DNA of 64,000 nucleotides from Acephala macrosclerotiorum (taxonomy: Eukaryota; Ascomycota; Leotiomycetes; Helotiales; Mollisiaceae), in contig MU119352.1 of assembly GCA_014904845.1 (NCBI GenBank), positions 62,001 to 126,000 of the forward strand. The letters are read 5' to 3'. The notes beneath the pieces were generated by a model, which was not told the DNA's origin, made no database searches, and worked only from the letters and a program-made list of their open reading frames with translations. The position numbers and the translations under genes are program-made. Positions 1-64,000 of this stretch are shown here, one piece after another. Within the stretch, counting starts at the first letter, position 1; each line of letters begins with the position of its first letter.

Positions 1-1585
1 ACGATCTTCGCGAGTGGATGGGGTCCGGCCAGGAACGACACCAGCGTGTTCCATTGCCTCGTATGCGGTCATGAGAGCAAGACGCTGAGCTGGATCCACA
101 TGCGGTGCCTCACGAGGAGAGATAGAAAAGAAGGCGGCATCGAAGAGGTTCGGGTCCTCTAGCCAGCAGCCCCAGCGGACTTTGCTCGTGTTCTTCTGTT
201 TTCCGGCCGGATCAACATGCGTCTTCACATCCCATCTGAGCTCTGGCACTTCGCGGCACATGTCTGTCTTATTTTGCAATAGTGCCCACAACGCCTCTGG
301 GCTTGACGCTCCAGGAAATCGTCCAGACATGCCAATCACAGCAATCTTCGACCGGCCCATCCCGCCACACGTGGGAAAACTGACTGCTGGTGAAGCCAAA
401 TCAATCATCATGGGCATACAGTCTGCAAGCGCTGATTTGAGACGACGCTGCACCGTCTCGCCAGCGTCAGTGCCAATAGGTACAACCAGTATCTCTGTTG
501 GGGGCTTAGCGAAGGCTACACTGAGATAGTCGATTGCCTTCTCTACGACCATTGGCTGTGTTAGCACGTCGTGGATAGCGCTTTCCAGCATGGCCTGCGA
601 GCTCCTCGCCCAGACAAAATGGCCAGTGCCACAAGACAGCACCGGAATGGAGGTTGCCAAATTGACGGGGGCCCAAGATTGGGCTTTCTGCATGATGGTA
701 TCAACATCCTCCTGGGAGAATAAGTGCGGAGCGTGATAAGGACTGTGGATTGGGAGCATGGCCTTGTCAATGGTAGAGAGGGCTTCTTCCTGGCGCAATT
801 TAGCCAAGATGCCGGGAGGCCCGCTGATGGTCAAACCGGCTGTTGAGAAAGCGCTGATATATGCTTGGGAAGATGATGGCGTTGGCTAGAATGAAATCAG
901 CTTGATTCAATAAGTATTGAACGCTGCTGGACAGGTTCGGGAGAAAGCTACATTTCGGGAGTTGAAGCGTTCAAGCAAACAGGCTCCATCCTTTCCAGAA
1001 ACGCCAAAAACGAACATAGACCACTCAGACGAGGAGGTTTTGCCATCTATGGACAGAGCCATATGTGCGGCTCGCAAGCCTGTATGCAAGGCAATCACGG
1101 TGGCATGCACAGCCGCCGGAATCAACTGAACCAGGTCCTGTGAAGAGCTGACTGCTGCAGCAGCGAAACAACCGGTGCAGAAGCCCAGCAGCTGGCTATC
1201 TTGGGCGGTAGGAAAGGAGAGTTTGCCGTCAGAGTGTTGCCTGCTCACAATCAGCATCGCTCATGTTTCAGAATTGGTCGAGATTGCTACTTTACCATAT
1301 GAAAGCTGCAAAAGCATGAATCAGGCATAGTACCTGCTTCAATGCTGGGCTGATGCAAGCATCTCGCTTCCTCGTCAGCAGGTCAGTGATACTGGTGAAT
1401 TTAGGAGTTGTATCGCGAGCGTATGGCGGGAGACGGCCGAGTTCTGTCTGGAGGGCAGAATAGCATTTGCGGAAGAATGACGTCAAATGAAAGTTATCAG
1501 AACGAAGCAGCTGGGCCAACGAGTGCTCGTAGTTGAAGGTCTGATCGCCGAAGACGTAGACTCTGCTTGGCTTTGACACGGACAT
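1..1585 (-). CDS. Non-reducing polyketide synthase, N-terminus (SAT and start of KS), cut by window edge
   Basis: This is the first ~488 residues of an iterative non-reducing PKS, the scaffold enzyme for an aromatic polyketide. Exons read from splice signals are 1585-1296, 1240-952 and 885-1 (introns 55 and 66 bp); all junctions keep frame. Residues 1 to ~360 are the starter-unit ACP transacylase (SAT): an N-terminal VYVFGDQT-like strand, the nucleophile motif GFCTG (Cys118) followed by an Ala run, and the His-containing PYHAPHL motif. The ketosynthase starts at ~373 with KIAVIGMSGRFPGA and reaches DPAQRLALMTAYEAMEHAG; its active-site Cys lies outside the window, as would PT, ACP and any TE. 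The start at 1585 is preferred over the in-frame ATG at 1615 because SAT homology begins right after it. The gene is divergent from the P450 across ~840 bp. KS wording resembles the aflatoxin/sterigmatocystin/naphthopyrone PKS group (family knowledge); the product cannot be deduced. Confidence 0.93.
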
Positions 1586-1818
1586 GATCGATTGTTGAAT
1601 GCGATCTCTGAGCAAGTGTAAAGCGAATCGCGGCTACCTGTACTGGCTGGCAAAGGTGTCTTCAGGCGTCCTAAAATTTTGTTATCCTCCTGCCAGGAAC
1701 TTTAGTAGCGCCAGTCTTTTTGTATGTGAAGTCTACGGCAAAATTTCTTGGCATTGCAGATTTATTCGAAAGGTAGTAGGGGCTGACAGCGATCCATATC
1801 GGCCCTAAAGCCATAACG

Positions 1819-1839
1819 TTCCGAGCTAGAAGTTCGGAA
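1819..1839. promoter_or_regulatory. Shorter dyad TTCCGA-N9-TCGGAA in the same promoter
   Basis: Six-base arms are exact reverse complements with a 9-bp spacer, again built on CCG/CGG half-sites. It lies ~235 bp upstream of the PKS start. It is weaker than the 2171 dyad and may be chance. Confidence 0.25.
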
Positions 1840-2170
1840 TAGCTGAGCATGAGGTATGCACACCGAGAGTGAGAAGACTGTATTTGGCTTGAGCCGTGAT
1901 TTTTGGTGTCAACTTCGTTCAAGTAGTGGCAAAGACCTTCAACCCATAAGGACTTTTCCAGCAGACACAATTATTGTTTCTACGCAAACTTTTTTTCACT
2001 TCCCTACAATCTTCTTCGTTTGACTTGTTTCCCTTGCGTAACCTTCATCATTACCACGAACACCGTGCAATGCCCCTTTACGTCCGTTCGAATAGCTTCC
2101 GCAATAGGGGTCACATGAATTCCTCCGCTTGACCTTAAGCGATTGGGTGGCTTTCGTGGTAAGCAGCTCG

Positions 2171-2189
2171 CATTCGGACAACCCGAATG
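2171..2189. promoter_or_regulatory. Perfect dyad CATTCGG-N5-CCGAATG, candidate Zn2Cys6 operator
   Basis: Seven-base arms are perfect reverse complements around a 5-bp spacer (ACAAC), giving CGG-N5-CCG embedded in TCG-N7-CGA. It lies ~240 bp from the P450 ATG and ~590 bp from the PKS ATG. The canonical AflR site TCG-N5-CGA has a different spacing, so binding by the local regulator is a hypothesis. Confidence 0.45.
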
Positions 2190-2428
2190 CAGTAAACACC
2201 TCGGAGAACTTATCTAGGATAGATACGAACCGCCTCACCCATCGGACGGTTGTTTTGGTGGCGCCCCGCGAAATCCACCCGATGCATCAGCATTGTTCTT
2301 TCGCCCTGGCATAAGGTAGGTAAGATTACTATGTCTTTTTGAAGATACTCGTATTTCATGTCAGTGGTTCTGGATGCTAGCATCAGTAATTTTGTGTCTC
2401 TATCTCGACTCCAGACTCCTCTCCAAAC

Positions 2429-4188
2429 ATGGCCTTCACTTCCTACTTCACGTCCAACTCCACTTCGCCAGAGACGCTATCATGGATGGACCTGGGTTTA
2501 GATGGCTTCCAGCCGCAAACAATCATGTCAACGAGCTTCATAGCAATTTTTGCCAGCTTTCTGGTGTATCTGTCATACACTCCCAAGGTTGATAAAAGAG
2601 CGCCAGCATTCACGTCGGAAGCTGTGCCTTTTATCGGTTCCTGGAACTTCTTCACTCAGAAGATGTAAGCCAGCTTCCGTTTCTCTATGTTGCCACGAAC
2701 GAGAACCTCTGAGCGCTAATCGGAACGTTTAGGGGCTTTTGGAAACGCTCCATGGCCAAATCTAAGACGGGTAACTTCAGTTTCTGGCTGGGCAAGAACC
2801 ACATCGTCGGTGTGTCTGGCGAAGCGGCTCGGAAGATGTACTTGGACAGCCGCAACCTCCACCTTATCAAAGGAATCACGCTCATCGGTCACGGACCGGA
2901 CTTTATCAATGGCAGGTCAACCGTCATCCACGATATTTGGAAGGGTACCGGCTCCAGTGGTCGAACTTACGCCCAGCGGCGTCTTCTCGACTTGCAGAGA
3001 TCAGATCTGCTCACCAAACGTCTCCCTCGCGTAACAAGAGACGCCCGCTCAGCCTTCGAAGCCATGTCAACAAGTCCATCTGGCGTCACGAATCCCTCAA
3101 AGACCTGCTTTCGTATAGTAGTGAAGCAAGGTGCCCGTATCGTGGGCGCAGATGAGATTGCGGATGATCCTAACCTGTTGAAAGCTCTCTTGGGCTACAT
3201 GCCAATTCTTCAGTTCACAAACAGTCTACATCTTCTTGCTTTCCCTTGGCTATCGTACTTCAGTTTCGCGTACTGGAAACGTCGCTTTGGCCGTTGGGGT
3301 CTAACCAGGATTGTGGTGCCACTGGTGAATAGACGGATGGCAAAGGACGCTCCTCGCGTCGACGACGCTTTGCAAACATTGATCGACAGTGGCGATAGCA
3401 AAGATTTCATCACCAACTTCATGATCAGTATGCTCTTCATCGCCGGCGCAAACACAGGAGTCATATCCGGTTCCATGCTGAACATCGTCGCCCACCACCC
3501 AGACTGGCAGGAGAAGATCTACGCTGAGATCAAGGCCTCAGCCGCCGCCTACTGCACAGACAAGAACATGCCGCTGGTCGATCAGCTCGACTCGCTCCCG
3601 CTCGAGGCCTGGGAGCAGATGTCCGCCTCGATTGACCTCTGCTACACGGAGGCCATTCGTATGTGGGTCGCATTTCCCATGGGCCGCTTCAACGACACCT
3701 CAAACCCTATTCCCATCCCTGGATCCGACGAGGTCATCCCACCCGGCAGCTACGCCTGCTACAACACTATCGATGCGCACTACAACGAGAAACTATACCC
3801 TGAGCCTATGAAGTGGGACCCAGAGCGCTGGCGTGAGGGGCGGAAAGAGTTTGAGAGGGAGACTTATGGCTGTGAGTAACCATCATCATCGTCGTCACCC
3901 AAACCATCCGTCCTCCTTTCCAGCACCAGGTCAAATACTGATTCCTTCCTTGCGAGAATAGTCATGGGCTGGGGCGCAGGCCGTCACCCTTGTATTGGCA
4001 TGCGATGGGCCAAGCTCCAGCAGAACATCATCCTCGCTTATGCGTTGGCGCTATACAAGTGGAGCGGGTGCGATGAAAATGGACAGAGTATCTCCGAATT
4101 TCAGCAGCCAACGCATGCGTTGGATCATCTTGCGCCTAAATTGCCGCAGGGTACGCACTGCAAGTTTGTTCCTAGGGGAGAAGCATAA
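2429..4188 (+). CDS. Cytochrome P450 monooxygenase (PKS cluster tailoring enzyme)
   Basis: Haem-thiolate oxygenase of 533 residues, probably ER-anchored. Exons are 2429-2664, 2733-3871 and 3962-4188; both introns (68 and 90 bp) have good GT-AG ends and restore frame. A hydrophobic segment at residues ~31-48 is the membrane anchor. The I-helix has AGANTG, the K-helix ExxR is EAIR, the PERF-like motif is PERW, and the haem loop FMGWGAGRHPCIG (Cys469) is complete, with its Phe codon split by the second intron. It diverges from the PKS, and the methyltransferase lies ~1 kb downstream on the same strand. Its substrate is presumably the PKS product or a derivative (inference from position). No CYP family is assigned: the overall look is of fungal P450s distantly related to CYP51, but that is only an impression. 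No disabling lesion is seen. Confidence 0.93.
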
Positions 4189-5177
4189 TGTGTGCACATT
4201 GGAATGAAGAAATCGGGATAAGATTGTGCACTTGTCGATTCGCTGATTCCTTCTTGGGTTCATAGAGAAGACATCAGTATTCGCTTGATATTCGTTCGGC
4301 CTTTGATGCTGAGGAGACGAGATGTTGTATTGTGTTTTTACAGATTATCAATGAAATTGAAAGCATTGACAGACGAATTTTTTGAACTCATTAACAATTT
4401 TTCCGTCCCAAAGAAACTTCTCGATCCACTCAATAGACTATAGTCGTCTTATGCCAATCAAAGAAGATCACAGACTGTTTCATAATTACTCATCAAAGAT
4501 ATGTATCCCACGAGTTCTGGTCCATGCGGTTGCAGTTCTCGATAGTCGTTGAAAGCCTCTAGCTGAAGCAGTCGCAGTTGTGATGTGGCACATCTGAGGT
4601 GTCGGCCTAGGAAGTTCCCGCGACTTCTCATGATTGGATCGCGTAGAGTACCTGAGCGAGCCGACAACATCCCGACCCTAAGCCCCTGAGTTCCGTTTTC
4701 TTCCCTATGGTCCGATCGTCCTAAGAATAAGAAAATTCGACGTGAATGCTGACCGGGGTGACTATCGGGAGGATGCACAATATTCCGAGACGCGAATTTG
4801 TGAATAGATTGGCCATCTGTACCTCGGCTTCATGGATATAGCGAAGCTGCACAGTGCGCACCAAATATCCCGAAGAGCTGCAGATCACCAAGTGGCTAAG
4901 ATGCTGTGGTTGGATTACCTAATAGCTCAGCTGTTCCATGAGCTCCTTGATCTTTTGAAGCTTCACCGAATGACACCGAAGGGCTGTATCTCGCTTTGTG
5001 TATATTGCTTGACCATCATCTCACTAGTTTGTGTACGACAAAGTATGCATGTCTAATCCGATACTATTCACTACTTTGATAATTTCCTTCTGACATTTAC
5101 ATTCAGTATCTAAGGACTTCTTGTCACCTCCATCCTCCACTCACTTTCTTCAAATCCTCTAAGGTGAAGAGAGCTCA
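4189..5177. other. Intergenic, P450 to O-methyltransferase
   Basis: About 1 kb with the P450 3' end and the methyltransferase promoter. The ORFs here are short, overlap on both strands and resemble nothing. No repeat or RNA gene was recognised. Confidence 0.6.
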
Positions 5178-6503
5178 ATGGCACCGAACGCTATGTCTTC
5201 AGATCTTCCAGCGCTTGTCGAAGCGGTCCAGCGCGAGGCCAAGGCAATCGCAGACTTCTGCGAGGCCAACGCTTCTCCCTCGCCATCATTCTCTCAAGCT
5301 TGGCCAGATGACCTTCCGGAGAACATACAAGCTTCTCGTATGAAGCTTCGTGAAGCTGCAAAAGCTATACACGACATAGCCACGGGACCACATGATCATC
5401 TCTTTGCGATTGCTTGGAGCGTGCGTGCCCCGAGCCCTGCCTTTATACTTATAGACTGACAAGTACAGTATCATTCTGTGTCGACGCTACGCTGGCTCCT
5501 CCACTTCAAAATTCCAGAGGCAGTTGGGCTGGTTGGAAGCGTTTCATACTCTGACATTGCGTCCACCTGCGGAGTAAACGTCTCCCATCTCCGCCGCATC
5601 TTGCGCTTTTGCATGGTCAACCGACTATTTCATGAGCCACAGCCGGATCATGTGGCCCACAGTTTCTTTTCGGCTTCTCTCCTAACAAACAAAGTCCTGG
5701 TCGGCGAACTCGAGTTCCTCTGCGAGGATGCGTTCAACTTCTCCACTAAGATTGTTGAGGCGCACGAGAAGTGGCCAAACAGCGAGGAGGGCAATCACGC
5801 AGCCTTCAATGTTGCTTGTGGCACAGATCTCCAACGATACCCATGGCTTGCCCAGCCCGGCCACGAGCAGCAAGCGACAAGATTCAGCCATATGTTGGAC
5901 TTCGCACGACAAGAAAGGGCAACTGACGTCCGATTTGTCGTCCAGGGATATTCGTGGCAAGACGTCGATACTGTGGTAGACATTGGAGGGGGATCGGGTG
6001 ACGTTGCAATCACCCTTGCAAAGGCGTTTCCTCAACTGCACGTCACTGTTGAGGACCAGGCCCATAGTATATCGAAGTCTACTCTGCCATCTGAGCTGCA
6101 AGACCGGATCCAGCTTGTAGAGCGTGATTTCTTCCAGCCACGCCCCACCGAACCCGATGCCGTCTCCAAGACCAAAACATACTTCTTGCGCATGGTACTG
6201 CACAATTGGTCCGATAAGCACGCCGCCCGGATCATACAGCCCTTGTTGCCCAGTGTTCGAGCTGGCGCAAAACTTCTCATTATGGAAATTATGGTGCCAC
6301 CTCCAGGTACCCTGCCGGAGACATTGGAATGGTGGATGCGAAGTCTGGACATGGAAATGACGATTGAGTTCAATAGCAGGATGCGATCGAAGGAAGACTG
6401 GGAGAGGCTGTTTCAGGGAGTAGACTCAGGGTTAGTCATGAAGTCTACAACCACGCCGCATGGAAGCGGATTGACGGTCATGGAGTTTGGCTTTGAGAAG
6501 TGA
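5178..6503 (+). CDS. SAM-dependent O-methyltransferase, fungal plant-type OMT family
   Basis: A 425-residue methyltransferase encoded by exons 5178-5420 and 5469-6503; the 48-bp GTGCGT..CAG intron joins AIAWS to YHSVSTLRW in phase 0. Residues ~85-150 form the winged-helix dimerisation part (SYSDIAS..HLRRILR..EPQPDHVAHS), typical of OMTs in polyketide clusters. The SAM-binding glycine motif VVDIGGGSGD is at ~250-259, and YFLRMVLHNW carries the expected catalytic His (~326). AflS/AflJ-type co-activators share this fold but lack a clean SAM motif, so an active enzyme is favoured here. It probably methylates a phenolic hydroxyl of the cluster product (inference). The start was chosen as the first ATG of the open frame; another in-frame ATG follows five codons later. 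Confidence 0.92.
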
Positions 6504-6599
6504 TATTTGCTAAGACAAAGAGAGTTTCAATCTTCTTGGTGTGGGCGGTGAGAATGAATTAGATTCGCTGCTCTCGATTCTGCCATACATTTGTCTGAT

Positions 6600-6795
6600 G
6601 TGAAATTAATTATTTCAATTTTATTAAATAAAAACATTTAGCAATAGTATATTAACGATAAAAAATTATATTATTGATTTTTCGATTTTCAGATTTTTAT
6701 ATATTTTATTAATTAATTTAAAAATAGATTTATTTATTACTTTTAATTAAAAACATTAAAAATATATATATTTATTTTTTTAAATAAAACGAGAC
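6600..6795. other. Short AT-saturated tract (RIP-like)
   Basis: About 200 bp made almost only of A and T directly follow the methyltransferase 3' region. The composition is abrupt against both flanks and matches the larger AT blocks at 50 and 55-58 kb. A RIP-mutated repeat remnant is the likeliest explanation; nothing coding is left. Confidence 0.55.
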
Positions 6796-7060
6796 AAAGG
6801 AGTACCGGGCTGGCACAGGCTAGAAAATTACCGGAATAGGTTTAAACTCCCCTTCTTTACAGTGAATAATTACTTCCCTACGGCTCCACCAGCAAAAGAG
6901 TTTTGTATAGCAAGCGAGGCAGCGATAGATCCTTAAAGGTGTAATCATTTCGAATAAAGGTACGCACTACGCCCCGTGCGTGCATGGCGCTATCGGCTCA
7001 CCCCACTCGGGCTCAACCGAATTGTTTACTAGGGGTGAATGAATGTCAGATAACGCTATG

Positions 7061-7108
7061 GGATTTGACTTATTGCGGATTTGACTTATTGCGGATTTGA
7101 CTTATTGC
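7061..7108. repeat. Three perfect tandem copies of a 16-bp unit
   Basis: The unit GGATTTGACTTATTGC is repeated three times with no mismatch, followed by GG of a fourth. It lies ~1.1 kb upstream of the regulator gene. Function unknown; the copies may be recent slippage or clustered binding sites. Confidence 0.9.
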
Positions 7109-7490
7109 GGACAAAAACACGAGATCCTGGCCAGGTGATTGGATAGACCACTGTATTCGCATTCGGAGGTTAACCTTACAACCTGTAGGTAGTAGCGTCA
7201 AAGCTTTTTATGCACCAATTAGTGGAGAGTAAATAATGCCTTGATCACCGACTTGCCGTAGCATTGCAGAGAAAGGAGTGCGAATCAAGAGTAGGTTGAT
7301 TATCTTATTCAAGATCTACGTGTTCAAAGCATGGGGGAATTCCGAGCTGAGCAAGCATGCCAATTCGGTGCTGAACCCCCTCCATTCAGCTAGGACCCTC
7401 TTGCGAGTCGAACTTTCTCGATATAGAAAAGTTTGACGATTTAAAACGGCCCGCACGCGCCAAGCCGACACGGCGTGGGCTTTAAGCGTA

Positions 7491-7754
7491 ACGAGCTGGG
7501 CTTCACGGGTCTGTGCGCCACAGGGCATATTTTCGCCTTTAGCGAGCCACTTTTTTGCCTTAAACTTCAAAAGTTACGACCATTATTTTAAAACTTTACA
7601 AGCACCACTTTTTCAATTTACTGTAAATCTCGGCTTCAGGTTTCATTTTGGTTGAATTGCGTTTTTAATCCCTTAATCGTCTATAATTGGAGATTTTATT
7701 CCCTATTTTCTTCGAAAATACCCTGAGCGCACAGACCCGTGAAGCCCAGCTCGT
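7491..7754. repeat. Inverted repeat, 28-bp perfect arms 7491-7518 / 7727-7754
   Basis: The arm at 7491-7518 is the exact reverse complement of 7727-7754, with weaker similarity reaching several bases further on both sides. The ~210 bp between is AT-rich and non-coding. The structure fits a small foldback element or the two ends of a degraded DNA transposon; no clear target duplication was found. Confidence 0.7.
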
Positions 7755-8104
7755 AAGCTTCAATTGGCATGCACCCCTCACTTCGCAAGCCTTCAAATGC
7801 AACCCCACACCCCACGTCACGCTCGAGCGGGCATACCGCAGTAGCATTGTCAGCAATTGTTATCGCTACTCATGTAAAGGCAGACGAGAAGCCCAAGTGA
7901 AGCAATGAAAGTCAGGCTTGATTTTGAAAAACTTGCCTCGTATTCGCTAATTCCAGAGCTGGTACTTTGCTCTACAGTACTAATCAAGGAATTAAAGGAA
8001 TCGATTTCCAACGATTCTGGCGATGCGTCAAGCCTCCCCAATTGCCGGTGAGTCTCTTATGCGCACCCAACAACGCCACCGTGCCTTTTGTTGACTAGGT
8101 ACCT

Positions 8105-8110
8105 TATAAA
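8105..8110 (+). promoter_or_regulatory. TATA box of the AflR-like gene
   Basis: TATAAA occurs 69 bp upstream of the start codon at 8179, a plausible distance for a short 5' UTR. Confidence 0.35.
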
Positions 8111-8178
8111 TGGTTGACTCAGTATCACTTCGTTTCTAGGTTTCCTATTCAAAGCTTATTCTTCCAGATTGATTCACT

Positions 8179-9639
8179 ATGGCTGCGGAACATCGTTCAC
8201 CTCCAAGCCAGCCAGCGTCTCCATATACTACACAAGGACACACTTCTGCCCCTGATTGGCTCAAGTTACGCAACAGTTGCGGGGCCTGCGCGTCTTCTAA
8301 GCTGAAATGTTCTCAAGAGAAACCGACCTGTTCGCGATGTGCGAAGCGTGGTACTACCTGCGAATACGTCGTGGCTAAACGGGGAGGTCGGAAGCCAAAG
8401 AATCGGTCGAGCGTTACAGAGACCAGCTACGCCATAAATGCCCCTCATCTGAATCCGGCTGTGGACATGAACGCAAACGTGCTGTTTTCGTCGTCGGCCA
8501 ACTGGTTTGCACCGCCAAGCTCGCCCGGAACGACACAACATACACCCTGGCGAAACGTCTCAGGCTCTTCAGACATCTTGCACGATCTATTCAGCCCGCT
8601 GTATGAGAACCTATCTACGACCTCGATGGATACTGGAGTTGGCCTAGACGACTTTTTCACCGCCCCAACATTTTCGACTGAGACACCTGACATCAATCTC
8701 TTCGGGACAGGCGACTTGTTCCCACCTACCACCAATTCAAGTAGCACTAGAAGCACTGAAACCCTGACAGACGCCTTCACGGCTTCGGAAGGCGCCGTAT
8801 CGCAACTGTCCTCCCTCTCTCGTCACAGCTCACTCCCGAGTCGTGCTACTTTCAGTAAAGAAATTCACAATGCCCACGAAGAAAGTTGCCTAACAGCCCA
8901 GCAACCATCCTGCCCATGTCTTGTACAAGCCCTCGGATTTATGAAGCAGCTATTTACTCCAACTACTTCGGATGCTTATTCGGCTTGGACTCCCCAAGGT
9001 CTTGACAAGACGACCATCATCCTATCAATTCAAGCTGTCATCGTGCAGAATAAAGCCACGATCGAAGCCGTGAGCACCATGCTACAATGCTCGTGCTCGC
9101 AGGATGGCTACTTACTCGCCATTGCGTCGCTCATCGTATTCAAAGTGTTGGACTGGTACGCGGTCGTAGCACGCAAGGCGTCGAGCTTGCAGGACCCTAC
9201 TGTCGATGGCTGCTCGCGCCAACCGTCTCCATCACATGAGCACCAGCACCAGCAGCAGCAACAGCAACAACAACAACAACAGCAGCAACAGCAGCAGTCA
9301 AAGCAGCCGCAGCAGCAAGTGCCGAATCCAACCGTCGTCGGCGAGTACTGCCTCGGCGGCGCGGACTCGGCACGTATGGCAGCGCAGCTGATACTCAGCG
9401 AGCTTCACCGGGTACGGCATCTGCTTGATCAGCTGTCGGCAAAGCTTAAGATGCAAGGGCCCAAGGATGAGAAAGCCGGCGGGGGAGGTGCAGATGAAAC
9501 CACATCAGAGCGAATCGACTTGTCGCAAGAAATGACGCTACCGCTCTCAGCCAGCATGTATAATCATTTAGACGTGGATCTTAGGAAACAACTTCGAACA
9601 CTGTCGTCGGAGATGATTGACCGATTGAGAAGACTTTGA
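8179..9639 (+). CDS. AflR-like Zn2Cys6 transcription factor (cluster regulator)
   Basis: Single-exon gene for a 486-residue nuclear regulator. The binuclear zinc cluster spans residues 34-61 (Cys34, 37, 44, 51, 54, 61) in the arrangement SCGACASSKLKC..CSRC..C, followed by a basic linker (KRGGRKPKNR), closely matching the AflR family. The middle is Ser/Thr-rich. The C-terminal half has the conserved AflR regulatory region starting at CPCLVQALGFMKQLF. A Gln tract of ~18 residues (DNA near 9254-9297) lies between that region and the C-terminus. Position beside a PKS, P450 and OMT argues for a pathway-specific activator (inference). No stop or frameshift is seen. Confidence 0.92.
   Translation: MAAEHRSPPSQPASPYTTQGHTSAPDWLKLRNSCGACASSKLKCSQEKPTCSRCAKRGTTCEYVVAKRGGRKPKNRSSVTETSYAINAPHLNPAVDMNANVLFSSSANWFAPPSSPGTTQHTPWRNVSGSSDILHDLFSPLYENLSTTSMDTGVGLDDFFTAPTFSTETPDINLFGTGDLFPPTTNSSSTRSTETLTDAFTASEGAVSQLSSLSRHSSLPSRATFSKEIHNAHEESCLTAQQPSCPCLVQALGFMKQLFTPTTSDAYSAWTPQGLDKTTIILSIQAVIVQNKATIEAVSTMLQCSCSQDGYLLAIASLIVFKVLDWYAVVARKASSLQDPTVDGCSRQPSPSHEHQHQQQQQQQQQQQQQQQQSKQPQQQVPNPTVVGEYCLGGADSARMAAQLILSELHRVRHLLDQLSAKLKMQGPKDEKAGGGGADETTSERIDLSQEMTLPLSASMYNHLDVDLRKQLRTLSSEMIDRLRRL
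9253..9318 (+). repeat. CAG/CAA trinucleotide tract encoding poly-Gln
   Basis: A run of CAG and CAA codons in the regulator encodes uninterrupted Gln followed by a second short Gln/Lys/Pro stretch. Such tracts commonly vary in length between isolates. Confidence 0.85.
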
Positions 9640-10910
9640 CTTCCTGTATGCCTCGACTATGCTTTGCAGATGCGCAAGTGAGTAGAAACCTATAGATTAG
9701 TCGACTCATGTCATTCCAGAGAGCTAGATCTCTTGTGTCCAATTTCATACTTTCAGGTCTCGTCATAACGCAGAAGAATGCCTTGGGAGCCGCCGGTTAC
9801 GATTGCAGCTTTCCTTAGAAGACGAGATAAATCCCTGCTTTGGGGACGTCCATGTTCGTAAAGACAGAACAGCGAATTGTTCCGCACACGAAGAAGCAAC
9901 GGAGGATTTCGAAGTGAAGAATGGAAGAATGGTTGGAGACTTTGCTTGGCTACAGTCTTGAGTTTTCCAGTACAGTGCTGTGGGATGAACAGGTATTTTT
10001 TCTCCTTCTCCCAAAGATGTATTCGGATCCTGGACTAACAAAGAGTATTCTTACCCTGGCTTACTCTCAGGGATCAAAGCCCCACCCAAGATGGACTGTC
10101 AGGGGTGAACCAAATCTGGATGTGACTAGATTCTCAAGCAGCAGCCATTGTTCAAACAGTGTCTACTCTAGTATTCTCTATAAGACCACCAAAACCAAAG
10201 CAATCCCAAACACTAGGGTTTAAGCGACTTTGAGATTGAATGTGATTCGAGGTGGAAGCCGCATCCGGCTTGAACTTTTTCTTCTTATTCACCCTCAGAT
10301 CGATGGCATGGATCTCATATAGTATTCGAAATCTGGACAAGGTCCCAAAGAAATCAACAACAAGCCTTGGTCAAAATATGCAGGCGGAGGGATGCTATCA
10401 TGTCTTACGGTTTGCTAAATGACGTTTCCTAATGTCTTTTCCCGCTCCTGCCTAGTCAAGTAGCTAGTCGAGTATGATTGGTTTATCCCGTGGTAACATC
10501 CGGTGTCATGGTTTCCTCGACCATGGCTGCTGTTTTTGGGCAAACTCAACGGAAATTCTGCCGCCTTGTTGTTTATGGATGTGGCAAACCAGTTTTGTCG
10601 TTCCCAACGCAGTTTGTTGTTTCGTGACAACAAACAAACTGCATCTACCCGCAGTTGGACGTTCCACACAACTGCTCTCAGATTAGAAACCAAGGATTTG
10701 GAGTAGTAATGTCAGACCTCATCTACCTGTTGATGAGTTGTCAGCAATGCTCTGGCCATCTCGGAGCCCACCGAGGCGTCAGCAGGTGTTTTACCTCCGA
10801 CTCCGCGTGATTAACAGCTCTGTGGAACAACCAAGCCTAGCCAAGGACTATATAGCTCGCTACATAACAAACCTTTCACCATCCGCTCGAGTCAGCTGTT
10901 CTTAGTTTGA
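9640..10910. other. Intergenic, regulator to hypothetical gene
   Basis: 1.27 kb with only short shadow-like ORFs. A near-palindrome rich in GTTTGTTGT / ACAACAAAC lies at ~10607-10641 and could form a hairpin. No gene recognised. Confidence 0.5.
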
Positions 10911-12778
10911 ATGTGTGGCATCGAATTCGTCTGTTGCAACTCTCGACGTCGAAAAAGAAGGCGACGACTCAGACCACGATTCGTTGTCTACGACCTCTCC
11001 CCACCACCTTCATTGCCATACATAGTTCAACAACCTATCATCGACCCAGTCTACATCCGTCCTCCTCTTCCTCTCTTACCAAGAGCACGCCTTCTTGGAC
11101 TTGGACGTGGACCTAATTCTGACTTTTTCGACCCTGATATCTACTACGAAGATATCGAACAACCAACACCTACCGTCCTACCGCCACTACCTATCACCCT
11201 CCCTCAGCATCGTCCACTCTTACCACCTCAGCGCCTTCTCGCTCCTCAGCAAAACACCCTCTTACTACCGCCAGCTACCACCCTTCAGCAAGAACGTCTT
11301 CGTCGTCTTCAGCAATCTCGCAATTTACCGGCTTCTCCAATCCTTCCATGGCCAGCTGTCAACGTCAGCTCACGAAGACTTTCCACACCACGACTTCCTC
11401 TCCAAGTCGTCACTAACATCATATTTATTCAACCACCACCTCCTATCCAGAGATTTGAGTTGCCAGAAAAGCAGGATCCTATTGTGCTTGGGGTCTTACC
11501 ACCTCTTCCTCCTTACTCCCCAACCCTGGCTGCTGGCTTGGATCCGTTTCTCTTTGCACCTTTGAACAATCTCACTGACAATCACCGCTGCTACCATTTT
11601 GATAATCGATGGTATTGTAAACACGATCATCGACGATACGATAATCGACAGAACGACAATCGAATTATCGATAATCGAGTTCTGGATAATCGTCAGGAGA
11701 TACATATACACGGGGATATCATCTACCCTCATCCTACTGCTTCTTCTCCTCCTCCTCAAGTCGCCGAGCCCATCATTCTTACCAAACCCGATAACATTCC
11801 CAAAGCCGAACTAACTACTCTAGACCCAGAACTCAACGACAGAGACGAAATGGTTGGACTCGGTCGTGATCGCTACCTCCGTGCCGAGGATTTCCAAGAA
11901 ATTCTCGATGCTACTATCAGTGGCCTTCTTGGCTCGGACTGGTATTCTCGAAATGCTGATCTGAGAATTGCTCCTTTGAGACGTCTGGCTGGACTGCCGG
12001 ATAGGGAGAGAAGTATTGAAGAGGGGATCGTTACTGATTTTGTCCGAAGGTATGTTCCTTCTCATGTGGTTGATATATGCCTGGAAGGATTACTAACACT
12101 ACTTAGACAGAATCTTGCCGTCCAACTCGCGAACAGCCTTGTCAGCATCTATGCCGCCGTCGCAGAGGTCCATCCCAAAGTCATCGACAGTGGACCCGAT
12201 ACCGGTCGTTATCCGCACGACTTCGAGATCCCAAGACGTATCGATTGGTTTGGAAAGCTGGATAGTATGCCCTCACCTTCCCTGTCACCCTCCTCTACTT
12301 CTCTTTCCCCTTTCTCGCAGGCTAACATCGTGAAGACAATACCCTAGACCGCATCCTCGCTTCCTACGACCTCACCTCCCGCGTCTACTCGGACCCTTAC
12401 AGCATCCTCGACCGCTTCCGCGGCCTCTCATGGATCCTCGACGGCGCCCGGACCCGTACCCGCGATGACACATTCCATGACCGTCTTCTGATCCTTCTCG
12501 AGTTCCTAGGCGTCGATGCTAGAGAATTGGATCGATTGAGTGATAGGGATAGATTGGATGATAGATTAGGGAGGTATAGAGGTGAGAGATTGAGTGATAG
12601 GGTTGGGGAGAGTTTGGGGTTGAGGTTGGGGTTGGTGGGGTTGGGGAGGAGGGAGAGGGAGAGGGAGGAGGATGAGTATGCGGGGAGGTGGGGTGGGGGG
12701 TTGGCTGGGAGGGATGCTAACGGGGTGTTGAGGATGGGGGATGGGCAGATTGTTGGGTTGGGGAGGAGGCGTCCTTGA
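10911..12778 (+). CDS. Hypothetical 579-residue protein, Pro-rich with Asp-Asn-Arg repeats
   Basis: Not recognised. Exons 10911-12049, 12107-12264 and 12336-12778 join in frame; the first intron has GTATGT, a perfect TACTAAC branch site and TAG, the second has GTATGC and GAAG. The N-terminus is short and basic (MCGIEFVCC then Arg/Lys), followed by ~190 residues rich in Pro, Leu and Gln. At ~225-265 there is a run of DNR units (YDNR, NDNR, IDNR, LDNR) written by repeated GATAATCGA-like DNA. Residues ~315-470 look like a folded, helical domain. The tail is Arg/Asp/Gly-rich (DRLSDRDRLDDRLGRYRGE). A stop codon rules out the CGCAG acceptor at 12320, so the 12335 acceptor was used. The first intron is a multiple of three, so its retention would leave an open frame. 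Confidence 0.6.
11600..11700 (+). repeat. Imperfect GATAATCGA-type repeats inside the hypothetical gene
   Basis: Variants of GATAATCGA or GACAATCGA recur about seven times over ~100 bp, encoding the DNR/DNRx units. The half-palindromic ATCGAT character makes many copies readable on both strands. Confidence 0.7.
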
Positions 12779-13192
12779 AGACGGGGAGTTTAATGATGGA
12801 TCGATCCGACGGATAGCTAAGTTTTGAGGTATTTGCTTGCTTCTTGTTGGGGATTTTGCTTTTCAGTTGTTTTAACGAATGTATTGCGAGTCGGGGGGTC
12901 ATAATGATGAAAGGGGAGAGATAGGAGATCCCTGTTTTGTTTAATGCTTCTGTAGCCCATCACTCTTTTGAGAGCAGAAATGATTTTCTTCGGTCATGTT
13001 TGTAGACATTCACCCACCCCTTACAAGTCTGAAGTGGTGGCTGCTGCCCCCTATTTGTCTCGCTTAACTCCTAGACAGATACTATTTGTTCCTAGAAAAG
13101 TATGATATTACAAAGTCAAAACTCTTGAAAGCAGACATCAAGTCCTGAGAGGTACCCACCATCTTTCCCTGCAATTTGATTGGGAAAGGTCC
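12779..13192. other. Intergenic, convergent 3' ends
   Basis: Convergent gap between the hypothetical gene and the MFS pseudogene. No feature recognised. Confidence 0.6.
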
Positions 13193-15193
13193 CTAAGCTC
13201 GAGCACTTCCATTCCGCGCCACGAATTCCTTGTACTTTCCCGCAGCCTTCTTACGAAAATGCTTTCCCCATATCATCAACGGGATATATAGTAAACATAC
13301 CAATAGACACAATACACCATCAACGATATACATATTCTGGAGGCCTTGTGCCTCGATCTATGGAGTGTAAGCGAAGACCAAGATGATGCTGGGGATATTT
13401 CGGACGAACGCAATACTGACGAACGCTTCGCCAGTCAACTAAAACATTAAATCAGCAAGGAAAATAGGCGGAGGGGTGGAATTGCGTCTTTATAGCTGTC
13501 AATGACTAGTGTGAGAGCGGTGTCACCGATACTTCCAACGCCAAAGCCAAATAGTACTGTTCCGATGGAGGGGAGTATCCAGTGCATGCCCTATCAAGGT
13601 CAGCGACAGCAACTCCCTTATACACACGCCGGTAATCTCACCCTGGCAATAGTCAACCCAAACATAACTACCCAAGCCGGCATCACTAAACTCGGCACTT
13701 GCAACTGCCTCAATCTCATCTCCGGCTCATAAAACCCCCCATTCCTCCTCGCCAATCTCAAAATCATCCCATCCGCGAAAATCCCTCCATAAACCGCGCC
13801 CAAAATACACCCAATAAAAGACCCCAAGCTCATCAATCCAACCCCTTCCGGCTTGAAATTATAGGGAGGCAAAGGCATGAAGAAAGCGACAGTGTTGCCG
13901 AGAACGGAGATCCAGACAATGGAGAATGCGTCTTAGATGGCGGTGTAGGTTATTGCGGGGAAGGAGTAGAGGATTAGGAAGGGGCGGTAGGTCAGGGTTA
14001 AAAGGGATTCTGAGGTGGGGGTGCTGAAGCGGAGGCGTTGGCGGTAGGTATTGAGGGGGATTGAGGGGTCGATTGTGGGGTTCGGGGTAAACGGTGTGTG
14101 GTTAGGGAGGTTGGGGATGTTCTCTTCGTGGAATGTGTTGATTTTCTTTTCTTCTATCGAGATTATTGTGGTGGTTGGAGGATTCGAATGATCGGTGTGA
14201 GTTGCGGATTGGATCGTCGGAACGTACTTGGTCTCTTCGTAGAAGAAGACGAATAGGAGAAAGATGCCTGCCATGAATCCCGAGCAGATCCAATAGCAGA
14301 AGCGCCATCCATATTTCGTTGCCATGAAGCCAGAGCCAACTGGCGAGAGGAAGCTCCTGAGAGTTGATTAGTCAACATATCCCTGTTGAAACCCAGTACT
14401 TACACCAATCATGACCATAGCTATGTAGAAACCATTTGCTGTCCCTCGTTGATGTACAAAGAAAAGATCCGCGACCTTGTTATCATCAGCACAACTGATA
14501 TCATTAAAGTCTCATAGGACACAAACAGTCATCTGAACAATCGCCTCATTAGGAGCAGCAGCCAATCCCGCCAAAAGACTCGTGGCAAACACCTCTCTGG
14601 GAGTCTTCATCTTCGCAGTCCATACCGTGATCACGAGCATAGCTCCGGTGGAAATAACATAAACGGGTCTACGACCATATTTCAAAGCAAAGGGAATAGA
14701 AAGTAAACAGCTAAATGACGTGCCACATAAATTTAGTGCGTATGTGATGACGAGTTGGGGATATGTGATATGGAGATCCGCGACAAAGAGCTGCCAGAAT
14801 ACCACTGACATTGTAAGACTGCGTCAGTTAGTATTGAGTGACTAGAAGCAGTGAGAACTTGATATAGTCTTACATTATGAAGATGGCTGCTGTGACGGCG
14901 AGGGTGAGGGTGAGGTTGAACCATTTTCGCCTGCTACTCCAGTTCTGTATCATGTGTCAATTCCAAGGGGTTACGCGAAGAGACTCTGAGCAGCTCACCA
15001 GTGGATCGTTGGGATCATTCGTCGGTTTGGGCTCGAGATTGATCTTTGGTGAATCACGTTCGAGGCTTGCTTACTGAATGTTAGGGGTCTTTGGAAAAAC
15101 AAGATTATTACAGAGTAAACGCTCACCACCTAGCAACAAAACGGTTCCTGAAGGAAGGTCATCGTCATTTGTAATAACTCTTGAAAGATTCAT
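13193..15193 (-). pseudogene. MFS transporter pseudogene with two in-frame stops
   Basis: Recognisable segments of a 12-TM major facilitator read in order on the minus strand: NDPNDPL-NWS..RKW (~15040-14930), the first TM region with VVFWQLFVADL and the KYGRRPVYV loop, RGTANGFYIAMVMIG, GSGFMATKYGWRFCYWI, FFYEETKY, a Ser/Thr/Pro-rich central loop, PPYNFKPEGVGLMSLGSFIG, YEPEMRLRQL, and a last segment to the stop at 13193. Several normal introns are present. Two sense-frame stops interrupt it: TAA at 13935-13933 where homologues usually have Gln (YTAI-stop-DAFSIVW), and TAG near 13361 where Trp is expected (FAYTP-stop-IEAQGL). Coding resumes in the same frame after both, and no intron can remove them. 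The first exon at 15193 also fails to join in frame to the next. It was possibly the cluster's exporter once (inference). Confidence 0.82.
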
Positions 15194-16307
15194 GTTTTCC
15201 TCTTTAGTCTCGAAGTTTGAGCCCTGAAAAGAGGAGATATGGGGAAGCAGTGGGTATTGAGGCAGGGAGGCCCTACGAAAGCATTGTGCGAGGTGGACTC
15301 GCACAGCTGAGTCCCACTCAAAAATAACTTGATTGGCTATGAAGGTGGCTCAGATTTGGACTGGCCAATGAACTCGGACTACTCGTAAGACCGAAAGAGT
15401 TGGTGGCGGTTGAGGCTTGAGCTTTGACCATAAGCGTAGATACTCTCATCTCCCTTCTCCCTCTCCCTCTCTCCCTCTCCCTCTCTCCCTCTCCCTCTCT
15501 CCCTCCCCTTCTACCCTTCCCTTTATCTCTTCCCCCGTTTTCAACGCCCGTAAACACCTACACGCGGTCTCTGCTCAAACTATATTTTTGATTTCAAATC
15601 GATTGCTTTAAGTTTTTAATGTTGATATTCATCGAATGAGACTTTTACCGAAAAAAAAATAGATGCCTGGATTTAGATATAAATAGACCACAGCCGAGTT
15701 TCTTCAGCTTGAGGCTGCTTGGCAAGCCTTTACAAGGGCAAGAGGTGGTACAAGGGAAGAGGCCTTGCCTCATTTGTATCTTGCTTCTTTAACACTTTGC
15801 AAGCTGCTCTCGAGCCTCTTCAAGGCTTGGTCTGGCTTAATATTCCTTGCAATTGCAAGTTATTTGCTCCAAATCGAATCTCGGCGTCCCTTAGCACATT
15901 AAATGCCCTGAAGGACAGCCTGAAGGAAGTCCACAGGCCCTGAATTACAGTGTATGCTCGATTGTGCGAGTCTACCTCGCATAGTGCTTTCGTAGGGAAG
16001 TTTGTGCCATGGTGCCGCTATCATCGTTATCACTGTTACACCGGACCTGAAATGTGCACAATGTTGCTAAGATGTCTCAGAAGGGCAACTTCCGAGTGGG
16101 AATGACCGATTCGAGTAATACTCGTAGATCTGTGCTTATGACAGGCGACTTGCCTCCCAATAAAGTAAATGGGAAAGCTGTGGAGCGAGGATACCCGCAA
16201 CGTGAAAGTGCTTGGGCTCTGCTAAGCCAGAACGCAGGAGAATACACTCAAAGAAGCAAAATTATCACTAGGCGCTGTTTTTTCCGCATGTGAAAGCGGG
16301 AGGTGTG
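15194..16307. other. Intergenic, MFS pseudogene to hAT element
   Basis: 1.1 kb without a recognised gene. It contains a pyrimidine microsatellite at 15451-15509; the rest is unremarkable. Confidence 0.55.
15451..15509 (+). repeat. CT-rich microsatellite, (CTCCCTCTCC)n-like
   Basis: About 60 bp of repeating CTCCCTCT units on the plus strand. Strand-asymmetric polypyrimidine tracts of this kind are common in fungal promoters, but no intact gene follows here. Confidence 0.85.
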
Positions 16308-16315
16308 CTTAACTC
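16308..16315. repeat. Left 8-bp target-site duplication, CTTAACTC
   Basis: Identical to 19629-19636 on the other side of the hAT element. Eight bp is the standard duplication length for hAT transposons. Confidence 0.9.
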
Positions 16316-16342
16316 CAGCGAATCAACCTTCCTATCCTGCCG
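16316..16342 (+). repeat. Left terminal inverted repeat of the hAT element
   Basis: 27 bp, matching the reverse complement of 19602-19628 at 25 positions. It is followed at once by a second inverted CGGATAGGAAGG copy that could form a hairpin with it. Confidence 0.9.
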
Positions 16343-16623
16343 ACACGGATAGGAAGGTGGAAACCTTCAATTTGCCTGCTTTCTATAGCGAATATCGTAA
16401 TCTTCCCTTCCTATCCTTCCTAGCGTTGTAGGAGCTGGAAAGCTTCTATTTATAGCCTTATTATCCTTCCCAACCTTCCCATTGGCCGAAAATGTGGATA
16501 TCGAAGTGCGGTGACTGGTTCTAGAGTATAAATCAAGTTAGCTTGGTGTTATAAAGGCGTAGGTTTCAAAGGTTACTAAGAAATCATCATTATTTCTTAC
16601 TCTCTTCTATTATCCACAATACT

Positions 16624-19428
16624 ATGGATTCCTACGTGCAAAGAAGAGAGCGTATCTCTAAGAGGGGTGCAAACCTTCGTTCTAACTCTACTCAATATCC
16701 GTTAGACCTTTTTTCTCAAGAACCAATTGTAGAACTACTTGCAAATGCGCTAATCGTTTTTGATGTTACTCTCACTAATATAGTCTCGAAATTGACGCAT
16801 CAAATGCTCGAGACCGCTCGAGATAACGCTGAATATGATCTAATATATGCTAGGATTTCGCGAGATTATAAGCTATTAATCAAATCAAAGTATTACGTTA
16901 AACTGAATTCATATTGCACTCGATTATTCAAAGTCTTCGCATGGTATAATCTTTTATTACACTCTTTTGAGATCTTTCAAACGAGCCGATCGATGAGTGC
17001 TCAAAGAAAAGAGCAACGGGGGAGGATTGTATGGTGTTGTAAGTACTGTTATGCGGCTGGGAAAGAGAAATTTATCGTTAGAAAAGAAAATAACTCGAAG
17101 ACTAAAGAGCGCCATTTATCAATTGCACATTGAGTTGATATTGAGTATTCAGAGGGAAGGAGTAAGAATACACCGCAGATCTTGTTTGAACGTTTGCAGA
17201 CACGAACGAATATTAATTTGCTAGTCAAGTACATCGAAAATCGGTTTATCGATACTGTAGTAGCTTTTGTCGTTATTTGCTAGTTATTTTTGAGTCTAAT
17301 GATTAATGACTTGTTTTATGAGCTTCTAAAGGTCGTGTATCTAGTAGTAAAATCGATCTTGCTTTTAGCAGCTGATACAATTCGCGGGTAAGTGATGAAA
17401 GCGTTTTTGCTACGCTAGGAGCAATTGAAGACGGATCTCGGGCGCTTTTTATCAAAGGTGCACTTCTCTTTCGATTTTTGGAGTTCTTCGAACTATATGG
17501 CACTTTTGGGCATCGTTTGCTACTATATTGATTATGCGGGGCGTAATCAGACGATACATTGATAATTTTAATGATTTTCGGCGTTATAGCATTATTTTTC
17601 GGTAATAGTATTGTTGTTTTACGAATCGGGTATAGCGTGGTGCGGTCGCGTCGCAAACGATTCTCATTGGCTGATTCGACTTCAGGTTTTGCTTGCAATT
17701 AGACAGCTGAAAGAGCCATATTCCGGCGAAAATCAAGTACAAATCATTATATCAGTTATTAAAGACTACGGCCTTGAAGACAATATTGGATACTTCGTTA
17801 CAGACAACGCTACGAATAACGATACAGCGATTGACGCGGTTTTGAGCGAATTATGCCGGCATCTCACGAAGAAACAAAAGAAGGCTCGGCGTCTGCGATG
17901 TCTTGGCCACGTCATTAATCTCTTTGCGAAAGCGTTTCTCTATGGGAAAGAAATAGAGAAGTTCATTATCTCTGCGGAATTATCGAAAGCTATATTAGAC
18001 ACACAGAAAAAGCTCGAATTATGGAGGAAACGTGGGTCGATTGACAAGCTTTACAATCTTATTATCTTTATTTGCAAAACCCCGCAACGCCGTGAGACAT
18101 TCGAATCTGTTCTAAAGGCGAATGGCACAGTATTCACGGAATACAATCACTTCAAGCTCGTTATCGATAATGCAACGCAGTAAAATTCTTTTTACAGTAT
18201 AATTGAAAGAGCACTAAATCTGCGAAAGAAGTTCACACGATTTGTCGAGTCCAACGAGAACGAATTACATAGTTCTAAGAAGAAGGCAAACTAGAACTAC
18301 ACTATAAAGAAGAGGAAATACTTTTTAAAGCATGATAAATTGAATGGTGACGATTGAAAAGTACTAGAAAAGACTATAGTAATTTTGAAGCTTTTTTATA
18401 TTTACATTAAACGAGCAGAGGGAAAAGACACGTCCAGTGATCGCGAGGTCTTTTCTGATTATATGGTAACGTTGAATACTCTCTTTGACCACGTTCGAAC
18501 GCTCCGACAAGCTCTTCTCGCACGAGTTGAGGCCATTCAACTCTCACTAACGTCTGTTGAGTATTTGCAGACAGTACTACTCAATTATTGGGTAAAACTC
18601 GACGAATACTTTACTAAAGTCGATACTATACCCGCACACTACGCCGCAATCGCTACTCGGTCTCAAAGCAAGTTCAAGTACTTTGAAAGAACATGGAAAC
18701 ACTGTACGACGTGGCCCGATGCAACAATACCAGAGCTCTGGATTTCTACTGCAAAGAAAGCTATTCTTGACCTCTGGAAAGCCGACTACGCAACCCTCTC
18801 TCTCTCTCTCATCAAATCTACGATTTCTACGAAGCGACCACGAATTGAAATCGACGCTCTCTCTTTTTTTTCTCTCGATCGAATTGGCACGGCAATCAAT
18901 TGCTTAGATGATACAGATAATGAGAATATATTTGCTGATGAGATGAATAAGTGGCTATAAATACCGCGATTCGATCTCTCTACGAACACGTCACTACCTC
19001 AATACTAAGTCTCGCAACTACAAAATCCTCAATTATATCGAGTTGAAAAGATGGCTCTGGATATGTACTCTGTTCTTGTAATGTCGGCTGAATGCGAGAA
19101 AGTCTTTTTCAGTTCAAAACTCATAATTACGGGCCAACGAATGCGATTGAAGACTGATATAATTGAAGCTACACAATGCTTAAGAATGTGGATGATTCTT
19201 GATCAAAAGGAAGCCGACAAATGGAAAGCAGGGCGACGAGTTGATAAAGAGAGTAAAGAAGTTAAAGAAGACAGGAATCCATGGAATTGGACTACTCCTA
19301 CGGAACTATACAATTTCTACGACGCGAACAATGCAGTTCAAGCCACAACACCAAGAAATGTGGTCATAATTGAGAATGGAAATAATATTAGAAGTGATAT
19401 TGAGAGTGATGCCGAGCTTACAGGGTAA
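16624..19428 (+). pseudogene. hAT transposase, broken by stops and frame changes
   Basis: Four open segments read in order: 16624-17133 (N-terminal part), ~17665-18183 (catalytic core, with YFVTDNATNND carrying a conserved Asp, and LRCLGHVINLFAKAFLYGK), 18385-18960 (middle helices, YWVKLDEYF) and 19051-19428 (C-terminal dimerisation motif MSAECEKVFFSSKLIIT and RLKTDIIEATQCLRMW). These motifs are characteristic of fungal hAT transposases. The segments are separated by stops and frame changes at ~17134-17660, 18181-18384 and 18958-19050, so no full-length protein can be made. The element could only move in trans. Confidence 0.88.
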
Positions 19429-19601
19429 AAGAAGACAGATTGAGCCGTTTTGGGCGACTTTTGGTGTAAACTTTCCCTTTTTTATCTTCCTATCCTGCCT
19501 TCCACGGCTCTTTTATAACCTTCCATTGAATATATATCAACTTTCCCTTCCAATCCTTCCTACGGCGAAAAGACAACCTTTCCTTCCTAGGCCGATTTTG
19601 A

Positions 19602-19628
19602 CGGCAGGATAGGAAGGTTGAAACGCTG
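19602..19628 (-). repeat. Right terminal inverted repeat of the hAT element
   Basis: Reverse complement of the left end with two mismatches (AA versus TT near the tip). Confidence 0.9.
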
Positions 19629-19636
19629 CTTAACTC
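19629..19636. repeat. Right 8-bp target-site duplication, CTTAACTC
   Basis: Matches 16308-16315 exactly. Confidence 0.9.
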
Positions 19637-19791
19637 CTTGCCAAGATTGGAGACTCATATTGTACAGCTCGATGAGCGGGGTATCTGTTCTAATATACAT
19701 GTTCTTAGTTGGCCCTACCAAATGGTCAGTAAATTGATGCCGCTGGATGTATCCAACAGTTTAAATACTTGCAATCGCTTTCTTCCATTCA

Positions 19792-20199
19792 TCAGAGCCA
19801 CGGTGGAGATTCACCGGCTTCCTTCCCATCGCCGTCCTCGACCTTCATTCGATCTGGCTGATCTACTTCCTTCTTCATTCCCTCCTCGTTCACCTGAGCA
19901 GTCTCATCTCCTCCATTCCTTGGTCTTGACCAATCTCTCGCATCAGCCTGATCCGATGCGGCCTCAGAATCTTTCCTCCTCTCTGAGTTAGGCTCTGACT
20001 CACTCGCAGCCTCTAACTGTTCCTGGTTCTTCTTCGGCGCAGGAAGCGCAATCGCGTCATCATCCCCATTTCCCAACTCCCCTCTAACAATAAATTTGTG
20101 TACCGCCCATTCCATGGAAATGTTATAAGAGAGGGGGTTGACGGGACCGGAAGCTGCCTTGGCCATTTGACGACAGGCTCTTGTTAGACCTGGGTACAT
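19792..20199 (-). CDS. Small hypothetical protein, tandem copy A
   Basis: 135 residues, unrecognised. The N-terminal ~55 residues (RACRQMAKAASGP..VHKFIVRGELGNGD..ALPAPK) align with the neighbouring copy B, while the remainder is a charged, disordered-looking Glu/Asp/Ser/Arg tail. The shared pattern and the same strand mark a tandem duplication. Its 3' end is 156 bp from the right target duplication of the hAT element. No signal peptide or membrane segment seen. Confidence 0.5.
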   Translation of the reverse strand: MYPGLTRACRQMAKAASGPVNPLSYNISMEWAVHKFIVRGELGNGDDDAIALPAPKKNQEQLEAASESEPNSERRKDSEAASDQADARDWSRPRNGGDETAQVNEEGMKKEVDQPDRMKVEDGDGKEAGESPPWL

Positions 20200-20584
20200 T
20201 GAGAGATTGAGGCTAGGAATTATCCCTTTTTGAAACAGAGCCTCTTTGGTCTAGAGGCTAGCCTTCTGAGTTGTGTTGGTGAGATTGGTAGTATGTTTTA
20301 CGATAGTAGGAAATTGAAGTGGTGGAGATGAGGCTGAGGGGAGGAAGGATGCCTGGTTGACTGGTTAAATGGTTGGAGATGGTTAACCTAAGGCATGCAT
20401 GCAGTCTGTACCACAATGATGGAGAAGAGATTGGTATTTTACAACTCTATAAGAGGAGTGGGTATCATAGTTTACAAATCCTTAGACTACATGCCTGATA
20501 TAATTTCGGTAGATTAGCATCTAGACTGGGAGGCTGGAAGCCCACTTACAAATGCTTCCTGTGACCATCATTCCTTCAAACACA

Positions 20585-20920
20585 TCATGACTCCCGCTCA
20601 TTCTTTCCTCCACCATCAGCACCATCTTGATCTATCCGATCAGGTTCATTGTTTGTTCTTGCCTTTCTCATCTTTTCCCCATCACCCCACCCTGCCTCGA
20701 CGTCATTCCTGCTCCGCTCCTCAAGCCTCGATTCCTCCCGCCCCTTATCCTTCGGCCCACTAAGCAAAACCGCACCCTCTTTACCATCCCCTATTTCTTC
20801 CCCTCTAACGACGTATTTCTGCACCGAACTCCTAACTTGATATTTATAGAGAAGAGCGTTGGGATGAGAGGCCTTTTTGGCAATGTGGCGGAAGGCGTTG
20901 GCTAGTGCTATGTTGGTCAT
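20585..20920 (-). CDS. Small hypothetical protein, tandem copy B
   Basis: 111 residues, paralogous to copy A over the N-terminal half (NAFRHIAKKASHPN..VQKYVVRGEEIGDG..LLSGPK), again with a charged tail. Similar bases also precede both start codons (CTCAATG or CTCTCAATG). The two copies differ at most positions, so the duplication is old. Purpose unknown; conservation of the KFIVRGE/KYVVRGE core argues that at least one copy is or was translated. Confidence 0.5.
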   Translation of the reverse strand: MTNIALANAFRHIAKKASHPNALLYKYQVRSSVQKYVVRGEEIGDGKEGAVLLSGPKDKGREESRLEERSRNDVEAGWGDGEKMRKARTNNEPDRIDQDGADGGGKNERES

Positions 20921-21795
20921 TGAGATGGTCTGTTATGTAGAGGAAGAATGGGGATGATAAGAGACGGAAGATAGTATAGGGAGGAAGTTTGGTGTTGAGA
21001 TGGATGGAAGTGCTGAGAGGGATGAGAGGGGGTGCCTGATTGATGAGATTCAAGGTTTCAAAATCAGGAACTTGAGGCACCAACATGTGGCACAGTGCAG
21101 CGCAATTCCAGGATTACCATCTGAAGAAATAACAGAGACAGACCCGGAACGGAAAGTTGCGGAGCTATGGTATTTTTTCGAGTTGCCTATGAATTGACTT
21201 AATCCTCGAATCTCGCCCTCCATTAAGCTGCCCTCCCTTAGCCTCGGACCCAGCTTGATTTCCCTCAAAGAGCTACCAGACCCAGACAGACAACCATCGA
21301 TCAGATATCCGAAATTATAATCAGACAGATTTCAAAAGAAGAATATCGCTTGATCAAACATTTCTTGCTTTTTTGTCAACCGCTTTATTTGCGTGGAACT
21401 TGACAATAATGCCGCAGAAACTCTTCAGCGCAGCGAGTAAACATGTAGCCCCCCCTCGAATGTTGACCGAAAGGTCCCAAGTCGGATTCGAGGCTGGAGT
21501 AGGAGCGTCTATCCACCATAGTCAGTCGGTCTGCGCAGGTCGATCGGCCAAGTCGTGTTACAACATGGGTAGAATAGATCCCTTGTTTTCATGAATCTGT
21601 CGTACCAAGGTCTATCTGTCGTTTCGCCACCACGACGTTCCCAAGAAAGCCTCCTTTTCGCTGCTTATGCAAGCGTATGCTCAACGTCGCAGCCAACGTC
21701 GCAGGGATACTGTAGCAGAAAGCCCATCCTGAAATATGGTGGATGTCGGTATTCGCAGAGAGGAATCATCGCGTTGAGCATCAAATTAACGGGCC
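20921..21795. other. Intergenic, tandem small genes to DUF5672 gene
   Basis: About 0.9 kb with no recognisable gene, RNA or repeat. Confidence 0.5.
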
Positions 21796-22879
21796 TTAAC
21801 TGCTAGGACTTTTAGAGTTTCGTATTGCTTCCGGTTTGTCGTTGTCCAGCTTCATGCCCAATATCATCTTGACCTCGGGGCAGTATCTCATAATATGGTC
21901 GACTTGGCTTTCATCGTCCCAAATCTATTCGTGAAAATTAGCTCCGATCTCCTCCCCTCACGTATATGAGACGAAAGTCCCAGCCATTCTACTCTCACCT
22001 GCTCATGATGCACACCCAACCAGCCAATGTGATACCCGAGAGGCGCATCGTCCCAAACACTTTCCACACTGAATGTCTTGCTGATGGCAGCGTTTGGCAT
22101 ATGATTATCCGGAAGAGCATGAAGATTGTTTGTCAACCATAGATCCTCCAAGGCACCATCTCCGACTCTTCTCTTCTTGTTGGTCAACACCTCTACTATC
22201 TTGCTCACTTTCCGCAAACTCAGGCCTCCATTCCCTCCGTATGCTGCCGTCTTCGACCAAGGGGCTCCAACCCAATCCCACTCCAAATAATCGTTCAAGG
22301 TTCTCGGAGCATTCGCACAAAATATGCTGTCGGGTTGCCAGACGAGTAAATGTTCGGCAGGAGCTAGCAGATCTCTATAGAGGTGAATGTCGGTGAACAT
22401 CTGCGAAATCGTTTCGCGGTCTTTGAGAGAATAATTGCCCGGAATGGGCATGAGTTCGAGTTTGCCAGACTCTTCGAATCGCGATATGGTAGGAGAGGAT
22501 CGCATGAAGGAGAGCGCCTCTGCAGAGCCCATGAATTTGAATGTCCACTCGGGTGGAATAATTGTAGTCATGTGTGTGAAAAGAGCTGGCAGGTGAGGCA
22601 GTGGTCGTGTTTCGACAAGAAGGGCGAGCTTGCGAGGGTCATACTGAGGAATTGGTGTCGATTTGGTCTCGTTCTCGGGGATCGTTTGTTCGGATTCGAA
22701 GGAATTGATTGATGGTCGTGTGGTAAGGGTCGTCCAGGAACTAGAGTAATGAGTGTCGTGTGAAGAAAACCCCAAGGTTGTACTTACACGTAATAAAATA
22801 TCAGGGCAAAAAAGAATGCAAAGACCATCCATCTAGACACTAAGGGGAGTGCTCCGTTTCGTACCTGCCATAGCGGCAT
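21796..22879 (-). CDS. DUF5672-family type II membrane protein, glycosyltransferase-like
   Basis: 320 residues from exons 22879-22788, 22740-21999 and 21924-21796; both introns (47 and 74 bp) preserve frame. Residues ~17-31 (WMVFAFFFALIFYYV) form a single N-terminal membrane anchor after a short cytoplasmic tail, followed by a Ser/Thr-rich stem. The lumenal domain has LLVETRPLPHL, LLVWQPDSIFCANAPRTL, YLEWDWVGAPW, GGNGGLSLR and a C-terminal HIGWLGVHHEQ..DDESQVDHIMRYCPE region, the typical series for fungal DUF5672 proteins. The aspartates around WQPDS and the GGNGG loop suggest a GT-A-like fold, but enzymatic activity is not shown. Divergent from BUB1. Confidence 0.87.
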
Positions 22880-23547
22880 GTCTGACAATGGAAAAGGAAG
22901 CGAGTTAGGAAGGAAAGGGACGAAAGGAAAACACGGGACAAGAACTTTTGTTGGCTGAAGAGTGAAGGAATCAAGGGGATCAAAAGCCCCTATGTAAGGT
23001 AGAACTCGGTAAATCCCATCCCAATGGAGACAGGTATGAGTAACGGGATGGCTGTGCTGTTAATCAAACAGGCGACTGACAGCGGCAGTCGAGGATCCCC
23101 CTCGCACAATAAGCTTTGCTTGGCAAGGCTGAGGTGCAGATTTGGGGCGAGGAATGCTATGCCGCGTGGTAGCAGCGTCAGCTCAGTGGTGGAACAAAAC
23201 TTAGGCCTGTTCTAGAGCTGACGACTCCTTGTGGGGATTAACTGTCACCATCACCGATTAGTTGATCGGGCGTCGTAAGTATCAATTAACCAACGGCGTT
23301 TGATGCTCAAATAGTGATTGTTATTCGGTAGCGGAAGATGTAGATGCGAGAAAAGAGTCTCGAGGCGCAGAAGCGCGGTTGCATTTCATGATCTGGGTAG
23401 TGCACGTGATCTTTATCTAAAAATGGAAAGCACGCTAGCACGTTGCCATGGAGCAACGACAATCTGTTTTGGTTCACGATGCGATTCAAGAAAACAAACC
23501 TTCAAAATCTAACGCCAACAACGACCAAACGCCAAAAAATCGCCAAC
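22880..23547. promoter_or_regulatory. Divergent promoter region, DUF5672 gene / BUB1
   Basis: 668 bp between two divergent start codons. No specific motif stands out and no gene is seen inside. Confidence 0.45.
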
Positions 23548-26500
23548 ATGTCGGTCTCCGAGGATCTCATCGACTTCGATATCATCGAAAACCAGAAGGA
23601 AAATATTCAATCCCTTCCAGGAGGGCGATCAGCGCGTGCACTTGCAAGCATGTTTTCACCATCGCCCCTCCATAAACTCGCAACACCAACACCATCCGAC
23701 ACGAAGAATCTTAATGACGCTATGAGAAATGAATATGAAAACGAATTACTGACAATATCGGAGTCAGACGACCCATTGGATATCTATGATCGATATGTGC
23801 GCTGGACTCTCGACGCGTATCCTTCGGCGCAAGCAACACCAGCATCACAACTCCTCCCATTACTCGAGCGTGCAACGAAGGCTTTCCTCACTTCTGCACA
23901 ATACAAAAACGACCCGCGGTATCTGAAACTATGGATATCATACATTCGATTCTTCTCAGATACCCCTCGAGAGACTTTCGCTTTCCTGGCTCGCCATAAC
24001 ATTGGAGAAAGGCTAGCATTATTCTACGAAGAGTTCGCTGCTTGGCTAGAAGGTGCTGGAAGATGGACCCAGGCGGAAGAAGTATATACGATAGGTATCG
24101 AGAAGGAGGCTACACCAGCTGCACGACTGCTTCGAAAATACAACGAATTCCAGCAGAGATTCGCACAGCAGCCAGACGACGCAAAGGAGCCTTCATCGCC
24201 TGCTCTGCCAACGGTGAGACCTGCGTTGGCCGCTAAAATTGACCCATTTGCTGCAGCCGCACCAAGGGATCCCCAAGCTCCGAGACCCAGTTCCGGAGTA
24301 GGTGGAGGGACAACAAAGAGCGGACGTCAGAAACTCCAGATATTCTCGGACGCCGACAACGCTGCACCAGCTGTCGCATCTGGAGAAACGAAGGGCTGGG
24401 AGAGTATCGGATCGCTGGCAGACCGAAAGAAAGAAAACGTGATGGAACCCAAGCCTTGGGTTGGTGAAACACTGAAGGCGGGCAGAAAGAAGAGCAGTAC
24501 CAAGATGATGGTGTTCAAGGATGAGGTAAGCTGATTTTCTTCTGCACTTCAATGTAAATGTTGATGATCATAGGACTAATGTTTGTCGTTTCGGCGTTTT
24601 GTAATTCAGTCTTTACCTCAATTTGCATATCCACAAGTTACAGATCCCGCACAGCAACAAGTGACCGTGAATCAAAAAGGAAGGACAGAGCGTATACACG
24701 TCAATCTTGAGGCCATATATCCTACCCCTGACCTGATTGGATCCGAGCTGAGCTTAGAAGAACTGAGGGCTTGCTCAAGAGGTTGGCTTTCGAAGGTTTG
24801 GAAACCCGAAACTGCGAAGCCAATTCTTGACGAGCCCTCGCTTCTGGACGACATTCCCAAAGAGTTTCCTGCTAACACTGATGAACTCAACCGAGCTGTG
24901 AAAGAAAAGCTTACCATCGCTCGTGATCCAGTGCTAGATGAAAATGGAGTAGAAAAGGTAGCAGTGAAGGAAGGGAGAGGCAGAAGGATGAAGATCAAAG
25001 AGGTCAATGAGACACAAATCAGTAAGTGTAGCAAAAATGGAGCATTCATTGATACTTACTGGGTACAGTCAAAGCGAAATTATCATCTCCTTCTGGGCCC
25101 AAAATGACCAAGCGAAAATCTTCCAAGGAACAGACAATGACACTTCATACTCGTGCTGCGACGGACGATATCTATGAATTGTTCAATCAGCCAATCAAGA
25201 TGGGAGAAGAAGAGGAGGAAGAAGAGGAAAGCGAAGACGACGATGGAGATATGACTGACGGTGACTACACCAGTGGAGGAGAGAGCACAGGAACTGGAAG
25301 ACTTTTAACGACGAGTGAAGCTGGTGATGATGAGACATCCGACGTGAAGAGCGTCAGCGAATGGTCGGAGTTCACAGCACGAAAACACATCCCAAGGTTG
25401 GACGATGACGAGGACGAAGACACTCGAGCTTCAAGGTTCACTGAGGTTGATGAAGATCTGGAAGCGATAGATGTCGAGAACGCGGAACAGCCAGGTAGAG
25501 AGGAACTTGTCACGCCGATTTCACCAGAAGTACCGGCAACGACTAAGACGTCCTTCGTTCCGATCCCCCCTGAAGATTATGAACCTCCGACTCGCCCGTA
25601 CCGAGATCCCGTCCAAGTATCGCAGAATCGTCTTCCTTTCATGACTCCAATTGCCGAGAAAACCGAGTCGTCGCTTGGCCTACCAACAATGAGGCAAGAT
25701 AAGGGCTACTTCAATTCCAAAACCCCGAGCAAAGAGAATGGTTCAAAGAAGCCACCTGTTCGACCAAGCGATGGTCTTGGCAGCAGTCCGTTCAAAGAGA
25801 TCGTCAATGAAGCTACACCTGTGGACAGGATTCCTCAGCCACTACTCAACAAGAGCACGAAGTCAAACAAGACTGCTGCTATTGCAGCGAAAGTACAAGT
25901 AAGCGGCGGTCCTTTAGCGAAGGAAATTGCAAACAAGGGGCCAATCATCAAAGATGCCCAATGCAATCCAGTTGATGATTTCACGCGGAACATGATAATC
26001 GAAGGTCTTCAGCCTCCTCTCTCGACATACGAGGGTTTCTTTGACCACAAGAATGAGTCTCTCGGCCGCTCAGCAGAGATCAGAAAATATGCCAAGGCTG
26101 CTTCGAAGATGCACAAGAATGCTAGCGACAAAACCACGACCAATCTCACCATGCCACCAATCCTCCGCTTTCCCGGTGCAGACAGACACTACATGCTGAA
26201 GCGTGAACTTGGCGCTGGAGCTTTTGCTCCAGTCTACTTACTCGAGAATATTGCTGCTGAGGAAGACGAGGAGCTAGACGAGAACGAGCAACCCAAGATG
26301 GGCAGAGGCACTTTCGACGCATACGGCCGGAAGAGCCTCGAAGCACTTAAGATGGAAGATCCTCCTTCAGCATGGGAATTCTACATGACGCGACAAGCCA
26401 AACGACGTCTTGGTGTCTCTAGAGCAGCAGAAAGCATAATTAACGTCTACGAAATGCATCTCTACAAAGATGAATGCTACCTCATCGAAGAATTCCGCGA

Positions 26501-27245
26501 CCAAGGCACCCTCCTCGACGTTATCAACATCTCCCGCACCGAATCCACAGCTGCCGGACCAGGCGTCATGGACGAAGCCATGGTGATGTTCTTCACCATC
26601 GAACTCTTCCGTACCATCGAAGCCCTGCATTCCAAAGGCATTCTCCATGGCGACCTCAAAGCAGACAACTGTCTCGTGCGCCTAGATCAGATCCCCGACT
26701 CCGACGTCTGGACGGCCAAGTACCGAAAAGATGGCACAGGAGGCTGGAACAAGAAAGGTGTCGCACTCATTGATTTCGGTCGAGGCATCGATATGAAAGT
26801 CTTCCGTCCCGACGTGCAATTCATCGCGGACTGGAAGACTGGTCCTCAAGACTGTGCCGAGATGCGAGAGCTTCGTCCTTGGACTTACCAAATTGACTAT
26901 CATGGACTAGCAGGCATTCTTCATTCCATGCTCTTTGGCAAGTATATTGATACAGTTGCCGATAAGGGTGCTGGGATTGGCGCCGCGGCGAAGAAGAGTT
27001 GGAGGATTAAGGAGAATTTGAAGAGGTATTGGCAGACGGAGATTTGGTCAAGCGCGTTTGATCTCTTGCTTAATCCAGGAATGCATGTTGAGGGTGAGGA
27101 GGGTGCGAAGATGCCGGTTGTTAAGGGAATGCGAGGCGTGAGGGAGAGTATGGAGACATGGTTGGAGGGGAATTGTGAGAGGGGTGTGGGGTTGCAGGCA
27201 GGAATTAGGAAGTTGGAGGCGCAATTGGGTGGGAGGAGGAAGTAG
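23548..27245 (+). CDS. BUB1: Spindle-checkpoint serine/threonine kinase BUB1
   Basis: 1188 residues in exons 23548-24525, 24610-25021 and 25069-27245. Residues ~55-215 form the Mad3/BUB1 homology TPR-like domain (LDIYDRYVRWTL..DPRYLKLWISY..LFYEEFAAWLE). KEN boxes occur at residues 17-19, ~295 (RKKENVMEPKPW) and ~685 (TPSKENGS). The central THTRAATDDIYELFNQP-like stretch just after residue ~485 corresponds to the conserved fungal Bub1 motif, followed by an acidic tract. The kinase domain starts at ~838: glycine loop GAGAFAPVY, lysine in EALKMEDP, catalytic loop HGDLKADN, and DFG in IDFGRGID. All catalytic residues are present, so it is a BUB1 kinase and not a kinase-less Mad3. It acts at kinetochores to recruit checkpoint proteins and phosphorylate H2A (family knowledge). 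The start codon is MSVSEDL; a longer upstream in-frame ATG exists but lacks homology. Confidence 0.96.
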
Positions 27246-28482
27246 ATTGGTCGAGGTTAGGAGAGGAAGGAGTGAGGTACGTGGTAATGGGGCTGAGCGT
27301 ACATGATGATTGCATGAGTGGCGTTGGCATTGGCATTAATTACATCGGAGTATGGGATTTTGTTGTCATTGTTAGAGTTTATGATTCTGGCGCGATGTTA
27401 ATGATATTTCCGACATCCTCTTCAAACACTGTTGTCTATGCTTCTGCTGCTACTTGTAAAACAATCCGCCAAATGACAGTGCCGAGAGAGCTCAAAAAAA
27501 TGCAAGGTTTCGCATAGACTTCGGGATTCGGTTTCAATACAGAGGGGGCCGTCCCTTGGAACCGAGATTGGTGTGCTTTCTACTTCGACGTGACTATCGA
27601 ACGCACAAGTCGAGACTGAGGAATCCACTGCCAGCTTCCTATTTAGCAGTAGCGAACAATTTTGCTGCGAAGATATAAGATCCCAATGCTTTGGGAAGGC
27701 ACGGCTTGGCAAGCGGTTTCTTTTTGCATTCATCGTTTCACTGCGAACTTGTGTGGATAATCTCACCTTTTCATCTGAAACCGCTTTCAACTAAGATTAC
27801 AACCACTTTCATCTCTATCTCCTTTGATCTCCAACCATCTCTTCGTCCGGACTCAAAGCTGGGTAGCTCGACTCATATCCTGCTTGTGATTCTTTGACGC
27901 ATTGCACGACCTCTTGCTGCAGCTTCCCGCTTCGTAATCTCTTGGATGCAGGCTTTCCGGGCTATCAACTTCGATATCTCTCGACTTCGTTCTTAGCGCC
28001 AGATTGAGCGGCTGTATGCATATTTCGAGACGGCTTCACCCTCACTCTTCGGGATTTGTCGAGAAAATTCAATCTTAGACAGCTCGATTCCTACTCCTTG
28101 ATTTCTATTCAACCTTTAATCTCTTCGACCAGGACGTTCTTCCCTCCAGACTCTTCCTGATCCTTTCAAATACGCTGCCATCTCATCCTTTCTTCCTTGA
28201 TCGAAAGCTCTCGTTACATTTTTTCCACACGATCTACTCTCTATCTTACAAACAACAAATCCCTCTCTACTCAATCCTTTGATACGGAGTTCGCTCTGCT
28301 ACCTCCCAAAGAATTTCGCATTTTGAGTCCAGCAACAAGTGCAACTTCACATCTCACTTCACACAACGCACTTGAGTCAGCTTTCGAGTGTCACACCTCA
28401 CGTTCAAAGTCAAAACATCAAGACAGCCTCAGTCCCACACTTTCATCGCTCCCTCCTACTTTCACCGTCAACTTCGGCAAAT
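27246..28482. other. Intergenic, BUB1 to GrpB-fold gene
   Basis: 1.2 kb; the last ~700 bp are pyrimidine-rich on the plus strand, as in long fungal promoter/5' UTR regions. No gene recognised. Confidence 0.55.
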
Positions 28483-29295
28483 ATGTGGAGGGATTGGTAT
28501 ACTGCACCTCTCATTGAGTTGGAGCCGCACGAACCCAGTTGGGCAGGCGAATTTGCCATCGCAAAACGCTCCCTCGAACGCCTTCTCGCTGGTCTCCCGA
28601 TCCTAAGCATTGAGCACGTCGGATCAACCTCCATTCCAGATCTTATCGCCAAACCGATCCTCGACATCGACATCGTTATCAACAAAGATGACTGGTTCGC
28701 CGTCCTTGATAGAATGACGGGACGGAAGGACAGCGAGACGGACGAGGATTACAAGAAGCGCGCTTACAAATACATTGGAGAGTGTGGAATGCCAGGTCGC
28801 CACTCGTTCTTTCAGCCAAATTGCGATGAAGAGGATGGGGAACCTATGAAGTATTGGGTTGATAAAGTCATGGGGGCAGATGTGTTGAAGAGGGAGGTGA
28901 GGACCTACGAGCGAAGGAGGAATACGTACGTTTGCATTGAAGGGAGTCTCAGCCTGAGAAGCCACCGAGACTTGAAGCGCATCTTGATGGAGGATGCTGA
29001 GCTCGGGTAAACCTTTCCTTTATTTCGCTCCATTGTTAACTTTGGATCCCCTGCTGCTTTCATTGTGGAGGTGAAAGTTTGCTAACCAAAGGCTTCGCTT
29101 AGAAAGGAGTATGGTAATAGGAAGGTAGAATTGGTTCGAGACCATCAACTGAGGATGACCAACGAAGACCGAGTCGCTTACAACCTTGGCAAGAACGAAG
29201 TGGTGACCAAGATCTTGAAGAAAGCTGGGTGGACATATGAGGAGCTGAAGGTTGTCTGCAAGGGTAGGGGAGGTGGAGGTTTTTATGGGAATTAG
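28483..29295 (+). CDS. GrpB (UPF0157) family protein
   Basis: 238 residues from exons 28483-29006 and 29103-29295 (96-bp intron, phase 2). The fold is that of GrpB-type nucleotidyltransferase-like proteins: IELEPHEPSWAGEF near the start, then EHVGSTSIPDLIAKPILDIDIVI, where the GSTS loop and the DID pair match the family's active-site-like pattern. The C-terminal portion (RDHQLRMTNEDRVAYNLGKNEV..ILKKAGW) matches the family's closing helices. In bacteria the family is often fused to CoaE, but here it stands alone; its substrate in fungi is unknown. The start is the MWRDW methionine since upstream residues look like UTR. Confidence 0.86.
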
Positions 29296-30937
29296 TGCGA
29301 GGTGAAACAAGCGAGGCGAATAGGGGTACACCTGATCGACACTTCAAAGACATGGAGGCGTTCAGCCTGAAGGGACGATGGTGAGAGCGCAGACTTACTT
29401 GATACTTGAGGTAAATGGGAGGAATGCGCGGTGAGCTTTCGTTCAGAGTTTGGGATGCGATGGTTCGGGAGAAATGCGCAAGTCTTTTCGTCATAGCATG
29501 GCTTTTTTTCTACTTCGTTAATCCATCATAGAACTTAGAAGAACCAAAGAGTTCAATCATTCAGAATCACGCCCTTGATTTGATCGTTTACATATCATTT
29601 TCATCGTCGCCAACGAAGCTATGCCCCTTCCACATCACACTCCTCTCCAAATCGCCCCGGTACCACATTACCCCTATGCCCGAAAGCTTTCAGAAGTTAA
29701 AAATCGGTCTAATATCCATATTTCCAGGCCTCACAGCCCAAATGCGCGGATCATAAGCCTGACCCATCCTGGCTAAATGTTAGTTATAATACGCTTCTCG
29801 CATCCTCAGCGCATTTGCATTGTAAGACGACAAGGTAACTGAGCAGCGCCAACGCCACCTCCTGTCCGCGTGTGGCTGAATAGTTGCTGCAATTGATAAG
29901 CCATAATGACTTATTTGCCCCTTGTCCACCGTATAGTTCGCGGACTTGGAGGAAGAGGGATTGTTCGAGGGACATCATGGGTTGCCACTTAGGGTGTAGT
30001 GGTGGCCTTGGTGGGGTAGGTATTATTTCTGAATGATTTGGGGTTGTGGGATTTGATTTGGGTGTATTGGGATGCGTAATCTGCCTGCATTAATGATTCG
30101 GTGTTAATATTTATATTCGCGATCATGAAGAGGAGAGAAGGAAAGTCTTTTCCGTACGTAAAGTATTTATATACAGACAATGCCAGTGAGTAACTTACTG
30201 CTGATCATTCGAACTCAACATTCACTAAACAGTACTCTGTCAGACACTTTGAGTTGCGGACTGTGGATGGATATGAAGGCTAATCGTCTCTGGGCTATTC
30301 AAATTCGCATCCCTTATTCAGAAGACCAAAAGCGGGAAGAAGCTTCTTGTGTATTGACTAACTTTACTTAATGCCAGAGACATGGCATATTGAACTAAAC
30401 CAGAGGAACAGCAGACTTTGGGCAGTTATAAAATAGGCGAGTGATCAAATTTGACCCTATCATAACCAGATAGGTACTGTTTGAATAAGAGTCTAAAATT
30501 CCATACTTTTGCTGTGAGCCGCGGTCTATCTTGAACATATGAAATGAAAATCTTAACCAAAATACTACATGCTTACCGGAAACTCCGCACCAAGCATATA
30601 TCTTGATCGAATCAATCAACAATTACGCATCATCAAGAAGAGTATTAACAACCTTAACGCAGATACCAGCCCTAGCAACAAAGGGGACATCTACGATAAG
30701 TCTTTCCATTCATAAGTCAACAAACCTAACACTGAAATCTATCTACTACGCCACACTGAACCAGACCAGCGCATGGATATGATCCTTACTCAGAAAACAC
30801 CGATATGATATCAATTCTCCCAAATCATCAATCACCCTCTTTTAAAAACGCCGGTAAAGACAGAACTTCGAGGTTTGTTGACCGCCATCTACATCTCACC
30901 TCGCCACCACTCTTCGCAAGTCGAGTTCAGCCCCGAA
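29296..30937. other. Intergenic, GrpB-fold gene to UBR1 3' end
   Basis: 1.6 kb, mostly without signal. The minus strand at 29690-29998 has two suggestive pieces, listed separately. Confidence 0.5.
29690..29998 (-). other. Possible small spliced gene or gene remnant
   Basis: The minus strand reads MSLEQSLFLQVRELYGGQG, then after a gap of uncertain splicing MGQAYDPRIWAVRPGNMD to a stop at 29690. A CTAAC plus TTTAG acceptor precedes the second piece. These stretches look protein-like, but no family is recognised and a complete gene model could not be built. Confidence 0.22.
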
Positions 30938-33900
30938 TTAGATTGTCTCCCATCCTCCATTATTAATGTCCATCTCTAGCTTTCTTGAGATGACACTTGG
31001 GACGCCATGGCCCAGCCAGACAGTTCTCAGCAAGGCATCATATCGCTTTTGGTTCAAGAACAGTTGTCGTGAGTGTCTCAATCCGGGATCTACTTCACCA
31101 TACTTGTCGATATATGGAGCGACCATCCATGAACCGGAAGTGTGGTAAAGATAGAATACCGTGCATTTTCGAATGTTGATGAAGAGGCCGATGTTTTGCT
31201 GGCACCTGGGTAATGTTAGTAAGAGTATAATATAGGTAGGGAGAGTGTGAGGCGGCTTACTTGAGCATATGCTGTTGGGCACCACCAATTTGCTGGACTC
31301 TGCCGGTGGAAGATCGCGGACCATCCTTCAGACAGCAGATACTTTGGCCACAAGTAATGACCCCACAGAACAAGCAGAGCATCGGATCGGAAACATCCTT
31401 GCCCGTAGTTGGGCAGCGTCGCTTCATTGTCTCTTCCATTAGCGTGTCGTAATTCTTTGGCAAGCCAATGAGCTCAAAGATTGCTGGGTGGCTGAGTGAG
31501 AGCTTCGAGGGAGTGTCTGAAGTCTGCGAATTCGATGGCATCATAGAACGGAGGACCCAAGAGCGGGCGAGTTGGTTCAATGGATTACCGGTGTTGCCAT
31601 AGAGCGAGGCACACATCTCATCGAATGTTGGTAGACGTAGGGCTTCGGTAAGACGATCCAGTTCACTGGCGTTAGGATCCGAGGAGATGTGATTCTGGAA
31701 TGAAACTCCATTTCGGACATGGAGAAGGAGAGAGACTTTTCGGAGGAAGACCAAAGCAAATTTCTTGGCGAAAGAACGGCAAGATTCTGTTCCATTAAAA
31801 CAAGGTTGCTCCATCACAGAGCTTGGAGTCTCTTTTCGATGATTTCCATCCACAAGATCCCAAGAGCGGACCTGGCAGCAGAAGTATTTGAAGGCATCTA
31901 GACCTTTGGGAGTCTGTGGCCCGAAATCATAGTTTATCCATGACAGGTAGCTCGACTTGCCCTTGTTACGGCTCATCTTCATCACAACTTTGATGAGCTC
32001 TGCGAGATAGCAAAGTCGCACGAGGTGCATGATGTCAATATCATCAATCGCAGCTAAACACAGAGAGGCTTCTGTAAGAAACACGAAAATGTCCTTTTCT
32101 AGTAGGCACTCAGCCTTTGGATCCCAATAAGCCGATTCAGGGTTTAGTGGTTGTCGGGAACTTGACCGCATGAAGAGCTGCTGATATTGGTCTTCGTAGT
32201 CGGCTGCGAACGCTTGAGCAAGACGGCCGCCATTTCTGACACCTCCCACGGAAACATATGAGGACGCTGTCTCAGCGAGAACTTTCAGATGCGTAAGAGC
32301 TTGCTGTGGTACGCCTTCTATGAAAGTCATCACACTCGGGGATGCGACACCACGTTGCTGTATTTCAACGGCAGAAATGGAGAAACCAAGACTTTGGGCC
32401 AGAGTATCGTGTGCAAACAAATCATCTGCTGGGCCATCCTGTAACCTCAAGTTCTGATGCCGAGTCGGAAGTCTATTCATTTCCATTGTATCCCTTAGTC
32501 GACGATAGATCTCTACTAGCTCTGTCATAATGGAGCTGCTCTGTGCAGGTGAACTGACACTCGACGGACCCGCATCGTTTGGTCCGTTTCCCCAGATGTG
32601 AGCTGCGGGAGTGAGCCGCGGATCAATTGGGAATGGCAATGGTGTGGGTGTTGCCGCGAGCACAACTGGATTCCAGGCATCAGCCAATAATTCAGTCGTT
32701 CTCGCGTTCAAAGAATTGAGCATCACTGCATTGTTCTGACGCATGAAAAATGTCTTGGCTCTTTCACCAATGACAGGAGGAACTTCAACAGCTCTGGAAA
32801 TTTGGTTCTGATCAGCCACAGACAGAATCCAGTCGTTGAAGCTCGATCCCGGCTGGAGACGATTGATCGAAAGCTCCTCCTTTGGAGTCCAGATGATAGG
32901 CAAGAAAGCATTTCCCAATGCTTTGCACAACGGACAGACAAATTCCTTCATTTCGAGGCGTTCTGGATGATGTCGAGCAATCTGGTGTTGATGTCGGCGA
33001 TGAGAGGCTTCGTAGTAGACCTCGAAACACTTGTAATGCATAATATGTCCACATCCAACAGACACAGGTCCACTACGACATGAACTCGATGGGAAGCCCT
33101 TGCCAATGAACTGGCGCTCAGAGATGATTTCGACACCACTGGCAGTTACTTTATGGACCTGCTCTCTATTTTCACCAGCAACTCCACAAGGACGAATACT
33201 CTCGGCGGAACGATCGAGACTTGATGGAGTGTTGGCGACTTCGCGGACGAAATCTGGGTCCTTGAAGTCTGTCTGTCGCAAGATCGCGCTCTTTGTCATT
33301 AATGCAAAGGTCCCGTACAGTCGTCCATCCTTGGTCTCTTCTTGACAGAGGATACATGTACCTGAGGGATATTGCCAGTATGTCTTCTGATCTTCCCCAT
33401 CGGTTTCGAAATTGTCATCGCTAATGTCATCTTCCCCCCAATCAATGTCGCCTTGATTGTCAATGAAGTTCTTTTGTTGTTGCTGGAATTGAGCCATGAC
33501 TTTAGCCTGTCTTTCTAATGCAGCCTGCTTCTTCTTCTCGCGATCTTCGAGGACGTTGTTGTTCGCAGGAGAAGCGGTTGATATTCTGTCAACAGGGACA
33601 CCTAACCGAGCGAATGAGTTGTCGAAATTTCGAGGTTGTTTTTGCTTCATTCGCTTCAGCACCAAGGCGATCTTGGTATGGCACGCCTTGAACTCTTCTT
33701 TCCGAGATAGCATTTCCAGAAGAGCGGCAATGGTCTTTGAAGGTGGTGACTGCTTGAGAAAGTTGGTACGGGCAGGGGCGTTGAGAGCAATGTAGACAAA
33801 GGATTGAAGAGATTCTTCTGACATCTCGTCCTCATCGGTTTTGTCTTCGGCAATGGCGATGAGGACCAGATGAAGCACGACTTGCAAAAATGCCTCTACT

Positions 33901-36900
33901 CGTGTGACAGGGACAGTGGGTGCCACGTTCTGAGCTTGAACACTGTACATCAAAGCATAGTAGATAATCTGCCCAAAGATGCCAGTCCTTGTAAAAGCAG
34001 CAAGATCTGCAAATGCGCCGGACTCAATAGGCTTGAGTTTTGGTTCAAAAACAATGTCTGCTGCACTTCGTCCAGTCTTCTTTGCCATCCAGGTCTTGTA
34101 TGCATTTTCGGATTCTTCGCGTTGGTTCTTGTTGTAGTGTGCGATGTACGGATCAATATCCTCCAGAAACTGCTCTTTCAGCTCGAAAGTACCCACATCA
34201 GAAAGTCCTTCTGGGGCCTTGAATGTTGTCATTTCATCAAGGATGTCCTGACACTCCTCTTGGTCTTGGAACTTGTCTGGGAGCTTGCCGCAAATTTCGG
34301 AGAATGATAATGGCTTGAAGCAAAGCACATGCGTGATGTCCCTACGCATGGCGAGGACGTGCGGACTAGGCTCGTCATCACTCGCCACTAGAGATGTTCT
34401 GTCGCTAATCAGCACGATCAAAAGATGGATCATATCTTCGACAACATCCAGAATTTGACCATCTTCCAGGCTATCCGATTTCTGCTCGTAAATACCCTTC
34501 ATCCAGTGGTCAAGGCCAAAGCGATCGATGATTGATACTAAAACCCGAGCGGGGGGGCAGACGACCATCGCAGTCTGGAGAAGGAAGATATCTCGGTGAT
34601 GGGAGACATCTCGCTGGCTGACGCCACGATATGTACCCATTTGATGACGAAGACTCATGCCATTTCGTACCCACATGCCAGCCTTCATTTGAGCTAACCA
34701 AGCGCAAACACGTAAAGGGTAGTCGAATGCGGCCATTAGGTGGTCTTCTGGAGAGTATTCTTGGCTAGGCATTGTTCTTTGTCCCATGGCTTTCGGCCTT
34801 TGAAGCAGATCAGCGGTCGTAAAGCTTAACAGTCGCTGCAGCTGCTCTCGTGACATATTCTTGCCGCACTCAATAAGCCATGACAGGGTGTAGTGCAAGG
34901 CGTGGTGGAAACTAATGGGTTGTGACTCCACCACAAACTTGACGACGTGGTGTTGCAAGAATTTTCCCGATTGCTCTGTCGTGTCGAACTCATAATCACC
35001 AACTCTTTTGAATTTGATTTCGTCCTTGATCTCGGCCTGCACGAAACGCTTTCTCTCCGTTCCTAAAGAATTCAAGATGACAGTTTTGGCAGCCAATCTG
35101 ATGGCCTTAGCGATATATGTATGATCTTCGCCTGGAGTCCATTTGAAAGATTCTGAGAACTGTCGACATAGGCGGTTAATCTCGCGAGTGATTAGTGAAG
35201 CACTAATCCAGGCATCCGTCTCATATTCGACGTGTTCCCCAACAGCTCTCACATTTGGACAGATTCCTTGGTGAAGCTTGACCAGGTCTAGGAACTGCAA
35301 CATATATCTATCGTCGACACGAAGCTTCTCCTGGACGTGGTCTGAGCTGAAGAGATATCTCAGATCCATGAAGAAATGATACATTCTCCGATTGGTGACA
35401 GAGCCCGAATCAAAGGCTAAAGTAGCGTTTGGATTGATTTCATGAGGGTGTCCAACTTGTCGAGTCGTGAGGAATGTGTATAGGATAGCCATTAGATTGG
35501 TAAGGAAGTTTCCTCTTTCGACGATCTCATTTGTGATGGTCGGTGTGGTCAACATCTGCAATGAGATGTTGATGATTGAATGATCGGGTTCCCGATCAGC
35601 GATCAAATAAAGCTGAGCAAGTGTAGTATAAAGGCCTGCAAATCTAAGTCCAAGGATGCGCTTGAATTCGGGAATGGTGACCACTGTCGAGATGTACAGA
35701 TCTCGAAGGTCAATACGGACTTTCTTCCACATTCGCAGGTCGAACAAGATCATCCAGTCTAGTCTGAGGCGCTTGAACAGATTCTCGTGGACAGCGACGG
35801 GTTCCGTGTCTCTAAATCCGGGAGGAGTCTCAAGCCAATATTTAGGAGGTCTTGGAGCATCTAGTGTTTTGACAGCACCTCGCGGGGTCTTTGGGACGTC
35901 TAACCCGGCCTTGGCATAGATAGGTGGTGCGATCAAAGGCTGCATCTCGGCGGTGTCGGAATCTGATGGAGTAAGATCTCGATCTCGAATAGGTTCCCTA
36001 AGAGGCCTCATTGGTGGTGGAGGAGGGGGCGGTGGTGGTGGATACCCTGCCATGGTGGCTTCTGAAACTTCCATGGGCGAATTCTCTCGGTCATTCTGCT
36101 CCATGTCTACGTCGCCATCTGCATCAGTTCGTTGAGTACCTGCTGGTGGGGTCGTGGGAATCTGAACAACATATTCCATCATAGTTGCTGGGCCATCTCC
36201 GAATTCAGACTCATCGGCATCGTCGAGGTCGACAACACCTCCTTCAATCTCGAATACGGCGTCATCATCGTCGTCGTCTGGATCTTCCGGATTTGAAGCT
36301 CCGTCGTCGCTGTCATCTGAGTCGGATTCGGCGTTTGCAGCTATTGCCGCAGCCCTGATGATTCTTGCTTGTTGGTTTAGCATTGCTTGCCGGAAGTCAA
36401 CACGCTCCTCGATTTCGTGATCATCGATGCCCTTCATTCCCACGTCTCTGTTTGTCCCTTCACTTCCCAAGCTCCACGGTTTCAGCATCTCTTCACAAAC
36501 GACTTGTCGCAAGATACTGTGATCTGATCCAACGCTGCATCCAGCAATATCACTCAACCACTCAATGATTGTTCCGCACATCTGCTCTCGGAATGTGTCT
36601 CGTGCAGAGCGAACAGTGACAGTAACTTTTATTTGCTCAATGACCTCGGACACAGAAAGCAGCTCGTCCACGTCGAAGCTGTACTTTACAATACTTCGAC
36701 CAATATCGTCAGTCTCGTGGGCTCGTAAAAGACCTTCCCTAATCGTGACTTTGCAAGCTCTTGCCACTTGGTCCCGGACTTCGTTGACAGTATGCTTCTC
36801 GTCATTCCACAACATCAAGGCAAATTCGCAAGGATCCTCTTGAATATCTCCATCGTAGAATTGTGAAGTCAACCGTGACTTTTCCTCATCCTCAAGAATG

Positions 36901-37538
36901 CTCTGTCTAGACTTTGGTAATCGAAGCTGCTCCGGCGAGCACGATATAACATCACAGATGTAATCGAAAACTCGGCCGATCGTCATTCGAATAGCTTCCA
37001 CTAAGTCGTTCGGCAGTGCTGGAGCCTTTCCCTTTCCCTTGCCTTCGGGTCCATCTTCGTGCGGGGTGTGTATCGAGCAGTGAACTGGTAGTCGCCATGC
37101 CTCTGGGTCACCGCAATCACAGCATCCACTGTTGCCCAAAGATACACTGACATACACCATATGCCCCGTATGATCCGAAGAGTCGTAGCAGCGACTGCAG
37201 AGCACGCAGGTATCATCCTGACTGCATGTCTTGCATCTGTATGTAGCTTCGCCCGCCTTGAAGATGTGGCCGCAAGCCTTGCCTCTAGCCGCCTCTGTGA
37301 ACTCATCACCATCTGCCCCGCCTTGCGCCTTTCTCAGCTTCCATGGTGCAGTCGGAACTGGTCTAGTATTATCTGGGAAGAAGAGCCGCAGATAGTCTGG
37401 TCGTCCGCAAGCTAATGACCAGAACAAGTTCTGGAGAAGTGCGTTCTCAGCACTTTGGGTATATCGGTTCTTGTGGACGCGGGGTAGGGTCTTGAGGAAT
37501 TCACAGAGCTGCCGCTCTTGTGTCGACATAGACTCCAT
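30938..37538 (-). CDS. UBR1: E3 ubiquitin ligase UBR1 (N-recognin, N-degron pathway)
   Basis: 2181 residues: exon 1 is 37538-31261 and exon 2 is 31205-30938, separated by a 55-bp intron near the 3' end. It recognises N-terminal degrons and ubiquitinates substrates together with an E2 (family knowledge). The UBR box zinc finger lies at ~89-157 (CGHIFKAGEATYRCKTC..CVLCSRCY..CCDCGD..HCSIH). A ClpS-like segment (FALMLWNDEKHTVNEV, ~240) would bind bulky hydrophobic N-termini. Then come an acidic Asp/Glu tract, a ten-Pro run, and a RING-H2 at ~1396-1536 (CILCQEE..GCGHIMHYKCF..FVCPLCK). The C-terminal autoinhibitory domain ends in VDPGLRHSRQLFLNQKRYDALL..GGWETI, which crosses the exon junction. All zinc ligands needed for the UBR box appear present. 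Confidence 0.96.
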
Positions 37539-38112
37539 TATTTAATTCGATTATCTCTTCGCATGTCGCACGTTAAGGTTGCGTTGCACTTTCTGGGGTC
37601 GCGGGGCTGCGCAAATGCGTTGATGGCGCTTCTAAAAGTTGCGAATATTGGTAGCCTCGAGATGCGTAATTGCCGTAAGGCACAACTCGGAAGGCGCAGA
37701 CCTTATGGCAACAGCGACCAATAAGTTTTAGAGGCGTAGAAGTAGTAAAGTTAACGCAGAATTCGACTCTGGATTTATGTTGGGTTGTGGCAGTATGTTT
37801 GAAGATTTATGGAAGAGGCAACGATTATTTTGTCATAATTCGGCTCGTTCACCCGCGTCAATAGGAAGGCTATGAAATGCTTCCTAGTAAATCAAAAACA
37901 CTTTCAACCCAGAATTCATATATCAGTATTCCAATAATAGGCCACTATTCACATCAAGTTCATCGATGCAAGTCTCAAGGTAAGAGCTTGGCGGGTGTGG
38001 TACAATGTATGTCTTTTATACAGCGCAACCCCAGCTTCACCATCCATGATCCCAATTCTATCGCATCCCTCTAATACCAGAGGCTCTCAGCAGACACTTC
38101 TTTCGACCCCGT
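37539..38112. other. UBR1 upstream region and QCR9 3' flank
   Basis: About 570 bp, containing the UBR1 promoter. No gene recognised. Confidence 0.5.
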
Positions 38113-38582
38113 TTATTCGTCGTCCTCGCTTTGAATGTATTTGGCTCGGATATCCTTCCATTGTCGCTATCATCAAACATCAGCCCACTTCTTGCCGCAC
38201 TTCACCCTAGGAAAAACGTACGCCTTTGTTGAGGTTGTCCCAGATTCTATCCGAGATCGTATCAAATGCCCTAGGTTCCAATTAGTCCTGAGCCGTGGCT
38301 GCATGATCCCAATCGTGTGCTGGTAAACGTACATCTCGAATCCAAATGCACCGGCAAAGATAACACCGAGGAACATATAATTTCTTCGGACGAGGAAGCT
38401 ATAAGCAGGTGTCTGTTAGCAATTGGGTTCTTGTGTATCGTGCGCATCGCTGTGAGCTGTTGGGGTCATTTCGGGGCGAGGGAGACTTGCTTGTAGAGAG
38501 GACGAGCGGCGGTAGCCTGCCATTGAACGAGTCAGCGGAGTCTAAAGGATGTGCCAGTATCGCCAGAAGCTTCACTTACCAT
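38113..38582 (-). CDS. QCR9: Ubiquinol-cytochrome c reductase subunit 9 (complex III)
   Basis: A 65-residue inner-mitochondrial-membrane protein, easily missed because it is split into five exons: 38582-38580 (just ATG), 38516-38491, 38398-38333, 38270-38222 and 38166-38113. All phases agree. It has the QCR9 signature RRNYMFLGVIFAGAFGFEMAF (one TM helix) then D-RIWDNLNKGRQWKDI and an acidic C-terminus. The second intron (38490-38399) starts GC, not GT: the donor GCAAGT is fixed because only that junction gives the conserved LYNFLVRRN. The family is usually ~55-70 residues, so the length fits. Role: stabilises the bc1 complex near the Rieske protein (family knowledge). Its start codon lies 310 bp from that of the divergent PYM gene. 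Confidence 0.94.
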
Positions 38583-38892
38583 TGTAAATTATGTAGCAGC
38601 ACGCGCGAAAGAGTAGAGTGTGAGAGTCGTCGCTGATGCAGTCGTGAAGTGTCTGAGTTGCGGAAGCTCTGGGAATTTTAGCTCGGCTTCACCCGTGTCA
38701 CGTGCGCAAAAGATCCCGACCACGATTTTCCTTCAGCCTCGTCCAGATCGCAATTTTTGGTGAATTTGCTACTTGACGACTACCCTTATAAACAACGGCT
38801 GGGCGCCAGTAAAAACGTCCTCAATCTTGGAGCTGAGAACATACAATATTCTCGCTCCACCTTAAAGTCCCACCCGGGCACAATTTCTGAAA

Positions 38893-39471
38893 ATGCCTTC
38901 CGTACCAACTCCGTCAAAGGCTGGGATAGTCGAAACCAATTCCGGCGAGCGCCATATACCTGCCTCTACACGCGCCGACGGTTCACAACGAAAAGAAATC
39001 AAGATTCGACCTGGATACAAACCTCCGGAGGACGTCGAAGTCTACAAGAACCGCACAGCAGAAGGATGGAAGAATAGAGGAAGCGGCGGAATTCCTGGTG
39101 CAGACGGCTTGAAGGACGACAAGGAAGGCTCTGTAGCAAGCAATAAGAACGCGAAGAGACGAGAGGCACGGAAGAAGGCAAAGGCTGCGGAGGAAAGCGG
39201 GGACAAACCCAAGTCCGATGTCGCAGGCAGTAAAGATCCCGCGAAAGAGGCTGTTGAGGATCCAGAAGCTGAGAAGGAAAAGAAGGCTAGGGCTTTGAAG
39301 AAGAAGCTGAAGCAAGCTAAAGACTTGAAAGAGAAGAAGGAGGGTGGTGCGGCGCTCCTACCCGAGCAATTCGCAAAGGTCATCAAGATCAACGAATTGA
39401 TTCGAGAATTAGATGCTTTGGGATTCGACGCGGAAGGAGAGCCAAAAGCTGCAACGGAAGAGAAGAAGTAA
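38893..39471 (+). CDS. PYM1: PYM/WIBG, Mago-Y14 binding exon-junction-complex disassembly factor
   Basis: Single-exon gene of 192 residues. Residues ~18-58 carry the PYM N-terminal domain (RHIPASTRADGSQRKEI..RPGYKPPEDVEVYKN), which binds the Mago-Y14 heterodimer and strips the exon junction complex from translated mRNA (family knowledge). The rest is Lys/Glu/Ala-rich and probably helical, ending in the LLPEQFAKVIKINELIRELDALG segment typical of the family's C-terminus. Presence of PYM implies that the organism keeps an EJC, in line with its many introns. Confidence 0.9.
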   Translation: MPSVPTPSKAGIVETNSGERHIPASTRADGSQRKEIKIRPGYKPPEDVEVYKNRTAEGWKNRGSGGIPGADGLKDDKEGSVASNKNAKRREARKKAKAAEESGDKPKSDVAGSKDPAKEAVEDPEAEKEKKARALKKKLKQAKDLKEKKEGGAALLPEQFAKVIKINELIRELDALGFDAEGEPKAATEEKK

Positions 39472-40046
39472 TGACTTTCTAGGATAACGTGGTCTTCCAA
39501 TTGGTCAAATGGCGTTAGAAGAGATTTGATAGAGGCTATATGGGATTTGGCATGGAGTTTAGGGCTGGTTCATACAGGCGTTCATGTACGTTGGATCTGG
39601 ATCTGGTTAGCGACATCGATTTTCATTGATGGAACGAGACACTAAATCTTCTTTGATATCAAACTCATCCAGAAAGAAATTTTTACAAGGCCGCGTGGTC
39701 TTGATACCTAATCGTGTTTGGTGTCTTGTGACTGCTCAACCTGAGAGAATGTGACCGACCAGCTATTGTCTGTAAAGACTTCTACTTAAGTCATAACCTC
39801 TATCCTCTACTTTTAGGCTTTTACACCGAGCTTCAATCTGCCGTCTCTACCAACGAGATACGTCAAAAAAGGGGAGATGTCGACTTCGCTAAGCACCAAA
39901 AGCTCAAGCCGCTCTTTCCTTTGCCGACTCCCACTCTTCAAACCACACCTGCCAAAATCGATAAAACAATTCGACTCTCGCAATAAACTTCACCTGATCA
40001 CAAATCTTCCTTTATAAAGTAACCTTTAAACACCAGGACTCTCATA
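39472..40046. other. Intergenic, PYM to nucleoside hydrolase
   Basis: About 575 bp of 3' flank and promoter; nothing recognised. Confidence 0.5.
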
Positions 40047-41611
40047 ATGGGCGAAGTAGACAAGATCCCAATTTGGTTGGATTGTGATCCTGGTAAGCAC
40101 TCGCCCCTATTGCGTCGCCTAGTGCATGTACAGTACTAAGAGCTTGCAGGTCATGATGTATGTATCCAGAACATCAAATATCTCTGTCCAGCCTCTCTAA
40201 GTTCATCTTCATTGTCGTTTGGTCCTTCGAACCACTTCTTCAGGAGCTTCAAAATCTTTTCAAGTCACATAGACCTCACTTCCTTTGTTCCTTGAAGTCT
40301 CTCTACCAAAGGACAAATGTCCTTCTTGTCTTGCTCGACATCCAAAGTTGCGTCTCATTAGATGATCATGGAGCTAACATTATCTAGGATGCCTTCGCAA
40401 TCCTCCTCTCCGCCTACCACCCCTCCCTCAACCTCCTAGGAATAACCACCGTCCACGGAAACTCCTCCCTCCCCCACAGTATGTGAAATTTTGCTCTTTG
40501 CTTGAGGAGATAGCTAGAGCTGAGCTCTTCGCAAGTGCCGCAAACTCGGCTCCTCAGCTCCTTGACTCCTAGATTATACTTGAAATGCTATACTGATTTA
40601 TCTATAGCAACCCACAACGCCCTCTCCCTCCTAACTGCCATCGGACGTCCCTCCATCCCCGTCTATCCCGGCTCCGCATCCGGTCTCACTCGACCCGCTG
40701 TCCATGCCCCCGCCATTCACGGCGCCTCCGGTCTCGACGGAACATCTCTCCTCCCAACACCTACCATAGCCCACGCAACCGGACCATTCATCGAATCCAT
40801 GGCCAAGGCCTTACTCTCTACACCAAAAGGAACAGCTTGGTTAATAGCCACCGGAGCTTTGACAAACATAGCTTTACTATTCCAACAACACCCCGAAGTA
40901 GCATCACACATCAAAGGCCTCTCACTCATGGGCGGCGCCATCGGGTCTGGCTTCACCACCGCACCGATGGGAAAAGTCGACGACAAATCCCGAATCGGAA
41001 ATTGGAGCGCATGGGCAGAATTCAACATTCTGGTTGATCCTGAAGCCGCCGATGCCTTATTCTCAAACTCTATTTTGAATAAAAAGATGATTATGATTCC
41101 ATTAGATGTCACGCATTTAGTGCTAGCTACAGAGGAAGTGCAGAGTTTATTACTGCATGGAAAGGGTGGGATGGAGAAGGCTGGTGTTTGGGTTGATGGG
41201 AAGGTTGGGGAGGGAAAGAGTACGTTGAGGAAGATGTTGGTTGAGTTGTTGCTTTTCTTTGCGAAGACGTATCGAGATGTTTTTGGGATTGAGGAGGGGC
41301 CGCCACTACATGACCCGCTTGCTGTTGCTGTTATTTTGGATGGAATTGCTGGGACTGAGATTCCGTTTTATGATTTTGTAGAGGGCGAAGAGGGAAGAGG
41401 AGAGAGGTATGATGTTCATGTTATTACAGAGGGAAGTCATGACGAGGCTCTCAAGGGCGCCGAGACTGGAAGGACGGTTGTGAAGCTATTACCGAAGGGT
41501 GAGGAAGGTGTCAAGATTCCCAGGAATCTTGACGTTGAGCGATTCTGGGGTATTTTGGAGGAGTGTTTGCAAAGAGCGGACGCAGCCAATGCAGCTCGAG
41601 GTATAGCATGA
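40047..41611 (+). CDS. Inosine-uridine-preferring nucleoside hydrolase
   Basis: 382-residue hydrolase that cleaves the N-glycosidic bond of ribonucleosides for purine/pyrimidine salvage. Exons are 40047-40092, 40150-40157, 40388-40478 and 40608-41611. The second exon is only 8 nt. It encodes the middle of the calcium-binding active-site motif DCDPGHDDAF (residues 12-21), so this motif is assembled from three exons. Other family marks: GITTVHGN, VYPGSASGLTRP, IHGASGLDGTSLLP, ATGALTNIALLF, GLSLMGGAI, AEFNILVDPEAA and PPLHDPLAVAVI. No lesion is seen. Converges on the RED gene with 80 bp between the stop codons. Confidence 0.93.
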
Positions 41612-41691
41612 ACACAACAGACAGTCATAGATACCAATAGATCGCTCTCAGAGGCATCGATTGGATTTGCTGGATACCAAGAAGCTCTCAT

Positions 41692-43419
41692 CTAAGATTT
41701 CTTATCCCCCTTCTGTCTCTCCATGACCTTCAATACATCAGCCGCACTGTTCACATCCCCTTTCCTCTTCTTCCCACCCCTTTTTCTCTCTTTCTTCCCT
41801 CCTTTCCCACCATCAACGTCGTCGTCACCCCCACCACCACCACCCCAAACACTCAACTTAACCTTCTTCTCCTCAAAATCCTCTTCATCCTCAAACCTAC
41901 TACTTCCAAATCCCATATCCATATCTTGCGCATCCCGATCATCCCTCTGCAGCATTTTCTTCCTCCTAGCTTCTTTCGCTGCTTCTTCTTCCGATTCGGC
42001 GGCTTTGGCGATGGGGTTCAAAGAGGAGGCTTTCTTGAAAACGGCCATAAATACGGGATCTGATAATGCAGCGGGTTTGGAGGCGTCCGACTCGGATGAG
42101 GGGGTGGTGGAGGAGGTGCCGAAGTAGTTGCGTGATGTTGTTGAGGTGAGGGGTTTGGGGCGGGGTGGTGGTGCCATGAGTCCTGGTGCTGGTTCTGAGG
42201 GTTCGGGGATTTCGCCTTCTTCTCCTTCGTTTTCCACGCCTCCCTTGACTTCTTCGTCGGAGTCATCTTCTTCCAGGCCAGCTAAGGGATCGTAGTCGTC
42301 TCCTACATCGTCGAATATGTTGATATCCTCTTCTTCGACTACTTTGGGTATGTCGGGTACTTCCATGCCCAATGGCTTGGCGTCTTTGTCCGGCATTAGG
42401 AGTCCATGGCCCTTTTCTTCTGGTTCTTTCTCAACGACTTGGATCTTCCTGACCTTGCGCTTCTCATTACCGTCCTCATCCACTGTAATCAGTACTTCCC
42501 TCCCCTTACTATCCCTCTCAATCCTACTCTCCACCCTCCTCTCTCCCACTTTCTTAAACCTCGATCCCAAACTCGGCTGCGCAGCCTCCTTCGCCGCCTG
42601 CCTTGCCGCCTTCATCTCCGCCAATATTTGATCCCTATTTCTCTTCTTCCCCGTCAGCGCAGGCGGAGCCATCTCCCCTTTCTTCTTAACCTTCTCCTTA
42701 ACCACAACCTCAACCTCCCTCCCTTCCAACTCCTCAAATTCTTCATCAAAATCCTCCGCTTCCTCTTCCTCCTCTTCCTGCTCCGGACTTGCAGCTTTGG
42801 GCTTAGGCTCCAACACATCACCAATCCCTACCTCCCCCGCCTTAACCCTCTTCAATAGCCCCCAATCCAGACCCTTGACCAACCCCGCTCTCTCGGCTCC
42901 GATATCATCACCTAATATCTCCTCTCGTAGTTTAACGAAAGTCTCTTCGTCAATCTGTTGTAATTTCATCATCTCTTCTAACGCCTTGACTCTCTTCACT
43001 TTATCGTTCTCCTCTTCGCCATCTTCGCCTATTCGCTGTTTTGCACGATCGACGTAGCCTTGTGGGAGTTTGGCACCCTTTGGTGCTGCACTGCTGCGGA
43101 ATTTCTTCTGGGTGGTAGTGGAAGAGGAGGAGCGCTCGGCGAGTTGGCGGGTGAAGTCGGAGTGTGGGTTTGAACCTGCTACTGAACGTCTACGAATGGG
43201 TTAGCTGTGAGTATTGGTCTAGATATGGACTCTGGAAAGGGAGAATAGGAAGGGCAAGATGTACGGTGTCATTGGAATAGAGCTCCTCATCCTCGAGCCC
43301 AGCGCGGAGGGAGTTGCGCCCACGCCATTGCGACTGCTGGTTGCCCCTGGTGGCGAAGAGGCATTTGCTTGTCGCGCTGGCGTATCGAGGACTAATTTCC
43401 GAAATTGAGAATTATTCAT
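41692..43419 (-). CDS. RED/IK-type splicing factor (RED N-terminal domain protein)
   Basis: 550 residues from exons 43419-43265 and 43189-41692 (75-bp intron). The N-terminal region has MNNSQFRKLVLDTP, then after the junction SNPHSDFTRQLAER and KGAKLPQGYVDRAKQRIGEDGE, as in RED/IK proteins that act with SMU1 in spliceosome activation (family knowledge). The middle is charged and includes MAPPALTGKKRNRDQILAEMKAAR and LGSRFKKVG, followed by NIFDDVGDDYDPLA, RNYFGTS and a Gly/Lys-rich tail with NSAADVLKVMERQKGDKK. The metazoan RE/RD repeats are absent. RED/IK is favoured, but the C-terminal half also resembles SR-like low-complexity proteins, so the name is given without a symbol. Confidence 0.8.
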
Positions 43420-43693
43420 GGCTGTCTCGTTGTCGAGCTTGCGATTTCGAAGTGAAGTGAAGTTGGAGAAGCGGCATGAAGTATATTCAGCCTCGCGAGA
43501 AATTTTAGCGCCTTGCGTTCGCGATCGGCAGCACTTACTCCGAATCAGCAGAAGCAAGTTAATCCGGGTGTGATAGGTAAGGAACGTCGAAGTCCCGGTC
43601 CGACTTTGATCCGGTGGCTGCTATTCAGTCAGCATAAGCGAGACTAATGGTTATAGTTTTAAATAAGCAAATTTCTGCAACGATTGCCTCACC

Positions 43694-43818
43694 GCCCGGC
43701 TGGTAAGTCATCTATTCATCATCCCATTCGAGTTTGAAACTAACACGATTCAGGCACAATTGGTTAGCGCGTGGGCCTTTTAAGCCCAAGGTTGAGAGTT
43801 CGAGCCTCTCGTCGGGCG
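43694..43818 (+). tRNA. tRNA-Lys(UUU) with a 51-nt interruption in the D-arm
   Basis: The 3' part 43754-43818 folds as D-loop AATTGGTTA, anticodon stem TGGGC/GCCCA around loop CTTTTAA (anticodon TTT), T-stem GAGAG/CTCTC with TTCGAGC, and 3' acceptor strand GTCGGGC plus discriminator G. The matching 5' acceptor strand GCCCGGC is not adjacent but 51 nt upstream (43694-43700), followed by TG. Removing 43703-43753 gives exactly 74 nt with a paired acceptor stem (one G-T). A T-run at ~43835-43843 can terminate Pol III. The D-stem keeps an A-C mismatch. The interruption begins GTAAGT, has CTAAC ten bases before its end, and ends CAG. Eukaryotic nuclear tRNA introns normally sit after position 37, so this place is abnormal. 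Confidence 0.75.
43703..43753 (+). other. Intron-like insertion inside the tRNA-Lys gene
   Basis: 51 nt with GTAAGT at the 5' end, CTAAC as branch site and CAG at the 3' end, matching the spliceosomal introns of neighbouring genes in motif and size. It lies between tRNA positions 9 and 10. It splits the A box; the genomic version reads AGGCACAATTGG in place of TGGCACAATTGG. Confidence 0.65.
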
Positions 43819-43859
43819 CAATCGTTTCATGAATTTTTTTTTATATTTTTTTTTTTTAA

Positions 43860-43952
43860 CGGGTGCTCTATCTAGTACGAAAGCGAACGGGTTTTTACAC
43901 CAGATTGTTTTCGCTTGTCATGGAACACTTATAAGTGTTTGGCTAGCACCCG
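43860..43952. repeat. Small hairpin element with nested inverted repeats
   Basis: Outer arms CGGGTGCT (43860-43867) and AGCACCCG (43945-43952) are exact complements; inside them AAGCGAA pairs with TTCGCTT; and a 16-bp perfect palindrome AACACTTATAAGTGTT sits near the right arm. The nested order fits a MITE-like hairpin or a processed RNA. No target duplication found. Confidence 0.5.
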
Positions 43953-44700
43953 CTTTAGTAATCGGAGGCATGCGGTTTGTCTACTAATAAAGGGATTCAA
44001 ATAAGCTCCGAAGGCAATCTTTATCATTGCCCACGGATGCCACTGAAAACGGAAGAAGCCAAGAAGGCGTCATCTATAACCAAAAGCCGAAATTCAGTAC
44101 ATCTGTATACCTTCCGCTGCACGCCACCTTTCAACATCTCGGCATTCAGAGCAACATAGACAATTCTCCGGCGTTGAACGAAGAGTAGTGGAATGGGTCG
44201 CCACGCTGCATAGATAGACATACCTCTGGCCACAATGGTGGTGGTAACGTCTTACTACAGAAGTAACGCGAAGTGTAGAAAAATTTGTTAAAATGTTGGT
44301 CTGGGATGCCCTAAATCACGTGAGTTGGCGTGGAACACTTAGTGTTTTAGGTGTCTATGATTAAAAGGTGTCCTCTAGATCTCTGGTAGAATCAAGAACT
44401 TTCTGCACTCTTTTGCCCCCTAAAAGTGACCATTTTGACAGAATTTCAGTCGCAGGGCTTTCCTGATTAGGATAAACTGCCTACATGACAGATGAGCAGC
44501 AAAATTCGTAGAGCGGGGCACCCTCAAAACTTCAGATACCGACGAGATGATGTGCCAAGAAACGATCCCGTCTATCTGGTTTATTTATGACCGTGTAACC
44601 TTACATTGGTTGAGTTCACCGTCAGGGCCAAAGAGGCTCTACACCCCAACTTCAACCACGCCCTTGTTCTTCAACCCTCAGCTCCTTCAATCGCGGCTTC
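43953..44700. other. Intergenic, hairpin element to ligase pseudogene
   Basis: No intact gene. A second short GGAACACTTAGTGTTT motif near 44332 echoes the palindrome at ~43924. Confidence 0.45.
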
Positions 44701-45615
44701 ATGGCCTTTCAAGACTTCAGAATCTTGCCACTGTTGCTCCAGGGTATGCTGTCGACTTTCTTGACTCCGCCGTCAAGTGCTTTGTACTTCGCCAGTCTCA
44801 ATCCTAGATACTCTTGTATCTCTCTGTCTGAGACTGTGTTTGCAAGAGCGGTATCGAGGACCACGAGCGCACGTGGAAGCTCCCCTCGGTCATGCCCCAT
44901 GCCTGACAAACAAATGACTCAGGGTTGGAGGATACTGATCAATTGGTTCTGGACAGAAGCATCAAGCGGTGCGCCAGCTGCCCAGATAAATCGAAGTGAT
45001 GAGAGGTCGTTCTGATCTTTGCAGCTTCAAGAGGTTGAACATAATCGGATTAGCCATAGTCGTCTTCGTAATGCGATACTGTTCTATGTGTTCAATGTAC
45101 TTGTCTGGCAGGTATCTTCTCATGACATACGTTATGTAGCCTTCCCTCAGCGGAGGAAGTGCGCCAATGGGCCCGCGAAGGCATGAAATTGAGGCAAGCA
45201 GAGAAGTCTCGTAACCTAGCTTGCCAGAAGGGAAGCCTCAGCGAGGAATGTTTGACGAACCTCGCAGGGTTTCTCTTTTGAGTCGTAAAGCATCATACTT
45301 TGGGCAACATGAGCATAATGCTATATTTCTGCCACCTTTGGTAACTCGGTAGTGCCGCTGGTAGATAGCAGAGCTGTCGTGGTGAACTTGGATCTTGCCT
45401 CGTCGTCAAAGGCCATCCAATGCTCTTCGCCATGCTCGAGCAAGGTTCTCCATGATTCGAATTTGCTCAAGCATTCCGTTCTTCCCCATTGAAGATGATC
45501 TAACTCGGACGTGGTGTATGCTGGATTGGAGCCAACAAATTGTGCTCCACATCCGATGACAGCCAGGTATGTGTCAAATATGGTCGGGCATCAATATTAC
45601 TATGCTTACGAGATG
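44640..45615 (-). pseudogene. AMP-dependent acyl-CoA synthetase/ligase remnant
   Basis: The minus strand carries pieces of an ANL-superfamily ligase in the right order: YLAVIGCGAQFVGSNPAYTT (~45570), the phosphate-loop motif TSGTTELPK (~45345), MRRYLPDKYIEHIEQYRIT, WAAGAPLDASVQNQL, QAWGMTEGS (the A5 motif, ~44895) and a C-terminal RGELPRALVVLDT..LAKYKALDGGVKKVDSIPWSNSGKI that includes the usual catalytic Lys region. Stops (for example after QLISILQP and within AEI-stop-HYAH) and frame changes separate them, and the N-terminal third is gone. It belonged to the 4-coumarate-CoA-ligase-like group; the substrate is unknown. Confidence 0.78.
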
Positions 45616-46702
45616 GACGTTCTTCTAAGGGCTTGGGCCTCAACGAAAGGGATGTACTAAAAGTTCGGGGTTATGATTTTTAATAAAATATTGAGAGATT
45701 CCTTAACTATTATATTAACCCGTCGATTAAGTCCGTGGAGGACCTTGCTACATGTAATAAACGGTACCTTTAACAGGCTTCTAGTAGCTGTTATCGGGAT
45801 GATTGAAAACGAGATTCTTTAAGTACATGTGGCTAAGTCTCTGTCCCGCAATCATGATCCGTCTCGTGAAGCAACACGAGACCGGCAATTGAACTCATTG
45901 GAAGGACAACTCGGCAGGATCCTCTCTTACGTAATTTCGTCAGACAATAAAGTCCTAGTACTTTATCTAAAGGCTTAGTAGCGTTCAGAGTTATCGTGTT
46001 GCTAATTCATTCCGGCGGTTTTGAGAGTTCGCTTTTGATGCCCGAACTCAGACACCCGAGCACAATGCTAGCAAATCACATTTACTGAGAGACACTCTTG
46101 TATAACTGAGGGATGTCTCAAAGGAGTAGGGGATTGATAGGTTCGATCTGATGGATAAATGAGCCGGCACGACCACGATCCGTCTCATGGTTGCAACCCT
46201 CAAGTGAGAGGTCAAGGCCAATTGAGCCTCAACCCCATACTCAAGAACGAAGCATTGGACACGGCGGTTTAGATTTCTTGGTGCGGCTCTTTGGAATTGC
46301 GCACATGATGCACTGTTGCAGGATTGTGGTGTGGCCATTCCTACCAACTTCCCGAGTTCGGACGCGGGGGCGGGGCAATAAGATCGCTCTAGATTTCAAG
46401 CTGTATTATAAGTGAGCCAATATCACTTGAATCTCCAGTTCCATCTATGCGAGGAGACTGAAAGGGAATTCGCTAGACAGCGCGCAACCAAAGTCTTACA
46501 GATGTTGTGGTGCTCATTGGTGCCCGCTCTAAGATCATTGCATGCCTTATCTCCTCGACCCTGTCTCCGCGTTGACTGCTAATTACCACTTGTTGATATT
46601 GCCTTATCTTGATGATGGATGCAAGAGCCACATCGTGCATATATATTATTGTGGAACAGATCAAGTAGAGAATGTTGATATCTCTTGCACCCAAAGTTTA
46701 GC
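45616..46702. other. Intergenic, ligase remnant to TauD-like gene
   Basis: About 1.1 kb with no gene recognised. Parts near 45660-45790 are AT-rich and look mutated. Two loosely similar GATCCGTCTC(G/A)TG segments occur at ~45860 and ~46178. Confidence 0.45.
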
Positions 46703-48156
46703 ATGGCTACCCACTGCACAACCTACATCCCATCCGAGCTCGACACCCAGCGCTTCTGGGATCGGGAGCTCACCAGACAAAAAGCTAGCCTTGATGTTCC
46801 GCATGGATTTCCGAAAGAAATCAAGTCTTCACTGGCATGGAAAGGTGTGGACATTGAGAAGAAACGGTCCGAATGGAAGCTCGACCTGACAGACGAGGAG
46901 ATCGCTGCAATTGATGCTGCTTTAGCAGCCTTTGAAGGTTGGTCCTCGCTGACACTCATCCTTTATCTTCTGTACTAAGTATCGAGCACAAAGCTAAGTA
47001 CGATAATCTCTCTTCGCTCTCTGCTACAACGTTCGAATTGCCGGTCTTGTTCTCTCAACGTTTGAGAGGGCTTTCCGATCAGCTATACAATGGTGTCGGC
47101 TTTCAAATCATTCATGGGCTGGATTCGTCGAAGTATACCTCAAAGCAGCAAATCATTGTGTACGCAGGTGTCAGTGCCCACATTTGTCCTCAACGAGGTT
47201 TTGTAGATGTGAAAGGCACGGGAGTCCTTGGTCAGTGAATTGAAAGTGCGCAAGGAAATGATCAATAGCTAACTGGACACACTTGTCAACAGCCCATATA
47301 GTGAACTTTCAAGCTGGGAATCAACTGAAGTCTACCGCTCCTGCTTTTAGCAACATTCCTCTGGTACGTTCAGCTTGGAGAAGAGCGGAGCTATGATGGA
47401 CGAGGAATCTGACACTCTTTCACAAGTCATTCCACACCGATAACTGCGAAATCATGGCCTTCTTCTACTTAGATACAGCCTTACAAGGTGGTGAGACCAT
47501 GTTGAGTAGCATATGGCAGACTTACAATGAACTGGCGGCAACACGACCGGAAATATTGCACACGTTAGCCGAGCCTTGGGTGCTGGATACGTAAGTTGGA
47601 TCCGCTATCATGCATGCCTGAGACTTTATTGTTTTAGAGGTGAGTCTTCGAAGATAATGACTATACTAACAATGTTCAGTTTCAAACCACTTGAGGTGCA
47701 GCCACCACGTCACTGTCGCCTTCTGCAGAGAACAGGTTGCGACAAAGTCCCAGTCCTATTCCGATTCTCTCGTTACCCAATCACTGGCGGCAACGTCAAC
47801 GCAACCGGGCCCTTGCCACACCAACACAAGCCCAGCGCGAAACAGCGGACGTTATACAGTTCACAGCGATGAAAAATAGTATTACGCTTCCTGTCGAGAA
47901 AGGCGACATGCTTTTCGTGAACGACTTGGCGTTGTTTCATGCTCGTACGGGATTCGATGATGGCGGCATACCTTTGAAGAGGCATCTTGTCAAGATGTAC
48001 TTCCGAGATCCGGAGCAGGGCTGGAATATTCCACCATCGATGGAGAATGAGTGGAAGACGTCGTACAGCCCCAATCTAGCGGATGGAACAAGGAAAGAGA
48101 CTTGGCACATCTTGTACCAGCCTGGAATTGAGGAGCTGTCCACGTTGAATGGCTGA
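46703..48156 (+). CDS. TauD/TfdA-family Fe(II)/2-oxoglutarate dioxygenase, with a frameshift
   Basis: Five exons (46703-46937, 46994-47230, 47293-47363, 47427-47590, 47681-48156) encode a fungal TauD-like oxygenase of ~400 residues. The iron-binding HxD is in SFHTDNCEIMAFFYLD (His184, Asp186) and the distal His in LALFHARTGFDD; GGETMLSS and KRHLVKMYFRDPE also match the family. All introns restore frame. In exon 5, however, homology moves from one frame (FRFSRYPITGGNVNATGP) to another (TPTQAQRETADVIQF) near 47810 with no usable intron, as if one base were missing. Either the gene is freshly inactivated or the assembly has an error. The first donor (GTTGGT) is weak. The substrate is not predictable. 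Confidence 0.72.
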
Positions 48157-48665
48157 TCAGGTGAATTACCTGCGAGGAAAGGACATGGAGGCTGATGCTT
48201 ATAAAGCATCAGTCAAGTGATGGGGTTGTAGAGGTTCTAGGCCTCTAGTAAGGTGTTTTAAGCTTAGGTTTGGTTTCTTTATAGCCCATGCCTTGGAATA
48301 CTTTCTACTTTCGACAGTGCTTGATATCACAATGCAATGGATACAAGATATACATGGCAAATTGGCAAACTTTGTTGAAACTTATTTTCAAATCGCATGT
48401 GCTCGGCGACCAACACTGCAGAGGAAAAAACAAACAGACTTGTTGTTTAATTGTTACATGGCTACAATTCTTCCCTTGTAATAGACACTTCCTCTCCTGA
48501 GAACAGCATACTGGCTGCCTTTCGCTATGTACAGCATGCGCACCGCTGACTTTCATCATTTCATCAGTGCTAGAAGTCCGAACCTTTGCGCCCGTTCACG
48601 AAACCTCCGCTCTTGCGGTCTTCCCGGCGATGCGATGGTATGCCATGTCCCACGAAGCAAATATA
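48157..48665. other. Intergenic, 3' flanks of convergent genes
   Basis: About 510 bp; nothing recognised. Confidence 0.5.
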
Positions 48666-49013
48666 CTAGTTTTGACGAGCCGAAAAGTCCCTGGCGTGGT
48701 CGATTTTCAGTTGGACTTTGGTGGTAGTATCGTTGCACGTAGGCGGTGGGGCTTCGATAGCTCTTGTCGATGGTAAATGAGCCTCAAAACTTGCGTTGCT
48801 TCCGATGCTGGCGAATGATGTCCAACTACTAGCTCTCTCTGGCGGCGGCGTCGTCTGCATCTCAATATCTTGTCCTCCTATCGTGGTTCTGGAGAGCTGG
48901 CGGTACTGGTAGATACCAATCAGGACACTCATGATAGCAAGAAATGTCGCAAGGGTACCAAAGATGAGAGATAGTTCATTGGAGCTGGCTTGTTGATTTT
49001 CGTTTGAGGACAT
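48666..49013 (-). CDS. Small single-pass membrane protein, hypothetical
   Basis: 115 residues starting MSSNENQQASSNELSLIFG; one strong TM segment at ~18-38 (SLIFGTLATFLAIMSVLIGIY), then YQYRQL and a Ser/Thr/Pro-rich cytosolic tail. Small proteins with this N-terminal TM followed by a low-complexity tail are frequent in ascomycetes, and none has a known role. A longer ORF begins upstream at 49106, but its extra residues look like UTR. Confidence 0.5.
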   Translation of the reverse strand: MSSNENQQASSNELSLIFGTLATFLAIMSVLIGIYQYRQLSRTTIGGQDIEMQTTPPPERASSWTSFASIGSNASFEAHLPSTRAIEAPPPTCNDTTTKVQLKIDHARDFSARQN

Positions 49014-50090
49014 AATTATATTGGGGAAGTACTGGCTGTACTCAGTGACGTGAGGTAAGGGTGTGTTAAGAAGTATGAGGAAGTGAGACGGCAGGCAAGA
49101 TCTCATTCCGGCATGAAGTTGGAGTCCAAGTTGAGTTGAGTGGAGATGGACTGATACAATGAGGTTCAGAGTAGAGTGATCGCAGATGAAGGAGTCAAAC
49201 TCGGGTCATCTCTCAGATCAATCAATATTTCATTGGCGACGGACTTGCTATATATAATGAGCACCAAACATTCTCGCCCTTTCTATACAACAGGTGTGCA
49301 TCTTCGACATCCCATGGTGTTATGAAGAAGAAATCGGTGAGCTGGGAATCATCTTCGTCGCGAATCTTGCGCCCCTGTCAACGTAGAGAATCCCCACGTA
49401 TCTTAGCTTGCTTTTCGATGTGCTCGCCTCGCATCTGCTTGTACTTCACCAATCATAGTTTATAATACGTTCTTCTTCATAAACAAGATCATGCCACTGT
49501 GTTTGAGGCCCAGAGGCTGGGGACCATAATTTCGACCACATGGGAGATTGTTGAAGGTTTATACGCAGCCGATGACAGAGGCTCTTTCCGAGAACCCTTT
49601 TGGGATGTCGGGCGGGAGCGATCCGTTGCCGATTTCCCTTTGCGGCACCGTGATCTGGTCCTGTCAGGTATGCAAGCCTTGGGCCGAAGTCGTAGCTCTC
49701 CGAGTACGCATTAAGGAAGCCGGAGAGGCCCTCTTCATCGAAAGGTGTTTGGAATGTAGGAATTTGGGATTCGAGCTGTACATGTACCCACCCCCGCATA
49801 GGCTATTTGTGTGGCATGGACTCCCCTCCAAGAGAGAAGAGAGACACACAGCCTCACAGCTGGAATTGCGACGAACCAGAGCCAAACACATTGTTTGCAG
49901 ATTCGATCGCTAGTCAAACTAACTCGAGCATATAGTATGGCCGATAGTTTTACAGAGATGAAATCTCAGCTAGGCCGAACTGCGCGGGATAAATCTCTAT
50001 ACACTGAAGGCTGATCTTTTCGGGCGCAAGGGAGCAACAGATTCATGTTCGACCTTGTAATGAACTATAGTATTGGTATTTGTTAGTCCG
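49014..50090. other. Intergenic with a possible minus-strand gene fragment
   Basis: Minus-strand 49446-49799 is open for 117 codons and includes QIPTFQTPFDEEGLSGFLNA and WHDLVYEEERIINYDW. Farther along, DEDDSQLTDFFFITPWDVED reads at ~49360-49270. These look like parts of a real but unrecognised, possibly broken gene; no full model could be built. Confidence 0.25.
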
Positions 50091-50094
50091 AGAT

Positions 50095-50465
50095 TTTTGG
50101 AGATTTAAAAAACTACGACGTAATAAAATTAATATTAATTTAATTATTGGTTGTGTTATTTTAAAACTTAAAATATAAAATCGTAAAAATATAAATTAAA
50201 AGTCTTTTAAACTACGTAATTATATATATATATATATATATTTTATTATAATAATTATATTTAAAAAGTCGTTTATTTTAATTTATTAAATAAATTAAAT
50301 AAATTGTTATATATAATATTTTTATTTTATTTTTATATAATTAAAAACTTTATACTATTTTTTAAAATAAACGATTAATTATATTAAATTATTTATAAAA
50401 TTTAAAAATAATTTATTAAAAAATTATAAAAAAATAAAAGTTCGAAGTAAGTAAATAAATAATAA
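50095..50465. other. AT-saturated tract (RIP-like)
   Basis: Nearly pure A/T for ~370 bp with a (TA)n stretch at ~50221-50240, then a sharp return to normal composition. No coding potential. Probably a remnant of a repeat mutated by RIP. Confidence 0.6.
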
Positions 50466-50817
50466 CGGTATACTAAGCAAAGTGGCCCAAAGTAAGAAGT
50501 AGCCTAAAGTGGGGAAGGAGGGCGGGTTCCGACTTATTGGCCCGATTTTACCCTCTTAATATTATTTCTCCAGTTGGAAGTCTTTTGTTGCTACATCTCA
50601 ATCTGTTCCTTGTCTCGGATTCTGATCAGGGTAAACATGGACTTCGCGTGCGCTGAAGTCGACCAGAAGAGTGCGGCATTTGGCGCTTGTAGGCGATGAA
50701 CTTATCACTAGATGTACCAATTCTGGAGCACTTCTCGAGCTTCAAAAGGGCTATCAGCGCCCAGGGTGGAAATCTCCCCTTGAAATTTTCTTGAGCTATA
50801 GCCTTGGCTCTTCTGAA

Positions 50818-51556
50818 TTACTCCTCTGCGCCATAAATCATGACTGTGCTCGTCAGCATTTCCTCCTCGCCGTCAACTTGAACTACCTCGGACGCAATCT
50901 TCCCAAAGCCGAGATATTCATATAGAAAACGACCCATTGGACTTGCACATAAAGTCACCGGCCAATGCTTGCCTTCAGCGACCGTGATCCCCCATTTGAC
51001 TAACATTGTACCACCTCTGTGCAGTCGGAAGTCAGGATGCACCACAAGGGAAGACAGATTGACTTGTTTCTCGGCCCACTTTGCAAAGTACGTCTTGAAG
51101 CGTTGCCCAGCCCTTCCGAAAAATGCCTCGCATCGCTTCTTGTCTGCATCCTTCCTGTCTTTCTCAGCTGGATCTAATACGGCTAGATTAGTGAAGTAAG
51201 AGATTGAAGCATTGGATAGACTTGAGTGTACCCATCCCCACGGCTGCGGTCAGCACTGCAACGTTCCATACGGCATGACCAACGGGTTTGACAATACTGC
51301 CATCAACTTCGCTGGGAGTTTCGAGCACGTGGACAGCGTATTTCTGTGGTTGCTCTAGATAGTTCTCGTATTCTTTTCTGATCCATTTCCAATGGTCTTC
51401 TGGGTACCGATGTCGAAGAGGATAGCAATAATGGACTTGGGGCTCCTCAGTGAAGCCCTCGATATGAATCCGAGTAATGTTATCCAGATCCTCCTTCGTA
51501 GCCGTCCGGAGGGTGAAGTCGCGCTGTGCGAGACGTGGGCCACTTCCCATCTTCAA
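50818..51556 (-). CDS. GNAT-family N-acetyltransferase
   Basis: 229 residues from exons 51556-51232 and 51182-50818 (49-bp intron). The N-terminus has the family's first strand and helix (FTLRTATKEDLDNITRIHIEGF). Motif A, which binds acetyl-CoA, is VVHPDFRLHRGGTMLVKWGI; motif B region is ASPMGRFLYEYLGF. It resembles the fungal single-domain GNATs with a long insertion (WKWIRKEYENYLEQPQKYAVHVLE) before the core. The acceptor is unknown. It diverges from the regulator at 51876, with ~320 bp between. An alternative start two codons inside (51550) is equally possible. Confidence 0.87.
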
Positions 51557-51875
51557 GGTGTCGGGCTTTGGAGGTTGGGATTGAGTAAGAGAGTATAGTG
51601 AGGCAGCAATAGGGCTTTTCCTACCTACAAGCCCGAGCAGTCGTCGATCTTTTAATTACCCGGAAGACAGCACCTCCAATGTCTCGCATGCCTGCCTGCA
51701 CAACGGCTCACCGATTGCTTTCTCAGGCCTAGCGCAGAGGCTTGCCCTTGCTGCTGTGGCAATCAGGGGATGCCGCAGCCGGGCGTAAGTTAACGAGGGT
51801 AACAGCCCCTACATTGCGGGAACACAGATAAAGCACGGCTGACTCCGACTTCACGACCTCGTCGCGCACCGCATC

Positions 51876-54416
51876 ATGGATAGGCACGAGTACAACGTTG
51901 AACGACAATCTGAGGAGGAAGACGTGCTTGAGGCTGATCGCTTTCTCGCCGGGTTCTTCGCCGGGTTAGCCGCTGCAAAGACATACGCCAACACCACCGC
52001 CAACACAAGCGTGCCTGACGCTGGCGCGTTAGCACTGGACGACCCGAACACTCGTTGGCCTTTCCAAGACGGCTTAGCCCCAACCCCGCCTTCAAATATT
52101 TCCGCCCCATGGTCACATCCCCTTTCCCAAATCAATGGCACTTCTTCGTCGCAGGCTCAGAACATCTCGCTCGATCATGAACCACACCGCTTTTATGCGG
52201 TACAACTCGATGCTATCACCACCTCCGCTGTCGACAAACATCTATTCGACTTCAACTCCACGGTGACAGCGTACCCACCTCCATTGAATGACTACAGATG
52301 GTCCCACATTTCAGACGGAGCGGCAAACTCTTTGGAAAGTCAATCATCTTTCGTACTCGAGGGCGACGTGCCTCGAAACTGGCTCTCATCGTCCGATATA
52401 GCTGCTTCGCAACACAACGCGTCAACTCTGAGCGAACCGCGGCTGTTGCCAGCTGAACTGAGTGAGACTCTCGACACACCGCCTAGGTCTACTACGGACC
52501 CAGACCCGGCTTTGAACAACCCCAATTGGCACGAATTTTCGACGACTGACGCACTTATTCAGATCGGAAACACATTCGGTGCGAGTACCCGTAGCCCTCG
52601 TGAAGCGACTCCGAACAGGCAAGCTCCCGAGTGGTCACTTCCACACGTGGCTCGACGTTTGAAACATACAAAATCATCCCCCCATTCCGTATGTATGTTG
52701 CTACATCATCTTTTGAAGCTCTGCTTATACGGACATCAGCCGCCGTCGCCATGCGTGACGAAACAAGGCGCGCAGGGTGCCATTCGGATGGTATTCCGAG
52801 CCTATGGTTCACAAAGGTCCAAGCTCAACGAGCAATCGAGGGTTTGTACTGCCATGACTAGGTCAATCGGAGCTTGTGCTACGTGTCGAAAGAATAAGCG
52901 TCGTGTAAGTTACAACATCCGATTGAGAAGCATCAGGGCTACGCTAATGCCTCCAGTGTGACCAATCCTCGAAGGATAAATTTGTGCCTTGCGACACATG
53001 CGCGAGAAAATCGCCAAATCTTCTGCTTGAGCCATGCTGCCGTGTTGAGATCATTGATATCAAGCTGTTTAGGCGGGGCAAGTCATTTCCCTTTACGTTC
53101 TTGTGCACGACTGAGACTTTCTCAATATAGGCACCACAACAACCGCCACTCTTCGGCAATGGATGCTGTCAAAGGAGTCTGGGAAAGGTGCACTTGTCTT
53201 AAAAAATGGGAAGACACTGTTCGAGGCTCCGCGTCGGGTATATCTAACCCAAGAGATTAACTTGACCACTTTCGCGGTGACTGCTTCTCGCTTCCAACCT
53301 GGACCGGATGATACGACGGCGTACGTGTGGACTGATGCAGCTGGAATCAAGAGAGATTATAAAATGCCTCCCTATTACATAACTGATATGGCAGAGGCTG
53401 GAGAGAACATGCGCCAGTATGCTCGAACAGCGAGGCCGGAATTCACCAAGGCAGTTCTCGTCAACGCTAACCCTATAGTTCGGAAGACGTTCGAAGAAGC
53501 AGAGAGATACTACACGGCTTCAAAGGTGGATCCATCTCCTAAACTCCCCCCTCAAGCCGTATCTAACTCAGATTCTAGAGTAATCTAGTCGCCGCAGCAT
53601 TGATGTTTTGGTCAGCGACGCGTATGATCGAAAGGTTTTGGCTTATTTGCGGAGACGACACACTTGGCATGTCTCCAATGGAGCAAAATCTAGGCCTTTG
53701 TCGCCTCAGTCCGTTCTACGACGCCATTCCCGTCACTCCAGTCATGGACACCCAACTCGACGAGCTTGCAATCAAAGACGTTCTAATTCCTCTAAACATC
53801 AACCTTTTGCGTCTTCTGAAAGCTAAAGTTCTCGCCAAAAAGAAGGAGCACTGGTACGAGATCTATCTTGCTTCATTTATTATCCTACATAACTCGGAGC
53901 GAGTAAATGAGCATATTTTGGACTTTTGTCACCGGTTTGGCGTCGAGGTGAGTGCTCGAGAATATCTCACATTACCCTCAAAGTGCTAATGAAGTACCCC
54001 CACAGCCTCAACCCAAGTCAAACGACGACACTTCGCTCAGTCATGCGTACTATCACGGCTGTAAAACTGTACTTGTCTACTTCCATTTCGCGTCCGGTGG
54101 CGCCGCTCCACTGTCACTGGACTGGGATGACGCCTCGCAGGATACTTCGGTAATGACCCATGAGCAGATCGCATACCTGCGTGACATAAAGGCAGAGCTC
54201 CTCCGTCAAGGTCAGTGTAAACTTCATCCCCCATCTCCCCAGCCATAATTATGCTGACTGCTCAAAGATGCCGACTTGCAGGTCATCAAAGGTGCTTCGA
54301 TGTATGAGAATGAGATGTATTGGTGTCATCAGATGTTTTTCCCAGACTGGAAAGCGGATATGCCGCACACGGGGAGGCTGTTGGAGTTCACAGAGAAGGA
54401 TTTCTTGGTTGCGTGA
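51876..54416 (+). CDS. Zn2Cys6-type fungal regulator with mid-protein zinc cluster
   Basis: 755 residues from six exons: 51876-52904, 52957-53077, 53131-53525, 53579-53947, 54006-54210 and 54268-54416, every junction in frame. The zinc-cluster-like motif is at residues 334-370 (CATCRKNKRRC..CDTC..C, spacing C-X2-C-X6-C-X10-C-X2-C-X11-C), split by intron 1, and followed by CCRVEIIDIKLFRRG as in a large ascomycete C6 family. The C-terminal half (LRQWMLSKES..YHGCKTVLVYFHF..MYWCHQMFFPDW) is also typical of that family. The first ~330 residues are low complexity; the stretch at ~265-330 is poorly protein-like and may hide an unrecognised intron. Intron 2 (53078-53130) has a GC donor, the only choice that keeps frame. 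Target genes unknown. Confidence 0.8.
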
Positions 54417-54830
54417 GCGGTTGTATCATGGTTCAGTACTGTTATGATATTGTACGAGTCCACATCGTCCCGGCTGACTATAAGTTGAGCTCCTGAATGA
54501 ATGGATGGCTTTATTTTCTTTGGGTGGGCGAATAGGGCTAGGAGTCGAAAATTGGATGGATAGGCAAGAAACCCTCTTCAGATGTACGAACTATTTGATT
54601 TCAGATGAACGTGGCGAAGAATGAAATACTTTGTAAATGAATATTCCCCATGACTTGAGAGGTTAACAGATGATCAACGACTTGTTGCTCGAAGAGCAAA
54701 GAAACCTAGCTACACTATACCACATCTCTGTCAATCTAGGCCCTTAGCAGAGATGGGGAACCCGTTTTCTAAGTAGGAGCTTCTGAGTTGAAACTCGCTG
54801 CGTTCGCTGGCTTCGCATTTACCCAGCGTA
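54417..54830. other. Intergenic before the AT block
   Basis: About 400 bp of normal composition; no gene recognised. Confidence 0.5.
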
Positions 54831-57800
54831 TTAAATAATTAAATTAAATTAGATTAACTACTCTTAATCTAAATTTAATCAAAGGAAATATAGTATTACT
54901 CTAATTCTAATCTAATCTAATCAAGTTAATCTAGATTATAATTAATTAACATGATTAACACGTGACTATATTCGGCTTTCGTTCAAAGAGGCGAATGAGG
55001 CTTTGAATTAAAGTTCGGCCAATCGGAAATTACGAAACTAAAACAGAACTAGTATCGCACACGCTATAATCGAACTATAAGCGAAATACCGATCTTCGAA
55101 CCAATTTTCTCTCTCGAATTTTCTATATTTTACTATTTTATTATAAATCAAATAAATTATATAAAATTAAAAAATAATTATAAATCAATAAAAATCTAAA
55201 AATACTATTAAAATAAAAAAGATTTTTATATAATCAAATAAATATTTTCGATTTTTTTTTTAAAATCAATATAATTAATTTTTTTTATAAATTAATTATT
55301 CAAATTACAAAAAAAAATTTTATTATAAATTTGTTTTAAATTATTCGAAATATTTTTTTTTATTTTAAAAAAAACTAATATTAATTAAAATTATAAAAAT
55401 TTTAATATTAAACTTTTTAAAAATTAAATTTTTATATTCAAATATAAATTATTTAAAAAAAATTTTAATTTTATTAAAAAATTTTTCTCGAATTCAAATA
55501 ATATTCAAAATTGTACAATTAAATATTTTTATAAAAATTATAAATAAATAATTTCTATTTTAAAAAATATTTAATTTATTATTCTACGAATAATATAATA
55601 AAATTATATGTTTTTTTTTAAAAAATTTTATAAATAAATAATTTTAAAAATAATATTAATTACGTATTTTTTAATATATAAAAAGTTTTTATTTATTATA
55701 AATTAATTAATAATTTTTTTTATTTTTATTTTAATTGATTAATTAATTAATTCACGAATTACGAATTACTTCGAATAAATTTTATTAAAAATTGTTTATA
55801 TACGATTTATATATTTTGTTTTTTATTATTATTAAAAATTGAAAATTAAAAATCAATTAATAAAAAGATTTTATTTTAATTATATTATTCGAAATAAAAT
55901 AATTTAATTACGAGATTATAAAATTGTAAAAAAATATTAATTTATAAAAATTACGTATTAAATTACTTAAAATAATTAATATTAAAACGAATATAAAAAA
56001 AAAAAAAAAAACTCGTACGATTATTTATAGTAATTAGTTTTATTTCTAATAAAAATTAAAATATAAAAAAAAATAAAATTATAATATTAAAAAATAAAAT
56101 TGTTTTATTGTTTTATATTTTAATTTTAATTTTTTTAAAAATCGCAATTCGTAAATTATTTATAATCGTTTTTAAATTAAAATAATAAAATTAAAATAAA
56201 TTTTAAATTTTAAAAAATAATATAAAAAAAATTGAAATAAAAAGCTTTAATTGAAAAAAATCGATTAAAAAAATATTTATTTAAAAAATATATTTTATTA
56301 AAACGAATAAACGAATAAAATTTCGAATAAAAATTAAAATAAAATTTTTTTTATAAAAAAATAATTATCGTAAATATAATAATAAAAAAATAAAAAAAAA
56401 TTCAAATTTTTAAAAATATAAAAACGCGATATAAATTAAATATATATTTTATATTAATTAAAAATAAATAAAATAATATATATAAATATCGATATTTTTC
56501 AAATTAAATTTTATTATATTTTAATTATATTATAATTATATTATATATATATTAAATATATATTTAAATAAATTTAAAAAAAATTATATTTTTCGTCGAT
56601 TTAATACTACGAAAACGAGAAAAACAAATATTAATAATTATATATATTAATTTATTTTTAATATTTTTTTTTTAAAAATATCGTAAGATTTTCAATTAAT
56701 AAAAATTTTTTTTTTTAAAAAATCTATATAAATTTAATATATACAAAGTATAAATCGAATATTATATTACGAAAATATATTATTTTAATTAAATCGAAAA
56801 TCGAAAAAAAAAAAAAAATTCGAATTATATTAAATAAATTAAATATATATACAATATAAATATACGTTTAACGATTTATTTTATATTTTTTTAACGATAA
56901 AAAAATATTAATTAAACGTTAAATATTTAATATATATTCGATATAGTATATATATATATATTATACAATAAAATTAAATATTAAACGTAATAATAAAATC
57001 AAAATTATTTTAATTAAAAAAATTAATAAAAAATATTTCGATATATATTAAATATATACGTAATACGTTTACAAATAATAATATAAAAATTAAAACGATT
57101 ATTAAAAAACTAATTTTATTATAATATAAATTAAATATATATAATTTTAATATTTAAATTCTAATAAATAACAAATATTATATTAATCGTTTATAATAAT
57201 AAAACGTTTAATAATATTAATCGTATTAAAATTAAAAATTATATATAAATTAAATATATATAAAAACGTAAAATAAAAAATAAACAAACGAATATTAATA
57301 TAATTATTACGAATATAATAAAATTTTTATATATAATTAAATAAAAATAAAAATAAAACAAATAAAAAATTAAATAATAAAAATTTAATTATATATTTAA
57401 TTAATATTTATATTAATATTACAATTAATAAATATATTAAATATATATTTATTATAAATCGAAAACTTATATTAATATACTAATATTAATAGTATTAAAA
57501 CGTATATTAAAATTAAAAACAATTAAAAAAAAAATTTAATATATATTTAGTATTATTTTAATTTTAATACGAATTAGTATTTTAAATCGATATAATATTA
57601 AATAAAACTAAAAAAAATTAATATTAATTTAATATATATTTGATGTATATTTACGACGGATTTTTATATTAATCGTAGTAGCGCGAAACGATTCGATATA
57701 ATTCGAATTATTGTTCGAAATAAATTTTAATTTAAATTATAAATATATATTAAATATATACAAAGTATATATATATTGTAATAATATTCGTACGTAAATA

Positions 57801-58010
57801 AATTAATTATATTTAATACAACAAAATTATCGAAATCGGCGCGAATAAAAAATATAGTAATTAAAAAGTTTTACGATAATAAAAACAATAAAAAAATAAA
57901 AAATCGAATATTTAAAAAAAAAAAAAAATTTTGGTAAAGAGAATTAGTATATGTTAAAACGGAGAGCAGTTTATGCTAATGCAAGTTAAACAGCTTTAAA
58001 TAGGTAATTA
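54831..58010. other. 3.2-kb AT-saturated block (RIP-like isochore)
   Basis: Almost pure A/T with scattered CG dinucleotides in a TACG/TTCG/AACG context, and no ORF of note. Sharp edges, long poly-A and poly-T runs and the size of a transposon body fit a repeat that has been through RIP to saturation. The original element cannot be recognised. The left edge (54830-54960) keeps a set of TCTAATCTAAT-like short repeats. Confidence 0.8.
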
Positions 58011-58260
58011 AACGATTATTAAAATCGATCGATTAACGAAAGATCGGTATATTGCTGAGTTTTTTAGTAATATTGTTCGCCTGTACCCCGGAGCTGTACG
58101 CATCAGTACGCATCGTATTTGAGGGATAGAACACAAAACCAATCCGCCGCGAATAATTTCCGATCACATAACTGCCGTCGAAACGGATGACGAACGTACT
58201 GCGCAATTGTTATTGGGCTGTAATTATTCCAGGATCAGCATGGGAATTGGTGGGGAATAA

Positions 58261-58629
58261 CTACCAAAGAAGCAGAGCAGGTAAGGCATAGACCAGTAAC
58301 CGCTCCTTTACGGATCGTGCCGTCTCTTGCGTCTCTGGGGGTTCTGGGGATTCTAGCAATGAATTTGACTCAGTGGGTTCATCTGGGTTGGTCCGCACGA
58401 CATCGTGGCTTGAAGGTTCAACCTCCATAGGTAGAGATAACGTGATCAATAGTGGCGGAGCGGTAATGGACGTAGACGTATAGATGTGCACGCTGCCACA
58501 TGTAGAATCATGACTTAAGTATGGAGGGATGGACAAGAGTGAGGCGAGCGTTAACTGCGTTACATGAAGTTTGGCGATGATACAATATGTTACGGTTGAG
58601 TAGTAGAGGAAGAAGAAAAATAACGCCAC
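58261..58629 (-). other. Possible N-terminal fragment of an MFS transporter
   Basis: An island of normal composition between two AT blocks. The minus strand reads MEVEPSSHDVVRTNPDEPTE..SNSLLESPEPPE..VKERLLVYALPALLLW before a stop. Acidic, Ser/Pro-rich tails ending in an RRLVYALPALA-like first TM are common at the start of fungal drug-proton MFS transporters. Nothing more of the gene could be followed, so it is at best a remnant. Confidence 0.3.
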
Positions 58630-58844
58630 CGGGTCAATTTAAGTAAGAATTTTGATGGAAAGAAGGGATGGTTTCCTCTACGGAGCAATACTGCTTTCAA
58701 GTAAGTGACAGTACTTAGCTAGCTATTTTCGCTAAAGTCATCTGATCGAACTAACTTTTTACAGCGAGTCCCGACCTTGACCTTGAACTAAGCCCGAAAA
58801 GGCGATCGTAAACTTAGCTAGAATTGGTAACTCAGTCCTCGAAT

Positions 58845-59215
58845 TTTATACATTTTTTAATAATATTTATTAATTATTAATTATTTAAAATAAAAAAATT
58901 TAAAAACGAGAAATTATTATTATAATAAATATATAATAAAAATTATAAATTCGTTAAATAAATATTTAATAAAAAAATATATATAATTTCAATTTTAATA
59001 TAAACGGTACTAATTTTAATTTAATTTAATATTATATATTATTATTATATTATATTTATATTTATATATAAAAAAAAATCTTATTTCGTCGTATTTTATA
59101 ATTAATTAAAAAAAAATATTAAAACGTATTTTAATTATATTATATTATTATAATAAAATTTTAAATTCGAAATTTAAAATTCGAAATTGTATTCAAAAGT
59201 ACTTTTAATATTTTG
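58845..59215. other. AT-saturated tract (RIP-like)
   Basis: A further ~370-bp A/T block, edges as sharp as for the main block. Non-coding. Confidence 0.6.
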
Positions 59216-61100
59216 AATTCCTTTTTTGCTTTTATAAAATATTCATTTGATAGTTTCGATTAATAACGACGTAAAAGTATTTAAATTTAAAATTAGTCTA
59301 AGAAACAAATTTCAAAGTACTTGAAATCAGCATTTTAATTACTTAATAGTTTAGATGAATGAAACTATAACCAAATATAGCGGTTCAATTCTGATTACTT
59401 ACGAAGCTCATAATGAAGAACAGGAGTTGGTGAAACATGTGAAGTTTGTCACGTGCGTCTTTTCTTTTTATCCTGTTACCTTGGAATTTGACTCACTGTG
59501 CAACAACGTATCAAGCTCCACGTAAGTCTCTGTCAACACGCAGCGATGACTGCTCTTAGCTAAATAAATTAGGTACAACAATAATGCTTGTGCAGAAGGG
59601 TTATATAAGAAGAGGCCCTTCATGATTGTAATCGTTCGACTGATCGTCATCGCAATCATGCTTACATGTCTCATTAAGCCATGGGCCAGATGGATGAGTA
59701 CATCACATCTCCCATCTGGCAGTCCATCGCCTGTTCAATTATTAAATCCATTGACGGCAACGGTATCTCAATTGCAGGAGGGTCTCAGTTCCGGTGCTTT
59801 TAAGAGCACTGATTTGGTTCAGCAGTCAATGGCACTGATCCAGAAACATGACGGGTACCTCAAAGCAATCTTGGCAACTAGTCCAGAGTCCATGAATGAG
59901 GCACGACGTTTGGATGAAGAACGTGCTGCTGGTCGTGTACGGAGTCCATTGCATGGCATCCCCATTTTGATCAAGGTCTGCAAGGCTCAACCGAGAATGG
60001 AACACAGCTCACCTCAATAGGACAATATCGCAACCCACCCTCAACTTGGCATGGATACGACGGCGGGTAGCTTTGCACTCAAAGGTTCCTGTCCGAAGAC
60101 AAACGCAGTTGTGGTACAGATGGTTTGCATCCGTGTGCTATCCGTTTGCAACACAAATAAGGGGCTAATATGGACGACAGCTCATCGATGCCGGAGCTAT
60201 TATTATAGCAAAGTCTCAACTCTCAGTTTGTGATATACTTCCAACCATTCATATAGCTTGCTGATCTGTTCAAACAGGAATTTGCATTTTACAAGTGGGT
60301 CGAAACATGTTGTTTGTATCCTGACTGACTTTGAACCAGGGGGACTGGCTTGCCATCTGGCTGGTCTGCCCTTGGTGGGCAGGCACAGTCGGCTTATACA
60401 AATGATGACGTTCAGCCCGATGATCTATTTCTGGGCCATAGTGTAAGTACAAAGGTTGATGCATTGGAAGTATCTGACCGGTGGATAGAATCCTGGGGGA
60501 TCTTCGACGGGATCCGCTGTTGGAGTCAGTGCCGGATACGCTCCTATCTCGATCGGGACAGATACAACCGGATCCGTAATAATCCCCGCCACACGAGCTA
60601 CACTTTATAGAATGCGAGTTACAAAAGGGATCATCCCCATGGATGGTGTCATACCATTATCAAACACTTTCGACTCGATCGGTCCAATGGCCAAAAGTGT
60701 GGAAGATCTTGCAAATATGCTTGATATAATGGTAGACAGCGACAAGACTTCCATTCCTGAAGGTGGGTATAAAAGCTGTTTGGAAGGAAAATGGAGCAGT
60801 CTACGAATAGGAGTTCTGGACCCAGAGAAATGGCAGTACCCCCCAGATGCAGCCAGGCCCAATGCCAAAGCCACAAAACAGATGGTAATTGATTTTATCT
60901 TATCGAGGATAATGACACAATTGAACAACGATAGGTCAAAGAAACCAAAGCTGTATATCAGAAGTTGCGAAAATTAGTTGCTCAGTTCTATGAAGTTGAA
61001 TTGATTTCTCTCGATAGCTTGGATACCCTGGATGGCAAAGGCTTATTTACTTTGTTTGGTGATTACACATTGCTACTCCTGAAGATTTAGAGCTGACTAT

Positions 61101-61139
61101 GTAAAAGCTGGGATTACTACACATGGCTTATTTAATCGA
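61101..61139 (+). repeat. Left terminal inverted repeat, mutated copy
   Basis: 39 bp matching the right terminus except for eight transitions, two G-to-A and six C-to-T. Confidence 0.75.
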
Positions 61140-62378
61140 GAACTATAAAATCAACTCTTTTAATTCTAAATTTTATAATTAATTCACTATTTAATTTTTT
61201 GCTTTAAAATTAAAACTATATATCAATAAATAGTAACTAAATTTCGTACTACAATAACATTTTCAATTTTACAAGTCAATTGTTCTATATAATACTTGAA
61301 ATCACGTGAATTTACTCGATTTTACAATTTCTACAACTCTTTATATAAATTCTCTTTATTTTTCGATATATAAAGTAATTTCTTTAATTTTTTTTTTATT
61401 TATCGTTAAACTTTTTCAATTGAATTCGCGAATTTTATATTGTAGTTTAAAAAGTCTAATTTTCTTTTTATATACTTTTATTTCGTTTTTTATAAAAATA
61501 TACTTCGAATTTAAAATATCAAATAAAAAGAAAACTACAAACTTAAAAATCTATTAAAAATATACTTTAAAGCAAATATTTTTGCGCTTTAAAAACTTTT
61601 TTATAAATACTAATTTTAATTTATAGTTTCAATTAATAACTTTTCAAATTATTACTATAACTTTTTCTAATCAATAAACAAATTGTATACAATCAAAGCA
61701 CTTTTTCTTATTTACTCTTTATATTACTCAAATTTTACTATTTTTCTCAGTCTCAAATATAGTTTTATCTAACTATATAATCTTCTACTAATTCTCTCTT
61801 TATTTACTATCATTTCTATAAACAATATAATCTAATATTTCTCACTATTTATACTCCTTAGTAAATACTAATCTCTTCTTAGTTTATTATCGTAATATAT
61901 AAAATCGAAAATATACAATGCAACGACAATAGTTTGCGCGACGCAATTCTCGACGAATAATTCGAACAAAAACTGAAAAATATAATAAAATTTTAAGACT
62001 AACGAAAATCATTCTACAAAAAAACTAATCTTTTGCGATTATACGAATACATAAACGAATGTCTTTTACAAATATAATATATAGTTTCGAGCGTTTCTTT
62101 CCTCGTATTCGACGATTGTATTCTTACTTGAAAATGCGTCTTATTAATCTCCTAGACATAAAAATCTCTTTTTGAATCTCTCGCTAAAATTTTCTCTGTT
62201 TTTGCAAACTGCGAACAATTGCGCGAACAAAAATAAGCCATTTTTTTTGGTTTTTCTAAAGAAGAGAACTGAGTATCACAAGTGTTTCCATTTTAAATTG
62301 CAGAGAAAAAGGATTGTTAATTGATAAGATATTAAAATTTAAAAAGAAAGGACTAGAAATGAGAACGCGTCGACGCGT

Positions 62379-62417
62379 TCGATTAAGTGGGCCATGTGTG
62401 GTGGCCCCAGCTCTTAC
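62379..62417 (-). repeat. Right terminal inverted repeat, unmutated copy
   Basis: GC-rich compared with the interior, and read as the ancestral state of the left terminus. The adjoining GAACGCGTCGACGCGTTC (62362-62379) is an 18-bp perfect palindrome. Confidence 0.75.
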
Positions 62418-62995
62418 TTCAGAGGCAGACTTTCGTTCTGATTTCGAGGGGTATTTGTCTAGCTAGAAAGCAGTCAGGTGCAGACCTTACAGGATGTCAT
62501 TAGGTTCAACAAGGCCCATGCAAGCGAAGAACTGCCACCAGGTACTATCCGTGGAGTTTTCCTAGAGACTTCGTATTACTGACTATGAATAGATTACCCT
62601 CAGCAGGATCTGCTTATCGCTGCTGCTAATAACACCATGGCGTCAAGCGAACGTACTGAAATACTCAATCATGTGATATACATGGGGAAGTCCAAGGGCA
62701 TCGATGAGACTTTGGAGAAGTACAAGGTTGATGTCATTCTTGGGCCAGCAGATTGTGGATTCAACCTACTCATTTGTGCTAGTGGTAAAACTCTTCGTCA
62801 TCGAGTCCTAGTGTTTTGGTACTAATTTTCTTTCTAGGTTATCCATCAGTGACGATGCCACTTTCGTACCTCAAATTCAACGGGCGGCCATTTGGAGTTT
62901 TTGCCATCGCAAAGGCCCACCGAGAGGACTTACTCCTAAATGTGCTGAGTGCGTGGGAGAAGACATTCCCATCCAGAAAGCCTCCTCCACTATGA

Positions 62996-64000
62996 ATTTC
63001 TGGTAAGGATGTATTAACCCTTTTCTTTTCCAGGCAATGAATTTTTTTTTTTTTTTTTTTTTTTGATCTTAAGTGTGGGAACTGTCTGCTCAAAATTGCA
63101 TTTGCCGAAATACATGCTTGTTTTTTTCAGCACGGCACAATTGTCTCGAGAGACCACTACTAGGAATAAGCAAGGCGATCGACCTATTGACTGCCATGCC
63201 TCTATCACATAACGCATTCCCACAAGGATTGGCAACACTGCATTATCTCGAGGTTCTTGTGACCAAAGCTCTGCACGCTCGAGCTTACGTGCTCGAGCCT
63301 GGCTGCAGCAGCTGATCACTACGAGAAGTAGCATTCCGCTGGCGTAGGTAAACATCGACCTAGCATCGCGTATAAAGATGGGAGTCAACACTCTCATCTC
63401 GTGATTCCAACTCCAACGAGCACGATCAGCAATATGCCTCCTCAACCTCCCCCAGCTCCAGCTCGAGACAACATCTCCAGGCTTTTTAAAGCGGCCGGCG
63501 GTGATGCCTACCCCTCGATCGGAGATAAAGAGCAGCCGTGGAAGTAGTGGGTTCAATTCGTGGAGCCCACTTAGGACGGGTCGATGAAAGTCAAGCTCGA
63601 GAACTCCAACCAGTTTCAATCAGGTGGTCTTGGGGGATACTGAAGAAAGCTGTTTGGGACGGGCAGGCGAAAGTGGTTGAGAAGGTCGATCTTCTGGTGG
63701 TGTTTTCAGGACCTCGCTTCGTGGCTTGGATTGCTCAATTTCAGCTGCACGGTATTGGTGGGATGGCTGTGGTTGTGGTACGGGAGTAGTTGGAGCGATA
63801 GGATTGAATGTAGAAATTTTGGGAACTTTGCCATATGATCCAATCGGTTTGAAATGTGTTTGCTCTCCCCGGTCCAGATGTGACTTAGACTCTCGCCCCG
63901 CATGTCGGATGTTGAAGAAAGCGGAATGTTAATCTTGCATGAAGCATCTGTTGCCTGCATTCTGCAAGCCCTGCTGCCAACGCCTGAGAGGTAATTGTAA
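62996..64000. other. Window end, no firm gene
   Basis: A poly-T run at 63040-63064 is followed by unremarkable sequence. A TATAAA at ~63371 precedes an ATG at 63434 that opens 37 codons (MPPQPPPAPARDNISRLFKA..), which could be the first exon of a gene running on, but no family is recognised. A TTTAAAGCGGCCGGC segment inside it is unusually GC-rich for this area. Confidence 0.35.

Follow-up and report, generated by a model that had tools for sequence, protein, structure and literature searches.

Apparent spliceosomal introns in a tRNA-Lys(UUU) gene and other tRNA genes of the helotialean fungus Acephala macrosclerotiorum

Analysis of a 64,000-nucleotide stretch of Acephala macrosclerotiorum DNA (hereafter the window) revealed, at positions 43694-43818, a gene for tRNA-Lys(UUU) that is interrupted after nucleotide 9 by 51 nt bearing the signals of an mRNA intron. 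We consider it very likely that this locus is a working tRNA gene with a U2-type intron, and that it represents a class of functional Pol III tRNA genes that contain spliceosomal introns. In the 69.7-Mb, 778-contig assembly, at least 18 such tRNA genes were found (the window gene and 17 others), which serve 11 amino acids and carry 25 inserts; tRNA genes with mRNA-type introns are a genome-wide pattern in this fungus and not a single oddity. Because these tRNA genes appear to be broken by introns of the mRNA type, the cell probably makes some of its tRNAs by way of the mRNA splicing machinery. Comparison at the level of sequence establishes that the inserts are precise and bear splice signals, that their sites are empty in paralogues and in a relative, that compensatory changes span them, and that the genes have promoter-like elements in common; from these features we infer Pol III transcription, spliceosomal removal of the inserts and function of the products. 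In the proposed pathway, Pol III would most likely initiate at an upstream TATA-like element and end at a T-run, the spliceosome would excise positions 43703-43753 using the donor GTAAGT, a branch point in CTAAC and the acceptor CAG, and the spliced tRNA-Lys(UUU) would then fold and mature as usual. The window gene appears to be part of a set that comprises at least 18 tRNA genes, one U6 copy and one Pol III-like RNA family.

The first exon of the window gene (GCCCGGCTG, 43694..43702, + strand) consists of the 5′ acceptor strand GCCCGGC and positions 8-9 (TG), and the second (43754..43818, + strand) extends from the D arm to the discriminator G73, a stretch that Rfam RF00005 matches and that ARAGORN recognizes once the gene is spliced. 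The 51-nt spliceosomal-type intron (GTAAGTCATCTATTCATCATCCCATTCGAGTTTGAAACTAACACGATTCAG, 43703..43753, + strand) separates tRNA positions 9 and 10, and its motifs can be read directly: the 5′ splice site GTAAGT (43703-43708, + strand) and a branch-point motif, CTAAC, ahead of the 3′ splice site CAG (43751-43753, + strand). The GT donor, the CTRAY-type branch motif near an AG acceptor and the usual fungal length are those of U2-type introns, and the location of the insert at position 9, not after 37, is not that of a canonical nuclear tRNA intron. An earlier note on this DNA had proposed that the acceptor strands pair once 43703-43753 are removed, yielding a 74-nt product with normal anticodon and T arms, and that the removed piece contains GTAAGT, CTAAC and CAG. 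The coordinates proved exact, the three motifs are present, and the same anatomy recurs in 24 further tRNA inserts. In the spliced form, the acceptor strand of exon 1 makes 7/7 pairs with 43811-43817, the T stem has 5/5 pairs, the T loop is TTCGAGC, the discriminator is G, and the anticodon TTT resides in the loop CTTTTAA, which lacks a canonical intron. The product thereby has the 7-bp acceptor, 5-bp T stem, TTCRA loop and anticodon loop of a tRNA cloverleaf, with a single D-stem mismatch (A12-C23 in the ARAGORN drawing).

The interruption envisaged in that note is borne out by both programs. With introns allowed, ARAGORN reports no tRNA for the unspliced gene and a tRNA-Lys(ttt) once the insert is removed, a warning that tRNA scans miss interrupted genes. 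In the unspliced window, the match to Rfam RF00005 begins no earlier than model position 9, at 43753 (39 bits; gathering threshold 29), and the similarity to tRNA therefore begins at the 3′ edge of the insert. Predicted RNA folding was uninformative (z of -1.17 unspliced and -1.15 spliced), and the insert used as a DNA query had no second copy in the genome.

ARAGORN was rejected as a test of the insert boundaries because it is too permissive, passing 279 of 5110 trial deletions of the window gene as tRNAs; a strict stem score and comparison with intronless relatives were added beside it. By the stricter score, six of 4500 deletions tied for best. Three of these six give an identical spliced sequence, corresponding to three possible placements of the insert; one of these three, and no other of the six, takes out a piece with GT at its start and AG at its end (GTAAGT..CAG). 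As no intronless paralogue or orthologue of the window gene is available, the edges of its own insert rest on this anatomy. The combination GTAAGT-CTAAC-YAG occurs twice in the window (in the insert and at 58701) against 0.19 expected, and two occurrences were reached in 1 of 100 window shuffles. Elsewhere in the window, an encoded nucleoside hydrolase shares 86% identity with a protein of Phialocephala subalpina and 79-80% with its counterparts in Mollisia scopiformis and a Mollisiaceae sp., which places the fungus close to that helotialean group. An AT-rich region of the window with dense TATA-like motifs (55160-57800) is possibly a mutated (RIP-like) repeat.

In a whole-genome search for the tRNA family, 63 of 2302 candidates were scored and 37 tRNA matches were listed, from which we examined 35 stretches with 36 tRNA matches besides the window gene. 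GT-AG inserts outside the anticodon loop are present in a Trp gene (L072) and a Glu(UUC) gene (L073) and absent from the other 34 matches, one of which is a diverged Thr-like copy (C276:28356-28425). Further genes came from pattern searches with the anticodon arm, D arm, T arm and upstream element. In 80 stretches examined, these searches yielded at least 15 more interrupted genes among the matches listed: four for Lys(CUU), located on four contigs and containing two inserts each (L092-L095), two for Met (L081 and L108), two for Thr (L082, AGU; L100, UGU), and one each for Arg CCU (L115), Leu CAG (L130), Gly UCC (L154), Phe (L160), Ala AGC (L174), Glu UUC (L175) and Cys (L193). The inserts occur in the D, T, variable and acceptor regions, and 13 of the 18 genes additionally carry an ordinary anticodon-loop intron. 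This sample of genes is neither complete nor unbiased; 60 of the 100 listed upstream-element places were examined, a minority of which are tRNA genes, and the CTTTTAA..TTCRA pattern had 814 matches, those among the 100 listed being mostly AT-rich. Several examined loci, L138, L164, L170, L177 and L198 among them, have a tRNA-like look. A scan of a viral contig collection gave no match.

The 25 inserts range in length from 47 to 59 nt, with a mean of 52.6 nt. They were recognized by eye as GT...AG, so the counts of GT and AG (25/25) are partly built in; at the other donor positions, +3 is A in 23 and G in 2, +5 is G in 25/25, and +6 is T in 16, C in 8 and A in 1. The final three bases are CAG in 15, TAG in 7 and AAG in 3. 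A CTAAY motif is found within 20 nt of the 3′ end in 21/25 inserts, against 2.5 expected from shuffles, and the gap between motif and end is 8-15 nt; the four inserts with no such motif near the end are those of L130 and L193 and the second inserts of L095 and L174. Numbered along the spliced tRNA, the insertions follow nucleotides 9, 13 (two genes), 15 (two), 16, 22, 23, 25 (two), 46, 50 (two), 51 (two), 55 (five), 56 and 64 (four).

Candidate mRNA introns whose removal joins ORFs were drawn from 315,614 bases (the window and 3-kb loci, partly overlapping). The resulting 18 candidates have a median length of 52 nt and motifs like those of the tRNA inserts, in agreement with the proposed likeness of the window insert to mRNA introns, although the filter itself required those motifs. 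Before removal of overlaps, the ORF-joining test returned 19 GT..AG candidates, compared with 2, 4, 12 and 1 for control dinucleotide pairs. A loose-filter version of the list was dropped as noisy, and T-runs inside inserts, tried as a discriminator, fail to separate tRNA inserts from mRNA introns. A bulge-helix-bulge with a 4-bp central helix was found in 0/25 inserts (mean 1.52 pairs; chance expectation about 1.5), a weak test because the 12 canonical tRNA introns of this genome that were scored do no better (0/12, mean 1.33).

Eleven inserts reside in genes that have an intronless relative, namely those of L072, L082 and L081 and both inserts of each Lys(CUU) gene. For six of these inserts the comparison allows one possible placement and for five it allows two, and all 11 can be read as GT...AG. 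The spliced Trp gene (L072) is identical, letter for letter, to the intronless L054, as is the spliced Thr(AGU) gene (L082) to the intronless L041. Between the spliced Met gene (L081) and the intronless L055, the sole differences are G6->T and C66->A, and these two changes pair with each other across the insert. Removal of the inserts leaves an acceptor stem with 7/7 pairs in 17 of the 18 genes, the exception being Gly (L154) with 5/7. ARAGORN assigns the expected isotype to 18/18 spliced forms, which is weak support given that the program is permissive and that the ends of canonical introns were adjusted in 10 genes until the tRNA read well; the GT-AG inserts were left unmoved during this adjustment. 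Judged by these comparisons, the spliced products look selected as tRNAs.

The Lys(CUU) genes share two insert sites and have exons that are 0.99 identical. Their insert cores, with the signals removed, are 0.58 and 0.61 identical (shuffled, 0.58 and 0.56), and yet all three splice signals (donor, branch motif and acceptor) persist in 7/8 inserts, with CTCAT replacing CTAAY in the eighth. The distant flanks are likewise near the shuffled level, and identity is 0.74 in the 50 nt upstream and 0.93 in the 21 nt downstream. Recent duplication was considered as the source of this pattern and is unsupported, given that the distant flanks and insert cores approximate the shuffled level. A 30-base Lys(CUU) pattern searched against a prokaryote collection matched two contigs, L201 (NYXK01000182.1) and L202 (NYXK01000116.1). 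Their record is titled Deltaproteobacteria and carries fungal-looking genes, and it is probably a contaminated bin. A protein on L202 has 95% identity to a Leptodophora protein, and its 100% match carries no name. Judged by such gene content, at least one of the two contigs is fungal. In both, the Lys(CUU) gene has an ordinary anticodon-loop intron, an uninterrupted T arm and two empty insert sites, and thus both inserts are absent from a helotialean relative. These genes differ from the spliced L093-L095 at 2/73 nucleotides, through which the T-stem pair C50-G64 of the present genome becomes U50-A64, again a compensatory change; L092 has one T-loop difference beyond the L093-L095 pattern. The sequence upstream of L201 and L202 matches the upstream element weakly (11 and 12 of 16). 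A 3′ trailer, CAATTCCCGA, is kept in L092-L095 and in L201 and L202 despite diverged distant flanks, and might pair with CTCGGG of the acceptor.

Upstream of the window gene, a TATA-like element (TATAGTTTTAAATAAG, 43652..43667, + strand) starts 42 nt before the first base of the tRNA and agrees with TATAGATTTAAATAAG at 15/16 positions. An element scoring at least 12/16 precedes 31/33 insert-free and 17/18 interrupted tRNA genes, compared with about 2% of 2000 random 100-nt segments taken from the window; its distance is 31-64 nt in the insert-free genes, 30-53 nt in 17/18 interrupted genes, and 78 in L115. Two U6 genes are likewise preceded by it. Sites matching TATANAWTTRARTAAG with up to one mismatch number 1722 in the genome, versus 1485 for the reversed pattern, and the 100 listed are all exact; this sequence is a candidate Pol III upstream element of the fungus. 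A T-run at 43834..43842 (+ strand), the first run of five Ts, lies 15 nt past the 3′ end of the tRNA and is a probable Pol III terminator. Such a run is found within 100 nt (at 3-86 nt) in 31/33 insert-free genes, and the window gene thus combines an upstream element and a T-run as do the other tRNA genes of the genome. Before splicing, the A box of the window gene lies 51 nt further downstream, at nt 59, and still scores 11/12 because the final AG of the insert replaces positions 8-9; the B box scores 9/11. Inserts divide the B box of the four Lys(CUU) genes and of the Arg(CCU) gene, where the best scores are 8-9/11 unspliced and 11/11 spliced. A displaced A box or a split B box should weaken ordinary TFIIIC recruitment, and we infer that genes whose B box is split depend on the upstream element.

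Inserts of this type are also present in other genes that appear to be Pol III-transcribed. The U6 copy L200 (C261, U6 match 61667-61765) contains at 1567-1618 a 52-nt GTAAGT..AACTAAT..CAG insert, following ..CTAAGGAT, that is absent from the U6 gene L199; two weaker U6 matches lie on C379 and C8. A Pol III-like RNA family (L127, L145, L190 and L192, on C4, C13, C56 and C63) has the form GGCACC..AACGC-insert-..GGTGCCTG..CCTGGGTTCAAATCCCTTGG..CGCCA, and in 4/4 copies found a 48-53 nt GTAAGN..CTAAC..YAG insert occupies the same place. Another Pol III-like family behind TATAGATTTAAATAAG, whose members are not tRNAs, has a core like GGTTCAGGTCA and T-run ends (L119, L125, L126, L135, L144, L151, L153, L155, L157, L179, L188, L195 and L196 and, by eye, L131, L149 and L156). 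A second family behind TATAGATTTAAATAAG (L132, L133, L152 and L158) has the blocks CCTGAAA.. and TTCTTCGGAAG in common.

The supply of lysine tRNA bears directly on whether the interrupted genes function. In this possibly incomplete assembly, searches with patterns and with DNA queries found the Lys(UUU) gene of the window and no other. A 35-place Lys pattern with up to two mismatches matched 17 places, the window gene alone matching with none, and ARAGORN found no tRNA at the remaining CTTTTAA places. A pattern for the 5′ half matched 27 places, of which the window gene and the four Lys(CUU) genes had zero mismatches; none of the one-mismatch places with a Lys anticodon was tRNA-like. The spliced Lys(UUU) used as a DNA query of the genome returned only itself, and an unsplit Lys(CUU) T arm had no match with up to three mismatches in the whole assembly. 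Were all five Lys genes dead, the assembly would be left with no lysine tRNA gene visible to these searches. For P. subalpina, a passage of the genome report (PMC5148876) gives a size of 69.69 Mb and counts 91 tRNA genes, “coding for all amino acids”, and ordinary annotation thus apparently found Lys genes in that species.

We consider it very unlikely that the interrupted genes are pseudogenes and that intact genes elsewhere supply the tRNAs. Intronless paralogues do exist for Trp, Thr(AGU) and Met, the Gly gene has two acceptor mismatches, the Thr-like copy at C276:28356-28425 is diverged, and short insertions in the D or T arms of eukaryotic tRNA genes are, according to a review (PMC4090602), mostly supposed to mark pseudogenes. 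Against this stand the failure of pattern and DNA searches to find an intact Lys gene of either anticodon, the compensatory pair changes that span inserts, the contrast in the Lys(CUU) genes between 99% identical exons with signals kept in 7/8 inserts and insert cores at about the shuffled level, and the reading of 11/11 inserts in the set with relatives as GT...AG. The earlier note had left a dead copy as an alternative should tRNA-seq yield no 74-nt spliced read and several intact tRNA-Lys(TTT) genes exist elsewhere; that the searches found neither a second Lys(UUU) gene nor an unsplit Lys(CUU) T arm leans towards function. Removal of the inserts by the tRNA splicing endonuclease, as non-canonical introns in Cyanidioschyzon and nucleomorphs would suggest, seems most improbable. 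Sites in the D and T arms and several introns per gene are on record there, again in part of that review (PMC4090602), and the absence of a bulge-helix-bulge helix (0/25) is a weak argument against it, as the 12 canonical introns fail the same test. The inserts also have a uniform length, GTNNG donors and a CTAAY 8-15 nt from their ends, none of which is known to play a role for this enzyme.

Splicing by the spliceosome is as a rule coupled to Pol II, and the tRNA might accordingly be excised from a spliced Pol II transcript of which the insert is an ordinary intron. The adjoining ORF at 41692-43200 is on the opposite strand, which leaves room for a possible divergent Pol II promoter. The upstream element and T-runs, however, are common to insert-free and interrupted tRNA genes, the element is also found at two U6 genes, and no ORF of at least 150 aa overlaps 43652-43842 on either strand; we regard this origin of the tRNA as highly improbable. 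The earlier note had offered two arrangements: in one, a Pol III transcript is processed by the spliceosome, and in the other, the tRNA derives from a Pol II RNA. The first gains from the 18 genes and 25 inserts, the empty sites, the upstream element and the T-run, with the part of the spliceosome itself deduced from the splice signals; the second loses ground, given that the signals are Pol III-like and that the genome-wide evidence fits the Pol III alternative. The reading we prefer is thus that functional tRNA genes transcribed by Pol III contain spliceosomal introns. We also think it probable, with rather less assurance, that in this helotialean lineage the spliceosome took over essential tRNA synthesis, with its introns spreading through tRNA genes and other Pol III-like genes, all detected Lys genes, of either anticodon, apparently becoming dependent on it, and the upstream element replacing the split B box. 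As to the origin of the inserts, reverse splicing is possible. An introner origin is unsupported for the two inserts searched, each of which matched itself alone, and these two (of 25) therefore show no introner family.

By convention, nuclear tRNA introns are assigned to the tRNA endonuclease and mRNA introns to the spliceosome, a division that this genome appears to break on a large scale. No report of spliceosomal introns in tRNA genes was among the matches listed in a search of open-access literature, preprints and subscription papers excluded. The fungus would offer a natural system for the study of Pol III transcripts processed by the spliceosome. Its hosts are very small and under strong constraint, and intron-bearing and intronless paralogues occur together, so that intron gain could be dated and its mechanism (e.g., reverse splicing) approached. 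In such a genome, a failure of splicing would directly hit translation.

Introns are also known in the SRP RNA of basidiomycetes, and group I introns in tRNAs. The canonical nuclear tRNA introns, which are removed by the Sen endonuclease and follow position 37, are likewise found in tRNA genes and coexist with the inserts in 13/18 of the genes described here; they sit elsewhere in the tRNA, differ from the inserts in length and motifs, and are cut by an enzyme other than the one presumed here. The non-canonical tRNA introns of Cyanidioschyzon merolae, nucleomorphs and Crenarchaeota, as described in part of a review (PMC4090602), resemble the inserts in that a gene may have several and that they lie in the D arm, the T arm and other non-canonical places. 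The review links those of archaea and C. merolae to BHB-type motifs and to the endonuclease, and it describes how the very short ones of nucleomorphs are removed as unknown; the inserts reported here differ from those of C. merolae and archaea in having U2-type splice signals and no BHB fold, the latter by a weak test. With the introners and introner-like elements of Pezizomycotina, as outlined in a portion of PMC9860276, they have in common a burst of intron gain in fungi, and they differ in that the two inserts searched have no other genomic match and in that the hosts are tRNA genes. A close precedent is the U6 snRNA gene of Schizosaccharomyces pombe, which has mRNA-type introns that are removed by splicing (Tani and Ohshima 1989, 1991, as cited in a passage of PMC10484740). 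As there, short mRNA-type introns interrupt a Pol III transcript, and the U6 copy L200 is of the same kind. In S. pombe the host is an RNA of the spliceosome itself, a location explained in that passage by reverse splicing next to the catalytic nucleotides, whereas the hosts in this fungus are tRNAs, and the inserts are spread over many genes and sites.
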